Positions 1 through 64,000 of a stretch of 64,000 nucleotides of DNA are shown one piece after another. The notes under the pieces were generated by a model. That model saw nothing but the letters and a program-made list of their open reading frames with translations, was not told the DNA's origin and made no database searches. The stretch is taken from NCBI RefSeq assembly GCF_004634425.1, contig NZ_SBJL01000003.1:62001-126000 (forward strand), given 5' to 3'. The stretch comes from Vitreimonas flagellata. GTDB lineage: Bacteria; Pseudomonadota; Alphaproteobacteria; Caulobacterales; Aquidulcibacteraceae. Made by a program: the position numbers and the translations under genes. Position 1 is the first letter of the stretch. Each line of letters begins with the position of its first letter.

Positions 1-1634
1 CGCGCGCCCGATGGCGCGATGAGCTCGATCGGACCAGGCGCTGCGCCCAGCGTGGAGCGTTCGATTTCGAGTCCCCGCGTGTTGGGATCGAGCGACAAGC
101 GCTCGTCTTCCAATTCTGGCTCTTGCATCAGCCAGTGCGCCAAACGGCGCAACAACTCGCCGTGCGGCCCACCGCCGTCATAGCCGCGCGCCCACAGCCA
201 CGGTTGGTCGGACCAAAGCTGCGCTACGCGCCCGTCGCCTGCGCGGTCGAGAACGAGCAAAGGCTGACCATCCGCGCCGGACAGCACCGTTTGCCCACTC
301 GTCGCACGCGCGCCGACTTGTTGCGTCCAGCGTCCCCAACGCTCCGGCGCAGGCAAGCCTCGCACGACGGGGTGACGCAAGCCAAGTGTGGTTGGCGCAG
401 GCCGATACGCACGATCAATCACTTGCCCCGTCGGTTGCGACGGCAAGATGCCCGCGAGCGCCGTGCGATAGAGCCCATCAAGGCCCGCTTCGCTTTCGCC
501 TGCCGTGATCAACAACGCGCCGCCTTGCTCCACACGCCGCGCGATGCTCGCGAAATAATACGCCTGCAGAATGCCGCGCTGCGGCGCGCGATCGAAGATG
601 ATCAGATCGAATTCGCCCAAACGACGCTCGAACAGCTCTTCCGTCGGGAAAGGGATCAGCGCGAGTTCATTCAATGGCGTGTAATCCTGCTTGTCCGGCG
701 GTCGCAGGATCGAGAAATGCACCAGATCCACTGCAGGATCAGATTTCAGCAGATTGCGCCACACGCGCGCGCCCGGATGCGGCGTGCCAGTCACGAGTAG
801 CACACGCAACCGATCACGCACGCCGTTCGCCGCGAACGCCTGGCGATTGTTGGCAAGCGTGATCTCCTGCGGGCCAGCATCCGCTTCGAGCATCACCATG
901 TTTCGCCCACGATGCGGCAAGCGCACGTCGATGCTGAAGTCCTGATTTGCGCGCGCGATAGTTTCAGTCACGCGTCGCCCGTCGATGGTGACGCGTACGC
1001 GCACTTGCGCGTTGCCGGTGTTATCGATCACGCGCCCGGTCACGCGCATCGGCTCGCCCACAATGCCGAACGTCGGCGCTTGCACGAGTTCAAGTCGCCG
1101 ATCGCCGCGATCGGGATCGCCGACGATGAGGATGTGTGCGGGCCCAAGATCGGCCAGGCGGCGTGGCTCGGCCGGTGGATCGGCGGCTTGGCCGTCGGTC
1201 ACCACGATCACGCCGCCGATGCGCTCGGGCGCGACGTCGCTCAGAGCGTCCGAGATCACCGAAGTGATCATGGTGCCGTCCGGGCCGCCGCGCGCTTCAC
1301 GCACGCGCACATCGACGCCCGTTTCGCGCGACAGCCGTTCCGCCATCGCATCACCGGCAGCGCGCGCTGCGTCGCGTCGGCCAGCAAGCGCCAAGCTCTC
1401 GCTTTGGTCGACCACAATCAGCGCAACATCATTCGCGGGTTCGCGCGTCTCACGCACCCATTGTGGCTGCGTGATGCCGATGAACACGAAGGCCAAGCCT
1501 GCTGCGCGCAAGATCGGCGCGCCGCCCTGTCGCCACACGTAAATAGCAAGCGAAAGAGTCGCGAGGACGCCCAACGCGATGAGCGCTGACGTCGGCAGAG
1601 CCGGATCGAAACCGATGCGCGCGCCCGCTATCAT
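1..1634 (-). CDS. Membrane-anchored VWA/glutamine-amidotransferase-like protein (partial, runs off the left edge)
   Basis: About 544 codons are present; the 3' end lies beyond base 1. The start is ATG at 1634, overlapping the stop of the upstream gene as ATGA. The N-terminus has two hydrophobic stretches (about residues 16-30 and 40-53). Next comes a von Willebrand A-like region with DVALIVVDQSESLA (about residue 65), then IGGVIVVTDGQAADPP. Further on, VRVLLVTGTPHPG-like and LIIFDRAP segments fit the amidotransferase-like fold seen in C-terminal parts of this family. It is the last visible gene of the MoxR/DUF58/DUF4159 operon and probably builds a cell-envelope complex with them. The exact role is unknown. 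Confidence 0.75.
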   Translation of the reverse strand, partial: MIAGARIGFDPALPTSALIALGVLATLSLAIYVWRQGGAPILRAAGLAFVFIGITQPQWVRETREPANDVALIVVDQSESLALAGRRDAARAAGDAMAERLSRETGVDVRVREARGGPDGTMITSVISDALSDVAPERIGGVIVVTDGQAADPPAEPRRLADLGPAHILIVGDPDRGDRRLELVQAPTFGIVGEPMRVTGRVIDNTGNAQVRVRVTIDGRRVTETIARANQDFSIDVRLPHRGRNMVMLEADAGPQEITLANNRQAFAANGVRDRLRVLLVTGTPHPGARVWRNLLKSDPAVDLVHFSILRPPDKQDYTPLNELALIPFPTEELFERRLGEFDLIIFDRAPQRGILQAYYFASIARRVEQGGALLITAGESEAGLDGLYRTALAGILPSQPTGQVIDRAYRPAPTTLGLRHPVVRGLPAPERWGRWTQQVGARATSGQTVLSGADGQPLLVLDRAGDGRVAQLWSDQPWLWARGYDGGGPHGELLRRLAHWLMQEPELEDERLSLDPNTRGLEIERSTLGAAPGPIELIAPSGA

Positions 1635-4276
1635 CGCCGCTCATTGTCCATGCGTTCGAGCAGCGCCGGCACATGCACTTGGTCGGCTTTATAATTACCG
1701 GTGAGCGAAACCATGACGAGGTTCACGCCAAAGCGCAGCGCAAGCTCACGTTGGCGCGCATTGCTCACTTGCCCGGCCCAAGCCGACGCCCAGTCGCCGT
1801 CGCCAATGAATATCGCCGCGACACCGTCGCGCGAGGAGGCTGCCGAAGAGCTCTCCGCCCAAAGCTGCGTCGCTTGCGAACGGCCAGGGAAGGAGCGCAT
1901 CAGATAAAACGCGCGCGCCAGCACATGCTGGGTGGTGACTTGCTCTAGCGGCGGCACATCGACGCCGGCGAGCATCGCCTGCGCTGGCCTCGTGTTTCCG
2001 CCGCCGCTGGCGTTGCGCGTGTCGACGAGAAGCAAGCCGCCGATGGCGAGGTAACGATCAATGTTCGAGATCGCCGCGTCGCTCATGCGTTGTGGCGCAT
2101 TCGGTGCGGGCCAATAGAGGAACGAATAAGCGGAGAGATCGTCGGTTGCGAGGTTTACGCCGATGGGTGCGCCAGGTTCGACGGAGGTGCGCTCAGTAAG
2201 AATATCCGAGAGCGCCTGCAAGCCTTGCTCGGAGGTCCGATCAATGCGCGCATCGCCGGTGCGGACGTAAGCGAGTCGCAGCGTCTGCGTGGGATCGCTC
2301 TGCGCGTGCGCATCCGCGCCACCCAGCGCAAAGAACGCCACAAGCGCCGCCGTCGCGCCGCGCCCGAAGCGTGGCAAACGCCCGAGCAGAAAGAGCGCGA
2401 TCATCAGATCGATCGCCAGCAACGCCGCAGCTCCGCCGAACAGCCAACCCGCGAGCGGGCGATCAACGACGTTGCCCAGACCGGCGCGTTCGACGTCGCT
2501 CGGCAATTCCAATGGCCGGAGCGCTTCATCCGGTCGCGCCGCGTCAATCGCTGCGCTCAAGCCCGCACGCTCGTAGAGGCCGGGCGGCGTGATGGGCGAC
2601 GGCTGTGCGAGCGGAAATGCTTCTGGCGCGATCGGTTGCAGATCGGGCGACGCCGGCGAGAGCGAGCCGAAGCCGTCGAGCACACGTTGCGCCACGAACG
2701 GGCCGCCGGTGATTTCGCGTTCGCCCGCGCCTTCCGCGCGCGCTGAGAAGGCGAGCGTGCGGCGGAGCAACTCGACGAAGAGACCAGACAGCGGCAGGTC
2801 GGACCATTCCGGCCCAGCGCTCACGTGAAAGAGCACGATGAGCCCTCGCCCGCGCGGCTGCGCGGTGACGAGCGGTGAATTGTCCGAGAGCGTTGCCCAC
2901 ACGCGCGCCTCTTCGAGTGAAGCCGGCTGCGCAAGCACTTGTCGGCGTACGCTCACGTCCGCAGGCGGATTGATGCCGGCGAAGGGCGAGTCCGCGGGGA
3001 AGGCCCCAATGCCAAGCGGTGTTTCCCACGCCAACGCGCTGCCCAATGTGCGCGAGCCGGGGCGAAGGCGCACCGGCACAAGGTCATCGGCCTGATCCGC
3101 CAAACGCGGTCCTGCAAAGCGCACCAGCAAGCCGCCATTCTCCAGCCAATTCTCAAGTGCTGCGCTATCGGTCGGCGCGACCGGGCTAGCGTCGGGCAGG
3201 ATCAAGGCTTGTGCGCGGGCATTGATGAGTTGGCCCACGGTGCCGCGCTGCAAGCTCGCGAACGGCTGCAATGCGCGCTCGACGTAGAACAGTTCCGAAA
3301 GCAGCGGCTGCCCCGCCCCGCCCGGATCGACCAAGCCGACAAACGGCCGTCCGGCGCCCGCCGGTAACAAATGCACCGCGCCCGCGCTTTGCTCACCAAC
3401 GATGCGCACACGCGCCGCGCGCGCGGCGATCTCCGGGGGCAGATCGATGCGACCTGAAGCTGTGAGCGCATCGCCTTGGAAATTCACCTCAGCCGCGCCG
3501 AGCGAGCGGCCTTCCGCCGTCTCCGCTGCAATCGCGGCAACCGCAGAGCCATTCGGCGCACGACGCAGATCGGCGGTGACGCCTTGCGGCGTTACCGAAC
3601 CGGCCACAATCGCGCGCGCCGTTTGCGTGGGCAGGCGCACAGTCAGCGGCCCGCGCCGCTGCAATTCTGCCGTGAGCGCGGCTGCGCCATCATCGTTCAG
3701 GCCGTCGCTGATCCAGATGATACGATCGAAATTGCCCTGTGTGCGCGCGAGGCGCTCGGCGGCGTCAGCGCGGTTTGGCCGCCAGCCGCGCGGCTCTAAG
3801 CGCCCGATACGTGACTTCGCATCCGCCGCCGTCATCGCCTCGCCCGGATCGCGCGCGGGGACGTTGGGCGCGGTGAGCAGCAGGAACACTGGCGCGTTGG
3901 CGCGTTCGGCTTGGTTCACGGCGGCGATTGCGGCGGCGCGCGTGTCGCTCCAAAACGGCGCCGAGGGCCAGCCGTCATCGATGACGATTAAAGTGCGCCC
4001 GCCTTGCGCGCTTTCGGCAGCAATGGGCGCCAAGCTTGGCCGCGCGAACGCTAAGATTAGGAGTGCGGCCGCCAAGATGCGGAACAGCACCAGCCACCAC
4101 GGCGCGCGCTCTTTGCTCTGATCGTCCGTGCGCAAGCCTTGCAGCAACCGCGCCGGCGGAAACGCGGCGCGTTGCGGCGGCGGCGGCGTCGCGCGCATCA
4201 GCCACCACAAAGCCGGCAGCGCGAGCAAAGCGAGTAGCGCTGCTGGCGCGCCAAACAGGAAAGGCCCCAGGGTCAC
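1631..4276 (-). CDS. BatA N-terminal domain / DUF4159 membrane protein
   Basis: 881 residues. The N-terminus matches the BatA (aerotolerance regulator) domain: a hydrophobic segment at residues 4-27, then a second TM at about 60-80 after a short basic loop. A large extracytoplasmic part with VWA/amidotransferase-like features follows (TLIVIDDG, RIIWISDGLNDD). A further TM lies near residues 625-650, and the C-terminal DUF4159 domain begins around LRLAYVRTGD. The start is GTG at 4276, overlapping the DUF58 stop as GTGA, so translation is probably coupled. Such proteins travel with MoxR ATPases and DUF58 proteins, but their biochemical role is not established. Confidence 0.85.
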   Translation of the reverse strand: MTLGPFLFGAPAALLALLALPALWWLMRATPPPPQRAAFPPARLLQGLRTDDQSKERAPWWLVLFRILAAALLILAFARPSLAPIAAESAQGGRTLIVIDDGWPSAPFWSDTRAAAIAAVNQAERANAPVFLLLTAPNVPARDPGEAMTAADAKSRIGRLEPRGWRPNRADAAERLARTQGNFDRIIWISDGLNDDGAAALTAELQRRGPLTVRLPTQTARAIVAGSVTPQGVTADLRRAPNGSAVAAIAAETAEGRSLGAAEVNFQGDALTASGRIDLPPEIAARAARVRIVGEQSAGAVHLLPAGAGRPFVGLVDPGGAGQPLLSELFYVERALQPFASLQRGTVGQLINARAQALILPDASPVAPTDSAALENWLENGGLLVRFAGPRLADQADDLVPVRLRPGSRTLGSALAWETPLGIGAFPADSPFAGINPPADVSVRRQVLAQPASLEEARVWATLSDNSPLVTAQPRGRGLIVLFHVSAGPEWSDLPLSGLFVELLRRTLAFSARAEGAGEREITGGPFVAQRVLDGFGSLSPASPDLQPIAPEAFPLAQPSPITPPGLYERAGLSAAIDAARPDEALRPLELPSDVERAGLGNVVDRPLAGWLFGGAAALLAIDLMIALFLLGRLPRFGRGATAALVAFFALGGADAHAQSDPTQTLRLAYVRTGDARIDRTSEQGLQALSDILTERTSVEPGAPIGVNLATDDLSAYSFLYWPAPNAPQRMSDAAISNIDRYLAIGGLLLVDTRNASGGGNTRPAQAMLAGVDVPPLEQVTTQHVLARAFYLMRSFPGRSQATQLWAESSSAASSRDGVAAIFIGDGDWASAWAGQVSNARQRELALRFGVNLVMVSLTGNYKADQVHVPALLERMDNERR

Positions 4277-5112
4277 GCGAAGCGCTCCGAGACGAGCGCG
4301 ATCAGCATGGCGAGCGCCAGCGAAGCGTTATGGTCGGTGCGATGCAGCAGCGCCGGGAAATGAAATTCAGAGCCCAAGGCGCGGATGGCGCGACGGTGCG
4401 TCTCAAGACGCTCCGTATAAGTGTCACGCGCAGCTTCCGCGCGGCCGATCAGCATTTCGGTGCGGCTGCCTGGCGCTTGAAAGAGCGTGCGGCCACGGAA
4501 GGGGAAATCCTCTTCCGCCGGATCGGCGATCATCACCAATGCGCCGCTCGCGCCCGCCGCCGCACACGCCTTCAATCGCCCGCGCCACGTTTCAACCGGC
4601 GCATAGAAATCGCTCAAGAAGATCACGCACGAATTGCTCGGCGCGTCGACATCATGCGTAGGCGCCAGAAAGTCATGCGCCAGCCGATCCACAGCACGCG
4701 CGCCGGAGCGGGGCGCATGTCCTAACGCACCGATGCGTTCCCCGCCGCGTGAGAGCAAAATGCCGAGCGCCAACGCAAGCGCGCGGGCGCGGTGCAACTT
4801 CGTTGGCCGCGCGCTATCGCTTGCCCAATTGAAACCCGCGTCCGGATCGATCCAGAACCACGCCGTTTGCGCAGCTTCGCGTTCTTGTTCGCGCACGAAG
4901 AAGCGATCGCCGCGCGCGGAGCGGCGCCAATCGACCAAGCGCGCGCCATCTTCAGCGCGGTGGTCGCGATATTGCCAGAACGCTTCGCCTTGGCCCGCGC
5001 GCCGGCGCCCATGCACGCCCGGCGCGCTCGCCGCGAGCCGTTTCGCGTCGAGCAACACGCCCGGCAAGTCGCCAGCCAGCGCCAGCGCGTCGAGGCGCGC
5101 GCGATCGTTCAA
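4273..5112 (-). CDS. DUF58 domain-containing protein
   Basis: 279 residues, soluble. The DUF58 signature is plain: YRDHRAEDGARLVDWRRSAR around residues 48-67, followed by FVREQERE. DUF58 proteins have a VWA-like fold and act with MoxR ATPases, probably as the client or adaptor that the ATPase remodels. The start is TTG at 5112, overlapping the MoxR stop as TTGA, and the gene overlaps the next one by 4 bases. The whole operon is therefore translationally coupled. Function is assigned by family and context only. Confidence 0.9.
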   Translation of the reverse strand: MNDRARLDALALAGDLPGVLLDAKRLAASAPGVHGRRRAGQGEAFWQYRDHRAEDGARLVDWRRSARGDRFFVREQEREAAQTAWFWIDPDAGFNWASDSARPTKLHRARALALALGILLSRGGERIGALGHAPRSGARAVDRLAHDFLAPTHDVDAPSNSCVIFLSDFYAPVETWRGRLKACAAAGASGALVMIADPAEEDFPFRGRTLFQAPGSRTEMLIGRAEAARDTYTERLETHRRAIRALGSEFHFPALLHRTDHNASLALAMLIALVSERFA

Positions 5113-6104
5113 GCGGCGCGCTCAGCCAAATCGTCAACGAGGCTGTCGATGTCCAAGCCTTCCGCGCGTGCACCGAAGCTGAGCTGCATGCGATGCACCA
5201 AAGCCGGACGCGCCAGTGCGGCCACATCATCCACCGCCGGCGCCAAACGCCCGCGCAGCAACGCCCGCGCACGCACCGCCAACATCAACGCTTGCCCCGC
5301 GCGCGGGCCGGGGCCCCAGGCGACATGCTGGTTCACGCGCGGATCGTGGCTCGAACCCGGCCGCGCCGAACGCACCAATTCGAGGATCGCGGCGAGCACC
5401 TTTTCGCCCACCGGCATTGAGCGCACCAAGCGCTGCAAACGCATCAGCGAGTCCGCATTGAGGATCGTTTGCGGCTGCACATCTTCAAGACCCGTCGTCT
5501 CGATCAAAATCCTGCGCTCAATCTCGGCATCCGGATACGGCACGTCGACTTGCAGCAAGAAGCGATCGAGCTGTGCTTCCGGCAGCGGGTAGGCGCCTTC
5601 GTGCTCGATCGGGTTTTGCGTCGCCAGCACATGGAAGGGACGCGGCACGTCGTGTGCAACGCCCGCCACCGTCACATGATGCTCCTGCATCGCCTGCAGC
5701 AACGCCGATTGTGTGCGTGGGCTGGCGCGGTTGATTTCGTCGGCCATCAGAAGCTGCGTGAAGATCGGGCCTTTGACGAAGCGGAAATGGCGCCGGCCAG
5801 CTTCGTCCTGATCCAACACTTCGGAGCCCAGAATATCGGCCGGCATCAGGTCCGGCGTGAATTGCACGCGGCCCCAATCGAGCCCCAGCACGCGCGCCGT
5901 CGCTTCCACCAGCCGCGTCTTGGCCAAGCCTGGCGCGCCGACCAGCAGCACGTGGCCGCCCGCCAATACTGCCGCCAGCGTCAATTCGATGACGCGCTCC
6001 TGGCCGAACACGGCCTTGCCGATCTCGGCCCGAACTTGTGCTAGGGCTTCGCCCGCGGCTTCCGCCTCGGCGACCAAAGCCTGTGGATTATCGAGATTGC
6101 TCAT
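5109..6104 (-). CDS. MoxR family AAA+ ATPase
   Basis: 331 residues from ATG 6104. The frame is open to 6173, but that longer start would run into the divergent DUF1285 gene. Walker A is GAPGLAKT at about residues 56-63. Walker B is LLMADEINR, and sensor 1 is VLATQNPIE. MoxR ATPases are chaperone-like AAA+ proteins that activate partner complexes, generally together with VWA and DUF58 proteins, which lie immediately downstream here. It is the first gene of a four-gene minus-strand operon with 4-base overlaps. Confidence 0.93.
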   Translation of the reverse strand: MSNLDNPQALVAEAEAAGEALAQVRAEIGKAVFGQERVIELTLAAVLAGGHVLLVGAPGLAKTRLVEATARVLGLDWGRVQFTPDLMPADILGSEVLDQDEAGRRHFRFVKGPIFTQLLMADEINRASPRTQSALLQAMQEHHVTVAGVAHDVPRPFHVLATQNPIEHEGAYPLPEAQLDRFLLQVDVPYPDAEIERRILIETTGLEDVQPQTILNADSLMRLQRLVRSMPVGEKVLAAILELVRSARPGSSHDPRVNQHVAWGPGPRAGQALMLAVRARALLRGRLAPAVDDVAALARPALVHRMQLSFGARAEGLDIDSLVDDLAERAA

Positions 6105-6137
6105 GGGCGCGAAGCTCGCTTGTATGCTGGCCGAATT

Positions 6138-6710
6138 ATGACGACCCCGGAAACTAGCCAGTCCCTGGAGCAATTACTCGCGAGCCTCAAGCGCCAAGCG
6201 GGCTCCGGCGACAAAGGCCTTCCTCCAGTCGACAAATGGAACCCCGCCCATTGCGGGGACATCGGCATGGAGATCATGGCCGACGGTATGTGGAAGCACG
6301 AGGGAACGCGCATCACGCGCGCGGCGCTCGTCAAGCTTTTCGCCTCGATCTTGCGCAAGGACGAGGACGGCCAAACCTATCTCGTGACGCCGGTCGAGAA
6401 GATCGTGGTTAAAGTGGCGGACGCGCCCTTCGTCGCCATCCGCGCTGATCGCGTGGGCGAGGGCCGCGAGCAGAACATCGTGTTCACCACCAATGTCGGC
6501 GACATCGTCCAAGCCGGCCTCGAACATCCGCTACGCGTGGCGACGCGCGGCGAAGACGAACCACGACCCTACGTGCACGTGCGCGGCCGTCTAGAAGCAC
6601 GCGTCCTACGCGCGCCGTTCTATGAACTGGTCGATTGGGCCGAGACGCGGGACGGGAAGCTCGGTGTTTGGAGCGGGGGCGTGTGGTTTGAGTTGGGGGT
6701 GGCGTCGTGA
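6138..6710 (+). CDS. DUF1285 domain-containing protein
   Basis: 190 residues, no membrane segment. The start is ATG 6138; an in-frame TTG at 6120 would add six residues. The pattern GTRITRAALVKLFASILR followed by YLVTPVEKI matches the DUF1285 family, widespread in alphaproteobacteria and of unknown biochemical function. It is divergent from the MoxR operon with about 33 bases between starts, so the promoters must be very close together. It is followed after 19 bases by the Nudix gene. Confidence 0.85.
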   Translation: MTTPETSQSLEQLLASLKRQAGSGDKGLPPVDKWNPAHCGDIGMEIMADGMWKHEGTRITRAALVKLFASILRKDEDGQTYLVTPVEKIVVKVADAPFVAIRADRVGEGREQNIVFTTNVGDIVQAGLEHPLRVATRGEDEPRPYVHVRGRLEARVLRAPFYELVDWAETRDGKLGVWSGGVWFELGVAS

Positions 6711-6729
6711 GGCCCCATATGAGCGCGAC

Positions 6730-7344
6730 ATGAACTTCGCCAACATCGAAACTCTGCTGCGCGCGCGGCTTGATCGTGTGGATCATGTGGCGGCGCGGGC
6801 GCGCAGCGATCGCGATCTCAATCCGGATTGGGTGCGGCCTGAAACGGAGTTGCGGCCTGCCGCCGTACTCGCGCCGATCATCAAGCGCCCGGAAGGGTGG
6901 ACGATGCTGTTTACGCAGCGCTCGGTGGAGACGCCGGCGCATCCGGGGCAGACCTCGTTTCCCGGCGGTCGTGTGCAGGCGAGCGATGCGAACGCGGTGG
7001 AGACGGCGCTGCGCGAGACGTTCGAGGAAGTCGGCCTCAGTCGCGAATGGATCGAGCCGCTCGGCGCGTGGGATCAATACGAAACCGGCACCGGCTATCG
7101 CATCACGCCGATCGTTGGCCTCGTCGAACCGGGTTTTGAACTGACGCTCGACCCGCGCGAAGTGGCGGGCGTGTTTGAAGCGCCGCTCTCGTTTCTGTTC
7201 GACCCCGCCAATCTCGAACGCCGTGAAGCCATGTGGCAGGGCCAAAAGCGCGCCTATTACGCAATGGATTACGGCCCCCACTTCATCTGGGGCGCAACCG
7301 CAGGCATGATCCGGGCGCTGTATGAGAGACTCCACGAACGATGA
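6730..7344 (+). CDS. CoA pyrophosphatase, Nudix hydrolase
   Basis: 204 residues from ATG 6730. The frame is open from 6622, but that part overlaps the DUF1285 gene. It has the CoA-specific Nudix layout: HPGQTSFPGGRVQ just ahead of a Nudix box ending ALRETFEEVGL. Members hydrolyse coenzyme A and related derivatives to 3',5'-ADP and 4'-phosphopantetheine. Its stop overlaps the start of the CCA-adding enzyme gene as ATGA, an arrangement common in alphaproteobacteria, so the two are probably co-translated. Confidence 0.9.
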   Translation: MNFANIETLLRARLDRVDHVAARARSDRDLNPDWVRPETELRPAAVLAPIIKRPEGWTMLFTQRSVETPAHPGQTSFPGGRVQASDANAVETALRETFEEVGLSREWIEPLGAWDQYETGTGYRITPIVGLVEPGFELTLDPREVAGVFEAPLSFLFDPANLERREAMWQGQKRAYYAMDYGPHFIWGATAGMIRALYERLHER

Positions 7345-8579
7345 CCACCGCCATTCCCCACGCATCCTGGCTCAAGGCGCCGGAGACGCAGGCGCTGCTG
7401 GCCGCACTTGAGACGGCGCGCGCGGGCGGGTCGCGGTTTGTTGGCGGCTGCGTGCGCAACACGTTGATGGGGCGCGAGGTCGATGACATCGACATCGCGA
7501 CGCAACTCACGCCAGATGAAGTTGTCGCCGTCGCGGAGCAGGCTGGTTTTGCCGCGCACCCGACAGGCATTGAGCACGGCACCGTGACGGTGGTGGTGAA
7601 GCACAAGCCGTTCGAAGTGACCACATTGCGCCGCGATGTCTCCACCGATGGCCGGCGCGCGACGGTCGCGTTCACCGGGAGCTGGGAAGAGGATTCACAA
7701 CGCCGCGATTTCCGCCTGAACGCACTCTACGCGGACGCAAGCGGGACGATCCACGATCCCACCGGCGGCGGCCTCGAAGACGCGCGCAAGGGACGTGTGA
7801 TTTTCATCGGCGACGCGTATCAGCGCTTGAAGGAAGATTATCTCCGTATCCTGCGCTTCTTCCGCTTCAACGCCTGGTACGCGCGTGGGCCGATCGATCC
7901 GCACGGCTTGCAAGCCTGCGCTGATCTGGTCGCCGGCCTCGATACGCTCTCGGTCGAGCGCGTCTGGAAGGAAGTGAAGAAGATGCTCGCCGCTCCTGAT
8001 CCGCGCGCCGCGTGGGAAGGGATGAAAGCGATCGAAGTGCGCGCGCGGGCGCTGCCGGAATTGTCGAACGAAACGCGGTTGGATGCGCTCTGCACCTTGG
8101 AAGCAGATTTGATGTTGCCCGTCGATCCGATGACGCGGGTCGCGGCGGCGTTGACGGATCAGGAAAGCGCGAAAGCTTTGGCGCGGCGCTTGAAGCTTTC
8201 CAATGAAGAGCGCGACCGTTTGGTCGCCGCCCTCGGTGATGAGGTGAAGCTCACGTCCTATATGTCGCTGCGCGAAATGCGGCGCGCAATCTATCGCATT
8301 GGCAACGAGGCGTTCCGCGATCGCGTGATGCTGGCCTGGGCCGGCGCGGGCGGTGAGAAGGCGCAGCAATGGCGCGCGCTCGTCGCGCACGGTCAGATGT
8401 GGCATGCGCCGAAACTGCCGCTGACCGGCGATGAAGTGATGACCGCCGGCGTGCCCGCTGGGCCAAAGGTCGGCATCATCCTGCGCGAAGTCGAAGAATG
8501 GTGGATCGACGCCGATTTCCCGGATGACAAGCTCAGCGTGATCGAGCGGCTGAAGGCTGTCGCGCAAGGGCTCGCTTGA
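7341..8579 (+). CDS. cca: CCA tRNA nucleotidyltransferase
   Basis: 412 residues. The class II nucleotidyltransferase head is clear: FVGGCVRNTLMGREVDDIDIA (residues about 32-52) supplies the GG motif and the metal-binding DxD pair. TLRRDVSTDGR and DSQRRDFRLNALYADASG follow, with the conserved RRDF/NAL motif. YLRILRFFRFNAWY is the nucleotide-base recognition motif. The enzyme adds or repairs the 3'-CCA end of tRNAs. The length fits the alphaproteobacterial form without an HD domain. It is co-translated with the preceding Nudix gene. Confidence 0.95.
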   Translation: MTTAIPHASWLKAPETQALLAALETARAGGSRFVGGCVRNTLMGREVDDIDIATQLTPDEVVAVAEQAGFAAHPTGIEHGTVTVVVKHKPFEVTTLRRDVSTDGRRATVAFTGSWEEDSQRRDFRLNALYADASGTIHDPTGGGLEDARKGRVIFIGDAYQRLKEDYLRILRFFRFNAWYARGPIDPHGLQACADLVAGLDTLSVERVWKEVKKMLAAPDPRAAWEGMKAIEVRARALPELSNETRLDALCTLEADLMLPVDPMTRVAAALTDQESAKALARRLKLSNEERDRLVAALGDEVKLTSYMSLREMRRAIYRIGNEAFRDRVMLAWAGAGGEKAQQWRALVAHGQMWHAPKLPLTGDEVMTAGVPAGPKVGIILREVEEWWIDADFPDDKLSVIERLKAVAQGLA

Positions 8580-8582
8580 GGT

Positions 8583-9449
8583 TCAAGGCCACTTCACCAA
8601 CGGCGGCATGCTCGAAAGAATGCTCTCGATGTTCCCGCCCGTCTTCAGACCAAACGTCGTGCCGCGATCGTAGAGCAGATTGTATTCCACGTAGCGACCG
8701 CGTTGGATCAATTGCTCGTCGCGTTCGGCTTCGCTCCACGCCTCGTGCATGTGCTTGCGCAGCAGCGCCGGGTACGTTTTCAGAAACGTACGGCCGACAT
8801 CTTGGGTGAAGGCGAAATCCTTCTCCCAATCGCCGGAATTGTGGTGGTCGTAGAAAATCCCGCCCACGCCGCGCGGTTCTTGGCGGTGCGGCAGCCAGAA
8901 ATATTCGTCGGCCCATTTTTTGTAGCGCGGATAAAGCTCCGCGCCGTGTGGTGCGCAGGCGTCGCGATACGCGGCGTGAAACGCGACAGCGTCTTCATAC
9001 GTCTCGTCACGCTGATAGGCTTGCGTTGGATTGAGGTCGCCGCCGCCGCCAAACCACCATTCGGTTGTGGTGATGTGGCGTGTGTTCATGTGCGCGGGCG
9101 GGCAATGGGGGTTGCGCAGGTGCGCGATCAGCGAAATGCCCGACGCCCAGAAACGCGGATCGTCGGCCGCGCCTTTGACCTGCTTGGCAAATTCCGGGCT
9201 GAATTCGCCCTGGACTGTGCTCACATGCACGCCGACCTTTTCGAAGAAGCGCCCGCGCATTAGCCCAGCCACGCCGCCGCCCTGGTCCGACGATCCATCG
9301 CCGCGTCGCCAGGGCTTTCGCTCAAACCGGCCGGGTTCGCCCGGATAAAGCTCGGCCGGCGCCTCGTCCTCCAGGCGCTCGAACTCGGCGCAAATCAGGT
9401 CGCGCAGCTCCTCGAACCATGCCTTCGCCTGGGCCTTGCGCTCGTCCAT
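8583..9449 (-). CDS. hemF: Oxygen-dependent coproporphyrinogen III oxidase
   Basis: 288 residues from ATG 9449; the frame stays open upstream to 9848, but that part overlaps trmL. The typical HemF motifs are present: [13 protein letters not shown] (about residue 112), [21 protein letters not shown], and the C-terminal [18 protein letters not shown]. The enzyme oxidatively decarboxylates coproporphyrinogen III to protoporphyrinogen IX in aerobic haem synthesis. It lies directly downstream of trmL (2-base gap) and converges on cca. Confidence 0.97.
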
Positions 9450-9451
9450 GC

Positions 9452-9913
9452 TCAGAATTTCTCCCACGCCCCGGTTTGCCGCAACGCCTCGGTCAATACT
9501 ATCGCCCCGGCGTTGATCACGTTGAGCGACCGCAAGCCCCGGACCATCGGGATGCGCACGCTGGCCTGGGCTGCTTCGTAGAGTTCGCCGGGCGAACCAG
9601 CGCTTTCGCGACCCAGGACTAAGGTGTCGCCTGTGGAAAACGCAAAATCCATGAAGCTCAATGCGCCGTCCGTCTCGATCAGGATCAGCCGCCCGGATTG
9701 TCGTTCCGGAGTCGCACGGAATGCCGCAAAGCTGGCGTGGCGGGCGACTTTGGCCTTGTCGCCGTAATCCAATGCCGCTCGCTTCATCGCTGTGTCCGTC
9801 AGCGGGAATCCGCAGGGCTCGATCACGTCCAAGGCCACGCCCAGACAAGCGCAGAGGCGAAGTGCCGCGCCGAGATTCTGCGGTATGTCAGGTTGATAGA
9901 GGGCCAGTCGCAC
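9452..9913 (-). CDS. trmL: tRNA (cytidine/uridine-2'-O)-methyltransferase, SPOUT family
   Basis: 153 residues, the usual TrmL length. The N-terminus [19 protein letters not shown] and the SPOUT knot segments [27 protein letters not shown] and [14 protein letters not shown] identify it. TrmL methylates the wobble 2'-OH of tRNA-Leu isoacceptors using S-adenosylmethionine. It is followed by hemF on the same strand and is divergent from petA, with a 133-base gap between the two starts that must hold promoters for both. Confidence 0.93.
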
Positions 9914-10046
9914 GTTAGAGCCTCAGCCGCCGGAGAATCGGGGCGAAATCGGGGAATCGGTAAGGCATGCGGCGCCACGCCGCGCGCTTTGCGTACCCGG
10001 ATTAGCCTAGCTTCATCGCTGTACCAAGATCGCGGGAGAGACGCGG

Positions 10047-10604
10047 GTGGCTGACGCAAAGCCCATCGAGGCGCACGGGGACGATAGTACCCGTCGCGAT
10101 TTCATTTTCATCGCGGCTGGATCGGTCGCGGCCGTTGGCGTTGGCGCTACGGTTTGGCCGTTCATTGATCAAATGAACCCGGCTGCCGATACGCGCGCGT
10201 TATCGACCACGGAAGTCGATCTCACTGCAGTCGAACTTGGCCAGCAGATCAAAGTGATGTGGCAGGGCAAGCCGGTGTTCGTGCGCCATCGCACCGCCGA
10301 AGAGATCGCCGCTGCGCAACGCGACGATTTCGCCAATCTGAAAGATCCGCAGAGTGACGCAGACCGCCTGATCCAGGAAGACGGCCAGGCCGGTCGTCCG
10401 GAATGGCTCGTTCTGCAAGCCAGCTGCACGCACTTGGGCTGCGTGCCGACCTTCGTTGAAGGCTCGCAATATGGCGGCTGGTTCTGCCCGTGCCACGGCT
10501 CGGACTACGATACGTCCGGCCGTATTCGCCGTGGCCCCGCGCCGCGAAATCTTGACGTTGCGCCGTATCTCTTCACCGGCCCAACCGCCATCCGTATCGG
10601 CTAA
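10047..10604 (+). CDS. petA: Ubiquinol-cytochrome c reductase Rieske iron-sulfur subunit
   Basis: 185 residues from GTG 10047, with GGGAGAG just upstream. It has a twin-arginine signal anchor ([10 protein letters not shown], residues 14-23) leading into the single N-terminal membrane helix. The Rieske cluster motifs CTHLGC (127-132) and CPCHGS (147-152) supply the two Cys and two His ligands of the 2Fe-2S centre. It is the high-potential acceptor of the cytochrome bc1 complex at the inner membrane. First gene of petABC; petB begins 14 bases downstream. Confidence 0.97.
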
Positions 10605-10618
10605 AGCGAGGAACCCAA

Positions 10619-12235
10619 GTGAGCGGACCTTCGACCTACGAGCCGAAATCAGGCTTTACCCGTTGGCTCGATAAGCGCCTGCCGATCATCCGGCTGGGCT
10701 ATGACAGCTTCGTCGCCTACCCGACGCCCCGGAATTTGAACTATTGGTGGACCTTCGGCGCGATGCTGTCGATGTGCCTCATCGTGCAAATCGTCACCGG
10801 CGTCGTGCTGGCGATGCATTACGTGCCGCACATCGACATGGCGTTCGCTTCGGTGCAGCGCCTTGAGCGCGACGTCCCGTATGGATGGCTGATCCAGAAC
10901 ATCCACGCCGTCGGCGCCTCGATGTTCTTCATCGCCGTTTACATCCATATGTTCCGCGGCCTCTATTACGGGTCTTACAAGGCCCCGCGCGAGCTGCTTT
11001 GGATTCTCGGCTGCGTGATCTATCTGCTGATGGTCGCCACCGCGTTCCTTGGCTACACGCTGCCCTGGGGCCAGATGTCATTCTGGGGCGCCACCGTCAT
11101 CACCAATCTCTTGGGCGCGCTGCCGATCGTCGGCGAGAGCATCAAGAATTGGCTCTCGGGCGGCTTCTCGATCGACCAGCCGACCATCAACCGCTTCTTC
11201 TCGCTGCATTATCTGCTGCCCTTCGTGATCGCGGGCGTTGTGGCGCTGCACGTGTGGGCGCTGCACGAGGCGGGGCAGAACAACCCGACAGGCGTTGACG
11301 TCCGCAAGGCGGCCGACATTCCAGCGGGCGAGCCGGGCGACACCGTGCCGTTCACGCCGCACGCGACGATGAAGGACCTCTTCGCCGCGGTTCTGTTTGT
11401 GATCCTGTTTGCGACCTTCGTGTTCTTCATGCCGGACGCGCTTGGCCACGCCGACAACTTCATCCCGGCCAACCCGCTGCAGACTCCGCCGGAAATCGTG
11501 CCGGAATGGTATCTGCTGCCGTTCTACGCGATCCTGCGCGCCATCGATTTCAACATCGGCCCGATTGATTCAAAACTCGGCGGCGTGTTGGCGATGTTCG
11601 CGGCGATCGGCGTGCTGTTCGTGCTGCCCTGGCTGGACACCTCGCGCGTGCGTTCGATGCGTTATCGCCCGATCGCGCGTCAGTTCTTCCTGATCTTCGT
11701 GGTCGTTTGCGTCATCCTCGGTTGGTGCGGCGGTCAGAACCCGGGCAAGATTTTGGTGCCGGCCACGTTCTCGGCCACGCTTGAGTGGGTTGAGGGCGGC
11801 TCAGTGACTGAAGCGCCGATCCGCGCGACGGGCGAGTCCGCTTGGGCTGACACGGCCGCCGCCGCGCAAGCGCAGCAAGCCGAGCAGGGCGCCTCGATGA
11901 CGGCGGTCACCCGCACCTCGGCGACCGAAGGCGCGATCCGCGCGATCAATGGCGGCGCTGTGCAAACCCGCACCGTCACCGCACACACGGTCGATGAGCT
12001 GGAAACCGCAATCACCGAAGCGAAGGCGGAGGTCGGCCAAGCCGCGCCGTTCTTCAACGTGACGCGCAACACGCCGTTCACGTTCACGGTGACGACGCTC
12101 TCGCAGATCGCGACCTTTTATTACTTCTTCTTCTTCCTGGTGCTCCTGCCCGTGCTTGGCCTGCGTGAAACGCCCGGCCGCGTTCCGGACACGATCGCCA
12201 AGCCTGTCACCAAGCAAGCGCAGGGAGCCGCCTAA
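10619..12235 (+). CDS. petB: Cytochrome b of the bc1 complex, with a large insert before the last helix
   Basis: 538 residues, roughly 100 longer than typical bacterial cytochrome b. The haem ligands lie at about His96/His110 and His197/His211, and the Qo-site PEWY motif is at about 295-298. After the helix near residues 353-372, about 110 residues follow that I do not recognise as part of the family core. They are rich in Ala, Thr, Gln and Glu (for example [17 protein letters not shown]), and precede the final hydrophobic helix (about 497-514). The start is GTG 10619. The stop overlaps petC as TAATG. The quinol-oxidising core looks complete. Confidence 0.96.
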
Positions 12236-13077
12236 TGCTGCGCGCACTGACACTCGCTGCGGCCCTCACGGTTGCTTCCGTGGGCGCTGCCCTCGCCGCC
12301 AGCGACGCCGAGCACCCGCATGATCACGCTTTCAGCTTCGACAGCCCCGTCGGCTCGTACGATATGGGCGCGGTGCAGCGTGGTTATCAGGTCTATCAGC
12401 AAGTCTGCGCGAGCTGCCACTCGATGGACCACCTCTCGTATCGTCACCTCGGCGAACGCAATGGCCCCTTCGCGCTCTACATGGTGCGCAACCATGAGAC
12501 GGGAGAACTTGAGCCGCATGTGGGCGCGCCCGCGCATGGCGGCACGTTCGTCGATGTGACCGAGAACCAATACGTGCGCGCCATCGCCGCCGGCGTCACG
12601 ATCAACGCCGTCGATCCGAACACCGGCCAACTCACGGATCGTCCCGGCCGTATTTCGGATCGTTTCCGTCGTCCATTTCCGAACGAGATCGCGGCGCGCG
12701 CCTCGAATGGCGGCGCCTATCCTGTGGACCTCTCGGTGATTACCTCCGCCCGTCATGGCGGCGCCGATTACATTTACGCGCTGCTGACCGGTTACACGGG
12801 CGAGTCACGCGGTGCGCTGTATGAGAATCCATACTTCCCTGGCCATTATATCGCCATGCCGCCGCCGCTGGCTGAAGGTGTGGTGCCCTATGAGGACGGC
12901 TCGCCGACCACGGTCGAGCAATACGCTGCTGACGTGACGCACTTCCTGCAATGGGCGGCTGACCCGCACATGGAGCAGCGCAAGCGCACGGGCATCGTCG
13001 TGCTGACGTTCCTGCTGGTGCTCGCGGGCTTGATGTACCTCGCGTACAAGCAAGTTTGGCGCAACGAGAGCCACTAG
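12235..13077 (+). CDS. petC: Cytochrome c1 of the bc1 complex
   Basis: 280 residues. The signal peptide ends near ALAAS (residue 22). The haem c attachment motif CASCH is at 58-62, in the context YQVYQQVCASCHSM. A C-terminal membrane anchor lies at about residues 257-275 (GIVVLTFLLVLAGLMYLAY). It carries electrons from the Rieske protein to soluble or membrane cytochrome c on the periplasmic face. The ATG overlaps the petB stop by one base, and a strong hairpin terminator follows the stop. Confidence 0.97.
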   Translation: MLRALTLAAALTVASVGAALAASDAEHPHDHAFSFDSPVGSYDMGAVQRGYQVYQQVCASCHSMDHLSYRHLGERNGPFALYMVRNHETGELEPHVGAPAHGGTFVDVTENQYVRAIAAGVTINAVDPNTGQLTDRPGRISDRFRRPFPNEIAARASNGGAYPVDLSVITSARHGGADYIYALLTGYTGESRGALYENPYFPGHYIAMPPPLAEGVVPYEDGSPTTVEQYAADVTHFLQWAADPHMEQRKRTGIVVLTFLLVLAGLMYLAYKQVWRNESH

Positions 13078-13098
13078 GCTCTTGAAACTCTGAGTTCC

Positions 13099-13130
13099 AA
13101 AGCGCGGGCCGAAAGGTCCGCGCTTTTTGT
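13099..13130 (+). terminator. Rho-independent terminator of petABC
   Basis: The arms AAAGCGCGG and CCGCGCTTT enclose an inner CC/GG pair and a GAAA loop, followed by a run of five T and then GTTT. The stem can be read as about 12 pairs with one G-U. It sits 22 bases after the petC stop and before the cupin gene, so it closes the bc1 operon. Confidence 0.85.
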
Positions 13131-13166
13131 TTGCGCTTCACCGCGCGCGGGCGTTTGCTCGGGCCC

Positions 13167-13661
13167 ATGAGCCAACAAGACAAACCGCAAGGTCCGATCG
13201 CGATCGAGTCCATTCCCGGCGAAGACTGGAGCGAAGGCGTGCGCTATGGCGGGCGCACGCAAGTGCTCTCCAACACGCGCGCGGGCGGCCGCAAGATCGG
13301 CATCGCCATCGAAGTCATTGGGCCCGGCAAGCAGAGCTGCCCGCACCACTATCACATGGTGGAAGAGGAGCACATTATCGCGCTCGAAGGCGTAGCCACG
13401 CTGCGCTTGGGCGATGAGCGCCACACGATCAAGGCGGGCGATTATGTTTGCTTCCCGGCGGGCCAGCGCGCCGGCCATTGCATCGTCAACGAAAGCGGCG
13501 CGCCCTTCAAATTCATGATCGTCGGCGATCGCGCCGCGAACGAGACTTGCGTCTATCCCGACAGCGGCAAGATCATGATCTACAATCTTGGCCGCCTCAT
13601 CCTCCCGGAAGGCGAGAGTCTCGACTACTGGAAGGATGAGAAAGCGGACGAGCCGCTCTGA
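13167..13661 (+). CDS. Cupin-domain protein
   Basis: 164 residues from ATG 13167. A single cupin barrel is evident. The first motif is CPHHYHMVEEEHIIALEGVA (about residues 60-79), giving two His and a Glu as likely metal ligands. The second is AGDYVCFPAGQRAGHCIVN, with the third His. The closest general class is a cupin of unknown substrate, possibly sugar- or small-molecule-binding. It stands alone after the petABC terminator, and its stop abuts the stop of the convergent hydrolase gene without overlap. Confidence 0.85.
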   Translation: MSQQDKPQGPIAIESIPGEDWSEGVRYGGRTQVLSNTRAGGRKIGIAIEVIGPGKQSCPHHYHMVEEEHIIALEGVATLRLGDERHTIKAGDYVCFPAGQRAGHCIVNESGAPFKFMIVGDRAANETCVYPDSGKIMIYNLGRLILPEGESLDYWKDEKADEPL

Positions 13662-14630
13662 TCATGGCGCGGTCGCGATCGCCGTCTGTGGCGCGGCGAT
13701 GCTCGTTGGCGCTGCGGCGCTGACTGCGACGCCATTCATCGTCGGCGCCGCTGCGGCGTTCACGTCAAAGGCAGCGCTTTGGCTCGGCAGCGTTTGGCCT
13801 GCCGCTTCGGTCGGCGCGTATTGGATCACACCATTGACGCGTCCAGCGCGCGGGCCGCGTGCTGACGCATCCACAGACGCGTGCTGCGCGCGTGGCTCAC
13901 GACCCGAGATCGCTTGGCCGAGATATTGCGCGACATCGATCGGACGAGGTGTTTCGCGAACGCCTGGGTCGGGCACATCGGCATAGAAGATGTGCTGGCC
14001 AATCACTTGCCGGCCCACGCCGACGCGTGCCCAGCGCGGGCGCACCGCGCGCGTATGATAGAACAACGCGCCGCCAGTGGGATCGACGGATTGGCCGCTT
14101 AGCACTTCGCGCGCCACGCGGTCGGCGAGGATCCACTCAGGATCGGTCGCGACGCTCGAGGGATCGCGCGCCAAATTCATCACTGTGCGGCGATTGGGAT
14201 CGCCACGATTCCAGACGGAGAATTGCTTCGGCGAAAGGATCACCGTGGCGAGGTCTTCGCCGAAGCGCTCGCCGATACGGTTCACCATCACGTGCGCCAC
14301 CGCGCGCATGCCGTGCTCACCTTCGCTGCGCGCTTCGCCCCACGCGGTGGCGGCAAGCAAACGCACTTCCTCTTCAGCGACCACGAGAGGCGTCATCGAT
14401 GACACTGCGCTCGACGAAGGTTCATCTGGAACGAAGCCGACGATCTGACGTTCGCCACTGACCACAGCGGCCAGCGCATCCGGATAGAGCGCGAAATTCA
14501 TCGCCGCGGCGACAACCAGCACGCTCGCAAGACTCGCAGCGTGCATGCAATGTTTGATCGAAGTGCGTTCACCGCGCTTCGCAAATTTTTCTTTGTTGGG
14601 ACGCGAAAGTCCGATCCAGCGAGCGGCCAT
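13662..14630 (-). CDS. Cell wall hydrolase, SleB/Hydrolase_2 type
   Basis: 322 residues from ATG 14630 (AGAGAGACC upstream). There is an N-terminal membrane segment or signal (CMHAASLASVLVVAAAMNFA). The SleB domain begins at LLAATAWGEARSEGEHGMRA, whose Glu is the expected catalytic residue. It continues with VAHVMVNRIG, SPKQFSVWN and GGALFYHTRAVRPRWA. Family members are peptidoglycan lytic enzymes. The C-terminal about 90 residues are Ala/Pro/Thr-rich and low-complexity, perhaps a wall-associated tail. The 250 bases upstream of the start hold no gene I can support. Confidence 0.88.
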   Translation of the reverse strand: MAARWIGLSRPNKEKFAKRGERTSIKHCMHAASLASVLVVAAAMNFALYPDALAAVVSGERQIVGFVPDEPSSSAVSSMTPLVVAEEEVRLLAATAWGEARSEGEHGMRAVAHVMVNRIGERFGEDLATVILSPKQFSVWNRGDPNRRTVMNLARDPSSVATDPEWILADRVAREVLSGQSVDPTGGALFYHTRAVRPRWARVGVGRQVIGQHIFYADVPDPGVRETPRPIDVAQYLGQAISGREPRAQHASVDASARGPRAGRVNGVIQYAPTEAAGQTLPSQSAAFDVNAAAAPTMNGVAVSAAAPTSIAAPQTAIATAP

Positions 14631-14879
14631 TTTGGTCTCTCTACTTCGCGGGCGCGATGCGCGCCGGGCGTCATGGCTAAACAAAAGTGGTCGCATCCAC
14701 ACCGCAGCGTGCGCGGACACGAGGCGCGTTTCTACTTTCCCACAGGGCGAAAATGCGACGCGCAGGAGGCGAACTGCAGTGCAGAAGGTCTGGATTTCCT
14801 TGCTTTTTTGTCAGACTAGACGGCGGGCATAGTCTGTCGCGCGAAGTTCCGCCAAGTTCCTAGCCCTAAGGGGGTAGGC

Positions 14880-16319
14880 ATGACCCAAACCCGGTCCATC
14901 GACGCCGCAGCGCGCGGCTACATCCGGCATCGCTTCGTCCGCGCGCTAAATGCGTCGTTTGTAGTGCTGATGGTGTTTGGATTGGTGGGGCTTGTCGCTG
15001 GCGCGATGGTCCAAGCGGTGGGCTCTGGAGAGTGGGCGCAGATCGTGGGCTTGCCGCTCGGCGCGGTGCTCGCGTTCTTTCTCTTCTTCGTCCCAATGGC
15101 GTTCGTCATCGGCGCCATCACGGCGATCATTGATGGACTGCACCGCCGAGTTGTTGGCTTGTTCTTGCTGGTCGTGTCGCTTTTCCTGTGCGTGTTTCTT
15201 GGCATGGCGTTCGTCGCCTTTGTTGCGAGTTTCTTTGGCTTCGAGGTTACCGACGACCCCGAGATCAATCCAATTGCGATGGCGGCGTTCGGCCTGTTCG
15301 GCACGTTGATCAGCTATGAATTGCTGCGTCACGCATGGTGGCAAACGACAACGCGCGCTGTAGACTACAAGGCTGCGCGCGGATGGCGCCCGCCGCCATG
15401 GCGCTTCTTGACGGCCTTTCGTCGACATCTCGGCTTGCCAAGCTTCATTGCTCATGTCGGCAAGAAGCGAATAGTCGTGAGCTTACTCTATTTCGGAGTC
15501 GCGGTGCTAAACGTCGGCATCGCCTTGCTCCTCTTGTTGCCGGTGTTCTTGAGTTCACCGACCGAGCGCACCGCTGATTTCGATCCCGCCAATGTAATCA
15601 TCGGCTCGGCGATCTTGCTGGTGCTGAATCTGCTTGGCGCTGGCGCCCTGCTGTCGCGCTTGGCCGACACCCGCGCGACGCGGCTTTATCAAAACGTCCG
15701 CGAATGGGATGCGCGCGCGCCGATCGTGTTCCTGCGCTCGTTCAATCAGGACGACGATCGGCTGAAAGCTATCAGCGGCGACCCATTCGCACGTTGGCCC
15801 GCAGGTGTGGGACGACCGCGCACACTCGATGAAATTTTGCTTGAGCACGGCTCGCCTTACGGCCCTGTCATCGCCATCGGCGATCCGCGTGATCCGACGC
15901 CGCCTTTGGGTGCGGCGCGGGTGTTTGTGCAGGGCGAAGGTGACGAATGGCAAGGCGTTGTGCGCGGTCTTGCGGGCGCATCGAAAGTCGTGATCATGTG
16001 CCCCAATCACGGCGCGGGCGTGAAATGGGAGCTGGATCTCATTGCGCAGGCGGGCGGGCGGTTGCAGGTGATCTTCCTGGCAAGCCCTGAACTCGATCGC
16101 GAAGCGACGCGCACGCTCTTCCAGCGCCTCGTGCCAAACATGCCGAATATCGACGCCAAGCAGCATGTGATCGCCGCCTACGAGCTAGGCGGCGAATGGC
16201 GGCTTCTGACGGCCGAACACCTCAGCGTAGATAGCTACACTGCCGCACTCAACACAGCGCTGCAGGCGCTCTTCGGCGTGAAGGGTGAGCCGGTGAAGCG
16301 CCCGAAGAAAGTCGCTTAG
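14880..16319 (+). CDS. Membrane protein with a C-terminal TIR-like domain
   Basis: 479 residues; AAGGGGG lies just ahead of ATG 14880. About four TM helices fall within residues 20-155 and two more at about 200-265. A cytoplasmic domain of about 200 residues follows. Its segments PIVFLRSFNQDD, GPVIAIGDPRDP and WQGVVRGLAGASKVVIM, ending in GVKWELDLI, alternate strands and helices like a TIR or nucleotide-binding Rossmann fold. Trp383-Glu384 falls where TIR NADases keep their catalytic Glu. I know similar hypothetical proteins by motif but no function, so the TIR link is inference. The stop overlaps the convergent carbonic anhydrase gene by 4 bases. Confidence 0.8.
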   Translation: MTQTRSIDAAARGYIRHRFVRALNASFVVLMVFGLVGLVAGAMVQAVGSGEWAQIVGLPLGAVLAFFLFFVPMAFVIGAITAIIDGLHRRVVGLFLLVVSLFLCVFLGMAFVAFVASFFGFEVTDDPEINPIAMAAFGLFGTLISYELLRHAWWQTTTRAVDYKAARGWRPPPWRFLTAFRRHLGLPSFIAHVGKKRIVVSLLYFGVAVLNVGIALLLLLPVFLSSPTERTADFDPANVIIGSAILLVLNLLGAGALLSRLADTRATRLYQNVREWDARAPIVFLRSFNQDDDRLKAISGDPFARWPAGVGRPRTLDEILLEHGSPYGPVIAIGDPRDPTPPLGAARVFVQGEGDEWQGVVRGLAGASKVVIMCPNHGAGVKWELDLIAQAGGRLQVIFLASPELDREATRTLFQRLVPNMPNIDAKQHVIAAYELGGEWRLLTAEHLSVDSYTAALNTALQALFGVKGEPVKRPKKVA

Positions 16320-17191
16320 GAGCCCAACACCACGGTGCGTTGGTTCAACGGCTGCACGTGGCGCGAGCTCGAACCCAGAGCTTCGCGCAGCGCAGCGATC
16401 TGCGCGGCGGAGGCTTGGATCGGCGTACGCAGCACGTTCCAGCGCACGCCTTCGCTGCACGGCGGCGTCGTCAACGAGCCGGCATAGGCAAAGTACGCAC
16501 GATCCGGCGGCAGCAACGCAGCGAGATCAGCACTGATGTGCGTGGCGAGTTCTTCACCTTGGCCGTTTGGGATCGACGCGAGCAACGCGCCCAAAGCTTG
16601 GTTCTCCAAGCCTTCCTCGATGAACACGCCGACGACGGCGAGTTGGCCTTGGCTGTTGCGATGCACGAAATGCAATTCGGCTGGATAAGCGCGGCGATCA
16701 AGCGTGTGCTCGGCCGGTGAATGGAAATGGAATTGGGCGAAGCCGTAGGCTTGCTGACCAATCATCAAGGTCGCTGCGCTCTGCGCCGGATTGAATTGCA
16801 GCGTGTGGCCGTTGTTCACGAAATTGCCGTTTGCCGCGAGGTAGTGCGTCGCAAGGTCGGGCATCTCGACCATCGGGGCCGCGCTCGAAAGATTGACCGG
16901 GGATTGCTCTTGGCCTTGGCCGCACGTGCCGGCGACTTGCGCCCACGCGGCTTGATGCATGTAATCCCAATGGGTCGCCTCGCCGCCAGGCGCCGCGCCA
17001 TGCGGGGCGGCAGGGGCGTGCTCAGCGCCATGCGCTTCAGCCGGGCCAAGCGACGGGCCGTGGCCTTCGCCGTGGCCAGCTTCAGCGTGCTCGCCGCCAT
17101 GCTCGGCAGTTTCGCCGTGCTCAGCCGAACCGCCGCCGCAGGCAGCCAAAATTAAGGCGAACGCTGACGCCGCCGCACCTTTGATGCGCAT
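16316..17191 (-). CDS. Alpha-class carbonic anhydrase lipoprotein with a His-rich linker
   Basis: 291 residues. Lipobox ILAAC puts the lipidated Cys at residue 18. Residues about 20-72 form a linker of His, Glu, Gly and Ala with about ten histidines. The alpha-carbonic anhydrase domain follows: QSPVNL, then the zinc histidines in QFHFHSPAEH and ELHFVHRNSQG, then SLTTPPCSEGVRW. It interconverts CO2 and bicarbonate at the cell envelope. The linker might hold zinc for the enzyme; that is a guess. Monocistronic and convergent with the TIR-like membrane gene. Confidence 0.95.
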   Translation of the reverse strand: MRIKGAAASAFALILAACGGGSAEHGETAEHGGEHAEAGHGEGHGPSLGPAEAHGAEHAPAAPHGAAPGGEATHWDYMHQAAWAQVAGTCGQGQEQSPVNLSSAAPMVEMPDLATHYLAANGNFVNNGHTLQFNPAQSAATLMIGQQAYGFAQFHFHSPAEHTLDRRAYPAELHFVHRNSQGQLAVVGVFIEEGLENQALGALLASIPNGQGEELATHISADLAALLPPDRAYFAYAGSLTTPPCSEGVRWNVLRTPIQASAAQIAALREALGSSSRHVQPLNQRTVVLGS

Positions 17192-17304
17192 TAGGACAAG
17201 TCTCCACCACCCAAAAGCCCGCCCGTTTCATCGGGTTCATCGGGTCTTTGCGGACAAGAATGGAGCATACGGTAACGGCGCTTAAAGCCGGGTTACGGAC
17301 GCTG

Positions 17305-17335
17305 CAACGAAAACGCCGGCCCGAAGGCCGGCGTT
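17305..17335 (-). terminator. Rho-independent terminator of the ClpP-like gene
   Basis: A perfect 10-bp stem, AACGCCGGCC paired with GGCCGGCGTT (17312-17335). On the minus strand the loop reads TTCG, a stabilising tetraloop, and the stem is followed by TTTTCGTT. It lies about 28 bases beyond the stop of the ClpP-like gene. Confidence 0.8.
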
Positions 17336-17363
17336 AAGCGATCACAAACCGTATTTGAGCGCC

Positions 17364-17966
17364 TTACCGAATTTCGGCTTGGCTCCGGACGATCTTGCCG
17401 ACGAGGCCGTAGGCTTTCGCTTCTTCGGCCTGCATCCAATAATCGCGGTCGACGTCGCGCTTGATCTTATCGAGCGGTTGGCCGGTGGCGTCGGCGAAAA
17501 TCTTGTTCAGACGCTCGCGCATGCGCAGGATTTCGCGCGCCTGAATTTCAACGTCCGAGGCCATGCCGCCGACGCCGCCGCGCGGTTCGTGCAGCAGGAA
17601 GCGCGTGTTCGGCAGGCAATAGCGGTTCTCGCGCTCGGCGGCGGCGTAGATGAGCGCGCCGGCGGAGGCGACCCAGCCCGTGCCCAGCATGCGCACCGGT
17701 GCGTTGATGAATTTGATCACGTCATGGATCATGTCGCCGCTTTCCACGTGACCGCCGGGCGAGGAGATCACGAACGTGATCGGCTCGGCGTTCTCGGCCG
17801 CCAGCGCAAACAGGCGCTCGGTGACACGGCGCGCCTGCAGATCGTTCACTTCGCCGGTGAGCATGACCACGCGGGCGCTGAACAGCGCTTTCTCGATCAC
17901 GTCCGGCGCGTTGCGGGCCTCGGGGCTCGCCTTTTCGTCGTCGAGGCGGGTGGGGATAAAGTTCAT
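17364..17966 (-). CDS. ClpP-like serine peptidase
   Basis: 200 residues, the usual ClpP length. The fold motifs FVISSPGGHVESGDMIHDVI and GTGWVASAGALIYAAA are present. The likely triad is Ser101, His126 (FLLHEPRGG) and Asp175. The Ser site reads ASAGA instead of the usual SAASMGA, and the His site LHEP instead of IHQP, so it is a divergent paralogue, not the main ClpP. No tig, clpX or lon gene is adjacent, as would be expected for the canonical operon. It may form a specialised or mixed peptidase ring. Confidence 0.88.
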   Translation of the reverse strand: MNFIPTRLDDEKASPEARNAPDVIEKALFSARVVMLTGEVNDLQARRVTERLFALAAENAEPITFVISSPGGHVESGDMIHDVIKFINAPVRMLGTGWVASAGALIYAAAERENRYCLPNTRFLLHEPRGGVGGMASDVEIQAREILRMRERLNKIFADATGQPLDKIKRDVDRDYWMQAEEAKAYGLVGKIVRSQAEIR

Positions 17967-18124
17967 AGAAGCTCCAGCGGACCAGAAATCTGAGCCCTTC
18001 AGGTAGGCGGGTTCGGAGCGATTTCCTAGCCCCGTACGGTTACTGGCGGGGCGTTCCGGCGCAGCTTAGCGTGGGCGCGGGGGAAGCGGGGCGATTCCAA
18101 GCCCTTACGCCGGAGCCTTAACTT

Positions 18125-18922
18125 TTGAGCGACGTCTTCATCTCCTACAAGCGCGAGGACAAAGCCCGCGTCGAGACGCTCTATGCGCTGCTCTTGGACC
18201 TCGACGTGCCAGTTTGGTTCGACGCCGGCATCGAGGTGGGCGCCGAATGGGAGCAGCGCATCGAGGAGCAGATCGCCGCCGCTCAAGCCATGATCGTGTG
18301 CTGGACGTTTGCCGCCGTGTCTTCGCATTGGGTGACACGCGAAGCGAAAATCGGCCTGGAGCGCAACATCCTCGTGCCGGTGATGCTCGCGCCATGCGCG
18401 TTGGTGCCGCCCTTCGGCGCCGTGCAAGCCGCCGATCTCACGCACTGGGAAGGCGCGCCGGATCATCCTGAAATTCAAAAGGTGCTCGGCAAGCTGGAGA
18501 GCTTGCTCGGCAAACGAAACCTGGCGCGCAACGCGCGGCTGCGAGCGGGTGGCCAGAAAGAAGAAATGGTTGCCGTGCTGCGCGCGCTGCTCGTTGAGCG
18601 CGCGCGCTCAGGCGCGCGGCCGTTCACCTACAAGGAAGCCGAGAACGCGCTGCGCGAAGCCGCTGAAGCCGAAGATGTTCGCATCGGTGAATTCGATCAG
18701 CACTCGCTCTGGGGCGCTCTGGACGCCATCTCCGAACAAAATCGTCGCCGTCGCGAACCGCCGCTCGACGTGCTCGTCGTCAGCAAAGACACGGGCCGCC
18801 CAGGTCGCGGCTACTGGCAAAAGCACGCCTTCCTCGAAGGCAATGGTGATGCGCTGGAACAAGCTCTGTTCGAGCGACACTTGGCGCGCGTGCGCGCGTC
18901 GAGTTGGAGTCAGGACGTTTAA
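18125..18922 (+). CDS. TIR-domain protein with an uncharacterised C-terminal domain
   Basis: 265 residues from TTG 18125, with GGAG 9 bases upstream. The TIR domain (residues 1 to about 130) is clear: DVFISYKREDK, VPVWFDAGIEVGAEWEQRIE, then SSHWVTREA with Trp69 and Glu73, the residue expected to be catalytic in TIR NADases. The second domain (about 155-255) contains FTYKEAENALREAA and PPLDVLVVSKDTGRPGRGYW. I have met that pattern in other bacterial multidomain proteins but cannot name it. Bacterial TIR proteins often serve in anti-phage NAD depletion; no recognised partner lies next door. The 3' end overlaps the convergent DUF1003 gene by 4 bases. Confidence 0.88.
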   Translation: MSDVFISYKREDKARVETLYALLLDLDVPVWFDAGIEVGAEWEQRIEEQIAAAQAMIVCWTFAAVSSHWVTREAKIGLERNILVPVMLAPCALVPPFGAVQAADLTHWEGAPDHPEIQKVLGKLESLLGKRNLARNARLRAGGQKEEMVAVLRALLVERARSGARPFTYKEAENALREAAEAEDVRIGEFDQHSLWGALDAISEQNRRRREPPLDVLVVSKDTGRPGRGYWQKHAFLEGNGDALEQALFERHLARVRASSWSQDV

Positions 18923-19386
18923 TTCTTCGCTTCCAGCATCTTGGTCAGCCGATCCACGGCTGCCGTGAGTGACGCGATCTCTTGCTCGCGCAGCAGATCG
19001 ATCTTCTGATGCAGCGTCTCGATTTCGAGTTCGGCTTTGCAATTGATGTCGTAATCCTCGATCGCGCGTTGGCGATCGATGTCGGCTTGGCGGTTCTGGC
19101 TCATCATGATGATGGGCGCGGTGTAGGCGGCCTGGAATGAGAGCAACAGGTTGAGCAGGATGAAGGGGTAGGGATCGACGCGCGCACCGCTGACAGCGTT
19201 GAACACGATCCAGGCGAAGAGCAGCCCGCTCTGAATGATGATGAAGCGCCAGGAGCCGACGATTTCGGCGATTTTGTCGGCGGCTTTGTCGGCAAATGTG
19301 CGCGGCGCGATAGCCGCATCTGGCGCTGGTCGCGTCTTGGCGCGTTGGCGCAATTGGGACAGCAGGTCATCGAACGCGTTGGTCAT
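18919..19386 (-). CDS. DUF1003 membrane protein
   Basis: 155 residues. The family pattern is clear: FADKAADKIAEIVGSWRFIIIQ, a first helix (SGLLFAWIVFNAV), DPYPFILLNLLLSFQAAYTAPIIMMSQNRQ with the second helix, then DIDRQRAIEDYDIN and a C-terminal coiled coil (residues about 118-152). DUF1003 proteins are small inner-membrane proteins of unknown function. It converges on the TIR gene with a 4-base overlap and lies 30 bases downstream of thiE on the same strand. Confidence 0.93.
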   Translation of the reverse strand: MTNAFDDLLSQLRQRAKTRPAPDAAIAPRTFADKAADKIAEIVGSWRFIIIQSGLLFAWIVFNAVSGARVDPYPFILLNLLLSFQAAYTAPIIMMSQNRQADIDRQRAIEDYDINCKAELEIETLHQKIDLLREQEIASLTAAVDRLTKMLEAKN

Positions 19387-19416
19387 GGCGGCTCCGGCGC
19401 AAACGTTGCGCGGAGC

Positions 19417-20052
19417 TTAGCCTGCCGCGCGCTCAAACACAGCGTTGAACGCGGCGACCGCCGCCCGCGGTCCCTCGGGATGCGCCCAAACGCCTGCCGA
19501 CACCGCCAGAAAATCCGCACCCGCGCGCACGAGCGGCTCAGCGTTTTCGACCGTGATGCCGCCGATGGCGACGCAGGGCGTTTCGGCCGTCTCGGCCCAG
19601 ATTTCTAGGATTTCGGGTTCGGCCCAATGCTTCGGCTCTTTGGTGCCGGTGGGATAGAACGCGCCGAATGCGATGTAGTCCGCACCAGCTTCCGCCGCTT
19701 CCATCGCGAGGTGGCGCGAGTCGTGGCAGGTCACGCCGACGATGCGATCCTTGCCGAGCAAGGCGCGTGCTTCGGTGTAGCTTGCATCGTCTTGGCCGAC
19801 ATGCACGCCGTCGGCGTTGAGCTTCGCCGCCAGGTCGGGGCGATCGTTCAGGATGAACGCTGCATCCGCCGCTTGCACGATCGGCAGCAACGCGCGGCCG
19901 ATGCGCAGCACCTCGTCGTCCGCCGCATCTTTCAAACGTAGCTGCACGCAGGCGACGTCGCCACCGGCGAGGGCGTCGCCCAGCGCTGCTGCAAACGCGT
20001 CCAATTCAAATTTGGGCGGCGTGATCAGATAAAGGCGGCAGCGATGGCTCAT
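19417..20052 (-). CDS. thiE: Thiamine-phosphate synthase
   Basis: 211 residues, a TIM barrel of the usual length. Motifs seen are [49 protein letters not shown] and [12 protein letters not shown]. The enzyme couples hydroxymethylpyrimidine diphosphate with thiazole phosphate to give thiamine monophosphate. No TPP riboswitch was recognised upstream; the DUF805 gene ends 34 bases before the start. Association with class I aldolase genes is common in Caulobacter relatives. Confidence 0.95.
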
Positions 20053-20086
20053 GGCGTTGTCCTAGCGCGCGGTCGCGCGAACGCAA

Positions 20087-20755
20087 TCAGCGCGCTGCGC
20101 GCTTGCCGAAGGCGCCGCTGGGCGCGGGCATCGGGCCGGTGGCCAGCGCGGGGCGCATGCTCGGCGCCGGGCGTGGCGCGGGCGCCGCTGCGACCGGCTT
20201 GCTTTGCGCTTCGATGGCGCGGTCCATAGCGCTTTGCGCGCCGCCCAGCATCGCCGCGACACTTGCGCCCCCGCCGCTCTTGTTGTCGCGCGCGGCGGGC
20301 GGGGGCGAATTGTCGTCGAATTTGTTGGGACCGTCCGTGCCGGCCAAGCAGCCGAGATCGACGAAGAGCCAGAGATTGATCAGCATGCCGATCCCGATCC
20401 ATGGCAAAATGTTCGGCACGACAGCTTCCGCCGGCGCGTCAGTCGCGACGCCGCCCATAACGGCGGTGGCGATCATAAGCGCGGGCAGAAACGGCACGAG
20501 CGCAAACCAGCCGCTACGTCCGCGATCGTGGAAGCGCTTCACTTGCAGCGCGAGACCCGCCCAGCCGCCGGCGCACATGATCAGGCCGAGCACGAGCATG
20601 AGCAATCCGCCGGGCGCGCCCTTGGCGCCAAACGGTGCAAGGATCAGCGAGGCGATGAACGCCAGCATGAAAATGCCGAACGTGACGCCGGTATTGCCCA
20701 GCCAATAGTGTTTGCGGTTGATGCGACCGCGAAAGCTGAACAGGAAGGAAACCAT
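20087..20755 (-). CDS. DUF805 membrane protein with a Pro/Ala-rich tail
   Basis: 222 residues from ATG 20755 (a GTG two codons earlier is possible). The start FSFRGRINRKHYWLGN is the DUF805 signature. About four TM helices follow (residues 20-145), including VKRFHDRGRSGWFAL. The last about 75 residues are cytoplasmic and rich in Ala, Pro and Gly. DUF805 proteins are of unknown function. A second, distinct DUF805 protein is encoded at 26598-27209. Confidence 0.88.
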   Translation of the reverse strand: MVSFLFSFRGRINRKHYWLGNTGVTFGIFMLAFIASLILAPFGAKGAPGGLLMLVLGLIMCAGGWAGLALQVKRFHDRGRSGWFALVPFLPALMIATAVMGGVATDAPAEAVVPNILPWIGIGMLINLWLFVDLGCLAGTDGPNKFDDNSPPPAARDNKSGGGASVAAMLGGAQSAMDRAIEAQSKPVAAAPAPRPAPSMRPALATGPMPAPSGAFGKRAAR

Positions 20756-20841
20756 AGTCACGGTGGACCCCGCGAGAAACTCGCGAGAATCCTACCGTGT
20801 CAGCGCTAATCGCCGGCTAAGTGGCACGGACAATTTTCGGT

Positions 20842-21861
20842 TTACGCCGCCTGCTTTTCGAGGCTCGCGTTCCACTTGCCTAGGCTGGCGAGGCCGTTCA
20901 TGCGGGCGCGGTGGTGGAAGGCGGCTTGCGCTGCGCCGACGTTCTCGCTCTTGCCGCCCCAGGCCTTTTGCGGCGCGGCTTGCAGCGCGCGGCCGTAGGA
21001 GAATGTCATCTTCCACGGGAAGCCGCCGATCTCATTCATGCGCGAGAGATGCGCGGTTGCGAGTTCGTCCGATTGGCCACCGGAGAGATAAGCGATGCCC
21101 GGCACCGCGCTCGGCACGCACGCCTTCAGCACGCGGATCGTCTTTTCCGCGACCTCATCAACGCTCGCTTGCTTGGCGGCCTTCTTGCCCGGCACGATCA
21201 TGTTCGGCTTCAGCACGATGCCTTCGAGCGGCACGTTCAGATAATAGAGCTGTTGGAAGACTTCCTTCAGCACCCATTCCGTCACCGCATATGTCGCGTC
21301 GATGTCGTTGTCGGCGTCCATGAGCACTTCCGGCTCGACGATCGGCACGATGTTAAATTCTTGGCAGAGGTTCGCATAACGCGCGAGCGCGTGCGCATTG
21401 GCGAGCAGGCCCGCGTACGAGATGTTGGTCGGGTCGATCACCGCGCGCCACTTGGCGAAGCGTGCGCCTTGCTCGTAATATTTCGGCAGGCGCTTATCGA
21501 GGCCGTCGAGGCCCTTGGTGATGAGCTCGCCTTGCTTCGCGCCCGCGAGTTGGCGCGTGCCTTCATCGACCTTGATGCCCGGAATGGAGCCGGCTTGCTC
21601 GATCAGCTTTACGAGCGGCGTGCCGTCCTTGGCGTTTTGCCAGATGGTTTCGTCATAGAGGATGACGCCCGAGATGAATTCCATCGCTTCCTTGGAGCGG
21701 AACATCAGCTCGCGATAATCGCGTCGATTGTCCTCGGTGTTGTCGACACCGATCGCGTCCATGCGCTTTTTCATCGTGCCGGTGGATTCGTCGGCCGCCA
21801 GGATGCCGCGGCTCGGCGCGACCATGGCTTCGGCGACTTTGTTCAATGCGTCGAGATTCAC
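20842..21861 (-). CDS. Class I fructose-bisphosphate aldolase
   Basis: 339 residues from GTG 21861. Class I motifs: RGILAADESTGTMKKR (residues 19-34), FRSKEAMEFISGVILYDETIWQ, VPIVEPEVLMD, and LEGIVLKPNMIVPGKK, whose Lys is the Schiff-base residue. It cleaves fructose 1,6-bisphosphate in glycolysis and works in reverse for gluconeogenesis. It is downstream of pgk on the same strand after a 138-base gap. That gap contains a GC hairpin (21881-21897), just ahead of the start, without a U-tract; it may be a leader structure. Confidence 0.95.
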   Translation of the reverse strand: MNLDALNKVAEAMVAPSRGILAADESTGTMKKRMDAIGVDNTEDNRRDYRELMFRSKEAMEFISGVILYDETIWQNAKDGTPLVKLIEQAGSIPGIKVDEGTRQLAGAKQGELITKGLDGLDKRLPKYYEQGARFAKWRAVIDPTNISYAGLLANAHALARYANLCQEFNIVPIVEPEVLMDADNDIDATYAVTEWVLKEVFQQLYYLNVPLEGIVLKPNMIVPGKKAAKQASVDEVAEKTIRVLKACVPSAVPGIAYLSGGQSDELATAHLSRMNEIGGFPWKMTFSYGRALQAAPQKAWGGKSENVGAAQAAFHHRARMNGLASLGKWNASLEKQAA

Positions 21862-21999
21862 GTGTCCGCGCCCCGTTTTGGCGGGGTCAGGCCCCGCGTT
21901 TGAATGGATGGCGCGGGTTTAGCCCGGCTCCGCGCAAAACGCCAAGCCGGGTGTGGAAATGGGGGCAATTTTGCCTGTGCTGGGTTGCCGCAGGGGCGG

Positions 22000-23184
22000 C
22001 TAGCGCTTCAGCGCCTCGACGCCCGGCAGAGGCTTGCCTTCCATCCATTCTAGGAAGGCGCCGCCGGCTGTGGAGACGAACGTCATGTCGTCGGCCACGC
22101 CTGCATGGTGAAGCGCCGCGACCGTATCGCCGCCGCCGGCGACGGCGATCAGCTTGCCGGCCTTGGCGAGTTCCGCAGCTTCTTGGGCTGCGATCACTGT
22201 GGCCTGGTCGAACGGCGGCGCCTCGAACACGCCGAGCGGGCCATTCCAGATCAAAGTGTGCGAATGCTTCATCGCTTCACGCAGCTTGCGCACGGTCTTT
22301 TCGCCAGCGTCGAGAATTTTTTCGTCGGCGCCGATGTCATCGAGGCCGGTCATGCGCGCCTCGGTATGCGGCTTTACTTCTTTCGCCACGACCACATCGA
22401 CCGGCAGCAGGATTTCGCACTTGCCTTTGGCCGCTTCCATGATGGCGCGCGCGGTGTCGGCCATGTCCTTCTCGGCGAGCGAGCCGCCGATCTCGACGCC
22501 TTGTGCGTAGAGGAAGGTGTTGGCCATGCCGCCGCCAATGGCGAGCTTGTCGAGCTTGTTGATCAGGTTCTGCAAGAGATCGAGCTTGGTCGAAACCTTC
22601 GCGCCGCCGACAATGCCGAGCACCGGGCGCTTCGGCGTGCCGAGCGCAGCCTCAAGCGCATCAAGCTCGCGCTCCATTTGTTTGCCGGCATAGGCGGGCA
22701 GCACGTGCGCCAAGCCTTCCGTACTCGCATGCGCACGGTGTGCGGCGGAGAAGGCGTCGTTCACGTAGAAATCGCCGAGCGCCGCGATCTGCTTGGCCAG
22801 CTCCGGGTCGTTCTTCTCTTCGCCGGCGTGATAGCGCGTGTTCTCAAGCAGGATCACGCCGCCCGCCGGCAGCGCATCGATCGCGACTTTCGCATCGGCG
22901 CCAACGCAATCGTCTGCGAACACGACCGGCGCGCCGAGCAATGCCGCGAGTGGCGCCGCCACTGGCTTCAGCGACATTTCCGGTACGCGCTTGCCCTTCG
23001 GGCGATCGAAGTGCGCGAGCAGGGCGACCTTGCAGCCTTTCGCAGTGAGAGCCTGGATCGTCGGCAACGCCGCGCGCAGGCGCGTATCGTCGCTCACTAC
23101 GCCATCGGCCATCGGCACGTTGAAGTCCACGCGGACCAGCGCTGTTTTGTTGGCGGGTGCGTCTTCAATGCGGCGAAAGCTCAT
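22000..23184 (-). CDS. pgk: Phosphoglycerate kinase
   Basis: 394 residues from ATG 23184, which overlaps the stop of the upstream small ORF as ATGA. Motifs: [11 protein letters not shown] (residues about 14-24), [25 protein letters not shown], and the C-terminal nucleotide-binding [15 protein letters not shown] with [17 protein letters not shown]. It transfers phosphate from 1,3-bisphosphoglycerate to ADP in glycolysis. It shares an operon with gap, with five small genes in between. Confidence 0.97.
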
Positions 23185-23450
23185 AAATGCCCTCCAGTCG
23201 CGCGGCCGATCCAATAGAAGACGCTAACTACCGCGCCAATCATGGCCAGCGCCAGCGCGGTATTTGTCGCGAGGCGCACAAAAGGCATGAAGGCCAGCGC
23301 CGCCCGGCGTGTCCAGGCCCAGGCGACCATGGAGGCAAGCGCGATCCCGACCGCGTATTGCCAAGGCGCGTTCGCGACGCCCGCGATAAACGCGAGCGCC
23401 ACGAACACGACATCGGTAAGCGCCGAGCGGATGTTGGGCTTGCGCATCAT
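23181..23450 (-). CDS. Small membrane protein, paralogue of the 91-residue protein two genes upstream
   Basis: 89 residues with three hydrophobic segments: about residues 13-27, 33-48 and 62-81. It resembles the product of 23978-24253 in its N-terminal half (compare [20 protein letters not shown] with AFAIAAFACGLFSAPLEIAI), so the two look like tandem duplicates separated by the DUF1993 gene. The ATGA overlap with pgk suggests translational coupling. No known family recognised. Confidence 0.75.
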
Positions 23451-23455
23451 CCGAT

Positions 23456-23962
23456 TCAGCTCATCAAGAAGTCTTTTTTGCCGAGGTCGACGCCGTTATG
23501 GCGCAGGATCGCGTAGGCCATCGTGACGTGGAAATAGAAGTTCGGCAGCGCCCACGAGTGCAAATAGGTCTGGCCGTCGAACTTGAGTTCCGAACCTGGG
23601 ATCTTGATCGACACCTCGCGGTTCTCGGCGCCTTCGAGTTGTTCGGGCTTAAAGCTCTCGACGATGCCAATCACTTTGGCGATGCGCGCTTGCAGGTCGG
23701 CGAGCGTGACTTCCTTGTCTTCGATCGCTTCCGGCACTTGATTGGCGAGACGCGCCATCGCGCCCTTGGCGTGATCGGTGGCGATCTGCACTTGGCGCAT
23801 GAGCGTGAACATATCCGGCGCGAGGCGATCGTTCAGTAGCGTCGTGACGTCGAAATTCCTCGCCTTCGCGTGCGCTTCGGCTTTGTTCAGCATCGCGGCG
23901 AGATTTTTCAGCATGCGCGTAAACGTCGGCGCGCTGGCCGCGTACATCGAAACTTTGCTCAT
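23456..23962 (-). CDS. DUF1993 domain-containing protein
   Basis: 168 residues, soluble. The family features are MYAASAPTFTRMLKNLAAML at the N-terminus, DMFTLMRQVQIATDHAKGA, and the C-terminal TYLHSWALPNFYFHVTMAYAILRHNGV. DUF1993 belongs to the DinB-like four-helix bundles and has no assigned activity. It sits between two paralogous small membrane proteins inside the gap-pgk operon, 5 and 15 bases from its neighbours. Confidence 0.92.
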   Translation of the reverse strand: MSKVSMYAASAPTFTRMLKNLAAMLNKAEAHAKARNFDVTTLLNDRLAPDMFTLMRQVQIATDHAKGAMARLANQVPEAIEDKEVTLADLQARIAKVIGIVESFKPEQLEGAENREVSIKIPGSELKFDGQTYLHSWALPNFYFHVTMAYAILRHNGVDLGKKDFLMS

Positions 23963-23977
23963 ATTCGGATGTTTCCT

Positions 23978-24253
23978 CTAAAGCGCGTCGGCTATTCCTG
24001 AACCGAGCCAATACGCGCCGCTCAATATGGTAAGCAAGACCGCGATTGCGAGTGCGCTGATCCGAAAAAACGCGCGGCCCTTGAGCCGGTCGAGAATGGG
24101 GCGGCGTGAGGTGAGCCAGAACGCGATCATGCCGAACGCAGCGACGATCGCGATTTCAAGCGGCGCGCTGAATAGCCCGCACGCGAATGCTGCGATCGCG
24201 AACGCAAGATCGCCGGCGGCGACATAGACATCTGGCAAACGGCGTGCGGCCAT
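23978..24253 (-). CDS. Small membrane protein, paralogue of the 89-residue protein
   Basis: 91 residues from ATG 24253 (an upstream in-frame start at 24298 is less likely). The hydrophobic segments and the Arg-rich loop (LTSRRPI) mirror those of the 89-residue protein encoded just ahead of pgk. It ends with a hydrophobic helix and GSGIADAL. It lies 66 bases after the preceding ORF and 15 bases before the DUF1993 gene. No family recognised. Confidence 0.65.
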   Translation of the reverse strand: MAARRLPDVYVAAGDLAFAIAAFACGLFSAPLEIAIVAAFGMIAFWLTSRRPILDRLKGRAFFRISALAIAVLLTILSGAYWLGSGIADAL

Positions 24254-24319
24254 GTTTGCACTTTGGTCGTTGGCGCAAAGCAACGCTTGTGCGTTCAACC
24301 AATCGGCGCGCGTTTCGCT

Positions 24320-24601
24320 CTACGGGCGCAACGCGTTCAGCAGTACGGCGGCCGCCACGCCAATCCACGGAAACGCGATGCCGCTGGCCACGCCCGCCGC
24401 GATCGTGCGCCAGCCCGAGCCGGTGAGGCGCTGCGCCAAAAAGCGCTCGCTTAAGACCCAGGCCAGCGCGCCGACGATCAACATGATGCGATAGCCAAGG
24501 TCCCATCGCTCACACGCCAGCACCGCCAGCGCCGTGCCGACAAGCAAGCCCCAAAGCTGCGCTTTGGCGACGGGGGTGAGGTGAGGGAGGCGGAGTTTCA
24601 C
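24320..24601 (-). CDS. Small membrane protein of unknown function
   Basis: 93 residues from GTG 24601, which overlaps the stop of the upstream gene as GTGA. Hydrophobic segments lie at about residues 16-28 (WGLLVGTALAVLA), 36-48 and 66-90. The spacing resembles the other two small membrane proteins of this operon, although sequence identity is not obvious. No known family. Confidence 0.6.
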   Translation of the reverse strand: MKLRLPHLTPVAKAQLWGLLVGTALAVLACERWDLGYRIMLIVGALAWVLSERFLAQRLTGSGWRTIAAGVASGIAFPWIGVAAAVLLNALRP

Positions 24602-24882
24602 TGCGCCTCGCTCATATACAAAATTGCGCCGTCGAGCGGATCCGTCATGGAGGCGAACTCGCACGTGCTCAGAAAGAAGGATTGGCCGCCCACATCAAAA
24701 TAGATGTGTTCCCAATCGGCGCCGATGTTTCTTCCAAAGCTCGCGCCTTGGATGGAGACGGTCTCACCCGAACGCAGAGCGGCGATCGTTGATGTTGCGC
24801 AGCGTTCGGTAAGCACGCGAACGACGGCGAAGCCAAGACCAGGGACGATTTCTCCTTCGCCCTGGTCTTGGAGGGCGGTCAT
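24598..24882 (-). CDS. Small soluble hypothetical protein coupled to gap
   Basis: 94 residues from ATG 24882, overlapping the gap stop as TGATG. No signal or membrane segment. Central motif GFAVVRVLTERCATSTIAAL, then DWEHIYFDVGGQSFFLSTCEF. No family recognised. The tight coupling to gap on one side and to the next small gene on the other argues that it is a real gene and not a shadow. Confidence 0.65.
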   Translation of the reverse strand: MTALQDQGEGEIVPGLGFAVVRVLTERCATSTIAALRSGETVSIQGASFGRNIGADWEHIYFDVGGQSFFLSTCEFASMTDPLDGAILYMSEAQ

Positions 24883-25889
24883 CAGATCAGCTTGCTCATC
24901 GCGACGGCGGTGTCCGCCATGCGGTTCGAGAAGCCCCATTCGTTATCGTACCAGGTGAGGATCGAGCAGAACTTGCCTTCCATCACTTTGGTCTGATCGT
25001 TGTGGAAGATCGACGAATGCGGATCGTGGTTGAAATCCATCGAGACGTTCGGATGGTTGGTGTAGCCGAGAATGCCCTTGAGCGGGCCGTCTGCAGCGGC
25101 CTTGATCGCGGCGTTGATCTCGTCCTTCGTCGTCGCCTTCTTGGCCACGAATTTGAAATCGACCACCGAGACGTTCGGCGTCGGCACGCGGATCGAGATG
25201 CCGTCGAGCTTGCCCTTCAGGTCCGGGATCACGAGGCCGATCGCCTTCGCGGCGCCCGTCGAGGTCGGGATCATGTTCAAAGCCGCGGCGCGGGCGCGGT
25301 AGAGATCCTTGTGCAGCGTGTCCAAGGTCGGCTGGTCGCCGGTGTAGCTATGGATCGTCGTCATCATGCCGTGATCGATGCCGATCGCGTCGTGCAGAAC
25401 GCTAACGACTGGCGCCAAGCAATTCGTCGTGCACGAGGCGTTCGAGATCACGACGTGATCTTTCGTCAGGCCTTGGTGGTTCACGCCATAGACGACCGTG
25501 TAGTCGGCGCCATCCGCCGGCGCTGAAACAATCACGCGCTTGGCGCCGCCGTCGAGGTGAAGTGCGGCCTTATCGCGCGCGGTGAAGATGCCGGTGCACT
25601 CAAGCGCGATGTCGACGCCTTCGGCTTTGTGCGGGAGTTCGGCCGGGTTCTTGATCGCGGTGACCTTGATCTTGCCCTTGCCGAGATCGATCCAATCTTC
25701 GCCGGACTTCACTTCGCCCGGAAAACGGCCGTGCACGCTGTCATAGCGGAGCAGGTGCGCGTTGGTTTCGACGGGGCCGAGATCGTTGATCGCGACCACT
25801 TCGATATCGGTGCGGCCGGATTCATAGATGGCGCGCAACACGTTGCGGCCGATACGTCCAAACCCGTTGATCGCAACCTTCACGCCCAT
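24882..25889 (-). CDS. gap: Glyceraldehyde-3-phosphate dehydrogenase, type I
   Basis: 335 residues from ATG 25889, chosen because AGGAG lies at the proper distance; ATG 25895 is only 3 bases from it. NAD-binding INGFGRIGRNVLRA, catalytic SNASCTTNCLAP (with the nucleophilic Cys), and the C-terminal WYDNEWGFSNRM are present. It oxidatively phosphorylates glyceraldehyde 3-phosphate. First gene of a minus-strand operon running through five small genes to pgk. Confidence 0.97.
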   Translation of the reverse strand: MGVKVAINGFGRIGRNVLRAIYESGRTDIEVVAINDLGPVETNAHLLRYDSVHGRFPGEVKSGEDWIDLGKGKIKVTAIKNPAELPHKAEGVDIALECTGIFTARDKAALHLDGGAKRVIVSAPADGADYTVVYGVNHQGLTKDHVVISNASCTTNCLAPVVSVLHDAIGIDHGMMTTIHSYTGDQPTLDTLHKDLYRARAAALNMIPTSTGAAKAIGLVIPDLKGKLDGISIRVPTPNVSVVDFKFVAKKATTKDEINAAIKAAADGPLKGILGYTNHPNVSMDFNHDPHSSIFHNDQTKVMEGKFCSILTWYDNEWGFSNRMADTAVAMSKLI

Positions 25890-26018
25890 GGGCATCCGCT
25901 CCTGATTTTGAATTGTGATTGTGGGCGTGGGATTAGACCCGTACCGTCCTCGCGTCCATGCCCGGAACCGCAGAGCAGGCTTTCAACGAATCGCTCAATC
26001 CCGTAACATTTCGTCGCA

Positions 26019-26201
26019 ATGGGAAGAGATTCCCCAAACGAGGCGCATGCCGCCCAGGCGAGCGCGCTGAACCAAGCCTTGACCACGATCGAGGCACGGC
26101 TCGACGCGCTGGAACCAGGTGCTGACGCTGATGTTGTAGCTGAGGCGCTGGCCGATCCGGTCCGTGCGCTCGGTGCAGCGGTGAGGGAGGAGGACGTCTG
26201 A
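26019..26201 (+). CDS. Small coiled-coil protein preceding zapA (DUF4164-like)
   Basis: 60 residues, predicted helical, with a heptad-like run ALNQALTTIEARLDALE (about residues 16-32). Small DUF4164-type proteins commonly precede zapA in alphaproteobacteria, and this one fits by size and position. No obvious ribosome-binding site precedes ATG 26019, so it may be leaderless or weakly translated. Its stop overlaps the zapA start as TGATG. Confidence 0.65.
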   Translation: MGRDSPNEAHAAQASALNQALTTIEARLDALEPGADADVVAEALADPVRALGAAVREEDV

Positions 26202-26527
26202 TGCAGGCTGTCCTGAACGTAGCGAACCAACAATTCACCATCGAGTGCGCCGACTGCGATCAGCGCCGGCTCGAAGATTTGGCCAAAGAGCTCGATGCGC
26301 GCTTGTCCCGCTTCTCTGGCGATGAGGATGCGATGCGCCGTTTGGTGCTCACGGCGCTCTCGCTGCTCGACCAAGCCCAAGCCACCAGCGCCGCTTTGGC
26401 TTTGGCGCGCGAAGAGATCGAACGGCTGACGGACATGGTCGTCGAGGCGCGGTTGGATGCGCAAAATGTGGCCGTCAACGATGAGCGTGGCCGCGTCGGC
26501 GTGCTCGTGGCGCACGGCGCCGCCTGA
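26201..26527 (+). CDS. zapA: Cell division protein ZapA
   Basis: 108 residues. The ZapA globular domain is visible: VANQQFTIECADCDQRRLED (residues about 5-24), LAKELDARLSRF, RRLVLTALSLLDQ, followed by a helix that forms the antiparallel coiled-coil dimer. ZapA cross-links FtsZ filaments in the division ring. The gene order zapA, then 6S RNA, then 5-formyl-THF cyclo-ligase is conserved across proteobacteria; here a DUF805 gene is interposed. Confidence 0.92.
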   Translation: MQAVLNVANQQFTIECADCDQRRLEDLAKELDARLSRFSGDEDAMRRLVLTALSLLDQAQATSAALALAREEIERLTDMVVEARLDAQNVAVNDERGRVGVLVAHGAA

Positions 26528-26597
26528 CGCAAAGCTTTAGGTTGCAAGCGCGGTTTCCGCCGCGCATGATTAATCACGCAAGTTCCGGGGGGAGCGC

Positions 26598-27209
26598 ATG
26601 CGTGGTGAAATTCTCTATTTCGAATCCGGCGCCGATGTCGGCCTGATCCGCAGCGCCGACGGCGCGCATTATCGCTTCCGTCTTGCGGATTTGGGCGAGG
26701 GGCAATCGCCCATATCTGGCGCGTTCGTTGAGTTCACGCCGCGCGATGCGGAATGGGCGTCGCAGATTGTGGTCAAAGGCGTGGACGGTCCGCCGCCCGA
26801 GAAGCTCGATATTTGGGGCTATTTCGCCAAATGCATGCGCATGTCGTTCAATGGCGCGGGCCGTGCGCGGCGCATGGAATATTGGAGCTTCATCCTCTTC
26901 TCGTTCCTGATGATGATCGGCGGCGTTTTGCTGCTCGTCGGCATTAGCGCTGTCGGCCAAGCTCGCGCTGGCGAGGCCTTCAACCAATCCTTTTCGATGG
27001 TCATGACGCCGCTGATCGTTTTGGCGCTGCTCGTTTTCACACCCGCCAGCTATTCCGTCCTGGCGCGCCGCCTGCACGACATCGGCTGGTCCGGCTGGCT
27101 CGTGCTGCTGCAATTTGTGCCTCTGGGCGGGTTCATTTTGTTCATTTGCACGCTCATTGCCTCGGAGCGTGGAGCCAATAAGTATGGGCCCTATCCGAAG
27201 GCGGCCTGA
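26598..27209 (+). CDS. DUF805 membrane protein with an N-terminal OB-like domain
   Basis: 203 residues; GGGGGGAG precedes ATG 26598. Residues 1 to about 65 form a small beta-rich domain (MRGEILYFESGADVGLIRSA, YRFRLADLGEG, VEFTPRDAE) that resembles a cold-shock/OB fold. DUF805 then follows: FNGAGRARRMEYWSFILFSF, several helices, and LARRLHDIGWSGWLV. Fusions of this type are known, but I can give no function. It lies between zapA and the 6S RNA. Confidence 0.82.
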   Translation: MRGEILYFESGADVGLIRSADGAHYRFRLADLGEGQSPISGAFVEFTPRDAEWASQIVVKGVDGPPPEKLDIWGYFAKCMRMSFNGAGRARRMEYWSFILFSFLMMIGGVLLLVGISAVGQARAGEAFNQSFSMVMTPLIVLALLVFTPASYSVLARRLHDIGWSGWLVLLQFVPLGGFILFICTLIASERGANKYGPYPKAA

Positions 27210-27237
27210 ACGGCGTCACTTGAGCGAAGCAGCGCGT

Positions 27238-27376
27238 GCGCCTAGATTCAGCGCAGGGCGGTTACTGCGGCGTGCGAGAGGCGCATCATCCCTGGGACCG
27301 TATCATCTCTCTCGGGAGCTGGCTCTGTCGCGGACCCTGGTCTGCAGCACCTGGCGCCCACCTAGTTGTCTAGGGT
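27238..27376 (+). ncRNA. ssrS: 6S RNA
   Basis: Called from position (between zapA/DUF805 and the cyclo-ligase gene, the classic ssrS locus) and from foldability. CCTAGA at 27241 pairs with TCTAGG at 27369 as the closing stem. GGGCG at 27256 pairs with CGCCC at 27355. Unpaired purine-rich strands then face each other as the open-promoter-like bubble, and an inner stem pairs CCTGGGACC with GGACCCTGG imperfectly. 6S RNA binds the housekeeping RNA polymerase holoenzyme. Ends are approximate. Confidence 0.72.
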
Positions 27377-27419
27377 TCGAGAGGATGAGCAATGCCTTAC
27401 GGCGCATGTGGTCCGCCCG

Positions 27420-27473
27420 ACTTCTTCCCCCGCGTGCGCGGGAAGTGGCGAGCCTAGCGAGGCGAAGGGGGTA
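27420..27473. repeat. GC-rich palindromic intergenic repeat, copy 1
   Basis: An inverted repeat (CTTCCCCCGCG, then CGCGGGAAG) followed by GCGAGCCTAGCGAGGCGAAG and a G-run. The same architecture with close sequence recurs at 50131-50186. It sits between 6S RNA and the cyclo-ligase start, and its G-run supplies that gene's ribosome-binding site. Confidence 0.6.
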
Positions 27474-27475
27474 GT

Positions 27476-28084
27476 TTGACGTCCGCGCCGCGCCCCGACC
27501 TCGAAGCCGAAAAGGCTGATGCGCGCATGTTGATGCGGGCCGAGCGCAATGCGGTGGACGCGCGTGACGCGCCGCTGAAGCTTATCGACAATTTCCCGCT
27601 GGAGCTGGCGCGCGTGTCGCCGGTCGCCGGCTATTGGCCTGTGGGCAGCGAGATCGATGGTCGCCCCTTGCTCGCGGCGCTCGCCAAGGTCGGCAATGTC
27701 GTGGCCTTGCCACGTATGGAGAGCCGCCAGGGGCCGGCCCGCTTTCTGGCGTGGCGCGGCTCCGAGGCGCTGACGGCGGATGCGTTCGGCGTGCCGTCGC
27801 CGCCGAAGGGCAGCCAGGAAGTAACCCCGCGCCTTATCCTGGTCCCGCTGATCGCCTTCGATCGCGCTGGCAATCGCTTGGGCCAGGGCGGCGGCCATTA
27901 CGACCGGATCATCTCGCTCTACCGCGCCCACGGGGCGGTGGCTGTGGGTATCGCCTATGCCGAGCAGGAGATGGGCCTCGTACCCACCGGTTCCCATGAT
28001 GCGCACCTGGATTGGGTCATTACGCCCAAAGAGGCGATCCGCTGCGTGCGTGGAACAGGTCTGCGCGGTTTGAGCGGGGCCTGA
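27476..28084 (+). CDS. 5-formyltetrahydrofolate cyclo-ligase
   Basis: 202 residues from TTG 27476, with AAGGGGG directly upstream. Motifs: VAGYWPVGSEIDGRPLL (about residues 47-63), VVALPRME, and the ATP/folate-binding LILVPLIAFDRAGNRLGQGGGHYDR. It converts 5-formyl-THF to 5,10-methenyl-THF, recycling a folate by-product. Linkage to ssrS and zapA is conserved in proteobacteria. Confidence 0.93.
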   Translation: MTSAPRPDLEAEKADARMLMRAERNAVDARDAPLKLIDNFPLELARVSPVAGYWPVGSEIDGRPLLAALAKVGNVVALPRMESRQGPARFLAWRGSEALTADAFGVPSPPKGSQEVTPRLILVPLIAFDRAGNRLGQGGGHYDRIISLYRAHGAVAVGIAYAEQEMGLVPTGSHDAHLDWVITPKEAIRCVRGTGLRGLSGA

Positions 28085-28123
28085 CTGGCTTTTTCGAAGG
28101 CCCCCCGCTAGAAGCCTCGCCCC

Positions 28124-28870
28124 ATGGCAGGCCATTCCAAATTCGCGAACATCCAGCACCGTAAAGGCGCGCAGGATAAGAAGCGCGCGTCGATGTTCAC
28201 CAAGATCGCGCGCGAAATCCAAGCCGCAGTGAAGCTCGGCGGCGCCGATCCAAACGCCAATCCGCGCCTGTTCCGGGCGATGGCGTCGGGCCGCGCGGTC
28301 AACATGCCGAAGGACAATATCCAGCGCGCTATCGACAAGGGCTCGGGCGCCGGCACAGAGCAATTGGACGAAATCCGCTATGAGGGCTTTGGGCCCGGCG
28401 GCATTGGCGTGATCGTCGAATGCCTCACCGACAACAAAAACCGCACCGCGGGCGAAGTGCGCTCCGCCTTCTCCAAGCACGGCGGAAATCTTGGCGAAAG
28501 CAATTCGGTCTCGAACTCGTGGCGCAAAGTTGGCGAAGTGCGTTACGCGCTGCCCGTCGCCAGCGAAGACGCGATGCTGGAAGCCGCGATCGAAGCCGGC
28601 GCCGATGATTGCGTTGTTGAAGGCGAACACCACGTCATTACGTGCGAGATGAATGCGCTTGGCGGCGTGGCGCAGGATTTGGCCAAGAAGTTCGGCGACG
28701 CTGTTTCAGCAAAGTTCGTCTGGCGCACCGACATCGCCATCCCGATCGAGGGTGAAGCGGCGGAGACGCTGATGAAGCTGCTCACGCAGCTCGACGATTT
28801 GGACGACGTGCAGGACGTCTATTCTAACGAAGACATCAGCGACGAGGAAATGGCGCGCCTGAGCGCTTAA
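28124..28870 (+). CDS. yebC: YebC/PmpR family protein
   Basis: 248 residues. The family signature covers the N-terminus (MAGHSKFANIQHRKGAQDKK), KIAREIQAAVKLGG, NMPKDNIQRAIDKG, YEGFGPGGIGVIVECLTDNK and SVSNSWRKVGEVRY. YebC proteins were described as DNA-binding regulators; more recent work ties members to relief of ribosome stalling. The length is normal. The next gene downstream is convergent, 3 bases after the stop. Confidence 0.96.
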   Translation: MAGHSKFANIQHRKGAQDKKRASMFTKIAREIQAAVKLGGADPNANPRLFRAMASGRAVNMPKDNIQRAIDKGSGAGTEQLDEIRYEGFGPGGIGVIVECLTDNKNRTAGEVRSAFSKHGGNLGESNSVSNSWRKVGEVRYALPVASEDAMLEAAIEAGADDCVVEGEHHVITCEMNALGGVAQDLAKKFGDAVSAKFVWRTDIAIPIEGEAAETLMKLLTQLDDLDDVQDVYSNEDISDEEMARLSA

Positions 28871-28873
28871 GCC

Positions 28874-29092
28874 TCAGCGGAAAAAATCGCGCAGATAATC
28901 GAACGCGATCCAGGCGGGCGGAATCATAAATCCGATCAACGCCGCCCAGAAGATCGTTACGAGTCCGCGCCAAAGCATGCGTGCAAAACGGCGCTTGCGG
29001 CCGATCACTTTGAAGCGCGCGTCGATGACTTTCGTGTCATCGATGGGCGCGGCTTCTGCTTCGCGCAATCGTGTCGTTTGCGACCGAGTCAT
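28874..29092 (-). CDS. Small single-pass membrane protein, unknown
   Basis: 72 residues from ATG 29092; a GTG at 29170 would add 26 residues but lacks an upstream ribosome site. There is a basic stretch (FKVIGRKRRFARMLWRG), then one hydrophobic helix (LVTIFWAALIGFMIPPAWIA), then FDYLRDFFR. No family recognised. It converges on yebC. Confidence 0.5.
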   Translation of the reverse strand: MTRSQTTRLREAEAAPIDDTKVIDARFKVIGRKRRFARMLWRGLVTIFWAALIGFMIPPAWIAFDYLRDFFR

Positions 29093-29194
29093 GACGATCC
29101 GCTCTAGCACAAAACCTGGCGCAGAAATGGCGAAGCCGCCGATGCTTGTGGGCATCGACGGCTTCTTCACGCGCTACGGCAGCGGGGGAGGGGA

Positions 29195-29773
29195 TTAGCC
29201 GTAGCGGTTATCTCGGTCGCGGCGTTCCGCTTCTACCCTATAACTAAGGCGGTCGAAGCGGCGATCAAGGTCTCGGCGCTCCGCCTGCGACAAACCGTTC
29301 CGACGATAGTCGCGCTCACGCATCGCGATATCTTGGAATTCGGCGCGCAGGCGATACGCCTCGGTGCGCGAGAGCGAACCGTCGCGCAGGCCAGCGTCGA
29401 TGCGCGCATCAAGTGCGCGTTGGCGCTGGTTGATGTTTTGCCAGCCGCCGTTGCCGCGATCCTGGTTGTCGTGGCGGTCCCAGCGAATACGCGCGCTCAG
29501 CGCATCGAAGCGGCGATCGAGATCATCGCGTTCGCGTGCGGATAGGCCGTTCGACATACGGTACGCACGTTCGATGCGAACGATCTCCTGGAATTCCGCC
29601 CGCAATTGCGATGCCTCGCGGCGCGTCAGCGAACCGTTACGCACGCCAGCGTCGATGCGCTCATCCAGGCGCTCCTGGCGGGCGTTGATATTCTGCCAGC
29701 TCTGGGCGGATGCGGGCGCCGCAAACGCAAGCGCGCTCGCAGCAACCGCCATGGCCAAAAACCTCTTCATCAT
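29195..29773 (-). CDS. Exported protein with two internal repeats
   Basis: 192 residues from ATG 29773 or 29770, with GAGGAG upstream. The signal peptide ends at PASAQ (about residue 24). Two copies of a unit of about 73 residues follow, starting SWQNINARQERLDERIDAG and GWQNINQRQRALDARIDAG. Each continues with SLTRREA or SLSRTEA, QLRAEFQ, and a Leu-Asp-Arg-Arg-Phe-Asp helix. The protein is highly charged and helical, probably periplasmic. Similar repeats occur in small exported proteins of Caulobacterales; function unknown. Confidence 0.85.
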   Translation of the reverse strand: MMKRFLAMAVAASALAFAAPASAQSWQNINARQERLDERIDAGVRNGSLTRREASQLRAEFQEIVRIERAYRMSNGLSARERDDLDRRFDALSARIRWDRHDNQDRGNGGWQNINQRQRALDARIDAGLRDGSLSRTEAYRLRAEFQDIAMRERDYRRNGLSQAERRDLDRRFDRLSYRVEAERRDRDNRYG

Positions 29774-29986
29774 ATGCTCCTCAGGCGTTTCCGCCCCTCG
29801 GCTAGTCAAAGCGGTTGCGCCAGCTTCGTTCCGCAGGAACATGAGCCAAGCTGACGCGCCCACACGGGTTCCAGTTGGTTGCCAAAAGTCGCGCAACACT
29901 TCATACCGCGACACAATTCGACCCTTATCCGGTTGCCGGCGCCGATTGTGCCTGGCCGGCCTGAACCGGACCTGATGGAGTGCTTC

Positions 29987-30961
29987 ATGGCGGAACTGGT
30001 CGTTGTGTTCGGCGGCTCTGGCTTCATCGGAAAGCAGGTCGTGCGCGCGCTGGCCAAGCGCGGCAAGCGCGTCCGCATCGCCATGCGCCGCCCGCATCTG
30101 GGCGCCGAACTCCGCGTGATGGGCGATGTCGGTCAGATCCAACTCGTGCAAGCCAATTTGCGCTTTCCTGAATCGATCGACGCCGCACTCGAAGGCGCCG
30201 ACGCTGTCGTGAACTTGGTTGCGGTGCTGCACGAAAGCGGCACGCAGAACTTTGAAGCGTTGCATGTCGAAGGCGCCCGCGCTGTTGCGGAAGCTGCCGC
30301 CAAGCGCGGCATCAAGCGCGTGGTCCATATCTCCGCGATCGGCGCCGCCGAGACGGGCGCTAAATACGCCCAATCGAAATACCAAGGCGAGCGTGCTGTG
30401 CTCGACGCTGTATCCACGGCGACGATCCTGCGCCCGTCGATCGTGTTCGGCCCGGAAGACGGCTTCTTCAATCGCTTCGCGCGCATGGCGCAGACGTCAC
30501 TGGCGCTGCCGCTGATTGGTGGCGGCAACACGAAATTCCAGCCGGTGTTTGTCGGCGATGTCGCTGATGCTGTGTGCGCGGCGCTCGACAAAAGCCAAGC
30601 CCAAGGCCGCATCTACGAACTCGGCGGTCCGCGCACGTACACGTTCAAGCAATTGCTCGAATTCATCACCGCCGAAATCGCGCGTCCGCGTGCGCTGATT
30701 CCGCTGCCGTTCGTGTTCGCGTATCCGCTGGGCTTGCTGATTAGTTGGGCGTTCAAGCTGATCCCGTTCGCGGCGCCGCCGCTGACGGGCGATCAGGTGA
30801 ACATGCTCCGCAAGGACAACATCGTCGGCGCCGACCCACTGGCGGGCACGATCCAAGAATTGGGCGTCACCTCGCTTGAAACGGTCGAGGCGATTGTGCC
30901 AGCCTATCTCTGGCGTTTCCGCCCTTACGGCCAATTTCAGACAAAGCAGAATCCCGCATGA
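29987..30961 (+). CDS. NDUFA9-like NAD(P)-binding epimerase-family protein
   Basis: 324 residues. ATG 29987 is preferred because GGAG lies 6 bases ahead; ATG 29975 adds four residues. The Rossmann motif VVFGGSGFIGKQVVRALAKRG opens the protein, then VVHISAIGA and YAQSKYQGERAVLD (a Tyr-x3-Lys-like site), SIVFGPEDGFFNRFARM, and a hydrophobic C-terminal part (FVFAYPLGLLISWAFKLIPF). This family is related to the mitochondrial complex I subunit NDUFA9 and is common in alphaproteobacteria. It may bind NAD(P)H and associate with the membrane. Confidence 0.88.
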   Translation: MAELVVVFGGSGFIGKQVVRALAKRGKRVRIAMRRPHLGAELRVMGDVGQIQLVQANLRFPESIDAALEGADAVVNLVAVLHESGTQNFEALHVEGARAVAEAAAKRGIKRVVHISAIGAAETGAKYAQSKYQGERAVLDAVSTATILRPSIVFGPEDGFFNRFARMAQTSLALPLIGGGNTKFQPVFVGDVADAVCAALDKSQAQGRIYELGGPRTYTFKQLLEFITAEIARPRALIPLPFVFAYPLGLLISWAFKLIPFAAPPLTGDQVNMLRKDNIVGADPLAGTIQELGVTSLETVEAIVPAYLWRFRPYGQFQTKQNPA

Positions 30962-31635
30962 CATCGCGCGCCTGGGCCATCGCCGCTTCGATTTTCGGAT
31001 TGGCGACGCTCGGCGTCTTTGTTGCGTTCAATTTTCTGCCTGATGTCGCCGCGGTGTATGCGCCCGGCGAGGCGGCGACGTATGTGAGCGCGTTCCAGCG
31101 CAGCACGACATTGGCCGATCTTGCGCAGGTGTTCGGCGATCCAGCCGATCCTGCGATCATAGCCGCGATGGATCAGCTCAACACGCTCGATCTCTACGCC
31201 TTCATCCCCTTATACGCGCTCTTCTTGATCGCGGCCGTTTTCATGCTGGGCGGCAATGCCATACTGAAATGGCTCGCCGTGTTCGCCGCGCTGATTGGCG
31301 CGGGCGGCGACTTTGTCGAGACGTATCAGCAGCTCCAACTCACTGCCGATTATCAAAACGCCGCGACGCATCTGCCGCTCATCGCGCCGATGCATTGGCT
31401 CAAATACGCCGGCATTGGCTTGAATGGAATTCTGGTGTCCGCGCTGTGCTTCACGGCCGAACGCAAGCGCTGGGTTCTCGGCGTCGTCGGCTTGCTCACG
31501 TTGCCAATCGTCGTCGCGGCCTATGCGGGCTTGGTCGAGCCGCGTGCCTTCACAGGCGCGGTCGCGCTCTATTGGACGACGCTGCTCGTGGTTTCGATTA
31601 TCGCGGCGGTCCGGGCGAAAGGTGCGCCGGCTTAA
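30958..31635 (+). CDS. Integral membrane protein, unknown
   Basis: 225 residues with about six hydrophobic segments: 7-28, 82-102, 106-120, 148-164, 172-190 and 197-218. The ATG overlaps the stop of the NDUFA9-like gene as ATGA, so the two are co-translated. No named family recognised. The 3' end overlaps the convergent DUF488 gene by 38 bases. Confidence 0.72.
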   Translation: MTSRAWAIAASIFGLATLGVFVAFNFLPDVAAVYAPGEAATYVSAFQRSTTLADLAQVFGDPADPAIIAAMDQLNTLDLYAFIPLYALFLIAAVFMLGGNAILKWLAVFAALIGAGGDFVETYQQLQLTADYQNAATHLPLIAPMHWLKYAGIGLNGILVSALCFTAERKRWVLGVVGLLTLPIVVAAYAGLVEPRAFTGAVALYWTTLLVVSIIAAVRAKGAPA

Positions 31636-32053
31636 GGCCGAATGCGCTGAGATGTTCGGCGACGATGGCGCGGTGGCAGGCGCGCCAATCGTGCTCCAAG
31701 CACATGATGCAGACGCGGCCTTTCTTGGCGAAATCGGCCGTTTCCGCCAAAGCGAGCTGGCTTTCCGGCTCCGCAAGCTTCGCTTCGAAAATGCGGCGCA
31801 TGGTTTTGCTGTCGCCTTTGCGCGCCGCTTCGCGGCCGGCCTTGGGCGTGCCGAGCGGCTTCATGTGCACGTAAGCGATGCCGGCTTCGTCCAGGCTCGC
31901 AGCAAGAGATTTCTTCGAATAGCCAGCGCGACGTGAGTTTGCGACCTCGCGCACATCCACCAGCGTTTTGATCTTGGCTTCCTTCAGCGCCGCCACGAAG
32001 TCAGGCACGCCGACATTTTCGTAGCCGATGGTCCAGAGCTTGGATTGCGCCAT
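31598..32053 (-). CDS. DUF488 domain-containing protein
   Basis: 151 residues. The family motifs are LWTIGYENVGVPDFVAALKE at the N-terminus, TLVDVREVANSRRAGYSKKS, IAYVHMKPLGTPKAGREAA, and VCIMCLEHDWRACHRAIVAE. The last includes the paired Cys-His residues typical of DUF488. The biochemical role is not established. It lies 21 bases downstream of uppP on the same strand. Confidence 0.93.
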   Translation of the reverse strand: MAQSKLWTIGYENVGVPDFVAALKEAKIKTLVDVREVANSRRAGYSKKSLAASLDEAGIAYVHMKPLGTPKAGREAARKGDSKTMRRIFEAKLAEPESQLALAETADFAKKGRVCIMCLEHDWRACHRAIVAEHLSAFGLKPAHLSPGPPR

Positions 32054-32074
32054 GAGCTTCGCCTTTGAAGCGGC

Positions 32075-32920
32075 TTAGCCCAGCTGGCCCATGTAAACGC
32101 CGCCGAGCAGAAGCACGCCGATGCCAATGCGATACCAAGCAAAGGGCCCGAAGCCAATTCGCGTCACGAAGTCGAGGAAGGGCTTCACTACGATCGCCGC
32201 CGCAAGGAAAGCGAACACGAAGCCGACGCTGATCTCCGCGATGCGTTCCGGTGCGATCTGATCCTTCACCTTGATGAAGTCGTAGAAGAACGCCGCCAAC
32301 ATTGTCGGCATGGCGAGGAAGAACGAAAATTCCGCGGCCGCGCGGCGATCGAGGCCCAACAGCAAGCCGCCATAAATCGTCGCGCCCGAGCGCGAGACGC
32401 CGGGGATCATGGCGATACATTGCATGAAGCCTACGGCGACCGCGCGCCAGATCGGCGTCTCGGCCGCGTCCGTGACGACTGGCTTCGGCGCAAAGCGCTC
32501 CAGCAGCAGCATGGCCGCGCCGCCAATCACCAGCGCCCAGCCGATGACGACGAAGCTCTCATAAAGCACCGTCTTCACGTAATCGGCGGCGAAGAAGCCG
32601 ATGCCGACGGCGGGCAGGAATGAGAGGAAAAGCATCAGCGCAAAGCGCCGCGCTTCGGGCTTGGTCGGCAGGCCTGTGATCACGTCGACAATGCGCTGCC
32701 GGTAAAGCCACATCACCGCCAGGATCGAGCCCAGCTGGATCATGACCGTGAAAACGCCGCCCGGATCGTCGTACCCGATCAGCTCCGCCCCGATCAGGAG
32801 GTGGGCCGTGGAGGAGACGGGCAGGAATTCGGTCAGGCCCTGCAGCACGCCGAGGAAAGCGGCGCGGAGTAGGTTCAGAATATCCAAGCAGGCGCCCCCA
32901 AAATGAGCCGAGGCGACCAT
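32075..32920 (-). CDS. uppP: Undecaprenyl-diphosphatase
   Basis: 281 residues from ATG 32920; a TTG at 32887 would give the more usual N-terminus LDILN, and neither has a strong ribosome site. Motifs: GVLQGLTEFLPVSSTAHLLI (with the catalytic Glu) and AMIPGVSRSGATIYGGLLLG. About eight TM helices. It dephosphorylates undecaprenyl diphosphate to recycle the lipid carrier for peptidoglycan and other envelope polymers. Divergent from gltD. Confidence 0.95.
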   Translation of the reverse strand: MVASAHFGGACLDILNLLRAAFLGVLQGLTEFLPVSSTAHLLIGAELIGYDDPGGVFTVMIQLGSILAVMWLYRQRIVDVITGLPTKPEARRFALMLFLSFLPAVGIGFFAADYVKTVLYESFVVIGWALVIGGAAMLLLERFAPKPVVTDAAETPIWRAVAVGFMQCIAMIPGVSRSGATIYGGLLLGLDRRAAAEFSFFLAMPTMLAAFFYDFIKVKDQIAPERIAEISVGFVFAFLAAAIVVKPFLDFVTRIGFGPFAWYRIGIGVLLLGGVYMGQLG

Positions 32921-32988
32921 GAAGCGCGTCGCACCGCGGCGAAAGTGCGAAAATCAGGCCAAAACCCTCATGCGAGGCAGCTTATTTC

Positions 32989-33017
32989 TTGAACAGAGCC
33001 CCAAACTCTGTCTAAAG
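32989..33017 (+). promoter_or_regulatory. Possible gltD promoter with an inverted repeat in the spacer
   Basis: TTGAAC (32989) and TCTAAA (33011) are spaced by 16 bases, each matching the bacterial consensus at four of six positions. The spacer carries ACAGAG and CTCTGT as an inverted repeat with a 7-base centre, which could be an operator. It lies 40-70 bases ahead of the gltD start. Confidence 0.35.
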
Positions 33018-33055
33018 GAAAATTATCCCGAAACTCGCGCCTTTGGAGGGCGTTC

Positions 33056-34489
33056 GTGGCCGAACGCATGCAAAAATTCGTGTCTGTGGGTCAAAAATGG
33101 CCCGAGAAGCGCACGGCGGCTGACCGCGCGGGCGATTTTCACGAGATTTATCGGGAGTTTATTGCCGAGAAGGCGAATGAGCAGGCGTCGCGCTGCGCCC
33201 AATGCGGTGTTCCGTTCTGCCAGACGCATTGCCCACTGCAGAACAACATTCCGGACTGGCTGAGGATGACAGCCGAGGGCCGTCTGGAGGAAGCCTACCA
33301 GCTTTCGGCCTCGACCAATTCCATGCCGGAGATCTGCGGCCGGATTTGCCCGCAGGATCGCCTCTGCGAAGCGGGCTGCGTGATCGAGCAATCGACGCAT
33401 GGCTCCGTCACCATCGGCGCTGTGGAAAAATATCTGACCGACACCGCTTGGGAGAAGGGCTGGATCGCTGTGATCAAACCGCGCCGCGAGCGTGAGGAGA
33501 GCGTCGGCATTATTGGCGCAGGCCCCGCTGGCCTCGCCGCGGCCGAACGCCTGCGCCTGCGCGGCTATCAAGTGACGATCTATGATCGCCACGACCGCGT
33601 CGGCGGTTTGCTGATCTATGGCATTCCCGGCTTCAAGCTGGAGAAGGACATCGTCGAGCGCCGCACGCAGCGTCTGATCGAAGGCGGCGTGAAGTTCGTG
33701 CTCAATTGCAATGTCGGCGAGACGATCTCGTTTGAAGATCTGCGCGCGCAGCATGAGTCCGTGCTGATCGCGACGGGCGTTTACAAGGCCAAGCCGCTCA
33801 ACGCGCCGAACGACCAGAGCGTGGTGAAGGCGCTCGATTATCTCATCACCTCCAACCGCGTCGGCCTCGGCGATGACGTGGCGGATTTCACCAGCGGCGC
33901 GCTCAATGCCGCCGGCAAGCGCGTCGTCGTCATCGGCGGCGGCGACACGGCGATGGATTGCGTGCGTACGGCTGTGCGCCAAGGCGCCAAGAGCGTGACC
34001 TGCCTCTATCGTCGCGACCGCGCCAACATGCCGGGCTCGCAACGCGAAGTGAAAAACGCCGAGGAAGAGGGCGTTGTGTTCGAATGGCTGGCAGCGCCGA
34101 AAGCGGTGCGCGCCGGCAAAAAGCCAGGTGTTGCGGCTGTCCGTATGCGTCTTGGCGCACCTGACACGAGCGGTCGCCAATCGCCGGAAGAAGTGCCGGG
34201 CAGCGAGTTCGATGTGGCCGGCGATCTCATCATCGCGGCCCTCGGCTTCGATGCGGAAGATTTGCCGGAAGCCTGGGACGCGCTCGATCTCAAGACGACA
34301 CGTTGGGGCACGATCAGCGCCAATCCGCTGACCTACGCGACGAATTTGCCGGGCGTGTACGCCGCCGGCGACATCGTGCGCGGCGCCTCGCTCGTCGTGT
34401 GGGCGATCAAGGAAGGCCGCGAGGCCGCCGATGCGATCCACGCTCATCTTCAAGACCGCGCCCAAACGGCGCGCGTAGCTGCGGAATAA
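33056..34489 (+). CDS. gltD: Glutamate synthase small subunit
   Basis: 477 residues from GTG 33056, with GGAGGGC upstream. N-terminal iron-sulfur cysteines: CAQCGVPFCQTHCPLQNN (about 47-64) and CGRICPQDRLCEAGC. An FAD site (GIIGAGPAGLAAAERL) and an NADPH site (VVVIGGGDTAMDCVRTA) follow, with the C-terminal GVYAAGDIVRGASLVV. It feeds electrons from NADPH to the large subunit in the GOGAT reaction. gltB begins 4 bases after its stop. Confidence 0.97.
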   Translation: MAERMQKFVSVGQKWPEKRTAADRAGDFHEIYREFIAEKANEQASRCAQCGVPFCQTHCPLQNNIPDWLRMTAEGRLEEAYQLSASTNSMPEICGRICPQDRLCEAGCVIEQSTHGSVTIGAVEKYLTDTAWEKGWIAVIKPRREREESVGIIGAGPAGLAAAERLRLRGYQVTIYDRHDRVGGLLIYGIPGFKLEKDIVERRTQRLIEGGVKFVLNCNVGETISFEDLRAQHESVLIATGVYKAKPLNAPNDQSVVKALDYLITSNRVGLGDDVADFTSGALNAAGKRVVVIGGGDTAMDCVRTAVRQGAKSVTCLYRRDRANMPGSQREVKNAEEEGVVFEWLAAPKAVRAGKKPGVAAVRMRLGAPDTSGRQSPEEVPGSEFDVAGDLIIAALGFDAEDLPEAWDALDLKTTRWGTISANPLTYATNLPGVYAAGDIVRGASLVVWAIKEGREAADAIHAHLQDRAQTARVAAE

Positions 34490-34493
34490 GTCC

Positions 34494-37400
34494 ATGAACG
34501 GCGAACTTGAAATCGCGCGCTATATCCGCGAGCGCGACAGACTGGAACGCGACGGCCTCTATCGCGCCGAGGACGAACGCGACGCGTGCGGCGTTGGCCT
34601 CGTGGTCGCGCTCGACGGCAAACCACGCCGTGACGTGGTGACGCTTGCGATCCAGGCGCTGAAAGCGGTGTGGCACCGTGGCGCCGTCGACGCTGACGGC
34701 AAGACCGGCGACGGCGCTGGCATTCTCATCGATGCGCCACAAGATTTCTTTCGCGAGATTGTTGTCCGCACCGGACATACGCCGCGTCCAGGCCCGATCT
34801 TCGTCGGCCAAGTGTTTTTGCCGCGCCTTGATCTGGGCGCCCAGGAGCGCGCGCGCGTCATCATCGAGAGTGAAATTATCCGCGCCGGCTTCGTGATTTA
34901 TTCGTGGCGCCAGGTGCCGGTCGATATTTCGCAGATCGGCGAAAAGGCCAACGCCACGCGCCCGGAAATCGAGCAGGTGCTCTTCCACGATCCGCAAGGT
35001 CGGGACGAGGAAACCGTCGATCGCGATCTCTTCATCTGCCGCCGTCGCATCGAAAAGCGCGCGCTCGCCTCGAATATTGCCGAACTCTATGTCTGCTCGC
35101 TCTCGGCGCAGACTTTGATCTACAAGGGCATGTTCCTCGCCCAGCAGATCGACACCTTCTATCCCGATTTGAAGGACGATCGCTTCGTCTCGTGCGTGGC
35201 GATCTATCACCAACGCTATTCCACCAACACGTTCCCGCAATGGCGCTTGGCGCAGCCCTTCCGCATGCTGGCGCACAATGGCGAGATCAACACGCTGAAG
35301 GGCAACGTGAACTGGATGCGTTCGCACGAAGTGCGCATGGCGTCCGACGCGTTTGGTGAGGCTGATGCGGATGTGAAGCCGATCATCCAGCCGAGCGGCT
35401 CGGATTCGGCCGCGCTCGATAACGTGTTTGAAGTGCTGGTGCGCGCTGGCCGCGCCGCGCCGATGGCGAAATCGCTGCTGGTGCCGGAAGCGTGGGCCAA
35501 GTCGCACACGATGAAGCCGAGCCATCGCGCGCTCTACGCCTATTGCAACGCGGTGATGGAGCCGTGGGACGGCCCGGCAGCACTCGCGATGTTCGATGGC
35601 CGCTGGGCGGTCGCGGGCTTGGACCGCAACGGCCTGCGCCCGCTGCGCTATGCGCTGACTGAAGATGGCTTGCTGGCGATCGGTTCGGAAACCGGCATGT
35701 GCCCGCTCGATGATCGCAAGATCACAGAGCGCGGTCGCATCGGCGCGGGCCAGCTCATCGCCGTCGATACGCACGAGGGCAAACTTTATCGCCACGACGA
35801 GATGATCGATGCGCTCGCTGCGCAGCATCCGTACGGCGATTGGCTCGAAAACGTCATCGATCTCGACAAGAAGCTCGAAGGCGCCGAGCCGCGTCTGTTT
35901 GAGGATCGCGCTGAACTGCTGCGCCGTCAGGCTGCCGCCGGCTTCACGATGGAAGACCTCGAGCTTCTGCTTCAGCCGATGATGGAAGAGGGCAAGGAAG
36001 CCATCGGTTCGATGGGCGACGACGCGCCGCTTGCGGTGCTCTCCGAACAAAACCGGCCGCTCTCGCACTATTTCCGGCAGAATTTCAGCCAGGTCACGAA
36101 CCCGCCGATCGATCCATTGCGCGAGGGCCGCGTGATGAGCCTCGCGACACGCTTCAAGAACCTCGGCAATGTGTTGGCGCAGGACGAGACGCAATCGAAC
36201 GTCTATGTGCTCTCCAGCCCAATCCTCACCAACGGCATGTATCAGCGCATGCTGACCGAGTTGGGTGATGAAGTCGTGCGCATCGATTGCACGTTTGCAC
36301 CGCCCGCGCCCGGTGAAGACGCGGGCGTTGTGCTCCGCGCTGCAATCAACCGTATCCGCAGCGATGCGGAGAAGGCGATCAAAGCTGGCCGTTCGCACAT
36401 TGCGTTGACGGATGAAGCGCAGGGGCCGGATCGCATCGGCTGCCCGATGATCCTGATCGTCAGCGGCGTGCATTCGTATCTGGCCCAAAAGGGCTTGCGT
36501 TCGTTCTGCTCGATCTCGGTGCGCTCGGCCGAATGTCTCGATCCGCATTACGCCGCGGTGCTGATCGGTTGCGGCGCAACCACTGTGAACCCGTATCTCG
36601 CGCTCGACACGATCGGCGATCGCGTCAACCGCGGCCTTTCCGGCGCCCTGACGCGCGAACAAGCGTGTGCGAATTATCGCGCGGCGTTGGAGGCGGGGCT
36701 CTTCAAGATCATCTCGAAGATGGGCATCTCCGTGATCTCATCCTATCGCGGCGGTTTGAACTTTGAAGCCATCGGTTTGTCGCGCGCGTTGGTCGACGAA
36801 TTCTTTCCAGGCCTCACCAGCCGCATCTCCGGCGTCGGCCTCGCTGGCATCGCGTTCGAGGAAGTCGACAAGCACCGCACGGCTTATGATGAGGCGCTGA
36901 CGGCGCTTCCGGTGGGCAGTTTCTATCGCTACCGCGCACGCGGCGAACGCCACGCGTTGGAAGCAGACTCGATCCACCAATTGCAGAAGGCGTGCGATAC
37001 CGGTGATTACGTCGCTTACAAAAAGTACGCCGACAAAGTGCGCGAACGCCGCCTACGCGAACCGATTCAGCTGCGCGATTTGTTGGAAGTGCGTGAGAAC
37101 CTCACGCCCGTCCCGCTCGCCGAAGTCGAAAGCGTCAACGAAATCCGTAAACGTTTCGTCACGCCCGGCATGAGCTTGGGCGCGCTCTCGCCCGAAGCGC
37201 ACGGCGCCATGAACATCGCCATGAACCGCATCGGCGCACGCTCGGTGTCGGGCGAAGGTGGCGAAGTGCCCGAACGCTACAAGCCGCTGCCCAACGGCGA
37301 CGATGCGAACTCTGCGATCAAACAAGTCGCTTCGGGCCGCTTCGGCGTCACGGCGGAATATCTCAATCAGTGTCGCGAAATCGAAATCAAAGTCGCGCAG

Positions 37401-39026
37401 GGCGCCAAGCCGGGCGAGGGCGGCCAGCTGCCTGGCTTTAAGGTGACCGAGCTCATCGCCCGCCTGCGTCACTCGACGCCGGGTGTGATGCTGATCTCGC
37501 CGCCGCCGCACCACGACATCTACTCGATCGAAGATCTGGCGCAGTTGATTTATGATTTGAAGCAGATCAACCCGGTCGCGCGCGTATGCGTGAAGCTCGT
37601 CTCGCAATCGGGCATCGGCGCGGTTGCCGCCGGCGTCGCCAAGGCGGGCGCGGACACGATCCTGATTTCCGGCCATGTCGGCGGCACGGGCGCGAGCCCG
37701 CAAACCTCGATCAAGTACGCCGGCAATCCGTGGGAAATGGGTCTCGCTGAAGCGCATCAAACCTTGATGCTCAACAATCTCCGTCACCGCGTACGCTTGC
37801 GCACCGATGGCGGTCTGCGCACCGGTCGCGACATCGTCGTCGCCGCTATCCTGGGCGCGGAAGAGTTCGGCATCGGCACAGCCTCTCTCGTCGCCGTGGG
37901 CTGTCTCATGGTGCGTCAGTGCCATTCCAACACATGTCCTGTGGGCGTTTGTACGCAGGATGAGGCCTTGCGCGCCAAGTTCACCGGCACGCCGGAAAAG
38001 GTCGTCAATCTGATGAGCTTCGTCGCCGAAGAAGTGCGCGAATTGCTCGCCGACATCGGCTTCCGCCGTTTGGAAGAAGTGATCGGTCGTACCGATCTGC
38101 TCGAACAAATCAGCCGCGGCGCCGAGCACCTCGACGATCTCGACCTCAACCCGCTGCTCGTGCGCGTCGATAGCCCGTACCCGGCCTATTGTACGCAGCT
38201 CGGCCGCAACGAGCCGCCGCCGTCGCTGGATCACCAAATCCTCGACAATGCGGCTGGCTTCTTCGAACGCGGCGAGAAGCGTCAGCTCGATTTCGCCGTG
38301 CGCAACACGCAGCGCGCCATCGGCGCGCGCGCCTCGGCGCACGTCGTGCGCAGGTTCGGCATGAATGGTCAGCGCGAAGGCCAGCTCACAGTGAATTTGC
38401 GCGGCTCATGCGGGCAAAGCTTGGGCGCGTTCCTGGTGCAAGGCATCGCGCTCGATGTGACCGGTGACTCCAACGATTATGTCGGCAAAGGCCTATCGGG
38501 AGGTCTCATCTCACTGCGTCCGCCTGCCGAAGAAGCCAATCGTCTCGGCGCCATCATCGGCAACACCTGCCTTTATGGCGCAACCAGCGGCAAGCTCTTC
38601 GCGGCGGGTCTCGCTGGTGAACGCTTCGCGGTGCGCAATTCGGGCGCGACTGCCGTTATCGAAGGCGCGGGCGCCAACGCGTGCGAATACATGACCGGCG
38701 GCACGGTCGTGATCCTCGGCAATCTCGGCGACAATTTCGGTGCGGGCATGACCGGCGGGATGGCGTTTGTTTACGATGCCGAAGATCGCTTCGAAGCGAT
38801 GGCCAACCCGGATACGATCGTGTGGCGGCGCCTCGCATCCAAGCATTGGGAAGAGACGCTGGTGGCGCTGATCGATGAGCACGTGAAGCGCACCGGTTCG
38901 CCCCGCGCGGCTGAAATGCTCGCCAATTGGAAAGCCGCACGCGGCCGCTTCTGGCAAATCTGCCCGAAGGAAATGCTGCCGCGTTTGAGCCATGCACTGA
39001 GCGATAAGGCCGCCGTCGCCGCCTAA
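34494..39026 (+). CDS. gltB: Glutamate synthase large subunit
   Basis: 1510 residues, full length. The Ntn-type glutaminase domain should be exposed by removal of about 31 residues, giving Cys32 as N-terminal nucleophile (ACGVGLVVALDGK). The FMN-binding synthase domain contains ISGHVGGTGASPQTSIKYAG. The 3Fe-4S cysteines are in CLMVRQCHSNTCPVGVC. The C-terminal GXGXG beta-helix includes EYMTGGTVVILGNLGDNFGAGMTGG. It makes two glutamates from glutamine and 2-oxoglutarate. Order gltD-gltB, as often in alphaproteobacteria. Confidence 0.98.
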   Translation: MNGELEIARYIRERDRLERDGLYRAEDERDACGVGLVVALDGKPRRDVVTLAIQALKAVWHRGAVDADGKTGDGAGILIDAPQDFFREIVVRTGHTPRPGPIFVGQVFLPRLDLGAQERARVIIESEIIRAGFVIYSWRQVPVDISQIGEKANATRPEIEQVLFHDPQGRDEETVDRDLFICRRRIEKRALASNIAELYVCSLSAQTLIYKGMFLAQQIDTFYPDLKDDRFVSCVAIYHQRYSTNTFPQWRLAQPFRMLAHNGEINTLKGNVNWMRSHEVRMASDAFGEADADVKPIIQPSGSDSAALDNVFEVLVRAGRAAPMAKSLLVPEAWAKSHTMKPSHRALYAYCNAVMEPWDGPAALAMFDGRWAVAGLDRNGLRPLRYALTEDGLLAIGSETGMCPLDDRKITERGRIGAGQLIAVDTHEGKLYRHDEMIDALAAQHPYGDWLENVIDLDKKLEGAEPRLFEDRAELLRRQAAAGFTMEDLELLLQPMMEEGKEAIGSMGDDAPLAVLSEQNRPLSHYFRQNFSQVTNPPIDPLREGRVMSLATRFKNLGNVLAQDETQSNVYVLSSPILTNGMYQRMLTELGDEVVRIDCTFAPPAPGEDAGVVLRAAINRIRSDAEKAIKAGRSHIALTDEAQGPDRIGCPMILIVSGVHSYLAQKGLRSFCSISVRSAECLDPHYAAVLIGCGATTVNPYLALDTIGDRVNRGLSGALTREQACANYRAALEAGLFKIISKMGISVISSYRGGLNFEAIGLSRALVDEFFPGLTSRISGVGLAGIAFEEVDKHRTAYDEALTALPVGSFYRYRARGERHALEADSIHQLQKACDTGDYVAYKKYADKVRERRLREPIQLRDLLEVRENLTPVPLAEVESVNEIRKRFVTPGMSLGALSPEAHGAMNIAMNRIGARSVSGEGGEVPERYKPLPNGDDANSAIKQVASGRFGVTAEYLNQCREIEIKVAQGAKPGEGGQLPGFKVTELIARLRHSTPGVMLISPPPHHDIYSIEDLAQLIYDLKQINPVARVCVKLVSQSGIGAVAAGVAKAGADTILISGHVGGTGASPQTSIKYAGNPWEMGLAEAHQTLMLNNLRHRVRLRTDGGLRTGRDIVVAAILGAEEFGIGTASLVAVGCLMVRQCHSNTCPVGVCTQDEALRAKFTGTPEKVVNLMSFVAEEVRELLADIGFRRLEEVIGRTDLLEQISRGAEHLDDLDLNPLLVRVDSPYPAYCTQLGRNEPPPSLDHQILDNAAGFFERGEKRQLDFAVRNTQRAIGARASAHVVRRFGMNGQREGQLTVNLRGSCGQSLGAFLVQGIALDVTGDSNDYVGKGLSGGLISLRPPAEEANRLGAIIGNTCLYGATSGKLFAAGLAGERFAVRNSGATAVIEGAGANACEYMTGGTVVILGNLGDNFGAGMTGGMAFVYDAEDRFEAMANPDTIVWRRLASKHWEETLVALIDEHVKRTGSPRAAEMLANWKAARGRFWQICPKEMLPRLSHALSDKAAVAA

Positions 39027-39070
39027 TCGGCTGGCGGCAGCCCAAGCCCAGCGCTAAGAGCGGCCAACTC

Positions 39071-40189
39071 ATGTTGGAGCGCGCGCTGCCTGGCGTCGAC
39101 AAAACCCAAATCGCGGCCGCCGCCGCGCGCCTCGGCTTCGACGCCATTGGCGTGGCGGACGCGCGCGCGCCGTGGCAGGCGGCGGCGTGGCTGGAAGAAT
39201 TTTTGCGCGAGGGTCGGCATGGCGACATGGCCTGGATGGCCCAGGATCGGCGCGCGCATCCGCAAGCGCTTTGGCCTGACGCGAAGAGCGCCATTGTCGT
39301 CGGCCAATCCTACGCGCCTGATGACGACGCCATCGCCCTGCTGGAGCGCAAGTGCGACGGCATCGTTTCCGCCTACGCCGCGCGGCGCGATTATCACGAC
39401 GTCATCAAAGGCAAGCTGAAGCAACTCGCGCAATGGCTCGCGAAAGAGAGTGGCGAAGACGTCAAAGTGTTCGTCGACACCGCGCCGCTGATGGAAAAGC
39501 CGCTGGCGCAACGCGCTGGCCTCGGCTGGCAAGGCAAGCACACCAATCTCGTCTCGCGCGAGCATGGCTCGTGGCTCTTCCTTGGCGCCATCCTCAGCGC
39601 TGCGGAAATCGAACCGGACGAAGCGCAAGCAGATCATTGCGGCTCGTGCCGCGCGTGTCTCGATGCATGCCCCACAGCCGCGTTCCCCGCGCCGTACCAA
39701 CTCGATGCGCGCCGCTGCCTTGCGTATCTCTCGATCGAACACAAGGGCCAGATCCCACGCGAATACCGGGCGCCAATGGGCAATCGCATCTATGGGTGCG
39801 ACGATTGCCTCGCCGTCTGCCCCTGGAACAAGTTCGCGCAAGGTGCACGCGAGACCCGGATCGCGCTGCGCGACGATCTTCGCCTGGCGCCGCTCGCGGA
39901 GCTGGCCGCGCTCGATGACGCCGCCTTCCGCGCGCGTTATGCCGGTACGCCGGTGAAGCGCACCGGGCGCGACCGCTTCGTCCGCAACGTGCTCGTGGCT
40001 GTGGGCAATTCTGGCGATCCGGCGCTCGCAAGCGCAGCAGAGGCACGGCTTAGGGATGAATCGCCTTTAGTGCGCGGCATGGCGGTATGGGCGCTCGCGC
40101 GGTTGCTTGACGAGGCGGCCTTCCAGCGCCTCAAATCCGCCCACGCGACGCGAGAAAGCGACGCCAGCGTCACCGAGGAGTGGGGATGA
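39071..40189 (+). CDS. queG: Epoxyqueuosine reductase
   Basis: 372 residues. The N-terminal cobalamin-binding half includes FDAIGVADA and GQSYAPDD. Two 4Fe-4S motifs follow: CGSCRACLDACPTAAF and CDDCLAVCPWNKFA, with YLSIEHKGQIP between them. A C-terminal HEAT-like repeat includes VRGMAVWALARLL. It performs the last step of queuosine synthesis at the tRNA wobble position. The start lies 44 bases after gltB, and the stop overlaps mtgA as ATGA. Confidence 0.96.
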   Translation: MLERALPGVDKTQIAAAAARLGFDAIGVADARAPWQAAAWLEEFLREGRHGDMAWMAQDRRAHPQALWPDAKSAIVVGQSYAPDDDAIALLERKCDGIVSAYAARRDYHDVIKGKLKQLAQWLAKESGEDVKVFVDTAPLMEKPLAQRAGLGWQGKHTNLVSREHGSWLFLGAILSAAEIEPDEAQADHCGSCRACLDACPTAAFPAPYQLDARRCLAYLSIEHKGQIPREYRAPMGNRIYGCDDCLAVCPWNKFAQGARETRIALRDDLRLAPLAELAALDDAAFRARYAGTPVKRTGRDRFVRNVLVAVGNSGDPALASAAEARLRDESPLVRGMAVWALARLLDEAAFQRLKSAHATRESDASVTEEWG

Positions 40190-41097
40190 GGCCGGAAGAC
40201 GATCCCGAGGACCGCCAGCCGGAAGAGCCGCGCGCGCCCGAACCCCAATACGAACCGCCGCAGCGCGCGGAGGAAAGCCTGTTCGGTGAACCCGATATTC
40301 CGATGCCGCCGCAGCGGCGTCCGGGTGATCGCCAGCGCGCGCGCGACGCACGCACCAATCTCGACCTCGATCTCGGCCGCATCAAACGCCGCAAGCGTTT
40401 CGGTTTGGTGATCACCACGATCAGCGTGCTCTTTATCGCGTTCGTGTTGCTGCCGGTGACGTGGGCCGGCGCGTATCTTTTCTTCGATCCGCCTTCGACC
40501 ATGCTGATGATGCAGCGCGCGGCGGAAGGCCAAACCATTCGTCACTATCCGATCCCGCTCAATCGCATGTCGCCGCACATCGTGCGCGCGGTGATTGCGG
40601 CGGAGGACGCGAATTTCTGCTCGCATCACGGCTTCGACGTCGAAGCCATCCAAGACGCGATGGAATCCAACCAACGCGGCGGCGCTGTGCGCGGCGCCTC
40701 CACCATCTCTCAGCAAACAGCGAAGAACCTCTTCCTCTGGCCGGATCGCTCCTGGGTGCGCAAAGGCTTCGAAACGTATTTCACGGCTTTGATCGAATTC
40801 ATGTGGCCGAAGCGTCGGATCATGGAAGCGTATCTCAACGCCGCCGAATGGGGTGACGGCAATTTCGGCATCGAGGCCGCGGCGCGGGCGCGTTTCGGCG
40901 TCTCCGCCGCAGACCTCACGCCGCTGCAAGCCGCGCGTCTCGCCGCCGTACTGCCCAGCCCCAATCGCTGGAGCGCTGACAATCCGGGCCCTTACGTACG
41001 CCGCCGCGCGGCGACGCTGGTGCAGCGCGCCCGCGTTGTCCGCAATGAGCGCACCGCATCCTGCGTGCTGCTCATGGATCGTCCAGAAGGCCAGTGA
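40186..41097 (+). CDS. mtgA: Monofunctional biosynthetic peptidoglycan transglycosylase
   Basis: 303 residues from ATG 40186 (GAGGAGTGGGG upstream). About 65 acidic, Pro-rich residues precede one TM helix (about 70-95). The GT51 domain follows: VIAAEDANFCSHHGFDVEAI with the catalytic Glu, GASTISQQTAKNLFLW, RRIMEAYLNAAEWGDGNFGI, and LAAVLPSPNRWS. It polymerises lipid II glycan strands. The long N-terminal cytoplasmic tail is longer than in typical MtgA. Co-translated with queG. Confidence 0.95.
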   Translation: MRPEDDPEDRQPEEPRAPEPQYEPPQRAEESLFGEPDIPMPPQRRPGDRQRARDARTNLDLDLGRIKRRKRFGLVITTISVLFIAFVLLPVTWAGAYLFFDPPSTMLMMQRAAEGQTIRHYPIPLNRMSPHIVRAVIAAEDANFCSHHGFDVEAIQDAMESNQRGGAVRGASTISQQTAKNLFLWPDRSWVRKGFETYFTALIEFMWPKRRIMEAYLNAAEWGDGNFGIEAAARARFGVSAADLTPLQAARLAAVLPSPNRWSADNPGPYVRRRAATLVQRARVVRNERTASCVLLMDRPEGQ

Positions 41098-41204
41098 TCG
41101 TCGAGAATTGAGCTATCCACGGTGCACCGCCCGCTTGCCGGGGCCGGCGGAGCGTGGAACAAGCCGCGCAGGGGCGGCGGGACGGAGTAACCTGCTTGGA
41201 TGGG

Positions 41205-41468
41205 ATGCGGCTGATACTGAGCACCGTGGCGTTCGCGGGCATGGTCGCTTTGTGCGTACTGGGCTGGGATTATGGCGGCGTTGGCGGCCTGATCGGCGCG
41301 GGGCTTGGCTTCGTGCTGCGCCTGGGCGGCCGCGGTCTCGATTGGGGCGAGCGGCTCGGCAACGCCTATGTCGGCGCTTTGATGGGCATGCCAGTCGGCT
41401 TGCTGCTCGGCGGCTTCTTCGCCCTGGGCGGGCCTTATATTTTGCGCGCCGTCGGCGGAGCGTCGTGA
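41205..41468 (+). CDS. Small membrane protein, unknown
   Basis: 87 residues from ATG 41205; TTG 41196 (with GGAG 8 bases upstream) is an alternative that adds three residues. Hydrophobic, Gly-rich helices: LILSTVAFAGMVALCVLGW, then GGLIGAGLGFVLRLG, then GALMGMPVGLLLGGFFALGG. No family recognised. Confidence 0.6.
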   Translation: MRLILSTVAFAGMVALCVLGWDYGGVGGLIGAGLGFVLRLGGRGLDWGERLGNAYVGALMGMPVGLLLGGFFALGGPYILRAVGGAS

Positions 41469-41526
41469 TCCAGCCGTAAATCCTCCGCAAACGCGGCGCG
41501 AACTCTCGATCTTCGGGAGGTGTGCG

Positions 41527-42039
41527 ATGCGTCGTCTCATGACCGCACTAGCGTTTGGCGCCATCGCGTTGACGGCGACGGCCGTCGCGCAAGAAAAGCT
41601 TCAACCAACCAATAACGCCCAGATCGATTATCGCGGCTTCCGCGGTTTGACGCGCGACGTCGAGCAAGTGCGCGAACAGCGGCTCGTCTCGCACGCCGAA
41701 TTCGAGCGCATGGCGCGCGAACCGAACACGATCATTCTCGATGCGCGTTCCGCCAACGCATACGCGCGCGGCCACATCGATGGCGCTGTGAATTTGCCAT
41801 TCACCGATTTCACCGATGCGAGCCTCGCAAGCGTGTTGCGCGATCCGAACGTGCGCATCCTGATTTATTGCAACAACAATTTCTCGAACAACGCTGAGCC
41901 GGTGATCCTCAAGCGCGTCGAACTCGCGCTCAACATCCAGACCTTCATCAATCTCTACGGCTACGGCTATCGCAACGTTTATGAGCTCTCGGACGTCGTG
42001 GATTTCAACGATCCCGCCGTGCGTTGGGTGGCGAGCTAG
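41527..42039 (+). CDS. Exported rhodanese-like protein
   Basis: 170 residues; GGGAGG lies upstream of ATG 41527. The signal peptide ends near ATAVAQ (residue 22). The rhodanese core includes NTIILDARSANAYARGHIDGAVNLPF, broken here as IILDARS and GHIDGAVNLPF, and an active-site loop LIYCNNNFSNNAEPV with the expected Cys. Rhodaneses carry persulfide sulfur. The loop is longer than the usual six residues, so the activity may differ. Periplasmic by its signal. Confidence 0.88.
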   Translation: MRRLMTALAFGAIALTATAVAQEKLQPTNNAQIDYRGFRGLTRDVEQVREQRLVSHAEFERMAREPNTIILDARSANAYARGHIDGAVNLPFTDFTDASLASVLRDPNVRILIYCNNNFSNNAEPVILKRVELALNIQTFINLYGYGYRNVYELSDVVDFNDPAVRWVAS

Positions 42040-42086
42040 CTTCGCTGGGCGCATTGCGCCATGTTCGCGCGAACGTGGAGGATGAG

Positions 42087-42587
42087 ATGCGCAGACGTAA
42101 TCTGGTGTTGGGTTTTGCCGCTGTTGCCGCACTTGCAGCCTGCGAACGTGAGCCGGCGAAAGTGGAGACTCCGCCTGCGACGGATACAGGTGTTGCGCGC
42201 GCCGTCACCGATCCGGCGAGCGTGGTGGTGCGCTTCTACGACCCGTATCTCGCACCCGACGGACAGATACCGCCGCTAATGGAAGCCGCGCCCTGGTCGA
42301 CGCAGATGAACGCTGATCTGCAAGCCATGTTCCAGCGCTCGCAGGCGCAAGGCGAGCCGATCCTCGATTTCGATCCGATCATCGACGCGCAGGATTATCA
42401 GCTGAGCGATGTGCGCACCGCGACCGAAGGCATCGTCGAAGGCAGCCACGCGAGTGTGCGCGCGAGCTTCACCAACGCCGGCCAGCACGAGGAAGTGCTC
42501 TACGACCTCGTGTGGCAGGACGATCGCTGGAAGGTGGACAATGTGCGCACCGCCGAATGGGACTTGCGCACGATTATCCGGGGCTAG
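42087..42587 (+). CDS. Lipoprotein of DUF3828 type
   Basis: 166 residues from ATG 42087, with GGAGG 5 bases ahead. Lipobox LAAC gives a lipidated Cys near residue 19. After a Pro/Thr-rich linker, VVRFYDPYL, DFDPIIDAQDYQLSDV and VLYDLVWQDDRWKVDNV resemble the DUF3828 (NTF2-like) fold. Function unknown. It follows the rhodanese gene after 47 bases, perhaps as one transcript. Confidence 0.78.
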   Translation: MRRRNLVLGFAAVAALAACEREPAKVETPPATDTGVARAVTDPASVVVRFYDPYLAPDGQIPPLMEAAPWSTQMNADLQAMFQRSQAQGEPILDFDPIIDAQDYQLSDVRTATEGIVEGSHASVRASFTNAGQHEEVLYDLVWQDDRWKVDNVRTAEWDLRTIIRG

Positions 42588-42590
42588 CGC

Positions 42591-42971
42591 TTACTCCGCG
42601 AACAACCGCACCGTTGCGTGGCGGCGGCGGAAGCTGGTTTCCTCGTACACCATCGAGACCGATGTGATGTTGCGGTCGTCGCCATTCAAGTCGATGGCGC
42701 GGGTGCATTCGCCCGGATTGATGCGCTGGCGCACGCTCACGTCTTGGTGGCCGCCATTGGCGAAGCGCACGTCAAGGTCGATGAGGTGCACCGGTTGGCG
42801 ATAGACGCAGAGCCGGATGCGCTCGAATTGACGTGGGCCCTCGACGACGATGGTGTCGCGTTCGGTGCGGTCGCGCACATCGCGCGTACCAACCAAATCC
42901 CACGCGAAGGCGGGGCCCGCCGTGGCGGCCAGCGCCATCACGGCGCCCAAGATATAAGCTTTCAAATTCAC
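42591..42971 (-). CDS. Exported small protein, DUF2541-like
   Basis: 126 residues from GTG 42971, selected because GGGAGG lies 7 bases upstream; an earlier TTG start at 42986 would swallow that site. The signal peptide ends at PAFAWD. The mature part is beta-rich: TIVVEGPRQFERIRLCVY, VRFANGGHQDVSVRQRI, ECTRAIDLNGDDRNITSV. It resembles DUF2541-type proteins, but I am only moderately sure of the family. Confidence 0.75.
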   Translation of the reverse strand: MNLKAYILGAVMALAATAGPAFAWDLVGTRDVRDRTERDTIVVEGPRQFERIRLCVYRQPVHLIDLDVRFANGGHQDVSVRQRINPGECTRAIDLNGDDRNITSVSMVYEETSFRRRHATVRLFAE

Positions 42972-43064
42972 GTTCGTGCCTCCCAAGACACTCGGCCTCG
43001 CAGGAGACTAAACGGGCGCGCGCCTGTAATCCGTCGCGATCTTTAGCGAAAACCCAAAATGGGC

Positions 43065-43751
43065 CTATTGCATCATCACCGGTTCGCCGGTGCGGCGGCT
43101 TTCGCGGACGTGGCCAAGGATCAGATAATTATCCACGTTGCTCGGCTCGGCCGTGACGGCGGCCTGAGCGTCAGCCTCGGCCAAATCCCATGCGCGCTGC
43201 TGCAAGCGGGCGGCCGCGCGCAGGCGCAGCGCCAACGGGTCGTTGGCGCGGATGTCGAGTGCGCGGGAGAGGTCTTCCTCGGCTGAGCGCCACTCTGCTT
43301 CCATCGCATAAGCGCGCGAGCGGTCGATGAGCAGGTCAGGCAATTGCGTTGGGTCGGTTTCCATAATCGCGATGCCGCGCGTGAAGGAGGAGCGGGCGCG
43401 GCCCGGCTCGCGCGCGAGCAACCACGCATTGCCGGCTTGGCTGAAAAGTTCAGCGCGCAGGCCCGTGTCGATTGGGTTGAGCGCCATCGCGAGCGAGTCC
43501 AAACGGCGCGCGCCTTCATCGTTGCGGTTCTGGCCGATCAGAGCCATCGCCGCGCAGCGAAAGGCGTAGACCGATTGTGCTTCTGACGCCCACGCCATCG
43601 CTTCCTCGTATGCGCGCTCAGCGTCCGCATCGATTTGCTGCACGCAGGCGGCGAAGCGTTGCTGCACGTGGCTTGCGCCAGCTGATGCGGGCGCGGTGTC
43701 CGCGGCTTGCATCAGCGCGAACGGCAACAGAAGGGCTGCGATGCTCGTCAT
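43065..43751 (-). CDS. Exported TPR-repeat protein
   Basis: 228 residues from ATG 43751. The signal peptide covers IAALLLPFALMQAADT. Several degenerate tetratricopeptide repeats follow, for example AELFSQAGNAWLLAREPGRA, SRAYAMEAEWRSAEEDLSRA and ARLQQRAWDLAEADAQAA. Such periplasmic TPR proteins act as scaffolds; the partner is not evident here. The 93 bases between this start and the neighbouring hydrolase stop hold no gene. Confidence 0.8.
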   Translation of the reverse strand: MTSIAALLLPFALMQAADTAPASAGASHVQQRFAACVQQIDADAERAYEEAMAWASEAQSVYAFRCAAMALIGQNRNDEGARRLDSLAMALNPIDTGLRAELFSQAGNAWLLAREPGRARSSFTRGIAIMETDPTQLPDLLIDRSRAYAMEAEWRSAEEDLSRALDIRANDPLALRLRAAARLQQRAWDLAEADAQAAVTAEPSNVDNYLILGHVRESRRTGEPVMMQ

Positions 43752-43846
43752 CAATTCAGATACTCCCCGCGGGCGGTCCCCGAGCCTGCTGGCCTCAGCG
43801 ATGCCCGAAGCTTGGGCGGAAGCCAAGCACTTGCCTCAGACTTCGC

Positions 43847-44608
43847 TTAGGACGCGAGCCTATCCGCCAGTTCATTTGCGACGCCGATAAGGCGGTCGAT
43901 GTCCTCAGGGCGCGACAGGCGATGGTCGCCGTCGGGGATGAGATCGAAGCGCAGGTCCGGGCTTTGGATGAGCTTTGAGAGCGCTTCGGCGTGCGCGGCC
44001 GGCACGTCCGGATCGCGCCCGCCCTGAAGAATGCGGACAGGGCCGGCGAAGGGGATGGGGCCGTCCATGAGCAAATGCTTGCGCCCGTCCTCGATCAGCT
44101 GGCGCGTGATCATGTAGGGCTCAGGGTCGTAAGCCGACGGCCGCTCCCAGCGACCCGTCTCCTCGATCTCGCGGCGCACCTCGGGCGGAAACGACGCCCA
44201 CATGAGTCGCTCGGTGAAATCCGCCGCTGGCGCGATCAGCAACAGGCCAGCGATTCGCTGCGGCCGGGCGCGACTTGCTAACAGGCTGATCCAGCCGCCC
44301 ATGGACGAGCCGACCAGCACGAGTGGGCCTTCTGTGACCTGATCGATGATCCCCAGCGCATCGCCGGCCCACGCCCCGATTGTGCCGTCCGTGAACGCGC
44401 CATCGGATTGGCCATGCCCAGAATAATCAAAGCGCACAAAACCTTGGTCGCGCAGCTTCGCCCATTCGGCCAAGGCCTGCGCCTTTGTGCCGGTCATGTC
44501 GGACTTGAACCCGCCGCACCACACGAAGGTCGGCTGCGCTCCGGCCTGGCGTTCGAACGCCAAGCGCAGGCCTTCGTGTGCAATGGCCTCGATTTGGCCG
44601 AATGGCAT
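43847..44608 (-). CDS. Alpha/beta hydrolase
   Basis: 253 residues. Strand-turn FVWCGGFKSDMTGTKA near residue 28, then FDYSGHGQSDGAF, and the nucleophile elbow LVLVGSSMGGWISLLA (Ser in GSSMGG). An acid in GGRDPDVP and a His in DGDHRLSRPEDI complete a plausible triad. It resembles ABHD10-like or palmitoyl-thioesterase-like serine hydrolases; the substrate is unknown. Single gene, divergent from the GT4 gene. Confidence 0.9.
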   Translation of the reverse strand: MPFGQIEAIAHEGLRLAFERQAGAQPTFVWCGGFKSDMTGTKAQALAEWAKLRDQGFVRFDYSGHGQSDGAFTDGTIGAWAGDALGIIDQVTEGPLVLVGSSMGGWISLLASRARPQRIAGLLLIAPAADFTERLMWASFPPEVRREIEETGRWERPSAYDPEPYMITRQLIEDGRKHLLMDGPIPFAGPVRILQGGRDPDVPAAHAEALSKLIQSPDLRFDLIPDGDHRLSRPEDIDRLIGVANELADRLAS

Positions 44609-44737
44609 CGCTCTACTCCAGATCGATTTGGCGACGTCGAAAGCGCCTCGTTAACGAATCCAAGCGCCTAATTAATCAAATCCGTTACCAAACATCGGCT
44701 TAGCCGACACAGGCGAAATTCGGCGAGCGGCAAAGCA

Positions 44738-45913
44738 TTGCAAGAAGGTCACATCCTGACAGTTCTGCAAGTTACCCCTGAGCTTAGTGCTGGCGGGGTC
44801 GAGCGGACCACGCTTGAAATGGCGGAGGCGATCAGCCGCGCCGGGGGGCTCGCTTTGGTCGCTAGCGCCGGCGGCCGCCTTGAGCCGGACCTCAGGGCGG
44901 CCGGCGGCGAGTTGATCCAACTCCCCGCCGCCACAAAAAATCCGATCACCGCGATTTCGAACGCATTCGCCATGGCCAAGGTCGTGCGCGAGCGCGGCGT
45001 GCAGATCGTGCATGCGCGATCGCGGGCGCCAGCGTGGAGCGCGCTCGCCGCGGCGCGCATGACCAGGACGCCGTTCCTGACGACGTTCCACGGCATCTAC
45101 AACGCGCGCTCGTCGCTGAAGCGCCTCTACAATTCGGTGATGGCGCGCGGCGATCTTGTGATCGCCAACTCGGAATACACGCGCCAGCACGTGATCAAAC
45201 AGTACAACATCGATCCCGCGCGCGTGATCGCCATTCCGCGCGGCGTCGATCTCGAACACTTCGATCCCGTGCGGATTAAGCCGGACGACATAGCCACATT
45301 GCGGTCGCAATGGGGTCTTGCCGAGAACGATAAACGCATTGTTTTTATCATTCCAGCGCGCCTTACACGTTGGAAAGGGCATTTGGTTTTGATCGAAGCG
45401 ATCAAGCACATTGAAGCCAAACGCCCCGGCGCGCTGAAGCTGATTATTGCTGGCGATGCGCAAGGGCGGCGCGGTTACCACGAAGCAATCGTTACGAACA
45501 TTGAAGCCAATAAACTGCAGGATGTTGTGGCGGTCGTAGGCCATGTGAGGCAGATGCCTCTGGCGTTCGCCGCATCCGACGTCGCCGTGTTCCCTTCAAT
45601 AGAGCCGGAAGCGTTTGGTCGAGGCGCTGTGGAAGCGCAAGCGATGGGCGTGCCGGTTATTGCGTCCAATCTCGGCGGTTTCACTGAAACCGTGGTGGAG
45701 GGTGAAACAGGGTTTCTTGTCCCGGCTGGGAATGTCACGGCGCTTGCAACAGCGATGGAGCGTTTCATCGATCTGGCGCCTGAGACTCGCGTCAAAATGG
45801 GACAGAAGGGACGTGACCGCGCGCAGGCGCTCTATTCGAAAGAAGCCCTGCAAACGGCCACATTAGCGGTTTACGAACGGCTCTTGCGCGAAGCGAAAGA
45901 GCGGAAAACATAA
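44738..45913 (+). CDS. Glycosyltransferase family 4
   Basis: 391 residues from TTG 44738; no strong ribosome site is visible, so the start is uncertain. GT4/GT-B features: VTPELSAGGVERTTLEMAEA, LTTFHGIYNARS, ANSEYTRQHVI, IPRGVDLEHFDP, PARLTRWKGHLVLIEA, and EPEAFGRGAVEAQAMGVPVI with the nucleotide-sugar Glu pair. Probably transfers a sugar in lipopolysaccharide or exopolysaccharide assembly at the inner membrane, together with the GT9 gene 40 bases downstream. Confidence 0.92.
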   Translation: MQEGHILTVLQVTPELSAGGVERTTLEMAEAISRAGGLALVASAGGRLEPDLRAAGGELIQLPAATKNPITAISNAFAMAKVVRERGVQIVHARSRAPAWSALAAARMTRTPFLTTFHGIYNARSSLKRLYNSVMARGDLVIANSEYTRQHVIKQYNIDPARVIAIPRGVDLEHFDPVRIKPDDIATLRSQWGLAENDKRIVFIIPARLTRWKGHLVLIEAIKHIEAKRPGALKLIIAGDAQGRRGYHEAIVTNIEANKLQDVVAVVGHVRQMPLAFAASDVAVFPSIEPEAFGRGAVEAQAMGVPVIASNLGGFTETVVEGETGFLVPAGNVTALATAMERFIDLAPETRVKMGQKGRDRAQALYSKEALQTATLAVYERLLREAKERKT

Positions 45914-45953
45914 GAGAGCGGCGCAGATTGGGCGCGTCGAGGAGAGACAGGGA

Positions 45954-46967
45954 ATGATCTGGCGCAAGTCAGCTTCCGAAGGCGAAACGAACAGCGTGAA
46001 CCGCGTGCTGGTGATTCAGCTCGGCGGCGTCGCCTCGTTTCTGCAAGCGCTCGCTGCGGTGAAGCTCATTCGTGAGCGCCACGTCGGCGCGCGTTTCACC
46101 TTGCTCACGACCGAAGCCACCAAAGAGCTGGCGGAGAAGTCGCCGTATTTCGACGCGGTCGAGGCCGACGGCAAGCCGACTGAGCCACAAGCGATCACCA
46201 AGCTCATCGCGCGCATCCGTGCGGCCAAGTACGACATGATCTACGATCTCGAAGGATCGAGCCGCACCAACAATTATTTCCAAGGTTTGCGTCCGTGGCC
46301 GCCGAAATGGTCGGGGCCGATCGCGGGCGCCAGCCACGCCTATCTCGACCCGAACCGCAACGATCTGCATCCGATGCTGCGCCTCGCGGGCCAGCTCAAC
46401 GCCGCCGGCATTCCGGTGAGCGGGCCGCTTGAGCCGGATCTTTCGTGGCTGCGCCAAACGCTGCGCGACGCGCCCCGTCTGCGCCCCGATTATTTTGGCA
46501 TCCACGGTCGCTACGTATTGCTTTTGCCGCGCGGCTCGAAAGCTGATCCAGGCCGCTGCTGGCCGGAAGAGAAATACATCGACCTCGCCAAGCGCATCTC
46601 CCGCAACGGCGTGACCCCGGTCGTGCTGGGCGGCGCCGATGAGCGGAATGTGGGCGCGGCGATCGCCAAGGAGGTCGCGAGCGCCAAGAACCTCGTCACT
46701 CGTCCGGACCTCTTCCAATGCATCGGCTTGGCGGAGCGCGCCTCGTTCGCGGTGGGGGATGATGTCGAGCTGATGCACGTGGCCGCCGCCGCTGGCACGC
46801 CGAGCCTCGTGTTCCTGTCCTCGCTGCACCGTCCCGATTTGGCCGCCCCGAAGGGCAAGGGCGGGGTGGTGGAATTCACCGCTGCGGTCATTGCCGACCT
46901 CCCGGTGGACCAAGTTGAGCGCCAATTGCGCAATTGCGGCGTGTTTCGCGAAGCCCAGACGGCTTGA
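45954..46967 (+). CDS. Glycosyltransferase family 9 (heptosyltransferase-like)
   Basis: 337 residues. GT9 features: VLVIQLGGVASFLQALAAVK at the N-terminus, YDMIYDLEGSSRTN, YVLLLPRGSKADPGRCWPEE, VVLGGADERNVGAAIAKE, and the C-terminal GDDVELMHVAAAAGTPSLVF. Such enzymes add heptose to the lipopolysaccharide core. The lipid-core role is inferred from the family; the start ATG 45954 follows GGAGAGACAGGG. Confidence 0.92.
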   Translation: MIWRKSASEGETNSVNRVLVIQLGGVASFLQALAAVKLIRERHVGARFTLLTTEATKELAEKSPYFDAVEADGKPTEPQAITKLIARIRAAKYDMIYDLEGSSRTNNYFQGLRPWPPKWSGPIAGASHAYLDPNRNDLHPMLRLAGQLNAAGIPVSGPLEPDLSWLRQTLRDAPRLRPDYFGIHGRYVLLLPRGSKADPGRCWPEEKYIDLAKRISRNGVTPVVLGGADERNVGAAIAKEVASAKNLVTRPDLFQCIGLAERASFAVGDDVELMHVAAAAGTPSLVFLSSLHRPDLAAPKGKGGVVEFTAAVIADLPVDQVERQLRNCGVFREAQTA

Positions 46968-47064
46968 TAGATAGCCCCGCACAAGCGATATTAATGAGGT
47001 CGAGTCTGCGCTCTCACGGGCGCGGGCAAGCATGCTTTTATCAACAGCTACAGGAGAAGGCCCG

Positions 47065-47610
47065 ATAGCCAGACGTCCATACGCCGCGCCCCCGCCATCC
47101 AAAGATGGCCCGCGCGTCAACGAGGATATTCGCGGAACCCCGCGTGTCCTCCTCATCGATGCAGACGGTGAGAAGCAGGGCGAGATGCCCATTGGCGCGG
47201 CGCTCGACGCCGCCCGTGAAGCCGGCCTCGATCTGGTCGAGGTTGCGCCGAACTCGAATCCGCCCGTCTGCAAAATCCTTGATTACGGCAAGTTCCGCTT
47301 CGAGGAGCAAAAGAAGAAGGCCGAGACGCGTAAGAAGGCCAAGCGGGTCGAACTGAAGGAAATCAAGGTTCGCCCGAACATCGACGACCACGATTACGAA
47401 GTGAAGATGAAGGCCATTCATCGCTTCTTCGAAGAAGGCGACAAGGTGAAGGTCACCCTACGCTTCCGTGGCCGCGAGATGCAGCACACCAATCTCGGTA
47501 TGGATCTGCTTGATCGCATGCGCAACGAACTCGACGGCATCGCCAAGGTCGAGCACGAGCCGCGCTTCGAAGGCCGCCAGGTCGTCATGGTGATGGCGCC
47601 GCGCGCGTAA
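47065..47610 (+). CDS. infC: Translation initiation factor IF-3, apparent AUA start
   Basis: 181 residues when started at ATA 47065. AGGAGAAGG lies just upstream at 47052-47060, and the product begins [18 protein letters not shown], like other alphaproteobacterial IF-3. An ATG at 47032 is in frame but has no ribosome site. The N-domain ([34 protein letters not shown]) and C-domain ([30 protein letters not shown]) are complete. IF-3 proofreads start codons and represses infC through a non-canonical start. A terminator follows the stop. Confidence 0.93.
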
Positions 47611-47635
47611 CGCGAGCGCTCAACTCCCAAAACCG

Positions 47636-47670
47636 AACGCGCCGGTCCGATAGGCCGGCGCGTTTTGTTT
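47636..47670 (+). terminator. Rho-independent terminator of infC
   Basis: Perfect 10-bp stem AACGCGCCGG/CCGGCGCGTT with a 9-base loop (47636-47664), followed by TTGTTT. It starts 26 bases after the infC stop, so rpmI-rplT are transcribed separately from infC here. Confidence 0.85.
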
Positions 47671-47733
47671 GGTCGATGACGTTTCGATGACACTTTGTTG
47701 ACAGCGCGCCGCGACAGGCCTGAATAGCGCGCC

Positions 47734-48429
47734 ATGATGATCAAACGCTCTTTCCTCGCCGCGCTTTTATTGCTGGCCGCCTGCGCGACAGCGCCAGCCG
47801 CGCCGCAAAGCGCACAGCTCATGAACCTCACCGAGCTGAAGGAGCAGCTCGAGGAATACCACGATAGCGGCGCCTACGAGCGCGACGTCGCAGTGGTGGC
47901 GGAGGAGGCGCGCGCTTGGATCGTGCAGCGCGCTCCGCAAGTGCAGCGCCCCGCGATCGTGTTCGACATCGATGAAACCACGATCTCAAACTGGTCGCGC
48001 ACGCGCGCCAACGACTACGGCTATTTCACCGATGGCCCATGCGATCGCCTGCCGCGCGGCCCGTGCGGCGCACACGCTTATGAAGACGCTGGGCTTGGCG
48101 ATGCGATCGCCCCGATGCTGGCGACGTACCAAGCCGCGCGTGAAACGGGCGTCGCCGTCTTCTTCATCACAGGTCGTCGCGAAGAGCGTCGCGCCGGCAC
48201 CGAGGCGAATCTCCGCCGCGTCGGCTACACCGAATGGACCGAACTCGTGCTGCGCCCCGCAACCGGCCCGCACACACCCGCCGCCGAATACAAAGGCCCG
48301 CAACGCGCGCGCATCGAAAGCATGGGCTATACGATCATCGCAAATATTGGTGATCAGCAAAGCGATCTCGACGGCGGCCACGCTGAACGCACATTCTTGG
48401 TGCCCAACCCATATTATCGGATCCATTAG
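47734..48429 (+). CDS. HAD-type acid phosphatase lipoprotein
   Basis: 231 residues. Lipobox LLAAC places the lipidated Cys near residue 17. The HAD nucleophile motif is IVFDIDETTISNW (class B acid phosphatase/e(P4) type), then VAVFFITGRREERR, and the acidic motif NIGDQQSDLDGGHAE. It probably removes phosphate from nucleotides or other monoesters at the envelope. Downstream lies another lipoprotein gene after 23 bases. Confidence 0.9.
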   Translation: MMIKRSFLAALLLLAACATAPAAPQSAQLMNLTELKEQLEEYHDSGAYERDVAVVAEEARAWIVQRAPQVQRPAIVFDIDETTISNWSRTRANDYGYFTDGPCDRLPRGPCGAHAYEDAGLGDAIAPMLATYQAARETGVAVFFITGRREERRAGTEANLRRVGYTEWTELVLRPATGPHTPAAEYKGPQRARIESMGYTIIANIGDQQSDLDGGHAERTFLVPNPYYRIH

Positions 48430-48452
48430 GGTTCCGAGCCGAAGGAGTTGGC

Positions 48453-48884
48453 ATGCGCGCGTTTCTGATTTCAGCCTTGTTGCTTGTGGGCTGCGCGTCG
48501 GCGCCTGCCGCTGAGCCGCCGGCGGCGAACCTGCCGCAACATATCCGCGAGGATTTGGCCCAGCGCGATGCGGCGCTGGCCGAAGCCGGTGTCGTCGTCG
48601 CGCGCATCAACGAGAGCGCCAATCTCGGTGATGGCTTGGTCGTACGCCCGTTCGCGGTGCTGGAAGATAGCCGTTGCCCGCAAAACGCACGCTGCGTGTG
48701 GGCTGGCCGTTTGCGTTTGAACCTCGTCGTCGAAGGCGTTGGCGAACGCGAAATCATCTTGGGCGAAGAGGCGGTGCAAACGCCGCGCGGCGCATTCGAG
48801 TTGGTCGCGGTGTCGCCCGGCCCGTGGACCGATTGGCCCGAAGGCGCGATGCCGGCTTATCGCTTCGGCTTTAAGCGCGCCTAG
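48453..48884 (+). CDS. Small lipoprotein, unknown
   Basis: 143 residues; AAGGAG is upstream of ATG 48453. Lipobox LLVGC. The mature region has a conserved-looking DSRCPQNARCVWAGRLRLNL, with two Cys that could form a disulfide, then PRGAFELVAVSPGPW. I have seen similar CPxxxxCxWxG patterns in small exported proteins without known function. Its 3' end overlaps the convergent gene by 4 bases. Confidence 0.78.
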   Translation: MRAFLISALLLVGCASAPAAEPPAANLPQHIREDLAQRDAALAEAGVVVARINESANLGDGLVVRPFAVLEDSRCPQNARCVWAGRLRLNLVVEGVGEREIILGEEAVQTPRGAFELVAVSPGPWTDWPEGAMPAYRFGFKRA

Positions 48885-49303
48885 CCGCGCGTGAAGCGGC
48901 GGCGCCTGGTCATGATCGTCATGTTGACGAGCAGCAGCACCAGCGCCACGCCAAAGCCAATCGCATTGATCAGCGGCGCCCGCTCGGCATTGGCTGCGAT
49001 GAAAGACTGAGCGCGCTCTGCCGCGCCTTCGCGCAGCGCAGCCTCCTGGGCGGCCTTCGCTTGCTCGCCGGCAAAGCCGAAATCCACATTCGGCGGTAGG
49101 CCAACCGCCGCGACGCTCACACCGCCAACGGGCGGCAGGCGGGAGGGCGCGTAGATCAGGTGTGTGCCGAACGCGAGCGCGATGGTCGCCAAAATGGCCA
49201 TCAGCCAACGCGAGCCGGCAATGGCGCTGATCGAGTTCGTGACCTTCGTCCGCTCGGCCCGGAAGATGGCCTTGGCTTCGTCGAGGTTCTTCGGCGTCTG
49301 CAT
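48881..49303 (-). CDS. Two-pass membrane protein, unknown
   Basis: 140 residues with hydrophobic helices at about 34-50 (LMAILATIALAFGTHLI) and 111-130 (LINAIGFGVALVLLLVNMTI). Between them lies a loop of about 60 residues, Ala- and Glu-rich, predicted helical. It ends with a basic stretch TRRRRFTRG. No family recognised. Divergent from rpmI with 209 bases between starts. Confidence 0.72.
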   Translation of the reverse strand: MQTPKNLDEAKAIFRAERTKVTNSISAIAGSRWLMAILATIALAFGTHLIYAPSRLPPVGGVSVAAVGLPPNVDFGFAGEQAKAAQEAALREGAAERAQSFIAANAERAPLINAIGFGVALVLLLVNMTIMTRRRRFTRG

Positions 49304-49512
49304 CCGCTACTCCCAGCTGGGTTAACCTAGCCCGGTCGGGCGGGGCGGGGGAGCTAAAAATCGGGCGCCTAAGCGCGCTGCGGCCCCATTGCCCGTATCG
49401 GGGCCCCATGCTATCAGCCCCGCCTTCTTGGGTGGCCCGGCCTGTACGGCATGCCGTGGCGACCCCTTTTGGCGTGGGTTTCGGCCCGCGCTTCTATCCA
49501 AACGAGGATGAA

Positions 49513-49716
49513 ATGCCGAAACTGAAGACCAAGAGCGGCGTGAAAAAGCGCTTCAAGCTCACGGCCTCGGGCAAAGTGAAGGCCGGCGCCGCCGGCAAGC
49601 GCCACCGTCTGATCAGCCACAAAGCCAAGTACATTCGTCAGAACCGCGGCACGTCCCTGCTGGCCAAGCCAGATGCGGATCGCGTGAAGCTGTGGATTCC
49701 TTACGGCCTCGACTGA
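49513..49716 (+). CDS. rpmI: 50S ribosomal protein L35
   Basis: 67 residues from ATG 49513, the normal L35 length. MPKLKTKSGVKKRFKLTASG and KRHRLISHKAKYIRQNRG are typical. The frame is open back to 49408, but that part is not conserved in L35. It forms an operon with rplT (33-base gap). The 200-base leader holds several GC-rich stems; I could not identify an L20 leader. Confidence 0.97.
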   Translation: MPKLKTKSGVKKRFKLTASGKVKAGAAGKRHRLISHKAKYIRQNRGTSLLAKPDADRVKLWIPYGLD

Positions 49717-49749
49717 GCGCCGCCACCCTTATTTTGACGGAGTACAGTC

Positions 49750-50106
49750 ATGGCACGCGTTAAGGGCGGCGTTACCGCTCATGCCCGCCACAAGAAAGTT
49801 CTGAAGAAGGCGAAGGGCTATTATGGCCGTCGCTCGAACACCTTCCGCACCGCGAACGCCGCAGTCGAGAAGGCCGGTCTCTATGCGTATCGCGACCGCA
49901 AGGCCAAGAAGCGCAGCTTCCGCGCCCTTTGGATCGTGCGCATCAACGCGGCTGTCCGCGAAGAAGGCCTCACGTATTCTCGATTTATCAGCGGGCTGGC
50001 GAAAGCGGGCATCGAGCTCGACCGCAAGGTCATGGCTGATATCGCGATGAACCAGCCCGAAGCTTTCAAAGGCCTGATCACTCAGGCCAAGAGCGCGCTG
50101 GCTTAA
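49750..50106 (+). CDS. rplT: 50S ribosomal protein L20
   Basis: 118 residues. [30 protein letters not shown]-type N-terminus (here seen as [18 protein letters not shown]), [17 protein letters not shown] and [20 protein letters not shown]20 binds 23S rRNA early in 50S assembly and can regulate its own operon. Followed by a GC-rich intergenic repeat and then pheS. Confidence 0.98.
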
Positions 50107-50130
50107 GGACGTCGAAAGTCAGCGCTTCGC

Positions 50131-50186
50131 CTTCCTCCCCCGCGTGCGGGGGAGGTCCCGAGCGAAGCGAGGGGGAGGGGGAAAGT
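50131..50186. repeat. GC-rich palindromic intergenic repeat, copy 2
   Basis: CCTCCCCCGC and GCGGGGGAGG form a perfect 10-base inverted repeat (50134-50155), followed by GAGCGAAGCGAGG and a G-run. Same design as 27420-27473. It lies between rplT and pheS. A second hairpin (GTCACG, CTTCG loop, CGTGAC) follows at 50215-50231. Confidence 0.62.
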
Positions 50187-50262
50187 CCGGCGCGATTTGC
50201 GCCCGCCCCTCTCAGTCACGCTTCGCGTGACGCTCTCCGTTCGGGGAGCCAGGACGTTCGAT

Positions 50263-51348
50263 ATGACCGCGACTACCGATCTCGAAACGCTTGAACGCGA
50301 TCTGCTTGCGCGCGTGGGCGCCGCCAATGATGAGGCGGCGCTTGAAGCGCTGCGCGTTGAGGCGCTTGGCAAGCAGGGCAGCATTTCCGCGCTGATGAAG
50401 AACCTCGGCTCCATGAGCCCTGAGGCGCGCAAGGAATTTGGTCCGAAGCTCAATGGCCTGAAGGATCGCGTCACCGAAGCGATCGTCGTGAAGAAGGCGA
50501 CGCTCGCTGAAGCCGCACTCGATGCGCAACTGAAGGCCGAAGCGGTCGACGTCACACTGCCGCCGGTGAAGCCGCGGCTCGGCACGATCCATCCCGTTAG
50601 CCAGGTGATGGAAGAGCTGGCGCAAATCTTCGGCGAGATGGGCTTCTCGGTTGAAGAAGGTCCGGACATCGAAACTGACTTCAACAATTTCACCGCGCTC
50701 AACTTCCCTCCGAAGCATCCAGCGCGCGAAACGCACGACACCTTCTTCATGGACGCACGCGACGAGCGCGGCGATCGCAAAGTGCTGCGCACGCATACCT
50801 CGCCCGTTCAGGTGCGCACGATGCTGAAGCAGAAGCCGCCGATCCGCATGATCTGCATGGGCCGCACTTTCCGCAAAGATAGCGACGCCACGCACACGCC
50901 GATGTTCCACCAGATCGAAGGCCTCGTCATCGACGAGACTTCGACGATGGCTGATCTGAAGAGTGTGCTGATCGCCGCGATCAAAGCCTATTTCGAAGTT
51001 GACGATGTGAAGCTGCGCTTCCGCCCGCACCATTTCCCGTTCACTGAACCGAGCGCGGAAGTGGATGTTGGCTGCGATCGCTCGGGCGGTCAGATCAAGA
51101 TCGGCGCCGGCGATGATTGGCTTGAAATTCTAGGCTCCGGCATGGTGCACCCGAACGTGCTCGCCAATTGCGGCATCGATCCCGAGAAATACCAAGGCTA
51201 CGCCTTCGGCATGGGCATCGATCGCTTGGCCATGCTCAAATACGGCATGAACGATCTGCGCGCGTTCTTTGACGGAGATACGCGCTGGCTGAAGCATTAC
51301 GGCTTTAGCCCGTATCTGCTGCCGGGCTTGGCGCAAGGATTGGGCTGA
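50263..51348 (+). CDS. pheS: Phenylalanine-tRNA ligase alpha subunit
   Basis: 361 residues from ATG 50263, with AGGA upstream; the open frame to 50197 lies in the hairpin region. N-terminal coiled coil (about residues 1-90), then [52 protein letters not shown] (motif 2), and [13 protein letters not shown] (motif 3). It charges tRNA-Phe as an alpha2-beta2 tetramer with PheT. Its stop overlaps the next small gene, not pheT. Confidence 0.97.
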
Positions 51349-51830
51349 TGGCCCTTGATCCGCAATTGATGAGCCAGCTTGCGCTGGCGTTCGCCGGTGC
51401 GCTGATGGGCGCGCTGTTCGGCGGCTTTGCGCGGTGGACGCAAGGCAGCCGCGAGCGTCGCTTGCGGCTGACGCTTGAGCTTTACAACGAGTTTCACTCA
51501 CCTCTCTTCAACCATGTGCGGATCGTGGCGCATGAAGCGCTGGCGCACGCGCCGATGCCGGCCGCGTATGCGGCCGCCGAAGGCGAGCGCCGCGAAGCGA
51601 TCGCCTCGATCGTGCACTTCTGGGAGAAGGTCGCCCAGCTGCAGCAGATTGGCGCGCTCGACGAGCGGTTGCTGCGTCGCTTCTTTGGCCAATATGCGCG
51701 CTGGTGGAGCGAGCTGCTCTGCGAAAGACAAGACGCGCTCGCCGACCCCGAATGGGGCGCGACGCTTTCGGATATCAATCTTTTGTTCGCGCGCCTGAAG
51801 CGCACGAAGCGCGAAGGATCGCGGCGATGA
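51348..51830 (+). CDS. Unknown membrane-anchored protein between pheS and pheT
   Basis: 160 residues. One N-terminal hydrophobic helix (LALAFAGALMGALFGGFARW) is followed by a helical cytoplasmic region with LRLTLELYNEFHSPLFNHVR and IVHFWEKVAQLQQIGALDERL. This layout resembles DUF4760-like single-pass proteins, which is a tentative link. The start overlaps the pheS stop as TGATG, and the stop overlaps the pheT start as ATGA. It is thus translated as part of the pheST operon. Confidence 0.78.
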   Translation: MALDPQLMSQLALAFAGALMGALFGGFARWTQGSRERRLRLTLELYNEFHSPLFNHVRIVAHEALAHAPMPAAYAAAEGERREAIASIVHFWEKVAQLQQIGALDERLLRRFFGQYARWWSELLCERQDALADPEWGATLSDINLLFARLKRTKREGSRR

Positions 51831-54220
51831 GATTCACTCTTTCTTGGCTCAAAGAGCATTTGGCCACCGACGCCTCGCTCGACGACATCGTCGAGCGCAT
51901 GACGATGACTGGGCTTGAGGTCGAAGGTGTCGAGGACGCCGGTGCGAAGCTCGCGCCTTTCACGGTCGCCCGCATCATCAGCGCCGCAAAGCACCCGAAC
52001 GCTGACAAGCTGCAAGTCTGCCAAGTCGAAACCAAGCTTGGCACGCTGGAGATCGTCTGTGGCGCGCCGAATGCGCGCGCAGGTCTCGTCACCGCATTCG
52101 CGCCGATCGGCACGTACATTCCAGGCTCCGGCATCACGCTGGAGCCGAAGCCGGTGCGCGGCGTGGTGTCGAACGGCATGCTGTGCTCAGGCGCGGAGCT
52201 TGAGCTGGATACGGATGCCGACGGCATCCTCGAACTCGATCCGGAGCTGAAGGTCGGCACGCCACTCGCGGACGCGCTGCACCTGAACGACCCGGTGATC
52301 GATATCGAAGTCACGCCGAACCGTCCCGATTGGTTGGGCGTGCACGGCATCGCCCGCGATCTTGCGGCGGCTGGCTTGGGCAAGGTGACAACGAAGCCGG
52401 TTCTGCCTGTGCCGGGCCGCTTCCCGTCGCCGGTGAAAGTGATGATAGAGAACACCGAAGCGTGTCCGATGTTCTCGGGCCGTTACATTCGTGGCGTGAA
52501 GAACGGGCCGTCGCCGGCATGGCTGCAAACGCGCTTGCGCGCTGTTGGCCTGCGTCCGCGCAACATTCTCGTCGACATCACCAACTTCATTTCGCTCGAT
52601 CGCTCACGGCCGCTGCACGTCTATGACGCATCGAAGCTGAAGGGCGCAATCCACGCGCGCCTCGGGCGCGAAGGCGAAAGCTTCAAAGCGCTCGACGGCA
52701 ACGTCTATGACGTGACGCCCGCCATGTGTGTGATCGCCGACGACGAGAAGGTGCTCGGCCTCGGCGGCATCATGGGCGGCGAGGAGAGCGGCTGCTCCGA
52801 GGCGACGACGGACGTCTTCCTCGAAAGCGCCTATTTCGACGCCACCCGCACGCACGCCACGGGCCGCGCAACCGGCATCGTCTCTGACGCGCAATACCGT
52901 TTCGCGCGCGGCGTAGATTCAGGATTCGTCGTCACCGGACTCGAACTCGCGACGCGGATGATCCTCGATCTCTGCGGCGGCGAAGCGAGCGAAGTGGTGG
53001 TCGCCGGCGAGGAGCCCGCACCGCCGAAGACAATCACGTTCGATCCTGATCGTGTGCATGCGCTTGCTGGCATCGATGTGAAGCCCACGCGCGTGCGTGC
53101 GATCTTGAAGGATCTTGGCTTCGAGACGAGCGCCGAGGGCCAAAGCTCGAAGAAATTGATCGTGCAGCCGCCGACCTGGCGTCGCGACGTTGAGGGTTCG
53201 GCCGATCTCGTGGAAGAGGTGGCGCGCATTGAGGGTTTCGACAAGATGCCGGCGCTTGCGCCGCCGCGCGCTGCGGGCTTCCGCGCGCCGCCCGCGAGCG
53301 TTGGCGAAAGCCGCACGCGCATTGGTCGCAGAGCCGCGGCGTCGCTCGGCTACAACGAAGCCATCACCTGGAGCTTCACGCCGCGCGCGCATGCGCAAGC
53401 GTTTGGCGGTGGTTCGGAAGAGATGCTGGTGTCGAACCCGATCGCCAGCGATCTCGATTGCATGCGGCCCTCATCTTTGCCGAACCTGCTCACCGCAGCG
53501 CAGCGCAACGCTGATCGCGGCTTCGATGATGCGCGCCTGTTCGAAGCGGGCCCGGCCTATCGCGACACGACCGAGACCGGTCAAATCCGCACCATCGCAG
53601 CCGCATGGCTCGCGCGCCCGCCGCGCCATTGGCGCGCCGCGCCGCAGCCGGACATTTTCGATGTGAAGCGCGATCTCATGATCGTGCTCGAAGCCATCGG
53701 CGCGCCGGTCGCCTCACTGCAAACCTCGAACGACGTGCCGTCGCACTGGCGCCCGGGCCGTGCTGGCGCGCTGCGTTTAGGCAATAAGCCGGTAGCGATC
53801 TTCGGCGAAATCCATCCGCGCGCGCTGAAGGCGATTGGCGTCGAAGCGCCGGCTTTGGCGTTCGAGATTTTCGTCGACGCGTTGCCGCAGCCGCGTGCGA
53901 AGGGCGGCCGCTCCAAGCCGCCGCTGGAGAAGCTCGATCTGCAACCGCTCTCGCGCGATTTCGCGTTCATTGTTGACGATGCCGTCGCCGCTGCGGACGT
54001 GGTGCGCGCTGCCATTGGCGCCGATAAGGCTTTGATCTCGGATGTGTCGCTGTTCGATGTCTATCGCGGCGAACGCATGCAGCCGGGCAAGAAGAGCCTC
54101 GCCATCGAAGTCACGCTACAGCCGCGCGAGAAGACGTTGACGGATGCCGACATCGAAGCGGTCAGCGCCAAGGTCGTGAGCGCCGTGATGAAGGCGACAG
54201 GCGGCACGCTGCGGGGTTGA
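51827..54220 (+). CDS. pheT: Phenylalanine-tRNA ligase beta subunit
   Basis: 797 residues from ATG 51827. The N-terminal tRNA-binding EMAP-type domain includes ISAAKHPNADKLQVCQVETK (about residues 46-65). The B3/B4 editing region contains NILVDITNFISLDRSRPLHV and GIMGGEESG. Then come B5, the catalytic-like core (SLGYNEAITWSF), and the anticodon-binding B8 domain (PLSRDFAFIVDD). It completes the PheST tetramer. The 3' end is followed by the guanidine-II riboswitch. Confidence 0.97.
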   Translation: MRFTLSWLKEHLATDASLDDIVERMTMTGLEVEGVEDAGAKLAPFTVARIISAAKHPNADKLQVCQVETKLGTLEIVCGAPNARAGLVTAFAPIGTYIPGSGITLEPKPVRGVVSNGMLCSGAELELDTDADGILELDPELKVGTPLADALHLNDPVIDIEVTPNRPDWLGVHGIARDLAAAGLGKVTTKPVLPVPGRFPSPVKVMIENTEACPMFSGRYIRGVKNGPSPAWLQTRLRAVGLRPRNILVDITNFISLDRSRPLHVYDASKLKGAIHARLGREGESFKALDGNVYDVTPAMCVIADDEKVLGLGGIMGGEESGCSEATTDVFLESAYFDATRTHATGRATGIVSDAQYRFARGVDSGFVVTGLELATRMILDLCGGEASEVVVAGEEPAPPKTITFDPDRVHALAGIDVKPTRVRAILKDLGFETSAEGQSSKKLIVQPPTWRRDVEGSADLVEEVARIEGFDKMPALAPPRAAGFRAPPASVGESRTRIGRRAAASLGYNEAITWSFTPRAHAQAFGGGSEEMLVSNPIASDLDCMRPSSLPNLLTAAQRNADRGFDDARLFEAGPAYRDTTETGQIRTIAAAWLARPPRHWRAAPQPDIFDVKRDLMIVLEAIGAPVASLQTSNDVPSHWRPGRAGALRLGNKPVAIFGEIHPRALKAIGVEAPALAFEIFVDALPQPRAKGGRSKPPLEKLDLQPLSRDFAFIVDDAVAAADVVRAAIGADKALISDVSLFDVYRGERMQPGKKSLAIEVTLQPREKTLTDADIEAVSAKVVSAVMKATGGTLRG

Positions 54221-54250
54221 ACCCCGCAGTGCTTGTCCCACATGATGGGG

Positions 54251-54321
54251 CGCGCGGGACGACCCGTGCGCTTTTCACCCAACGGGGACGGCCCCAACAT
54301 GCGCGCGAGCGCGCGGAGGAG
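54251..54321 (+). promoter_or_regulatory. Guanidine-II (mini-ykkC) riboswitch
   Basis: Two consecutive hairpins carry the diagnostic ACGR tetraloops. P1 (54251-54270): CGCGCGGG pairs with CCCGTGCG around ACGA. P2 (54284-54295): GGGG pairs with CCCC around ACGG. Thirteen bases separate them. The ribosome-binding site GGAGGAG lies about 20 bases after P2, directly ahead of the SMR exporter gene. In this class, guanidinium binding in both loops promotes loop-loop contact and frees translation. Confidence 0.88.
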
Positions 54322-54326
54322 TCGCT

Positions 54327-54650
54327 ATGCAAGCCTGGTTGATGTTGGCCGGCGCGGGTCTGTTGGAAATCGTTTGGGCCATTGGCCTCAAATACGCCGA
54401 CGGTTTCACCAAGCCTGTTCCAAGTGCGATTACGATCGCGGCGATGGCTGCCTCCATGTGGCTGCTCGCGATGGCGGCGCGCGATTTGCCGATCGGCACG
54501 GCTTACGCGATCTGGACCGGCATCGGCGCCGTGGGTGCGGCGCTCCTCGGCATTATGCTCTTCAACGAAAGCGCCAATGTCGCGCGCCTTGCCTGTATCG
54601 GCCTGATCGTAGCCGGGATCGTCGGCTTGAAACTTTCATCCCCGAGCTGA
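54327..54650 (+). CDS. gdx: SMR-family guanidinium exporter (SugE/Gdx type)
   Basis: 107 residues, four TM helices. The Gdx subtype is indicated by [20 protein letters not shown] (the conserved Glu14 region with Trp and Lys), [20 protein letters not shown], and the final [15 protein letters not shown], all as in E. coli SugE. It exports guanidinium in exchange for protons as an antiparallel dimer. The upstream guanidine-II riboswitch independently supports this substrate. Confidence 0.93.
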
Positions 54651-54705
54651 GCCCGCTTGGCCCGCCTCTCGTGCTTGTTTAAAAGTGCGCGTGAGGGGAA
54701 GGCGC

Positions 54706-55536
54706 ATGCCTCTAATCAAACGCAAACACACGACCGCGAAAGCCTACGCGCACGATTGGCTTGAGCCAGACCAACCGGGCGGCATCAATTTCTTTTCCGG
54801 TACGATCATCGTGCTGGTGATCTTCAGCTTGTTGTCGCTGGCGCTTGAGACGGAGCTGTTGCGCGCCGATTCTGGCCTCGATCGTTCGATGCTGCCCTGG
54901 GTGCAGGCGGTGAACGTCGCTGTCGTGTGGATTTTCGCCATCGAGTTTACGTTGCGCTTTTGGTCTGAAGGTGAGAATTCCGCGCACGCTGGCGTTTCGG
55001 GGCGCATCCGCTTCTTGATGCAGCCGGTGACCATAGCCGACGTTCTGGCGTTCTTGCCCGAACTGATCGCGATGGTGTTCTTTCCGGATCATTCCAATCA
55101 ACTCTTCCCGGCGCTGCGGGCGCTGCGGCTTTTCCGCTTGTTCAAGCTTGCGCGTTACGTGCCGGCGTTTGCGATCGTCGGCGCTGCCGTGCGCCGCGCC
55201 TGGGCGCCCTTGATGGCCGCACTCGCGGTGGCGGCCGCACAGCTCTACATCGCCGCGATGATGCTTTACCTGATCGAAGGCGATACTAAGCCCCAAGCCT
55301 TCGGCTCGATCGCGCGCGCGATGTGGTGGGCCGTCGTGACGCTGACGACGGTGGGCTACGGCGATGTCTATCCGGAATCGACCTGGGGCCGGATCGCTGC
55401 TGGCCTCGTGGCGCTCGCCGGCGTTGGCATCGTCGCCATGCCCACAGGTATTCTCGCGTCAGCGTTCGCGGAGGAGTTTCGCGAGCGGCACGAGGCTGAG
55501 CAACGCGCGCGGCGTGGCGAGTCTATCGATCAGTGA
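54706..55536 (+). CDS. Voltage-gated-type potassium channel (ion transporter)
   Basis: 276 residues from ATG 54706 (GAGGGGAAGG upstream). About six TM helices. The S4-like segment ALRALRLFRLFKLARYVPAF carries Arg/Lys at every third position, as in a voltage sensor. The pore helix ends in LTTVGYGDVYPES, the potassium selectivity filter. A short acidic and basic C-terminal tail follows. It overlaps the convergent beta-propeller gene by 7 bases. Confidence 0.92.
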   Translation: MPLIKRKHTTAKAYAHDWLEPDQPGGINFFSGTIIVLVIFSLLSLALETELLRADSGLDRSMLPWVQAVNVAVVWIFAIEFTLRFWSEGENSAHAGVSGRIRFLMQPVTIADVLAFLPELIAMVFFPDHSNQLFPALRALRLFRLFKLARYVPAFAIVGAAVRRAWAPLMAALAVAAAQLYIAAMMLYLIEGDTKPQAFGSIARAMWWAVVTLTTVGYGDVYPESTWGRIAAGLVALAGVGIVAMPTGILASAFAEEFRERHEAEQRARRGESIDQ

Positions 55537-57545
55537 CGTGGCGGCGGCGCAGTGAGGTTCACCCGCGCCATCTCATCGATGCGGCCATCGCGGACGCGGC
55601 CCTCGATGATCTCCGTACCCGAAAGCGCGAAGATGCGCGGGCCAATGAAGATTGGCCGCGAATTGCCATACCAATCGATGCACGAGACTTCGCACTCATA
55701 ACTCGGGTGCTCGGACGCATCCTTCGTTGAAAGCTCGCCGAGCGGCGCGAGACGGTGATCGGCGGAGAGCGCGATGAAGCTCACGTCCGAAGATTCACTA
55801 TCCCAGACCCAACGACCGCTGCGCCATTGCGCTTCGCCGGTCGGGATGGCGAGCGTGCCGGAGCCGTCGGCGGCGAGTGTGTAATTGAAGGCGTGCGAGC
55901 GGCCTTCGGTTTCAAAGCGCCCGGCGAGCCGGGTCGTATCGGCGACGCGCGGCGCGCCGGAGAGATCGATCACCGACATGCTGAGTGCATCGCGCGAGTG
56001 ATAGCCGGTGATGATCGCGTCTTCGCCGATGCTTTCGACGCGGATCACATTGTGCGGTGCGTCGAGCGCTTGGGCGGCGCCAGGATTGCTCGACGGCACG
56101 ACGACGACGCGCGCGACGACCTCCTCGACTTCGTCCTCGTCCATGTACGACGACCAGCGCGTGCGGCCGCCATAGACGAGGTGGCCTGCGGTGAAGCGGT
56201 TCTCCATCGCACTCCCCATGACGCTGGGCAGTCGCGTGAAAGCGTTCTCCGGCGCGGATTGTGGCGTCGTGCTGAAATCCGCGAGCGGGGTGGAGAAATA
56301 GCGCACCGGAGTCGTGTTATCCAATGCGTTGCAACGTGGATCGACCCATAGCGCGAGCGCGCGGAATTCGGTCGCCGTCGCCTCCATACCGAGCTGATCG
56401 TTCGGCCCGCCCCGCACGAAGAGGGCGCGCGGACGCCCCGTCGCCAAGTCGACTTGAAAGATCGCGGACGGCGTCGCACTCTGAAAACTGTTCTTCGGCC
56501 GCGCAGCGCACTCGGCCTCCTGCGCGGCGGAATTGCCGTAGCCTTCGTTCCTCGGCCAAGTCCACAGATAGAGGTGGTCGTTCGAGACGTAGAACTCGCG
56601 CGGGCGGGGGCCAGCGATGGCGGTGGTGCGACATTCCAATTCGTCGCCGGCGCGTGTGCTGCCGAGCGGGCACACAGCGATGGTGTGGAAGGTGGGATCG
56701 AAGGTCGCTTGGATCGGGCGATAGATGTTGCGCGGCGTCACGAGCGGGCGACCGATCGAGAGCTGTTCCTCTTCGTCCAATGTGCGGACGAGGCGGCGCA
56801 CGCGCGGCCATTCGATGTCGTCGGCATCAAGATCGAGGTCGTCGAGCGCGACGGGCGAATAGATGACGAGATTGCCGTTGACCAAACGCGTCGCGTAATT
56901 CTCGCTGTCGTAATAATCGCCGGATGAAACGAAATAGGCGCCTTCGCGGGTGAAGCGGCCTTCGGGGCTCAGCGAGAAGATACTGAACTCCGTCGCGTCG
57001 TGATCGTAATTGTAGGACGTGGCGACGATGCGGTTCTCGTGCACGAGGATTTCATCGTACCAGGCATCCATACTGCCCTTGCGATAGATGTTGATGCGAT
57101 CGGTGAGCGCGAGATCGGCGGACGACGCGCCGGTGTTGATCGAAAACAGCCGGCCGTCCTGCAGCACGATCAGGTACGGCCCGATCATCTTGACGATGTC
57201 GCCTTCGTCGACGCCTGCGGTTTGCACATTGGTGATGGCGGTGTTCACCGAAACGGGCGCCGGCGCCGAGATGCGCGAGGCCGTGACGACGACGGATTCC
57301 TCTTCGGGACAAACCTGGTCGGGCGGACAATCTGGATCGGCTATGAGCTTGCCGCCGTTTGTGGCGCGGTTGCGCGCGCGATCCGCGGCCTCAAGGTCGC
57401 GCACGTAGGCGCGAAACTCCGTTTCACCGCTGAACGGCGCAAGCGCGCCCCAAGTCGGCGGCTCGGTCGCGTTGCGCGCAATGGGCGCCGGCGTTGCGCA
57501 GGCGCCCACAAGCAAGGCCAGTCCAGTGCAGAGCCACTGACGCAT
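55530..57545 (-). CDS. Beta-propeller lipoprotein
   Basis: 671 residues. Lipobox LVGAC gives a lipidated Cys near residue 16. Repeated Trp/Asp blades suggest a C-terminal beta-propeller of the PF09826 type: TNVQTAGVDEGDIVKMIGPY, LIVLQDGRLFSI, RIVATSYNYDHDATEFSIF, SVIDLSGAPRVADTTRLAG, and IFALSGTEIIEGRV. Family members are exported and of unknown function. It lies 79 bases from the next minus-strand gene's stop. Confidence 0.88.
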   Translation of the reverse strand: MRQWLCTGLALLVGACATPAPIARNATEPPTWGALAPFSGETEFRAYVRDLEAADRARNRATNGGKLIADPDCPPDQVCPEEESVVVTASRISAPAPVSVNTAITNVQTAGVDEGDIVKMIGPYLIVLQDGRLFSINTGASSADLALTDRINIYRKGSMDAWYDEILVHENRIVATSYNYDHDATEFSIFSLSPEGRFTREGAYFVSSGDYYDSENYATRLVNGNLVIYSPVALDDLDLDADDIEWPRVRRLVRTLDEEEQLSIGRPLVTPRNIYRPIQATFDPTFHTIAVCPLGSTRAGDELECRTTAIAGPRPREFYVSNDHLYLWTWPRNEGYGNSAAQEAECAARPKNSFQSATPSAIFQVDLATGRPRALFVRGGPNDQLGMEATATEFRALALWVDPRCNALDNTTPVRYFSTPLADFSTTPQSAPENAFTRLPSVMGSAMENRFTAGHLVYGGRTRWSSYMDEDEVEEVVARVVVVPSSNPGAAQALDAPHNVIRVESIGEDAIITGYHSRDALSMSVIDLSGAPRVADTTRLAGRFETEGRSHAFNYTLAADGSGTLAIPTGEAQWRSGRWVWDSESSDVSFIALSADHRLAPLGELSTKDASEHPSYECEVSCIDWYGNSRPIFIGPRIFALSGTEIIEGRVRDGRIDEMARVNLTAPPPRH

Positions 57546-57624
57546 GCTTCACCCTCCCAACAGGAAGGCTATCAGCGCGCGCTCATCTGGCTACCCACAA
57601 AGCCGTGATGCTGCGCGTGCGCGC

Positions 57625-58197
57625 TTAGAATGGATTCAAGCGGCGGCGACGCGAATAGGCGAGGTAGCCAATGTTGGCGCCAAGGCGGAAGCCGACGCCG
57701 GCGCGCATTGGCGCCAACGTGACGCCATCGCGGCGCTGATAGTTCACGCCAACGCCGCCAACGAAATAGGCGGAGCCATCAACGCCCGGGAAGCGCTGAA
57801 AGATCTGATCGGGATCGCGCATGCCATAGACGAGGGTGAACACTTTGGCCGCGTTGCCGCCAGTGTCGAAGCCAATCGATGGGCCTTGCCAATAGACGCG
57901 CGTGACGCCGCTACGGCCCTTCAAGCGCAGGCGCCCATCGCCATAACGGAGACCGATGCCGATCGCGCCGGAGCCTTCTTCGCCTTGAATGTAGCCGTTG
58001 GGGCGCCCGTTCTCGGCGAACACATGGGAGACAACCGCGGCGACACCTTCAGCTCCAGCGCCGAAAAAACGCTCGGCGGCGTCCACGATTTCCGGCTCGG
58101 AATAAGTGTGGTCGTCCTGCGCAAACGCGGCGGCGGGCGCAAGCAGGCTTGCGCCAAGACCGAGAGCAAGGGCGCGGCGCGAAAGATCATCCGTCAT
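57625..58197 (-). CDS. DUF1134 exported protein
   Basis: 190 residues from ATG 58197, with GGAG 8 bases upstream. A twin-arginine-like signal (LSRRALALGLGASLLAPAAAFAQ) is followed by YSEPEIVDAAERFFG, the glycine-rich GAIGIGLRYGDG, YWQGPSIGFDTGGNAAKVFTL and GVGVNYQRRDGVTLAPMRAG. These match DUF1134, a family typical of alphaproteobacteria with no assigned function. Confidence 0.92.
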   Translation of the reverse strand: MTDDLSRRALALGLGASLLAPAAAFAQDDHTYSEPEIVDAAERFFGAGAEGVAAVVSHVFAENGRPNGYIQGEEGSGAIGIGLRYGDGRLRLKGRSGVTRVYWQGPSIGFDTGGNAAKVFTLVYGMRDPDQIFQRFPGVDGSAYFVGGVGVNYQRRDGVTLAPMRAGVGFRLGANIGYLAYSRRRRLNPF

Positions 58198-58333
58198 GAA
58201 ATCGTCTCCGAATACGGGAGCAATATAGCGATCTAGCGGGCGATTGCAGCAGATCCCGGATGAGCGGGCGATGAACGCCGCTGTTGAGGTCAATCAATGC
58301 GGGGCACGGCGGACGGTCCAAGGCTCGGGCGGT

Positions 58334-58798
58334 ATGGAAGTTCCCCTTTCCCAACTCGTGCTCAATCTGGGCGCGGCCACTCTTATGGTGACGGTCACAA
58401 CGCTGACGCACTTTTTCGGGTTGCTGGGGCTGACGCGTTTGATGAGTGGCGCCCATGTGCGCTTGCGTACGCACGAGGGCGCGTGGCGGCAGGCCAGCAT
58501 GATCCTCTTGGTCGTGTTCGGCATTTTCGCACTGCACACCGTGCAGGTTTGGACTTATGCGGTGCTGTATCGCGGGCTTGGAGAGTTTAGAACATTCGAG
58601 CAGGCGCTCTATTTTTCGACGGTGAGCTTTTCGACGTTGGGCTTTGGCGATTTGACGCTTGGCGTCAATTGGCGCGTGTTGGGCGCGATCGAGGCGGTGA
58701 ATGGCTTGGTGCTGATCGCCTGGTCCACGGCGTTCCTGATGAACGTCACCAACCGATTGCGGTTGCTGGAGCACGAATGGTTGGAGCCCAAAGGCTGA
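58334..58798 (+). CDS. Two-TM ion channel with a variant selectivity filter
   Basis: 154 residues from ATG 58334 (GGGCGG upstream); the frame is open to 58244. Hydrophobic helices lie at about 12-34, 55-78 and 107-130. The pore segment reads FSTVSFSTLGFGDLTLG, with TLGFGD where potassium channels have TVGYGD. This Leu/Phe variant occurs in some two-TM bacterial channels of the Ion_trans_2 class. Its ion selectivity is not certain. Second channel-like gene within 3 kb. Confidence 0.82.
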   Translation: MEVPLSQLVLNLGAATLMVTVTTLTHFFGLLGLTRLMSGAHVRLRTHEGAWRQASMILLVVFGIFALHTVQVWTYAVLYRGLGEFRTFEQALYFSTVSFSTLGFGDLTLGVNWRVLGAIEAVNGLVLIAWSTAFLMNVTNRLRLLEHEWLEPKG

Positions 58799-58832
58799 GC
58801 GCGCGTGCGAGCTGCCCCGCCGCTGCCAATTC

Positions 58833-59810
58833 TTAGGCCGCGCCGGCCTCGGCTTCGAAGCGGCCGATCGCGAGGAAGCGGTCGCGGCGTTGGGCGCGGA
58901 GGCCTGCGGCGTCGAGTTTGCCGAGATCATCGAGCGCTTCGGCGATCGCCGCGCCGACGGTGGCGATGGCCGCACCCGCTTCGCGATGTGCGCCGCCGAG
59001 CGGTTCTTTGACGATTTGATCGATGACTTTGAGTTCGAGCAGATCTTGCGCCGTGATCTTCATCGCGGTCGCGGCGTCTTTGGCGCGGGCGCTGTCTTTC
59101 CAGAGGATCGAAGCCGCACCCTCGGGACTGATCACCGAATAGATCGAGTGTTCGAGCATCAGCACTTTGTTGGCGGCGGCGATGGCGATGGCGCCGCCCG
59201 AACCGCCTTCGCCGGCGATCACGGCCACCATCGGCACGCCGAGCGTGAGGCAGCGTTCGGTGCTGCGCGCGATGGCTTCAGCTTGGCCGCGCTCTTCAGC
59301 GCCGATGCCCGGATAAGCGCCAGCGGTGTCGACGAAGCTAACAACTGGAAGTCCGAATTTGTCGGCGAGGTCCATCAAGCGCACGGCTTTACGATAGCCC
59401 TCGGGGCGCGCCATGCCGAAATTGTGCTTCAGGCGATCCTGCGTGGTGCGCCCTTTCTCGTGGCCGAGCACCAGTACAGGCCGGCCCATGAATTTGCCGG
59501 TGCCGCCGAGGATGGCGGCGTCTTCACCATAGGTGCGGTCGCCGGAGAGTTCGATGAAATCGGTGACGAGGGCGGCGACGTAATCGCGGAAGCGCGGACG
59601 ATCCTGGTGACGCGCCACTTGCGTTTTTTGCCAGGGGTCGAGCTTCGCATAGATCGCGGCGAGTTGGCTCTCGGCTTTGGTCTTCAGGCGCGAAAGTTCG
59701 ACGCCTTGGCTGATCGCGTCCGCGCCCGAGGCTTCCGCCAGGGCGGCGAGTTCTTCGATCTTCGCTTCGATCTCGGCGACCGGCTTTTCGAAATCCAGAT
59801 AGGTGCGCAA
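58833..59810 (-). CDS. accA: Acetyl-CoA carboxylase carboxyltransferase subunit alpha
   Basis: 325 residues from TTG 59810, with AGGA 6 bases upstream. Motifs: TYLDFEKPVAEIEAKIEELA at the N-terminus, RPRFRDYVAALVTDF, GHEKGRTTQDRLKHNFGMA, VVSFVDTAGAYPGIGAEERG, and VIAGEGGSGGAIAIAAANKV. With AccD it transfers carboxyl from biotin to acetyl-CoA in fatty acid synthesis. Usual gene length. Divergent from the CoA ester lyase gene with 165 bases between. Confidence 0.96.
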   Translation of the reverse strand: MRTYLDFEKPVAEIEAKIEELAALAEASGADAISQGVELSRLKTKAESQLAAIYAKLDPWQKTQVARHQDRPRFRDYVAALVTDFIELSGDRTYGEDAAILGGTGKFMGRPVLVLGHEKGRTTQDRLKHNFGMARPEGYRKAVRLMDLADKFGLPVVSFVDTAGAYPGIGAEERGQAEAIARSTERCLTLGVPMVAVIAGEGGSGGAIAIAAANKVLMLEHSIYSVISPEGAASILWKDSARAKDAATAMKITAQDLLELKVIDQIVKEPLGGAHREAGAAIATVGAAIAEALDDLGKLDAAGLRAQRRDRFLAIGRFEAEAGAA

Positions 59811-59975
59811 GGCTCGTCCTCGGGCGCAGGGCGGCTCAGGCCCCGCCGGAAGGGGCGGACAATAGCGGCGGCCGGTTGAGCTTCAAGGTAAAGCGCCAGC
59901 TTGGCGGGCTGGATTGCACTCTTGCCCGGTCCGGATCATGTTGCAGGCGCGAACAGAACAGGATCGAGACGCCCC

Positions 59976-61025
59976 ATGAAGCCACCCCGTCAGTTTTTCG
60001 CGCCGCTGGCGAGCGGCGCGCCGGAGCCCATGCGCGAGCTGCCTGTCCGGGTCGAGCGGATGATCCATTTCGTGCCGGCCCATAATGAGAAGCTGCGCGC
60101 GCGTGTGCCGGACATGGCCAAGCAGGTCGATGTGATCCTGGCCAATCTGGAAGACGCGATCCCGGCTGATGCGAAGGACGCCGCGCGCGCCGGGGCGATC
60201 GAGATGGGCAAGAGCTTTGATTTCGCCAAAGCGGGCGTCGGCTATTGGAGCCGCATCAATGCGCTCAATTCGCCGTGGCATTTGGATGATGTGACCGAAC
60301 TCGTTGCGAACGTCGGCAATCAGCTCGACGTCATCATGGTCCCGAAGGTCGAGGGCCCGTGGGACATTCATTACATGGATCAGCTGCTCGCGCTGCTTGA
60401 AGCCAAGCACGACGTGAAGCGCCCGATCATGTTGCACGCGATTTTGGAGACGGCGCAGGGCGTGGCGAATGTCGAAGCGATTGCGGGCGCGTCGCCCCGC
60501 ATGCACGGCATTTGTTTGGGGCCGGCGGATTTGGCGGCGTCGCGCAAGATGAAGACGACGCGCGTCGGCGGCGGCCATCCGGGCTACAAAGTGATTAGCG
60601 ATCCGGTCGAAGGCGAAGCGCAACGCGCGTCTGCGCAGCAGGATTTGTGGCACTACACATTCGCACGCATGGTCGATGCGTGCGTGATGCATGGGCTGAA
60701 ACCGATGTACGGCCCGTTCGGCGATTTCGCGGATGAAGCCGCGTGCGAGCAGCAATTCCGCAATGCGTATCTGATGGGCTGTGTTGGCGCTTGGAGCTTG
60801 CACCCGTCGCAGATCGCCATCGCCAAGCGCGTTTTCTCGCCGGACCCGGATGAAGTGAAACTCGCCAAGCGCATGATCGACGCGATGCCTGATGGGACGG
60901 GCGTGGCGCTGGTCGACGGAAAAATGCTCGACGACGCGACCTGGAAGCAGGCGAAAGTGATCGTCGATCTCGCCAAGCAAATCGCTGAGAAAGAGCCGGA
61001 GCTGAAGGCGGCTTACGGGCTCTAA
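59976..61025 (+). CDS. CoA ester lyase, HpcH/HpaI family (malyl-CoA lyase-like)
   Basis: 349 residues from ATG 59976. TIM-barrel features: [20 protein letters not shown] (about residues 50-69, with acid and Mg-binding Asp/Glu), [44 protein letters not shown], and the C-terminal [20 protein letters not shown]. Members cleave or form malyl-CoA or methylmalyl-CoA. The precise CoA substrate cannot be set from sequence alone. Confidence 0.9.
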
Positions 61026-61053
61026 GATTGGTGTAACGGGGGTCACTGGGGCC

Positions 61054-61083
61054 GGCGAGGAGAGCGCTTACGTTCTCCTCGTC
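61054..61083 (+). promoter_or_regulatory. Inverted repeat in front of a 30-codon ORF
   Basis: GGCGAGGAGA and TCTCCTCGTC (61054-61063 and 61074-61083) pair over 10 positions with one G-U, around a 10-base loop. It follows the lyase stop by 28 bases, with no T-run after it. It may be a weak terminator or may hide the GAGGAG ribosome-binding site of the following tiny ORF. Confidence 0.45.
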
Positions 61084-61176
61084 ATGAAAACGCGCCACCT
61101 CATCCTGCTGATCTTCGTCACCGTTTCGTATTTCGCGGTGGCGGTGATCGCATCGCCGTCTTGGGCGGGGTTCTAA
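61084..61176 (+). CDS. Putative 30-residue membrane peptide
   Basis: A complete ORF of 30 codons, ATG to TAA. The product is MKTRH followed by a hydrophobic helix (LILLIFVTVSYFAVAVIA) and SPSWAGF. This is the layout of single-TM small proteins. The preceding GAGGAG is inside the inverted repeat. It could equally be a chance ORF in the 263-base gap between the lyase and the next gene. Confidence 0.35.
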   Translation: MKTRHLILLIFVTVSYFAVAVIASPSWAGF

Positions 61177-61288
61177 GTGAAATCGGTGTTCTGAACGCGT
61201 GCAGCGTGACGCGCGTCACCGTGCGTTCAGTTGCATGCAGCTAGCCTCATTGCGCGGTGGGTGGGGTGTTTCCGTGGGAGGAAGCTCC

Positions 61289-61807
61289 ATGATGCATACA
61301 TTGTTCGCCGGCGTTGCCGCGGCGACGTTTCTTACTTTTGGCTTTGGCTACAATGATGCGGCGTACGCGCAGCAAGTGACGCGCGCGCAGCCGGCGCAAG
61401 TCGGGCCTGTCGCGAACGATCGCTTGGTCGCGCGTACGATCGATTTGCATCCGATCCCGTCACGCATTGAGCATGGCGTGGTCGCGGTGCGGAACATCGG
61501 CACGACGGCGTCCGCGCCCTCAATCATCACTGTGAATTGCCATGTGCCGGGGCAGGAGGGCGGCTGCGTGGACGTGCCCGAGCGCTTGCTCGCGGGCTAC
61601 GCCAATCCCGCCTATCCCAACCGCCTCGTGGTCCAAGTGCCCGCGATCCAGCCGGGGCGCGTCTACAATCACACGCTGAGTTTCTGGGACAACATCGTCT
61701 GGCCGGCCGGCGCCTATCAGTTCGATTTCGTGGCCGACGCCGGCGCTACGAATAACGAGAGCCATGAGGCCAACAATACCGGCTCTCACGTCTGGAACGC
61801 GCCATAA
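61289..61807 (+). CDS. Exported protein with a CARDB-like domain
   Basis: 172 residues from ATG 61289 (GGGAGGAAG upstream). The signal peptide ends near AAYAQQ. The mature part, VVAVRNIGTTASAPSIITVN, VVQVPAIQPGRVYNHTL and YQFDFVADAGATNNESHEAN, has the strand pattern and NNE-type ending of CARDB (CARD-like beta) domains. It probably works in the periplasm or outside the cell; function unknown. The CARDB similarity is from motif reading only. Confidence 0.75.
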   Translation: MMHTLFAGVAAATFLTFGFGYNDAAYAQQVTRAQPAQVGPVANDRLVARTIDLHPIPSRIEHGVVAVRNIGTTASAPSIITVNCHVPGQEGGCVDVPERLLAGYANPAYPNRLVVQVPAIQPGRVYNHTLSFWDNIVWPAGAYQFDFVADAGATNNESHEANNTGSHVWNAP

Positions 61808-61835
61808 GCATTGAAAACGCCCGGCAAATGAAGCA

Positions 61836-61863
61836 CCACCTATCCCGATATCGGGATAGGTGG
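61836..61863. promoter_or_regulatory. Perfect 28-bp palindrome upstream of the dipeptidase
   Basis: Both 14-base arms match exactly (CCACCTATCCCGAT and its complement), with no loop, centred between 61849 and 61850. It lies between the CARDB-like gene and the dipeptidase, 8 bases before ATG 61872, and its right end covers the likely ribosome-binding GGTGG. It could be a dimeric repressor operator, or an mRNA hairpin limiting translation or ending the upstream transcript. Confidence 0.6.
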
Positions 61864-61871
61864 GAAATTTC

Positions 61872-63098
61872 ATGCGCAAGCTTCCGAGTGTTTTGTTCGC
61901 CGCCGCTTTGATCGCTGCGCCAAGTCTCGCGCTGGCGCAGACGCCGCCGAATGCGCAGGAGCGTGCGCGCATTGACCGGATATTGCGCCGCACGCCGCTG
62001 ATCGATGGACACAACGATCTGCCGTGGGAAATCCGCGATAGCCACAACAACAATCTCGATGCCGTCGATCTCAATAGCGATACGCGCCAGCTCACGCCGC
62101 CGCTGCATACCGATATCGCGCGCCTGCGCGAAGGCCGCGTGGGCGGGCAATTCTGGTCGGTCTATGTGCCGGCGGCCCTCAAAGGCACTGCGGCGACCGA
62201 AGCTGTGTTCGAGCAGATTGATCTCACCCGCCGCATCATCGCGCGTTACCCGCGCGCGTTCGAATTCGCCGATAGCGCCGACGACATCGTGCGTATCCAC
62301 CGCGCCGGCCGCATCGCTTCGATGTTCGGCATGGAGGGCGGCGAGGCGATCAACAACAATTTGGCGATGGTGCGCGAATTCCGCCAAGCGGGCGTGCTCT
62401 ATATGACTCTGACGCACGGCCAGAACACCGATTGGGTCGATAGCGCCACGGCCGAGCCGCAGCACGGCGGGCTGACGCCGTTCGGTGAGGATGTCGTGCG
62501 CGAGATGAACCGCGTCGGCATGCTGGTGGATCTGAGCCACGTGTCGGCCGATGCGATGCGCGATGCGCTGCGTGTCAGCACGGCGCCGGTGATTTTCTCG
62601 CACTCCTCGGCGTTTGCGATCACGCCACATCCGCGCAACGTGCCGGATGACGTGCTGGAGCTGGTGCGCGCCAATGGCGGCGTGGTGATGGTCAATTTCT
62701 ATCCGGGCTTCGTCGACAACAACGTGCGCAGCTGGAGTGCGAACCGCGCCGCTGAAGAAGCGCGGCTGAAGGCGCTCAATCCTGGCAGCGCTGCTGCGGT
62801 GAGCCAAGGGCTGGTCGCGTGGGCGGCGGCAAATCCGCGTCCGACAACGCCGCTCTCAGCTGTCGCCGATCACATTGAGCACATTGGCCGCGTCGCCGGC
62901 CGCGCGCATGTCGGCATTGGTTCGGATTATGACGGCGTGCCGTTCCTGCCCGAAGGTCTGGACGGCGTGGAAGATTATCCCGCGCTGTTTGTCGAGCTCG
63001 CGCGCCGGGGCTGGAGCGATGCGGAGCTGGCGGGCCTCGCCGGCGGCAATCTCTTGCGAGCGCTTCGCCAAGCCGAACGCGTCGCCGCGCGGGATTGA
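61872..63098 (+). CDS. Exported membrane dipeptidase, peptidase family M19
   Basis: 408 residues from ATG 61872 (ATG 61860 lies inside the palindrome region). The signal peptide ends at LALAQ (about residue 22). M19 zinc motifs: TPLIDGHNDLPW (about 41-52, with His and Asp), MFGMEGGEAI (the bridging Glu), LVDLSHVSADAM, FSHSSAFAITPHPRNVPD, and VGIGSDYDGV. It cleaves dipeptides with broad specificity in the periplasm. Probably monocistronic. Confidence 0.93.
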   Translation: MRKLPSVLFAAALIAAPSLALAQTPPNAQERARIDRILRRTPLIDGHNDLPWEIRDSHNNNLDAVDLNSDTRQLTPPLHTDIARLREGRVGGQFWSVYVPAALKGTAATEAVFEQIDLTRRIIARYPRAFEFADSADDIVRIHRAGRIASMFGMEGGEAINNNLAMVREFRQAGVLYMTLTHGQNTDWVDSATAEPQHGGLTPFGEDVVREMNRVGMLVDLSHVSADAMRDALRVSTAPVIFSHSSAFAITPHPRNVPDDVLELVRANGGVVMVNFYPGFVDNNVRSWSANRAAEEARLKALNPGSAAAVSQGLVAWAAANPRPTTPLSAVADHIEHIGRVAGRAHVGIGSDYDGVPFLPEGLDGVEDYPALFVELARRGWSDAELAGLAGGNLLRALRQAERVAARD

Positions 63099-63144
63099 GG
63101 CGCAAGCCTTGGCTCTCTTGCTCTCAATCGTGTAGCGCTACCGC

Positions 63145-63591
63145 ATGAGCCAAGACGCCCCCAGCGCCGGCCGGTTCGAGGGCCGGGTCCATATTTTGCC
63201 GGTGCGGATCTATTACGAGGACACGGATTTCACCGGCCTCGTCTATCACGCCAATTACGTCCGCTATTGCGAGCGCGGGCGCAGCGATTTTCTGCGCCTC
63301 GCCGGTGTGCGCCATTCGCTGTTGCTGGCGGAGGCCGAGCCGCTGGGCTTTGCGGTTAACAAAGTTAACCTCGAATTTCTGAAGCCGGCCTGGATCGATG
63401 ACGCGCTGATCGTCCGCTCCATGTTCGAAACAATCAAAGGCCCGCGCATTTTCATCAGTCAGGAGATTGAGCGGGCGGGGGAAATCCTGGTTCGCGCCGA
63501 GGTCCAAGTCTGTTGCATAAGCCTCACAGGTAAGCCCAAGAGGCCGCCACCGGTGCTTTTGGACCGGCTTAAACCATTTCTAGAGCCGTGA
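63145..63591 (+). CDS. ybgC: Tol-Pal-associated acyl-CoA thioesterase
   Basis: 148 residues, hot-dog fold. The motif RIYYEDTDFTGLVYHANYVR (about residues 21-40) contains the catalytic Asp and the helix N-cap Tyr-His. Also present: YCERGRSDFLR and FAVNKVNLEFLKPA. It hydrolyses acyl-CoA or acyl-ACP thioesters; in the tol-pal cluster it may serve phospholipid homeostasis. tolQ follows after 94 bases. Confidence 0.93.
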   Translation: MSQDAPSAGRFEGRVHILPVRIYYEDTDFTGLVYHANYVRYCERGRSDFLRLAGVRHSLLLAEAEPLGFAVNKVNLEFLKPAWIDDALIVRSMFETIKGPRIFISQEIERAGEILVRAEVQVCCISLTGKPKRPPPVLLDRLKPFLEP

Positions 63592-63620
63592 GCGTCCAGC
63601 TTTTGACAAACTCCCCTGGC

Positions 63621-63638
63621 CTTAACGCACAGGTTAAG
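63621..63638. promoter_or_regulatory. Inverted repeat ahead of tolQ
   Basis: CTTAAC and GTTAAG are perfectly inverted around a 6-base centre, 48 bases before the tolQ start. It includes two TTAA boxes separated by 8 bases, one more than the CtrA consensus, so it is reported as an unassigned operator-like site. Confidence 0.3.
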
Positions 63639-63685
63639 CCAGCGGGGGCGCGGCTGAATCCTTAGTCGCGGAAGCGGGAGCGAGC

Positions 63686-64000
63686 ATGGAATCCGGCGCA
63701 GAACAGATCACCGTCTTTTCGTTGTTCCTTCAGGCCGACCCGGTCGTGAAGGCGGTGATGCTGATCTTGGCTATCGCCTCGATCTGGTCGTGGGCAGTGG
63801 CCGTCGACAAATGGATGCAATTTGGCGACCTGGAGCAGGCCGCACGCAAATTCGAACGCGATTTCTTTTCGGGTCGCACCGTCGATGAGATCGACGATCG
63901 CGGCGGCGACAAGCCGCGCGATGCGCTGGCGCGGGTGTTTGCGGCGGCCTCTCGCGAATTCCGCGAAGCGCGTCGCACCGGAATGCCGACGGGTGACGCC
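63686..64000 (+). CDS. tolQ: TolQ (partial, runs off the right edge)
   Basis: The first 105 codons are present, from ATG 63686 with GGGAG upstream. The N-terminus ITVFSLFLQADPVVKAVMLI leads into the first TM helix (VKAVMLILAIASIWSWAVAV). The segment after it, DLEQAARKFERDFFSGRTVD, matches TolQ/ExbB proton-channel proteins. TolQ with TolR powers TolA at the inner membrane to maintain outer-membrane integrity. Position after ybgC supports TolQ over ExbB. Confidence 0.93.
   Translation, partial: MESGAEQITVFSLFLQADPVVKAVMLILAIASIWSWAVAVDKWMQFGDLEQAARKFERDFFSGRTVDEIDDRGGDKPRDALARVFAAASREFREARRTGMPTGDA

Follow-up and report, generated by a model that had tools for sequence, protein, structure and literature searches.

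The window analysed here is the whole stretch of 64,000 nucleotides, and its forward strand carries, directly behind pheT, a short leader RNA followed by a gene for a small membrane transporter. The gene pheT runs from 51824 to 54220 (+; TIGR00472, 679 bits), and it ends 29 bases before the first hairpin of the leader and 106 bases before the start codon of gdx, so that the position just after pheT given in the first-pass annotation is correct. The leader contains a hairpin P1 (54250 to 54271, +) with the loop ACGA at 54259-54262, a hairpin P2 (54284 to 54295, +) with the loop ACGG at 54288-54291, and a small, lineage-specific third hairpin P3, which is predicted at 54301 to 54314 (+) and precedes the ribosome binding site GGAGGAG (54315 to 54321, +). 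The transporter gene, gdx (sugE), occupies 54327 to 54650 (+) and encodes 107 amino acids. Downstream lies an ion-channel gene (54685 to 55536, +; PF00520), which the neighbour map places frequently beside gdx in the genus. Elsewhere in the window, a 6S RNA (RF00013) is found at 27259-27418 (+), with 55.3 bits against a cut-off of 46.4.

The aptamer and the exporter gene

The element before gdx is a standard, well-formed guanidine-II (mini-ykkC) riboswitch, and in this respect it holds little surprise. The covariance model RF01068 matches positions 54251-54295 on the plus strand with 45.4 bits, compared with the Rfam gathering score of 32; this is the check that the first-pass annotation had proposed. 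The E-value is 8.2e-6 for the 64-kb window and 4227 families. Across the 3.9-Mb genome, with 150 of the 397 first-look candidates scored, it is the sole match at E <= 0.001 (E 1.2e-7). The class, of which 611 to about 800 examples are recorded (PMC12186494, PMC5486947), is defined by two G+C-rich hairpins with ACGR loops, and its linker measures at least 13 nt in the great majority of members (PMC5486947). In the window, both hairpins are G+C-rich and carry such loops, the loops being those read from the letters, and they are followed by GGAGGAG, close by at 19 bases beyond the end of P2, and by the start codon at 54327. The linker (54272-54283) has 12 nt if P1 is taken at its full nine pairs, and 13 nt with one pair less. 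The window copy resembles the family in its two hairpins and in the adjoining ribosome site of an exporter gene, its linker is short, and its aptamer shows no notable difference, P3 being an extra.

Nine copies from the genus, aligned on their loops, allow the stems to be compared. In P1, the seven pairs nearest the loop (1-7) make up 63 cells, of which 61 hold standard pairs of several types; at several positions both sides have changed and the pairing is kept. For P2, covariation is uninformative, because all four of its pairs are invariant in 9 of the 9 copies. The third hairpin is predicted, without a control, in eight of the nine, and is missing in G002. The nearest relative, G023, whose gdx is 94% identical, retains the switch with 46.1 bits.

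Judged by its sequence, the gene at 54327-54650 encodes a Gdx-type transporter of the SMR family, and thus a predicted guanidinium exporter. Its product matches Pfam Multi_Drug_Res (PF00893, 9e-29) and the NCBIfam SugE equivalog NF008512 (144 bits against a cut-off of 126, E 1.7e-42), and the Qac and EmrE models listed fall far under their cut-offs (EmrE family, 62 versus 162 bits). Its best PDB matches are 6wk5 (1.8e-30) and 8vxu (5e-30), followed by EmrE (2.6e-15); 6wk5 is identical in sequence to 6wk9, which is named Gdx-Clo (PMC9574504). In an alignment to the 6wk5 chain, E13, W16, S42, Y59 and W62 (Gdx-Clo numbering) are all present. Position 16 is a conserved Trp in Gdx proteins and Gly or Ala in the Qac subtype (PMC7695847). 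The window gene therefore has the Gdx rather than the Qac residue at this position. It shares family and subtype residues with Gdx-Clo and E. coli Gdx/SugE, from which it is set apart by ordinary sequence divergence. The first-pass annotation had called the gene a SugE/Gdx-type member of the SMR family, and had argued that riboswitch class and exporter subtype independently predict one ligand. Both claims are borne out, the latter by the RNA covariance model on the one hand and by the protein models and the Gdx-marking Trp on the other. A second SMR match in the same genome (G000:C3:211975-212286, L156) is 38% identical to Gdx; it has no guanidine-II match, and the genes preceding it are an SDR gene and one that looks folB-like by eye.

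Transcription and access to the ribosome site

A promoter-like block precedes P1. It is composed of a -35-like half, TTGAAC (54217 to 54222, +), and a second half, TTGTCCCACAT (54233 to 54243, +), and similar letters occur at the same place in genus copies. The first half overlaps the pheT stop codon (54218-54220), and a short hairpin, 54209-54229, has its loop there. We considered this hairpin as a terminator at the end of pheT and rejected it: it has no U-run, it is imperfect in G023, and it is absent from the 7 terminator-like sites returned by the scan (6.8 expected).

A pattern derived from the genus copies of the block was run over all collected loci, which amount to 2.27 million bases with both strands counted, much of this sequence being redundant. 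Of its 8 distinct occurrences, 7 stand immediately in front of a guanidine-II switch, and the one stray occurrence gives the background. Six of the seven match by construction, since they are the source copies (G000, G004, G008, G009, G024, G027); the seventh comes from G015, at a gdx locus that was not among the sources. Thus the pattern fits 7 of the 12 intact switch copies of the genus, the remainder being G002, G022, G023, G005 and the first copy of G015, and the damaged switches of G003 and G029 do not strictly fit it. A scan for the sigma-70 consensus over 49500-56000 returned no site (0.9 expected), and a promoter function is therefore something that we infer from the pattern. If the block does act in this way, the unit of switch and gdx would be transcribed from a promoter of its own, beginning near P1, and read-through from pheT would be at most an addition. 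In three relatives (G004, G024, G027) a patatin-like gene on the opposite strand (family by eye) lies between pheT and the switch, and in two more (G029, G003) it lies between pheT and the damaged switch. It follows that the unit can live without pheT read-through, which seems unnecessary in general and possible in the window. The suggestion in the first-pass annotation that read-through may also matter thus stands as to its possibility; that it does matter draws no support from the promoter-like block or from the five relatives with the opposite-strand gene.

The members of the guanidine-II class are translational ON switches (PMC9561414, PMC9094411, PMC12186494), and by analogy the window copy is most likely one as well. 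From published work on other copies, guanidinium would join the two loops in a kissing pair; this would free the ribosome site, so that the exporter would be made when guanidine is present. For the masked state of the site, three arrangements have been put forward: the linker may act as an anti-SD (PMC9094411), a P0 helix may form, as in P. aeruginosa (PMC9561414), or a stem may overlap both P2 and the ribosome site, as in G. violaceus (PMC5486947).

The whole leader of the window copy folds no better than its shuffles (z -1.10, with 26 of 200 as good). In the free folds of several genus copies, P2 is predicted to pair with the ribosome site. Forcing the aptamer to form raised the predicted access to the site slightly, and without a control, in 9 of the 10 leaders compared (in the window copy from 0.45 to 0.56), and it lowered it in G044; G009 was left out, since its two stems were not both located. 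We also compared the duplex energy of P2 and ribosome site with those for 98 ribosome sites taken mechanically from other genes in the window and 16 loci, and with spacer shuffles, whose counts exclude G007 and G017 because no SD core was located there. By this measure the pairing in the window is not above background, with 34 of 98 other sites and 1168 of 2000 spacer shuffles as strong. G002 alone stood out clearly (0 of 98 sites, 1 of 2000 shuffles) and G009 was less distinct (4 of 98, 75 of 2000); the switchless G018 outscored 7 of the 9 switch-bearing copies. Hiding of the ribosome site by P2, or by the linker as judged by eye, is unproven for the window copy and, since both the P2 test and the leader folding lie at background, the ON-switch reading leans on the family and not on a platform demonstrated in this copy.

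Switch states within the genus and the reading of the locus

An SMR match is found in 27 of 30 genus genomes, and a gdx orthologue (at least 70% identity) in 19; in G003, where the gene meets a contig end, the identity covers just 59 residues. At 17 of these 19 orthologous loci pheT is a same-strand neighbour no more than 2.1 kb upstream. The switch is present at 9, damaged at 2 and absent at 8, where G009 is counted as present with 30.9 bits, slightly below the cut-off. A second, laxer search, with at most 150 candidates scored in each genome, brought none of the 19 genus genomes previously without a match to the cut-off. The residues E13, W16, S42, Y59 and W62 are retained in all 18 complete orthologues.

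The two damaged switches differ in kind. In G029 there are changes in both loop regions, and its gdx locus gives no match at E <= 10. In G003, P1 is kept and a palindromic element of 88 bases with 19-base inverted ends (L153:3038-3125, G003:C73) stands in place of P2 and part of the linker, leaving a remnant that scores 21.3 bits. This 88-base stretch belongs to a dispersed repeat, which is frequent in the window's own genome, with 41 matching rows in G000, 34 in G003, 5 in G018, 3 in G004, 2 in G024 and 0 in G029, counting both strands and pieces. As for the eight loci without a switch, gdx in G007 follows the pheT stop codon by 31 bases, the switch is absent at the orthologous locus of G018, and in the other six (G010, G012, G017, G021, G025, G026) an SDR gene is directly upstream, its stop codon 8 or 9 bases before gdx. 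The SDR assignment comes from a scan of the G017 copy, and for the other five from similarity to it. At another locus of the genus (G008:C30:135152-137462), pheT is matched in three pieces, one of which has an in-frame TGA, either a sequencing error or real.

On a tree of pheT (27 genus rows, quick search) the switch states require at least 6 changes, and on a tree of gdx, with four further switch-bearing rows included, at least 4; parts of both trees are weakly supported, and they were used without a direction of change. Horizontal transfer of the switch-gdx unit would likewise cost changes on the trees. The clearest losses are those of G003 and G029, because each tree places both of them with G004 and G024, which carry the switch. 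Draft assemblies in many contigs are common among the genus genomes, and for G003 (82% complete, 5% contamination) a misassembly at the repeat is possible. We give roughly even chances to the proposition that guanidine control was lost independently several times within the genus, by different routes, with the orthologous exporter kept. The routes would be the replacement of P2 by a dispersed palindrome, alteration of the two loops, a deletion that moved gdx up to the pheT stop codon, at a distance of 31 bases, and substitution of the leader by an SDR gene.

There is a precedent. The caesium-resistant strain ZX-1, which descends from a laboratory E. coli, has lost P2 through a 20-bp deletion, and this loss is associated with constitutive gdx (PMC13064478). 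The leaders of G003 and G029 look like natural counterparts of this deletion, except that the case in the genus is one of variation between species, known from sequence alone. Our search of the open-licence PMC literature found no account of a natural loss of the guanidine-II switch between species. If repeated loss is real, some lineages would have moved from guanidine-induced export to constitutive export on the transcript of the upstream gene, as in ZX-1. The variation within the genus is the one mildly new point, and the single element adds one more genome to a well-studied class. Repeated loss, if it holds, would mean that nature supplies matched close relatives whose shared exporter is under guanidine control in one and free of it in the other. 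Such pairs would help in asking why bacteria need to export guanidine at all, and under which conditions induction is worthwhile.

We regard it as highly probable that, in the window, a standard guanidine-II riboswitch controls the translation of a Gdx-type guanidinium exporter. The damaged and missing switches among its relatives raise the question whether the hairpins of the window copy are themselves a non-functional aptamer, with gdx expressed constitutively from the pheT transcript. The ten damaged or absent switches among the 19 orthologous loci, and the arrangement in G007 in particular, show where such a reading comes from; the window copy, however, has intact ACGR loops and stems and a score far above the cut-off, and its nearest relative has kept the switch, and we think this reading very improbable. 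More improbable still is a borrowed switch in front of a gene whose product exports drugs or antiseptics (Qac) and not guanidinium. The title of the NCBIfam SugE model does read quaternary ammonium efflux, yet this is a matter of name only and no contradiction, because W16, where Qac proteins have Gly or Ala, marks the Gdx subtype, and the listed Qac and EmrE models remain far below their cut-offs.

The remaining alternative, which we consider unlikely and would still take more seriously, is that gdx mRNA arises mainly by read-through from pheT, the switch only tuning the translation of a housekeeping transcript. It accords with the short distance from pheT to P1, with no U-rich terminator in between, with the empty sigma-70 scan, and with the close placement of gdx behind pheT in G007 and behind the SDR gene in six genomes. 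Against it are the promoter-like block before P1 in seven of the twelve genus switch copies, and the opposite-strand gene that separates pheT from the switch in G004, G024 and G027, and from what is left of it in G029 and G003.

Occurrence across genomes and downstream genes

RF01068 is found in 16 of 101 genomes, the window's own included; 11 of these 16 belong to the genus, which contributes 30 genomes to the set. In a sample of 387 genomes from across the taxonomic class, 48 have it. An SMR gene follows 16 of the 17 matches in the 101-genome set (again with the window's own). Conversely, 20 of 80 Gdx loci were put to Rfam, and 6 of these have a guanidine-II switch. In the window's own genome, the guanidine-I and guanidine-III riboswitches and the UAAP1 model TIGR03425 have no match at E <= 0.001. 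The open-licence PMC literature yielded no paper that joins a guanidine riboswitch with pheT or with the alphaproteobacteria.

The class-level search gave 51 matches besides that of the window, and the downstream gene was examined for 29 of them: it is an SMR gene in 16, UAAP1-like in 9 (one scanned, eight judged from the start of the protein), a PACE transporter in 2, an ACT-domain protein in 1, and unassigned in 1. The two switches directly before PACE-family transporters are at L205:1579-2007 and L207:980-1480, the family being assigned by the NCBIfam PACE model above its cut-off; a literature search for this combination listed only two broad reviews. In G015, a guanidine-II match of 38 bits (G015:C3:134159-134203; L017/L149) lies directly before a divergent second copy of atpB (F0 subunit a), whose frame is broken, and a further guanidine-II match, about 0.9 kb on, precedes gdx.
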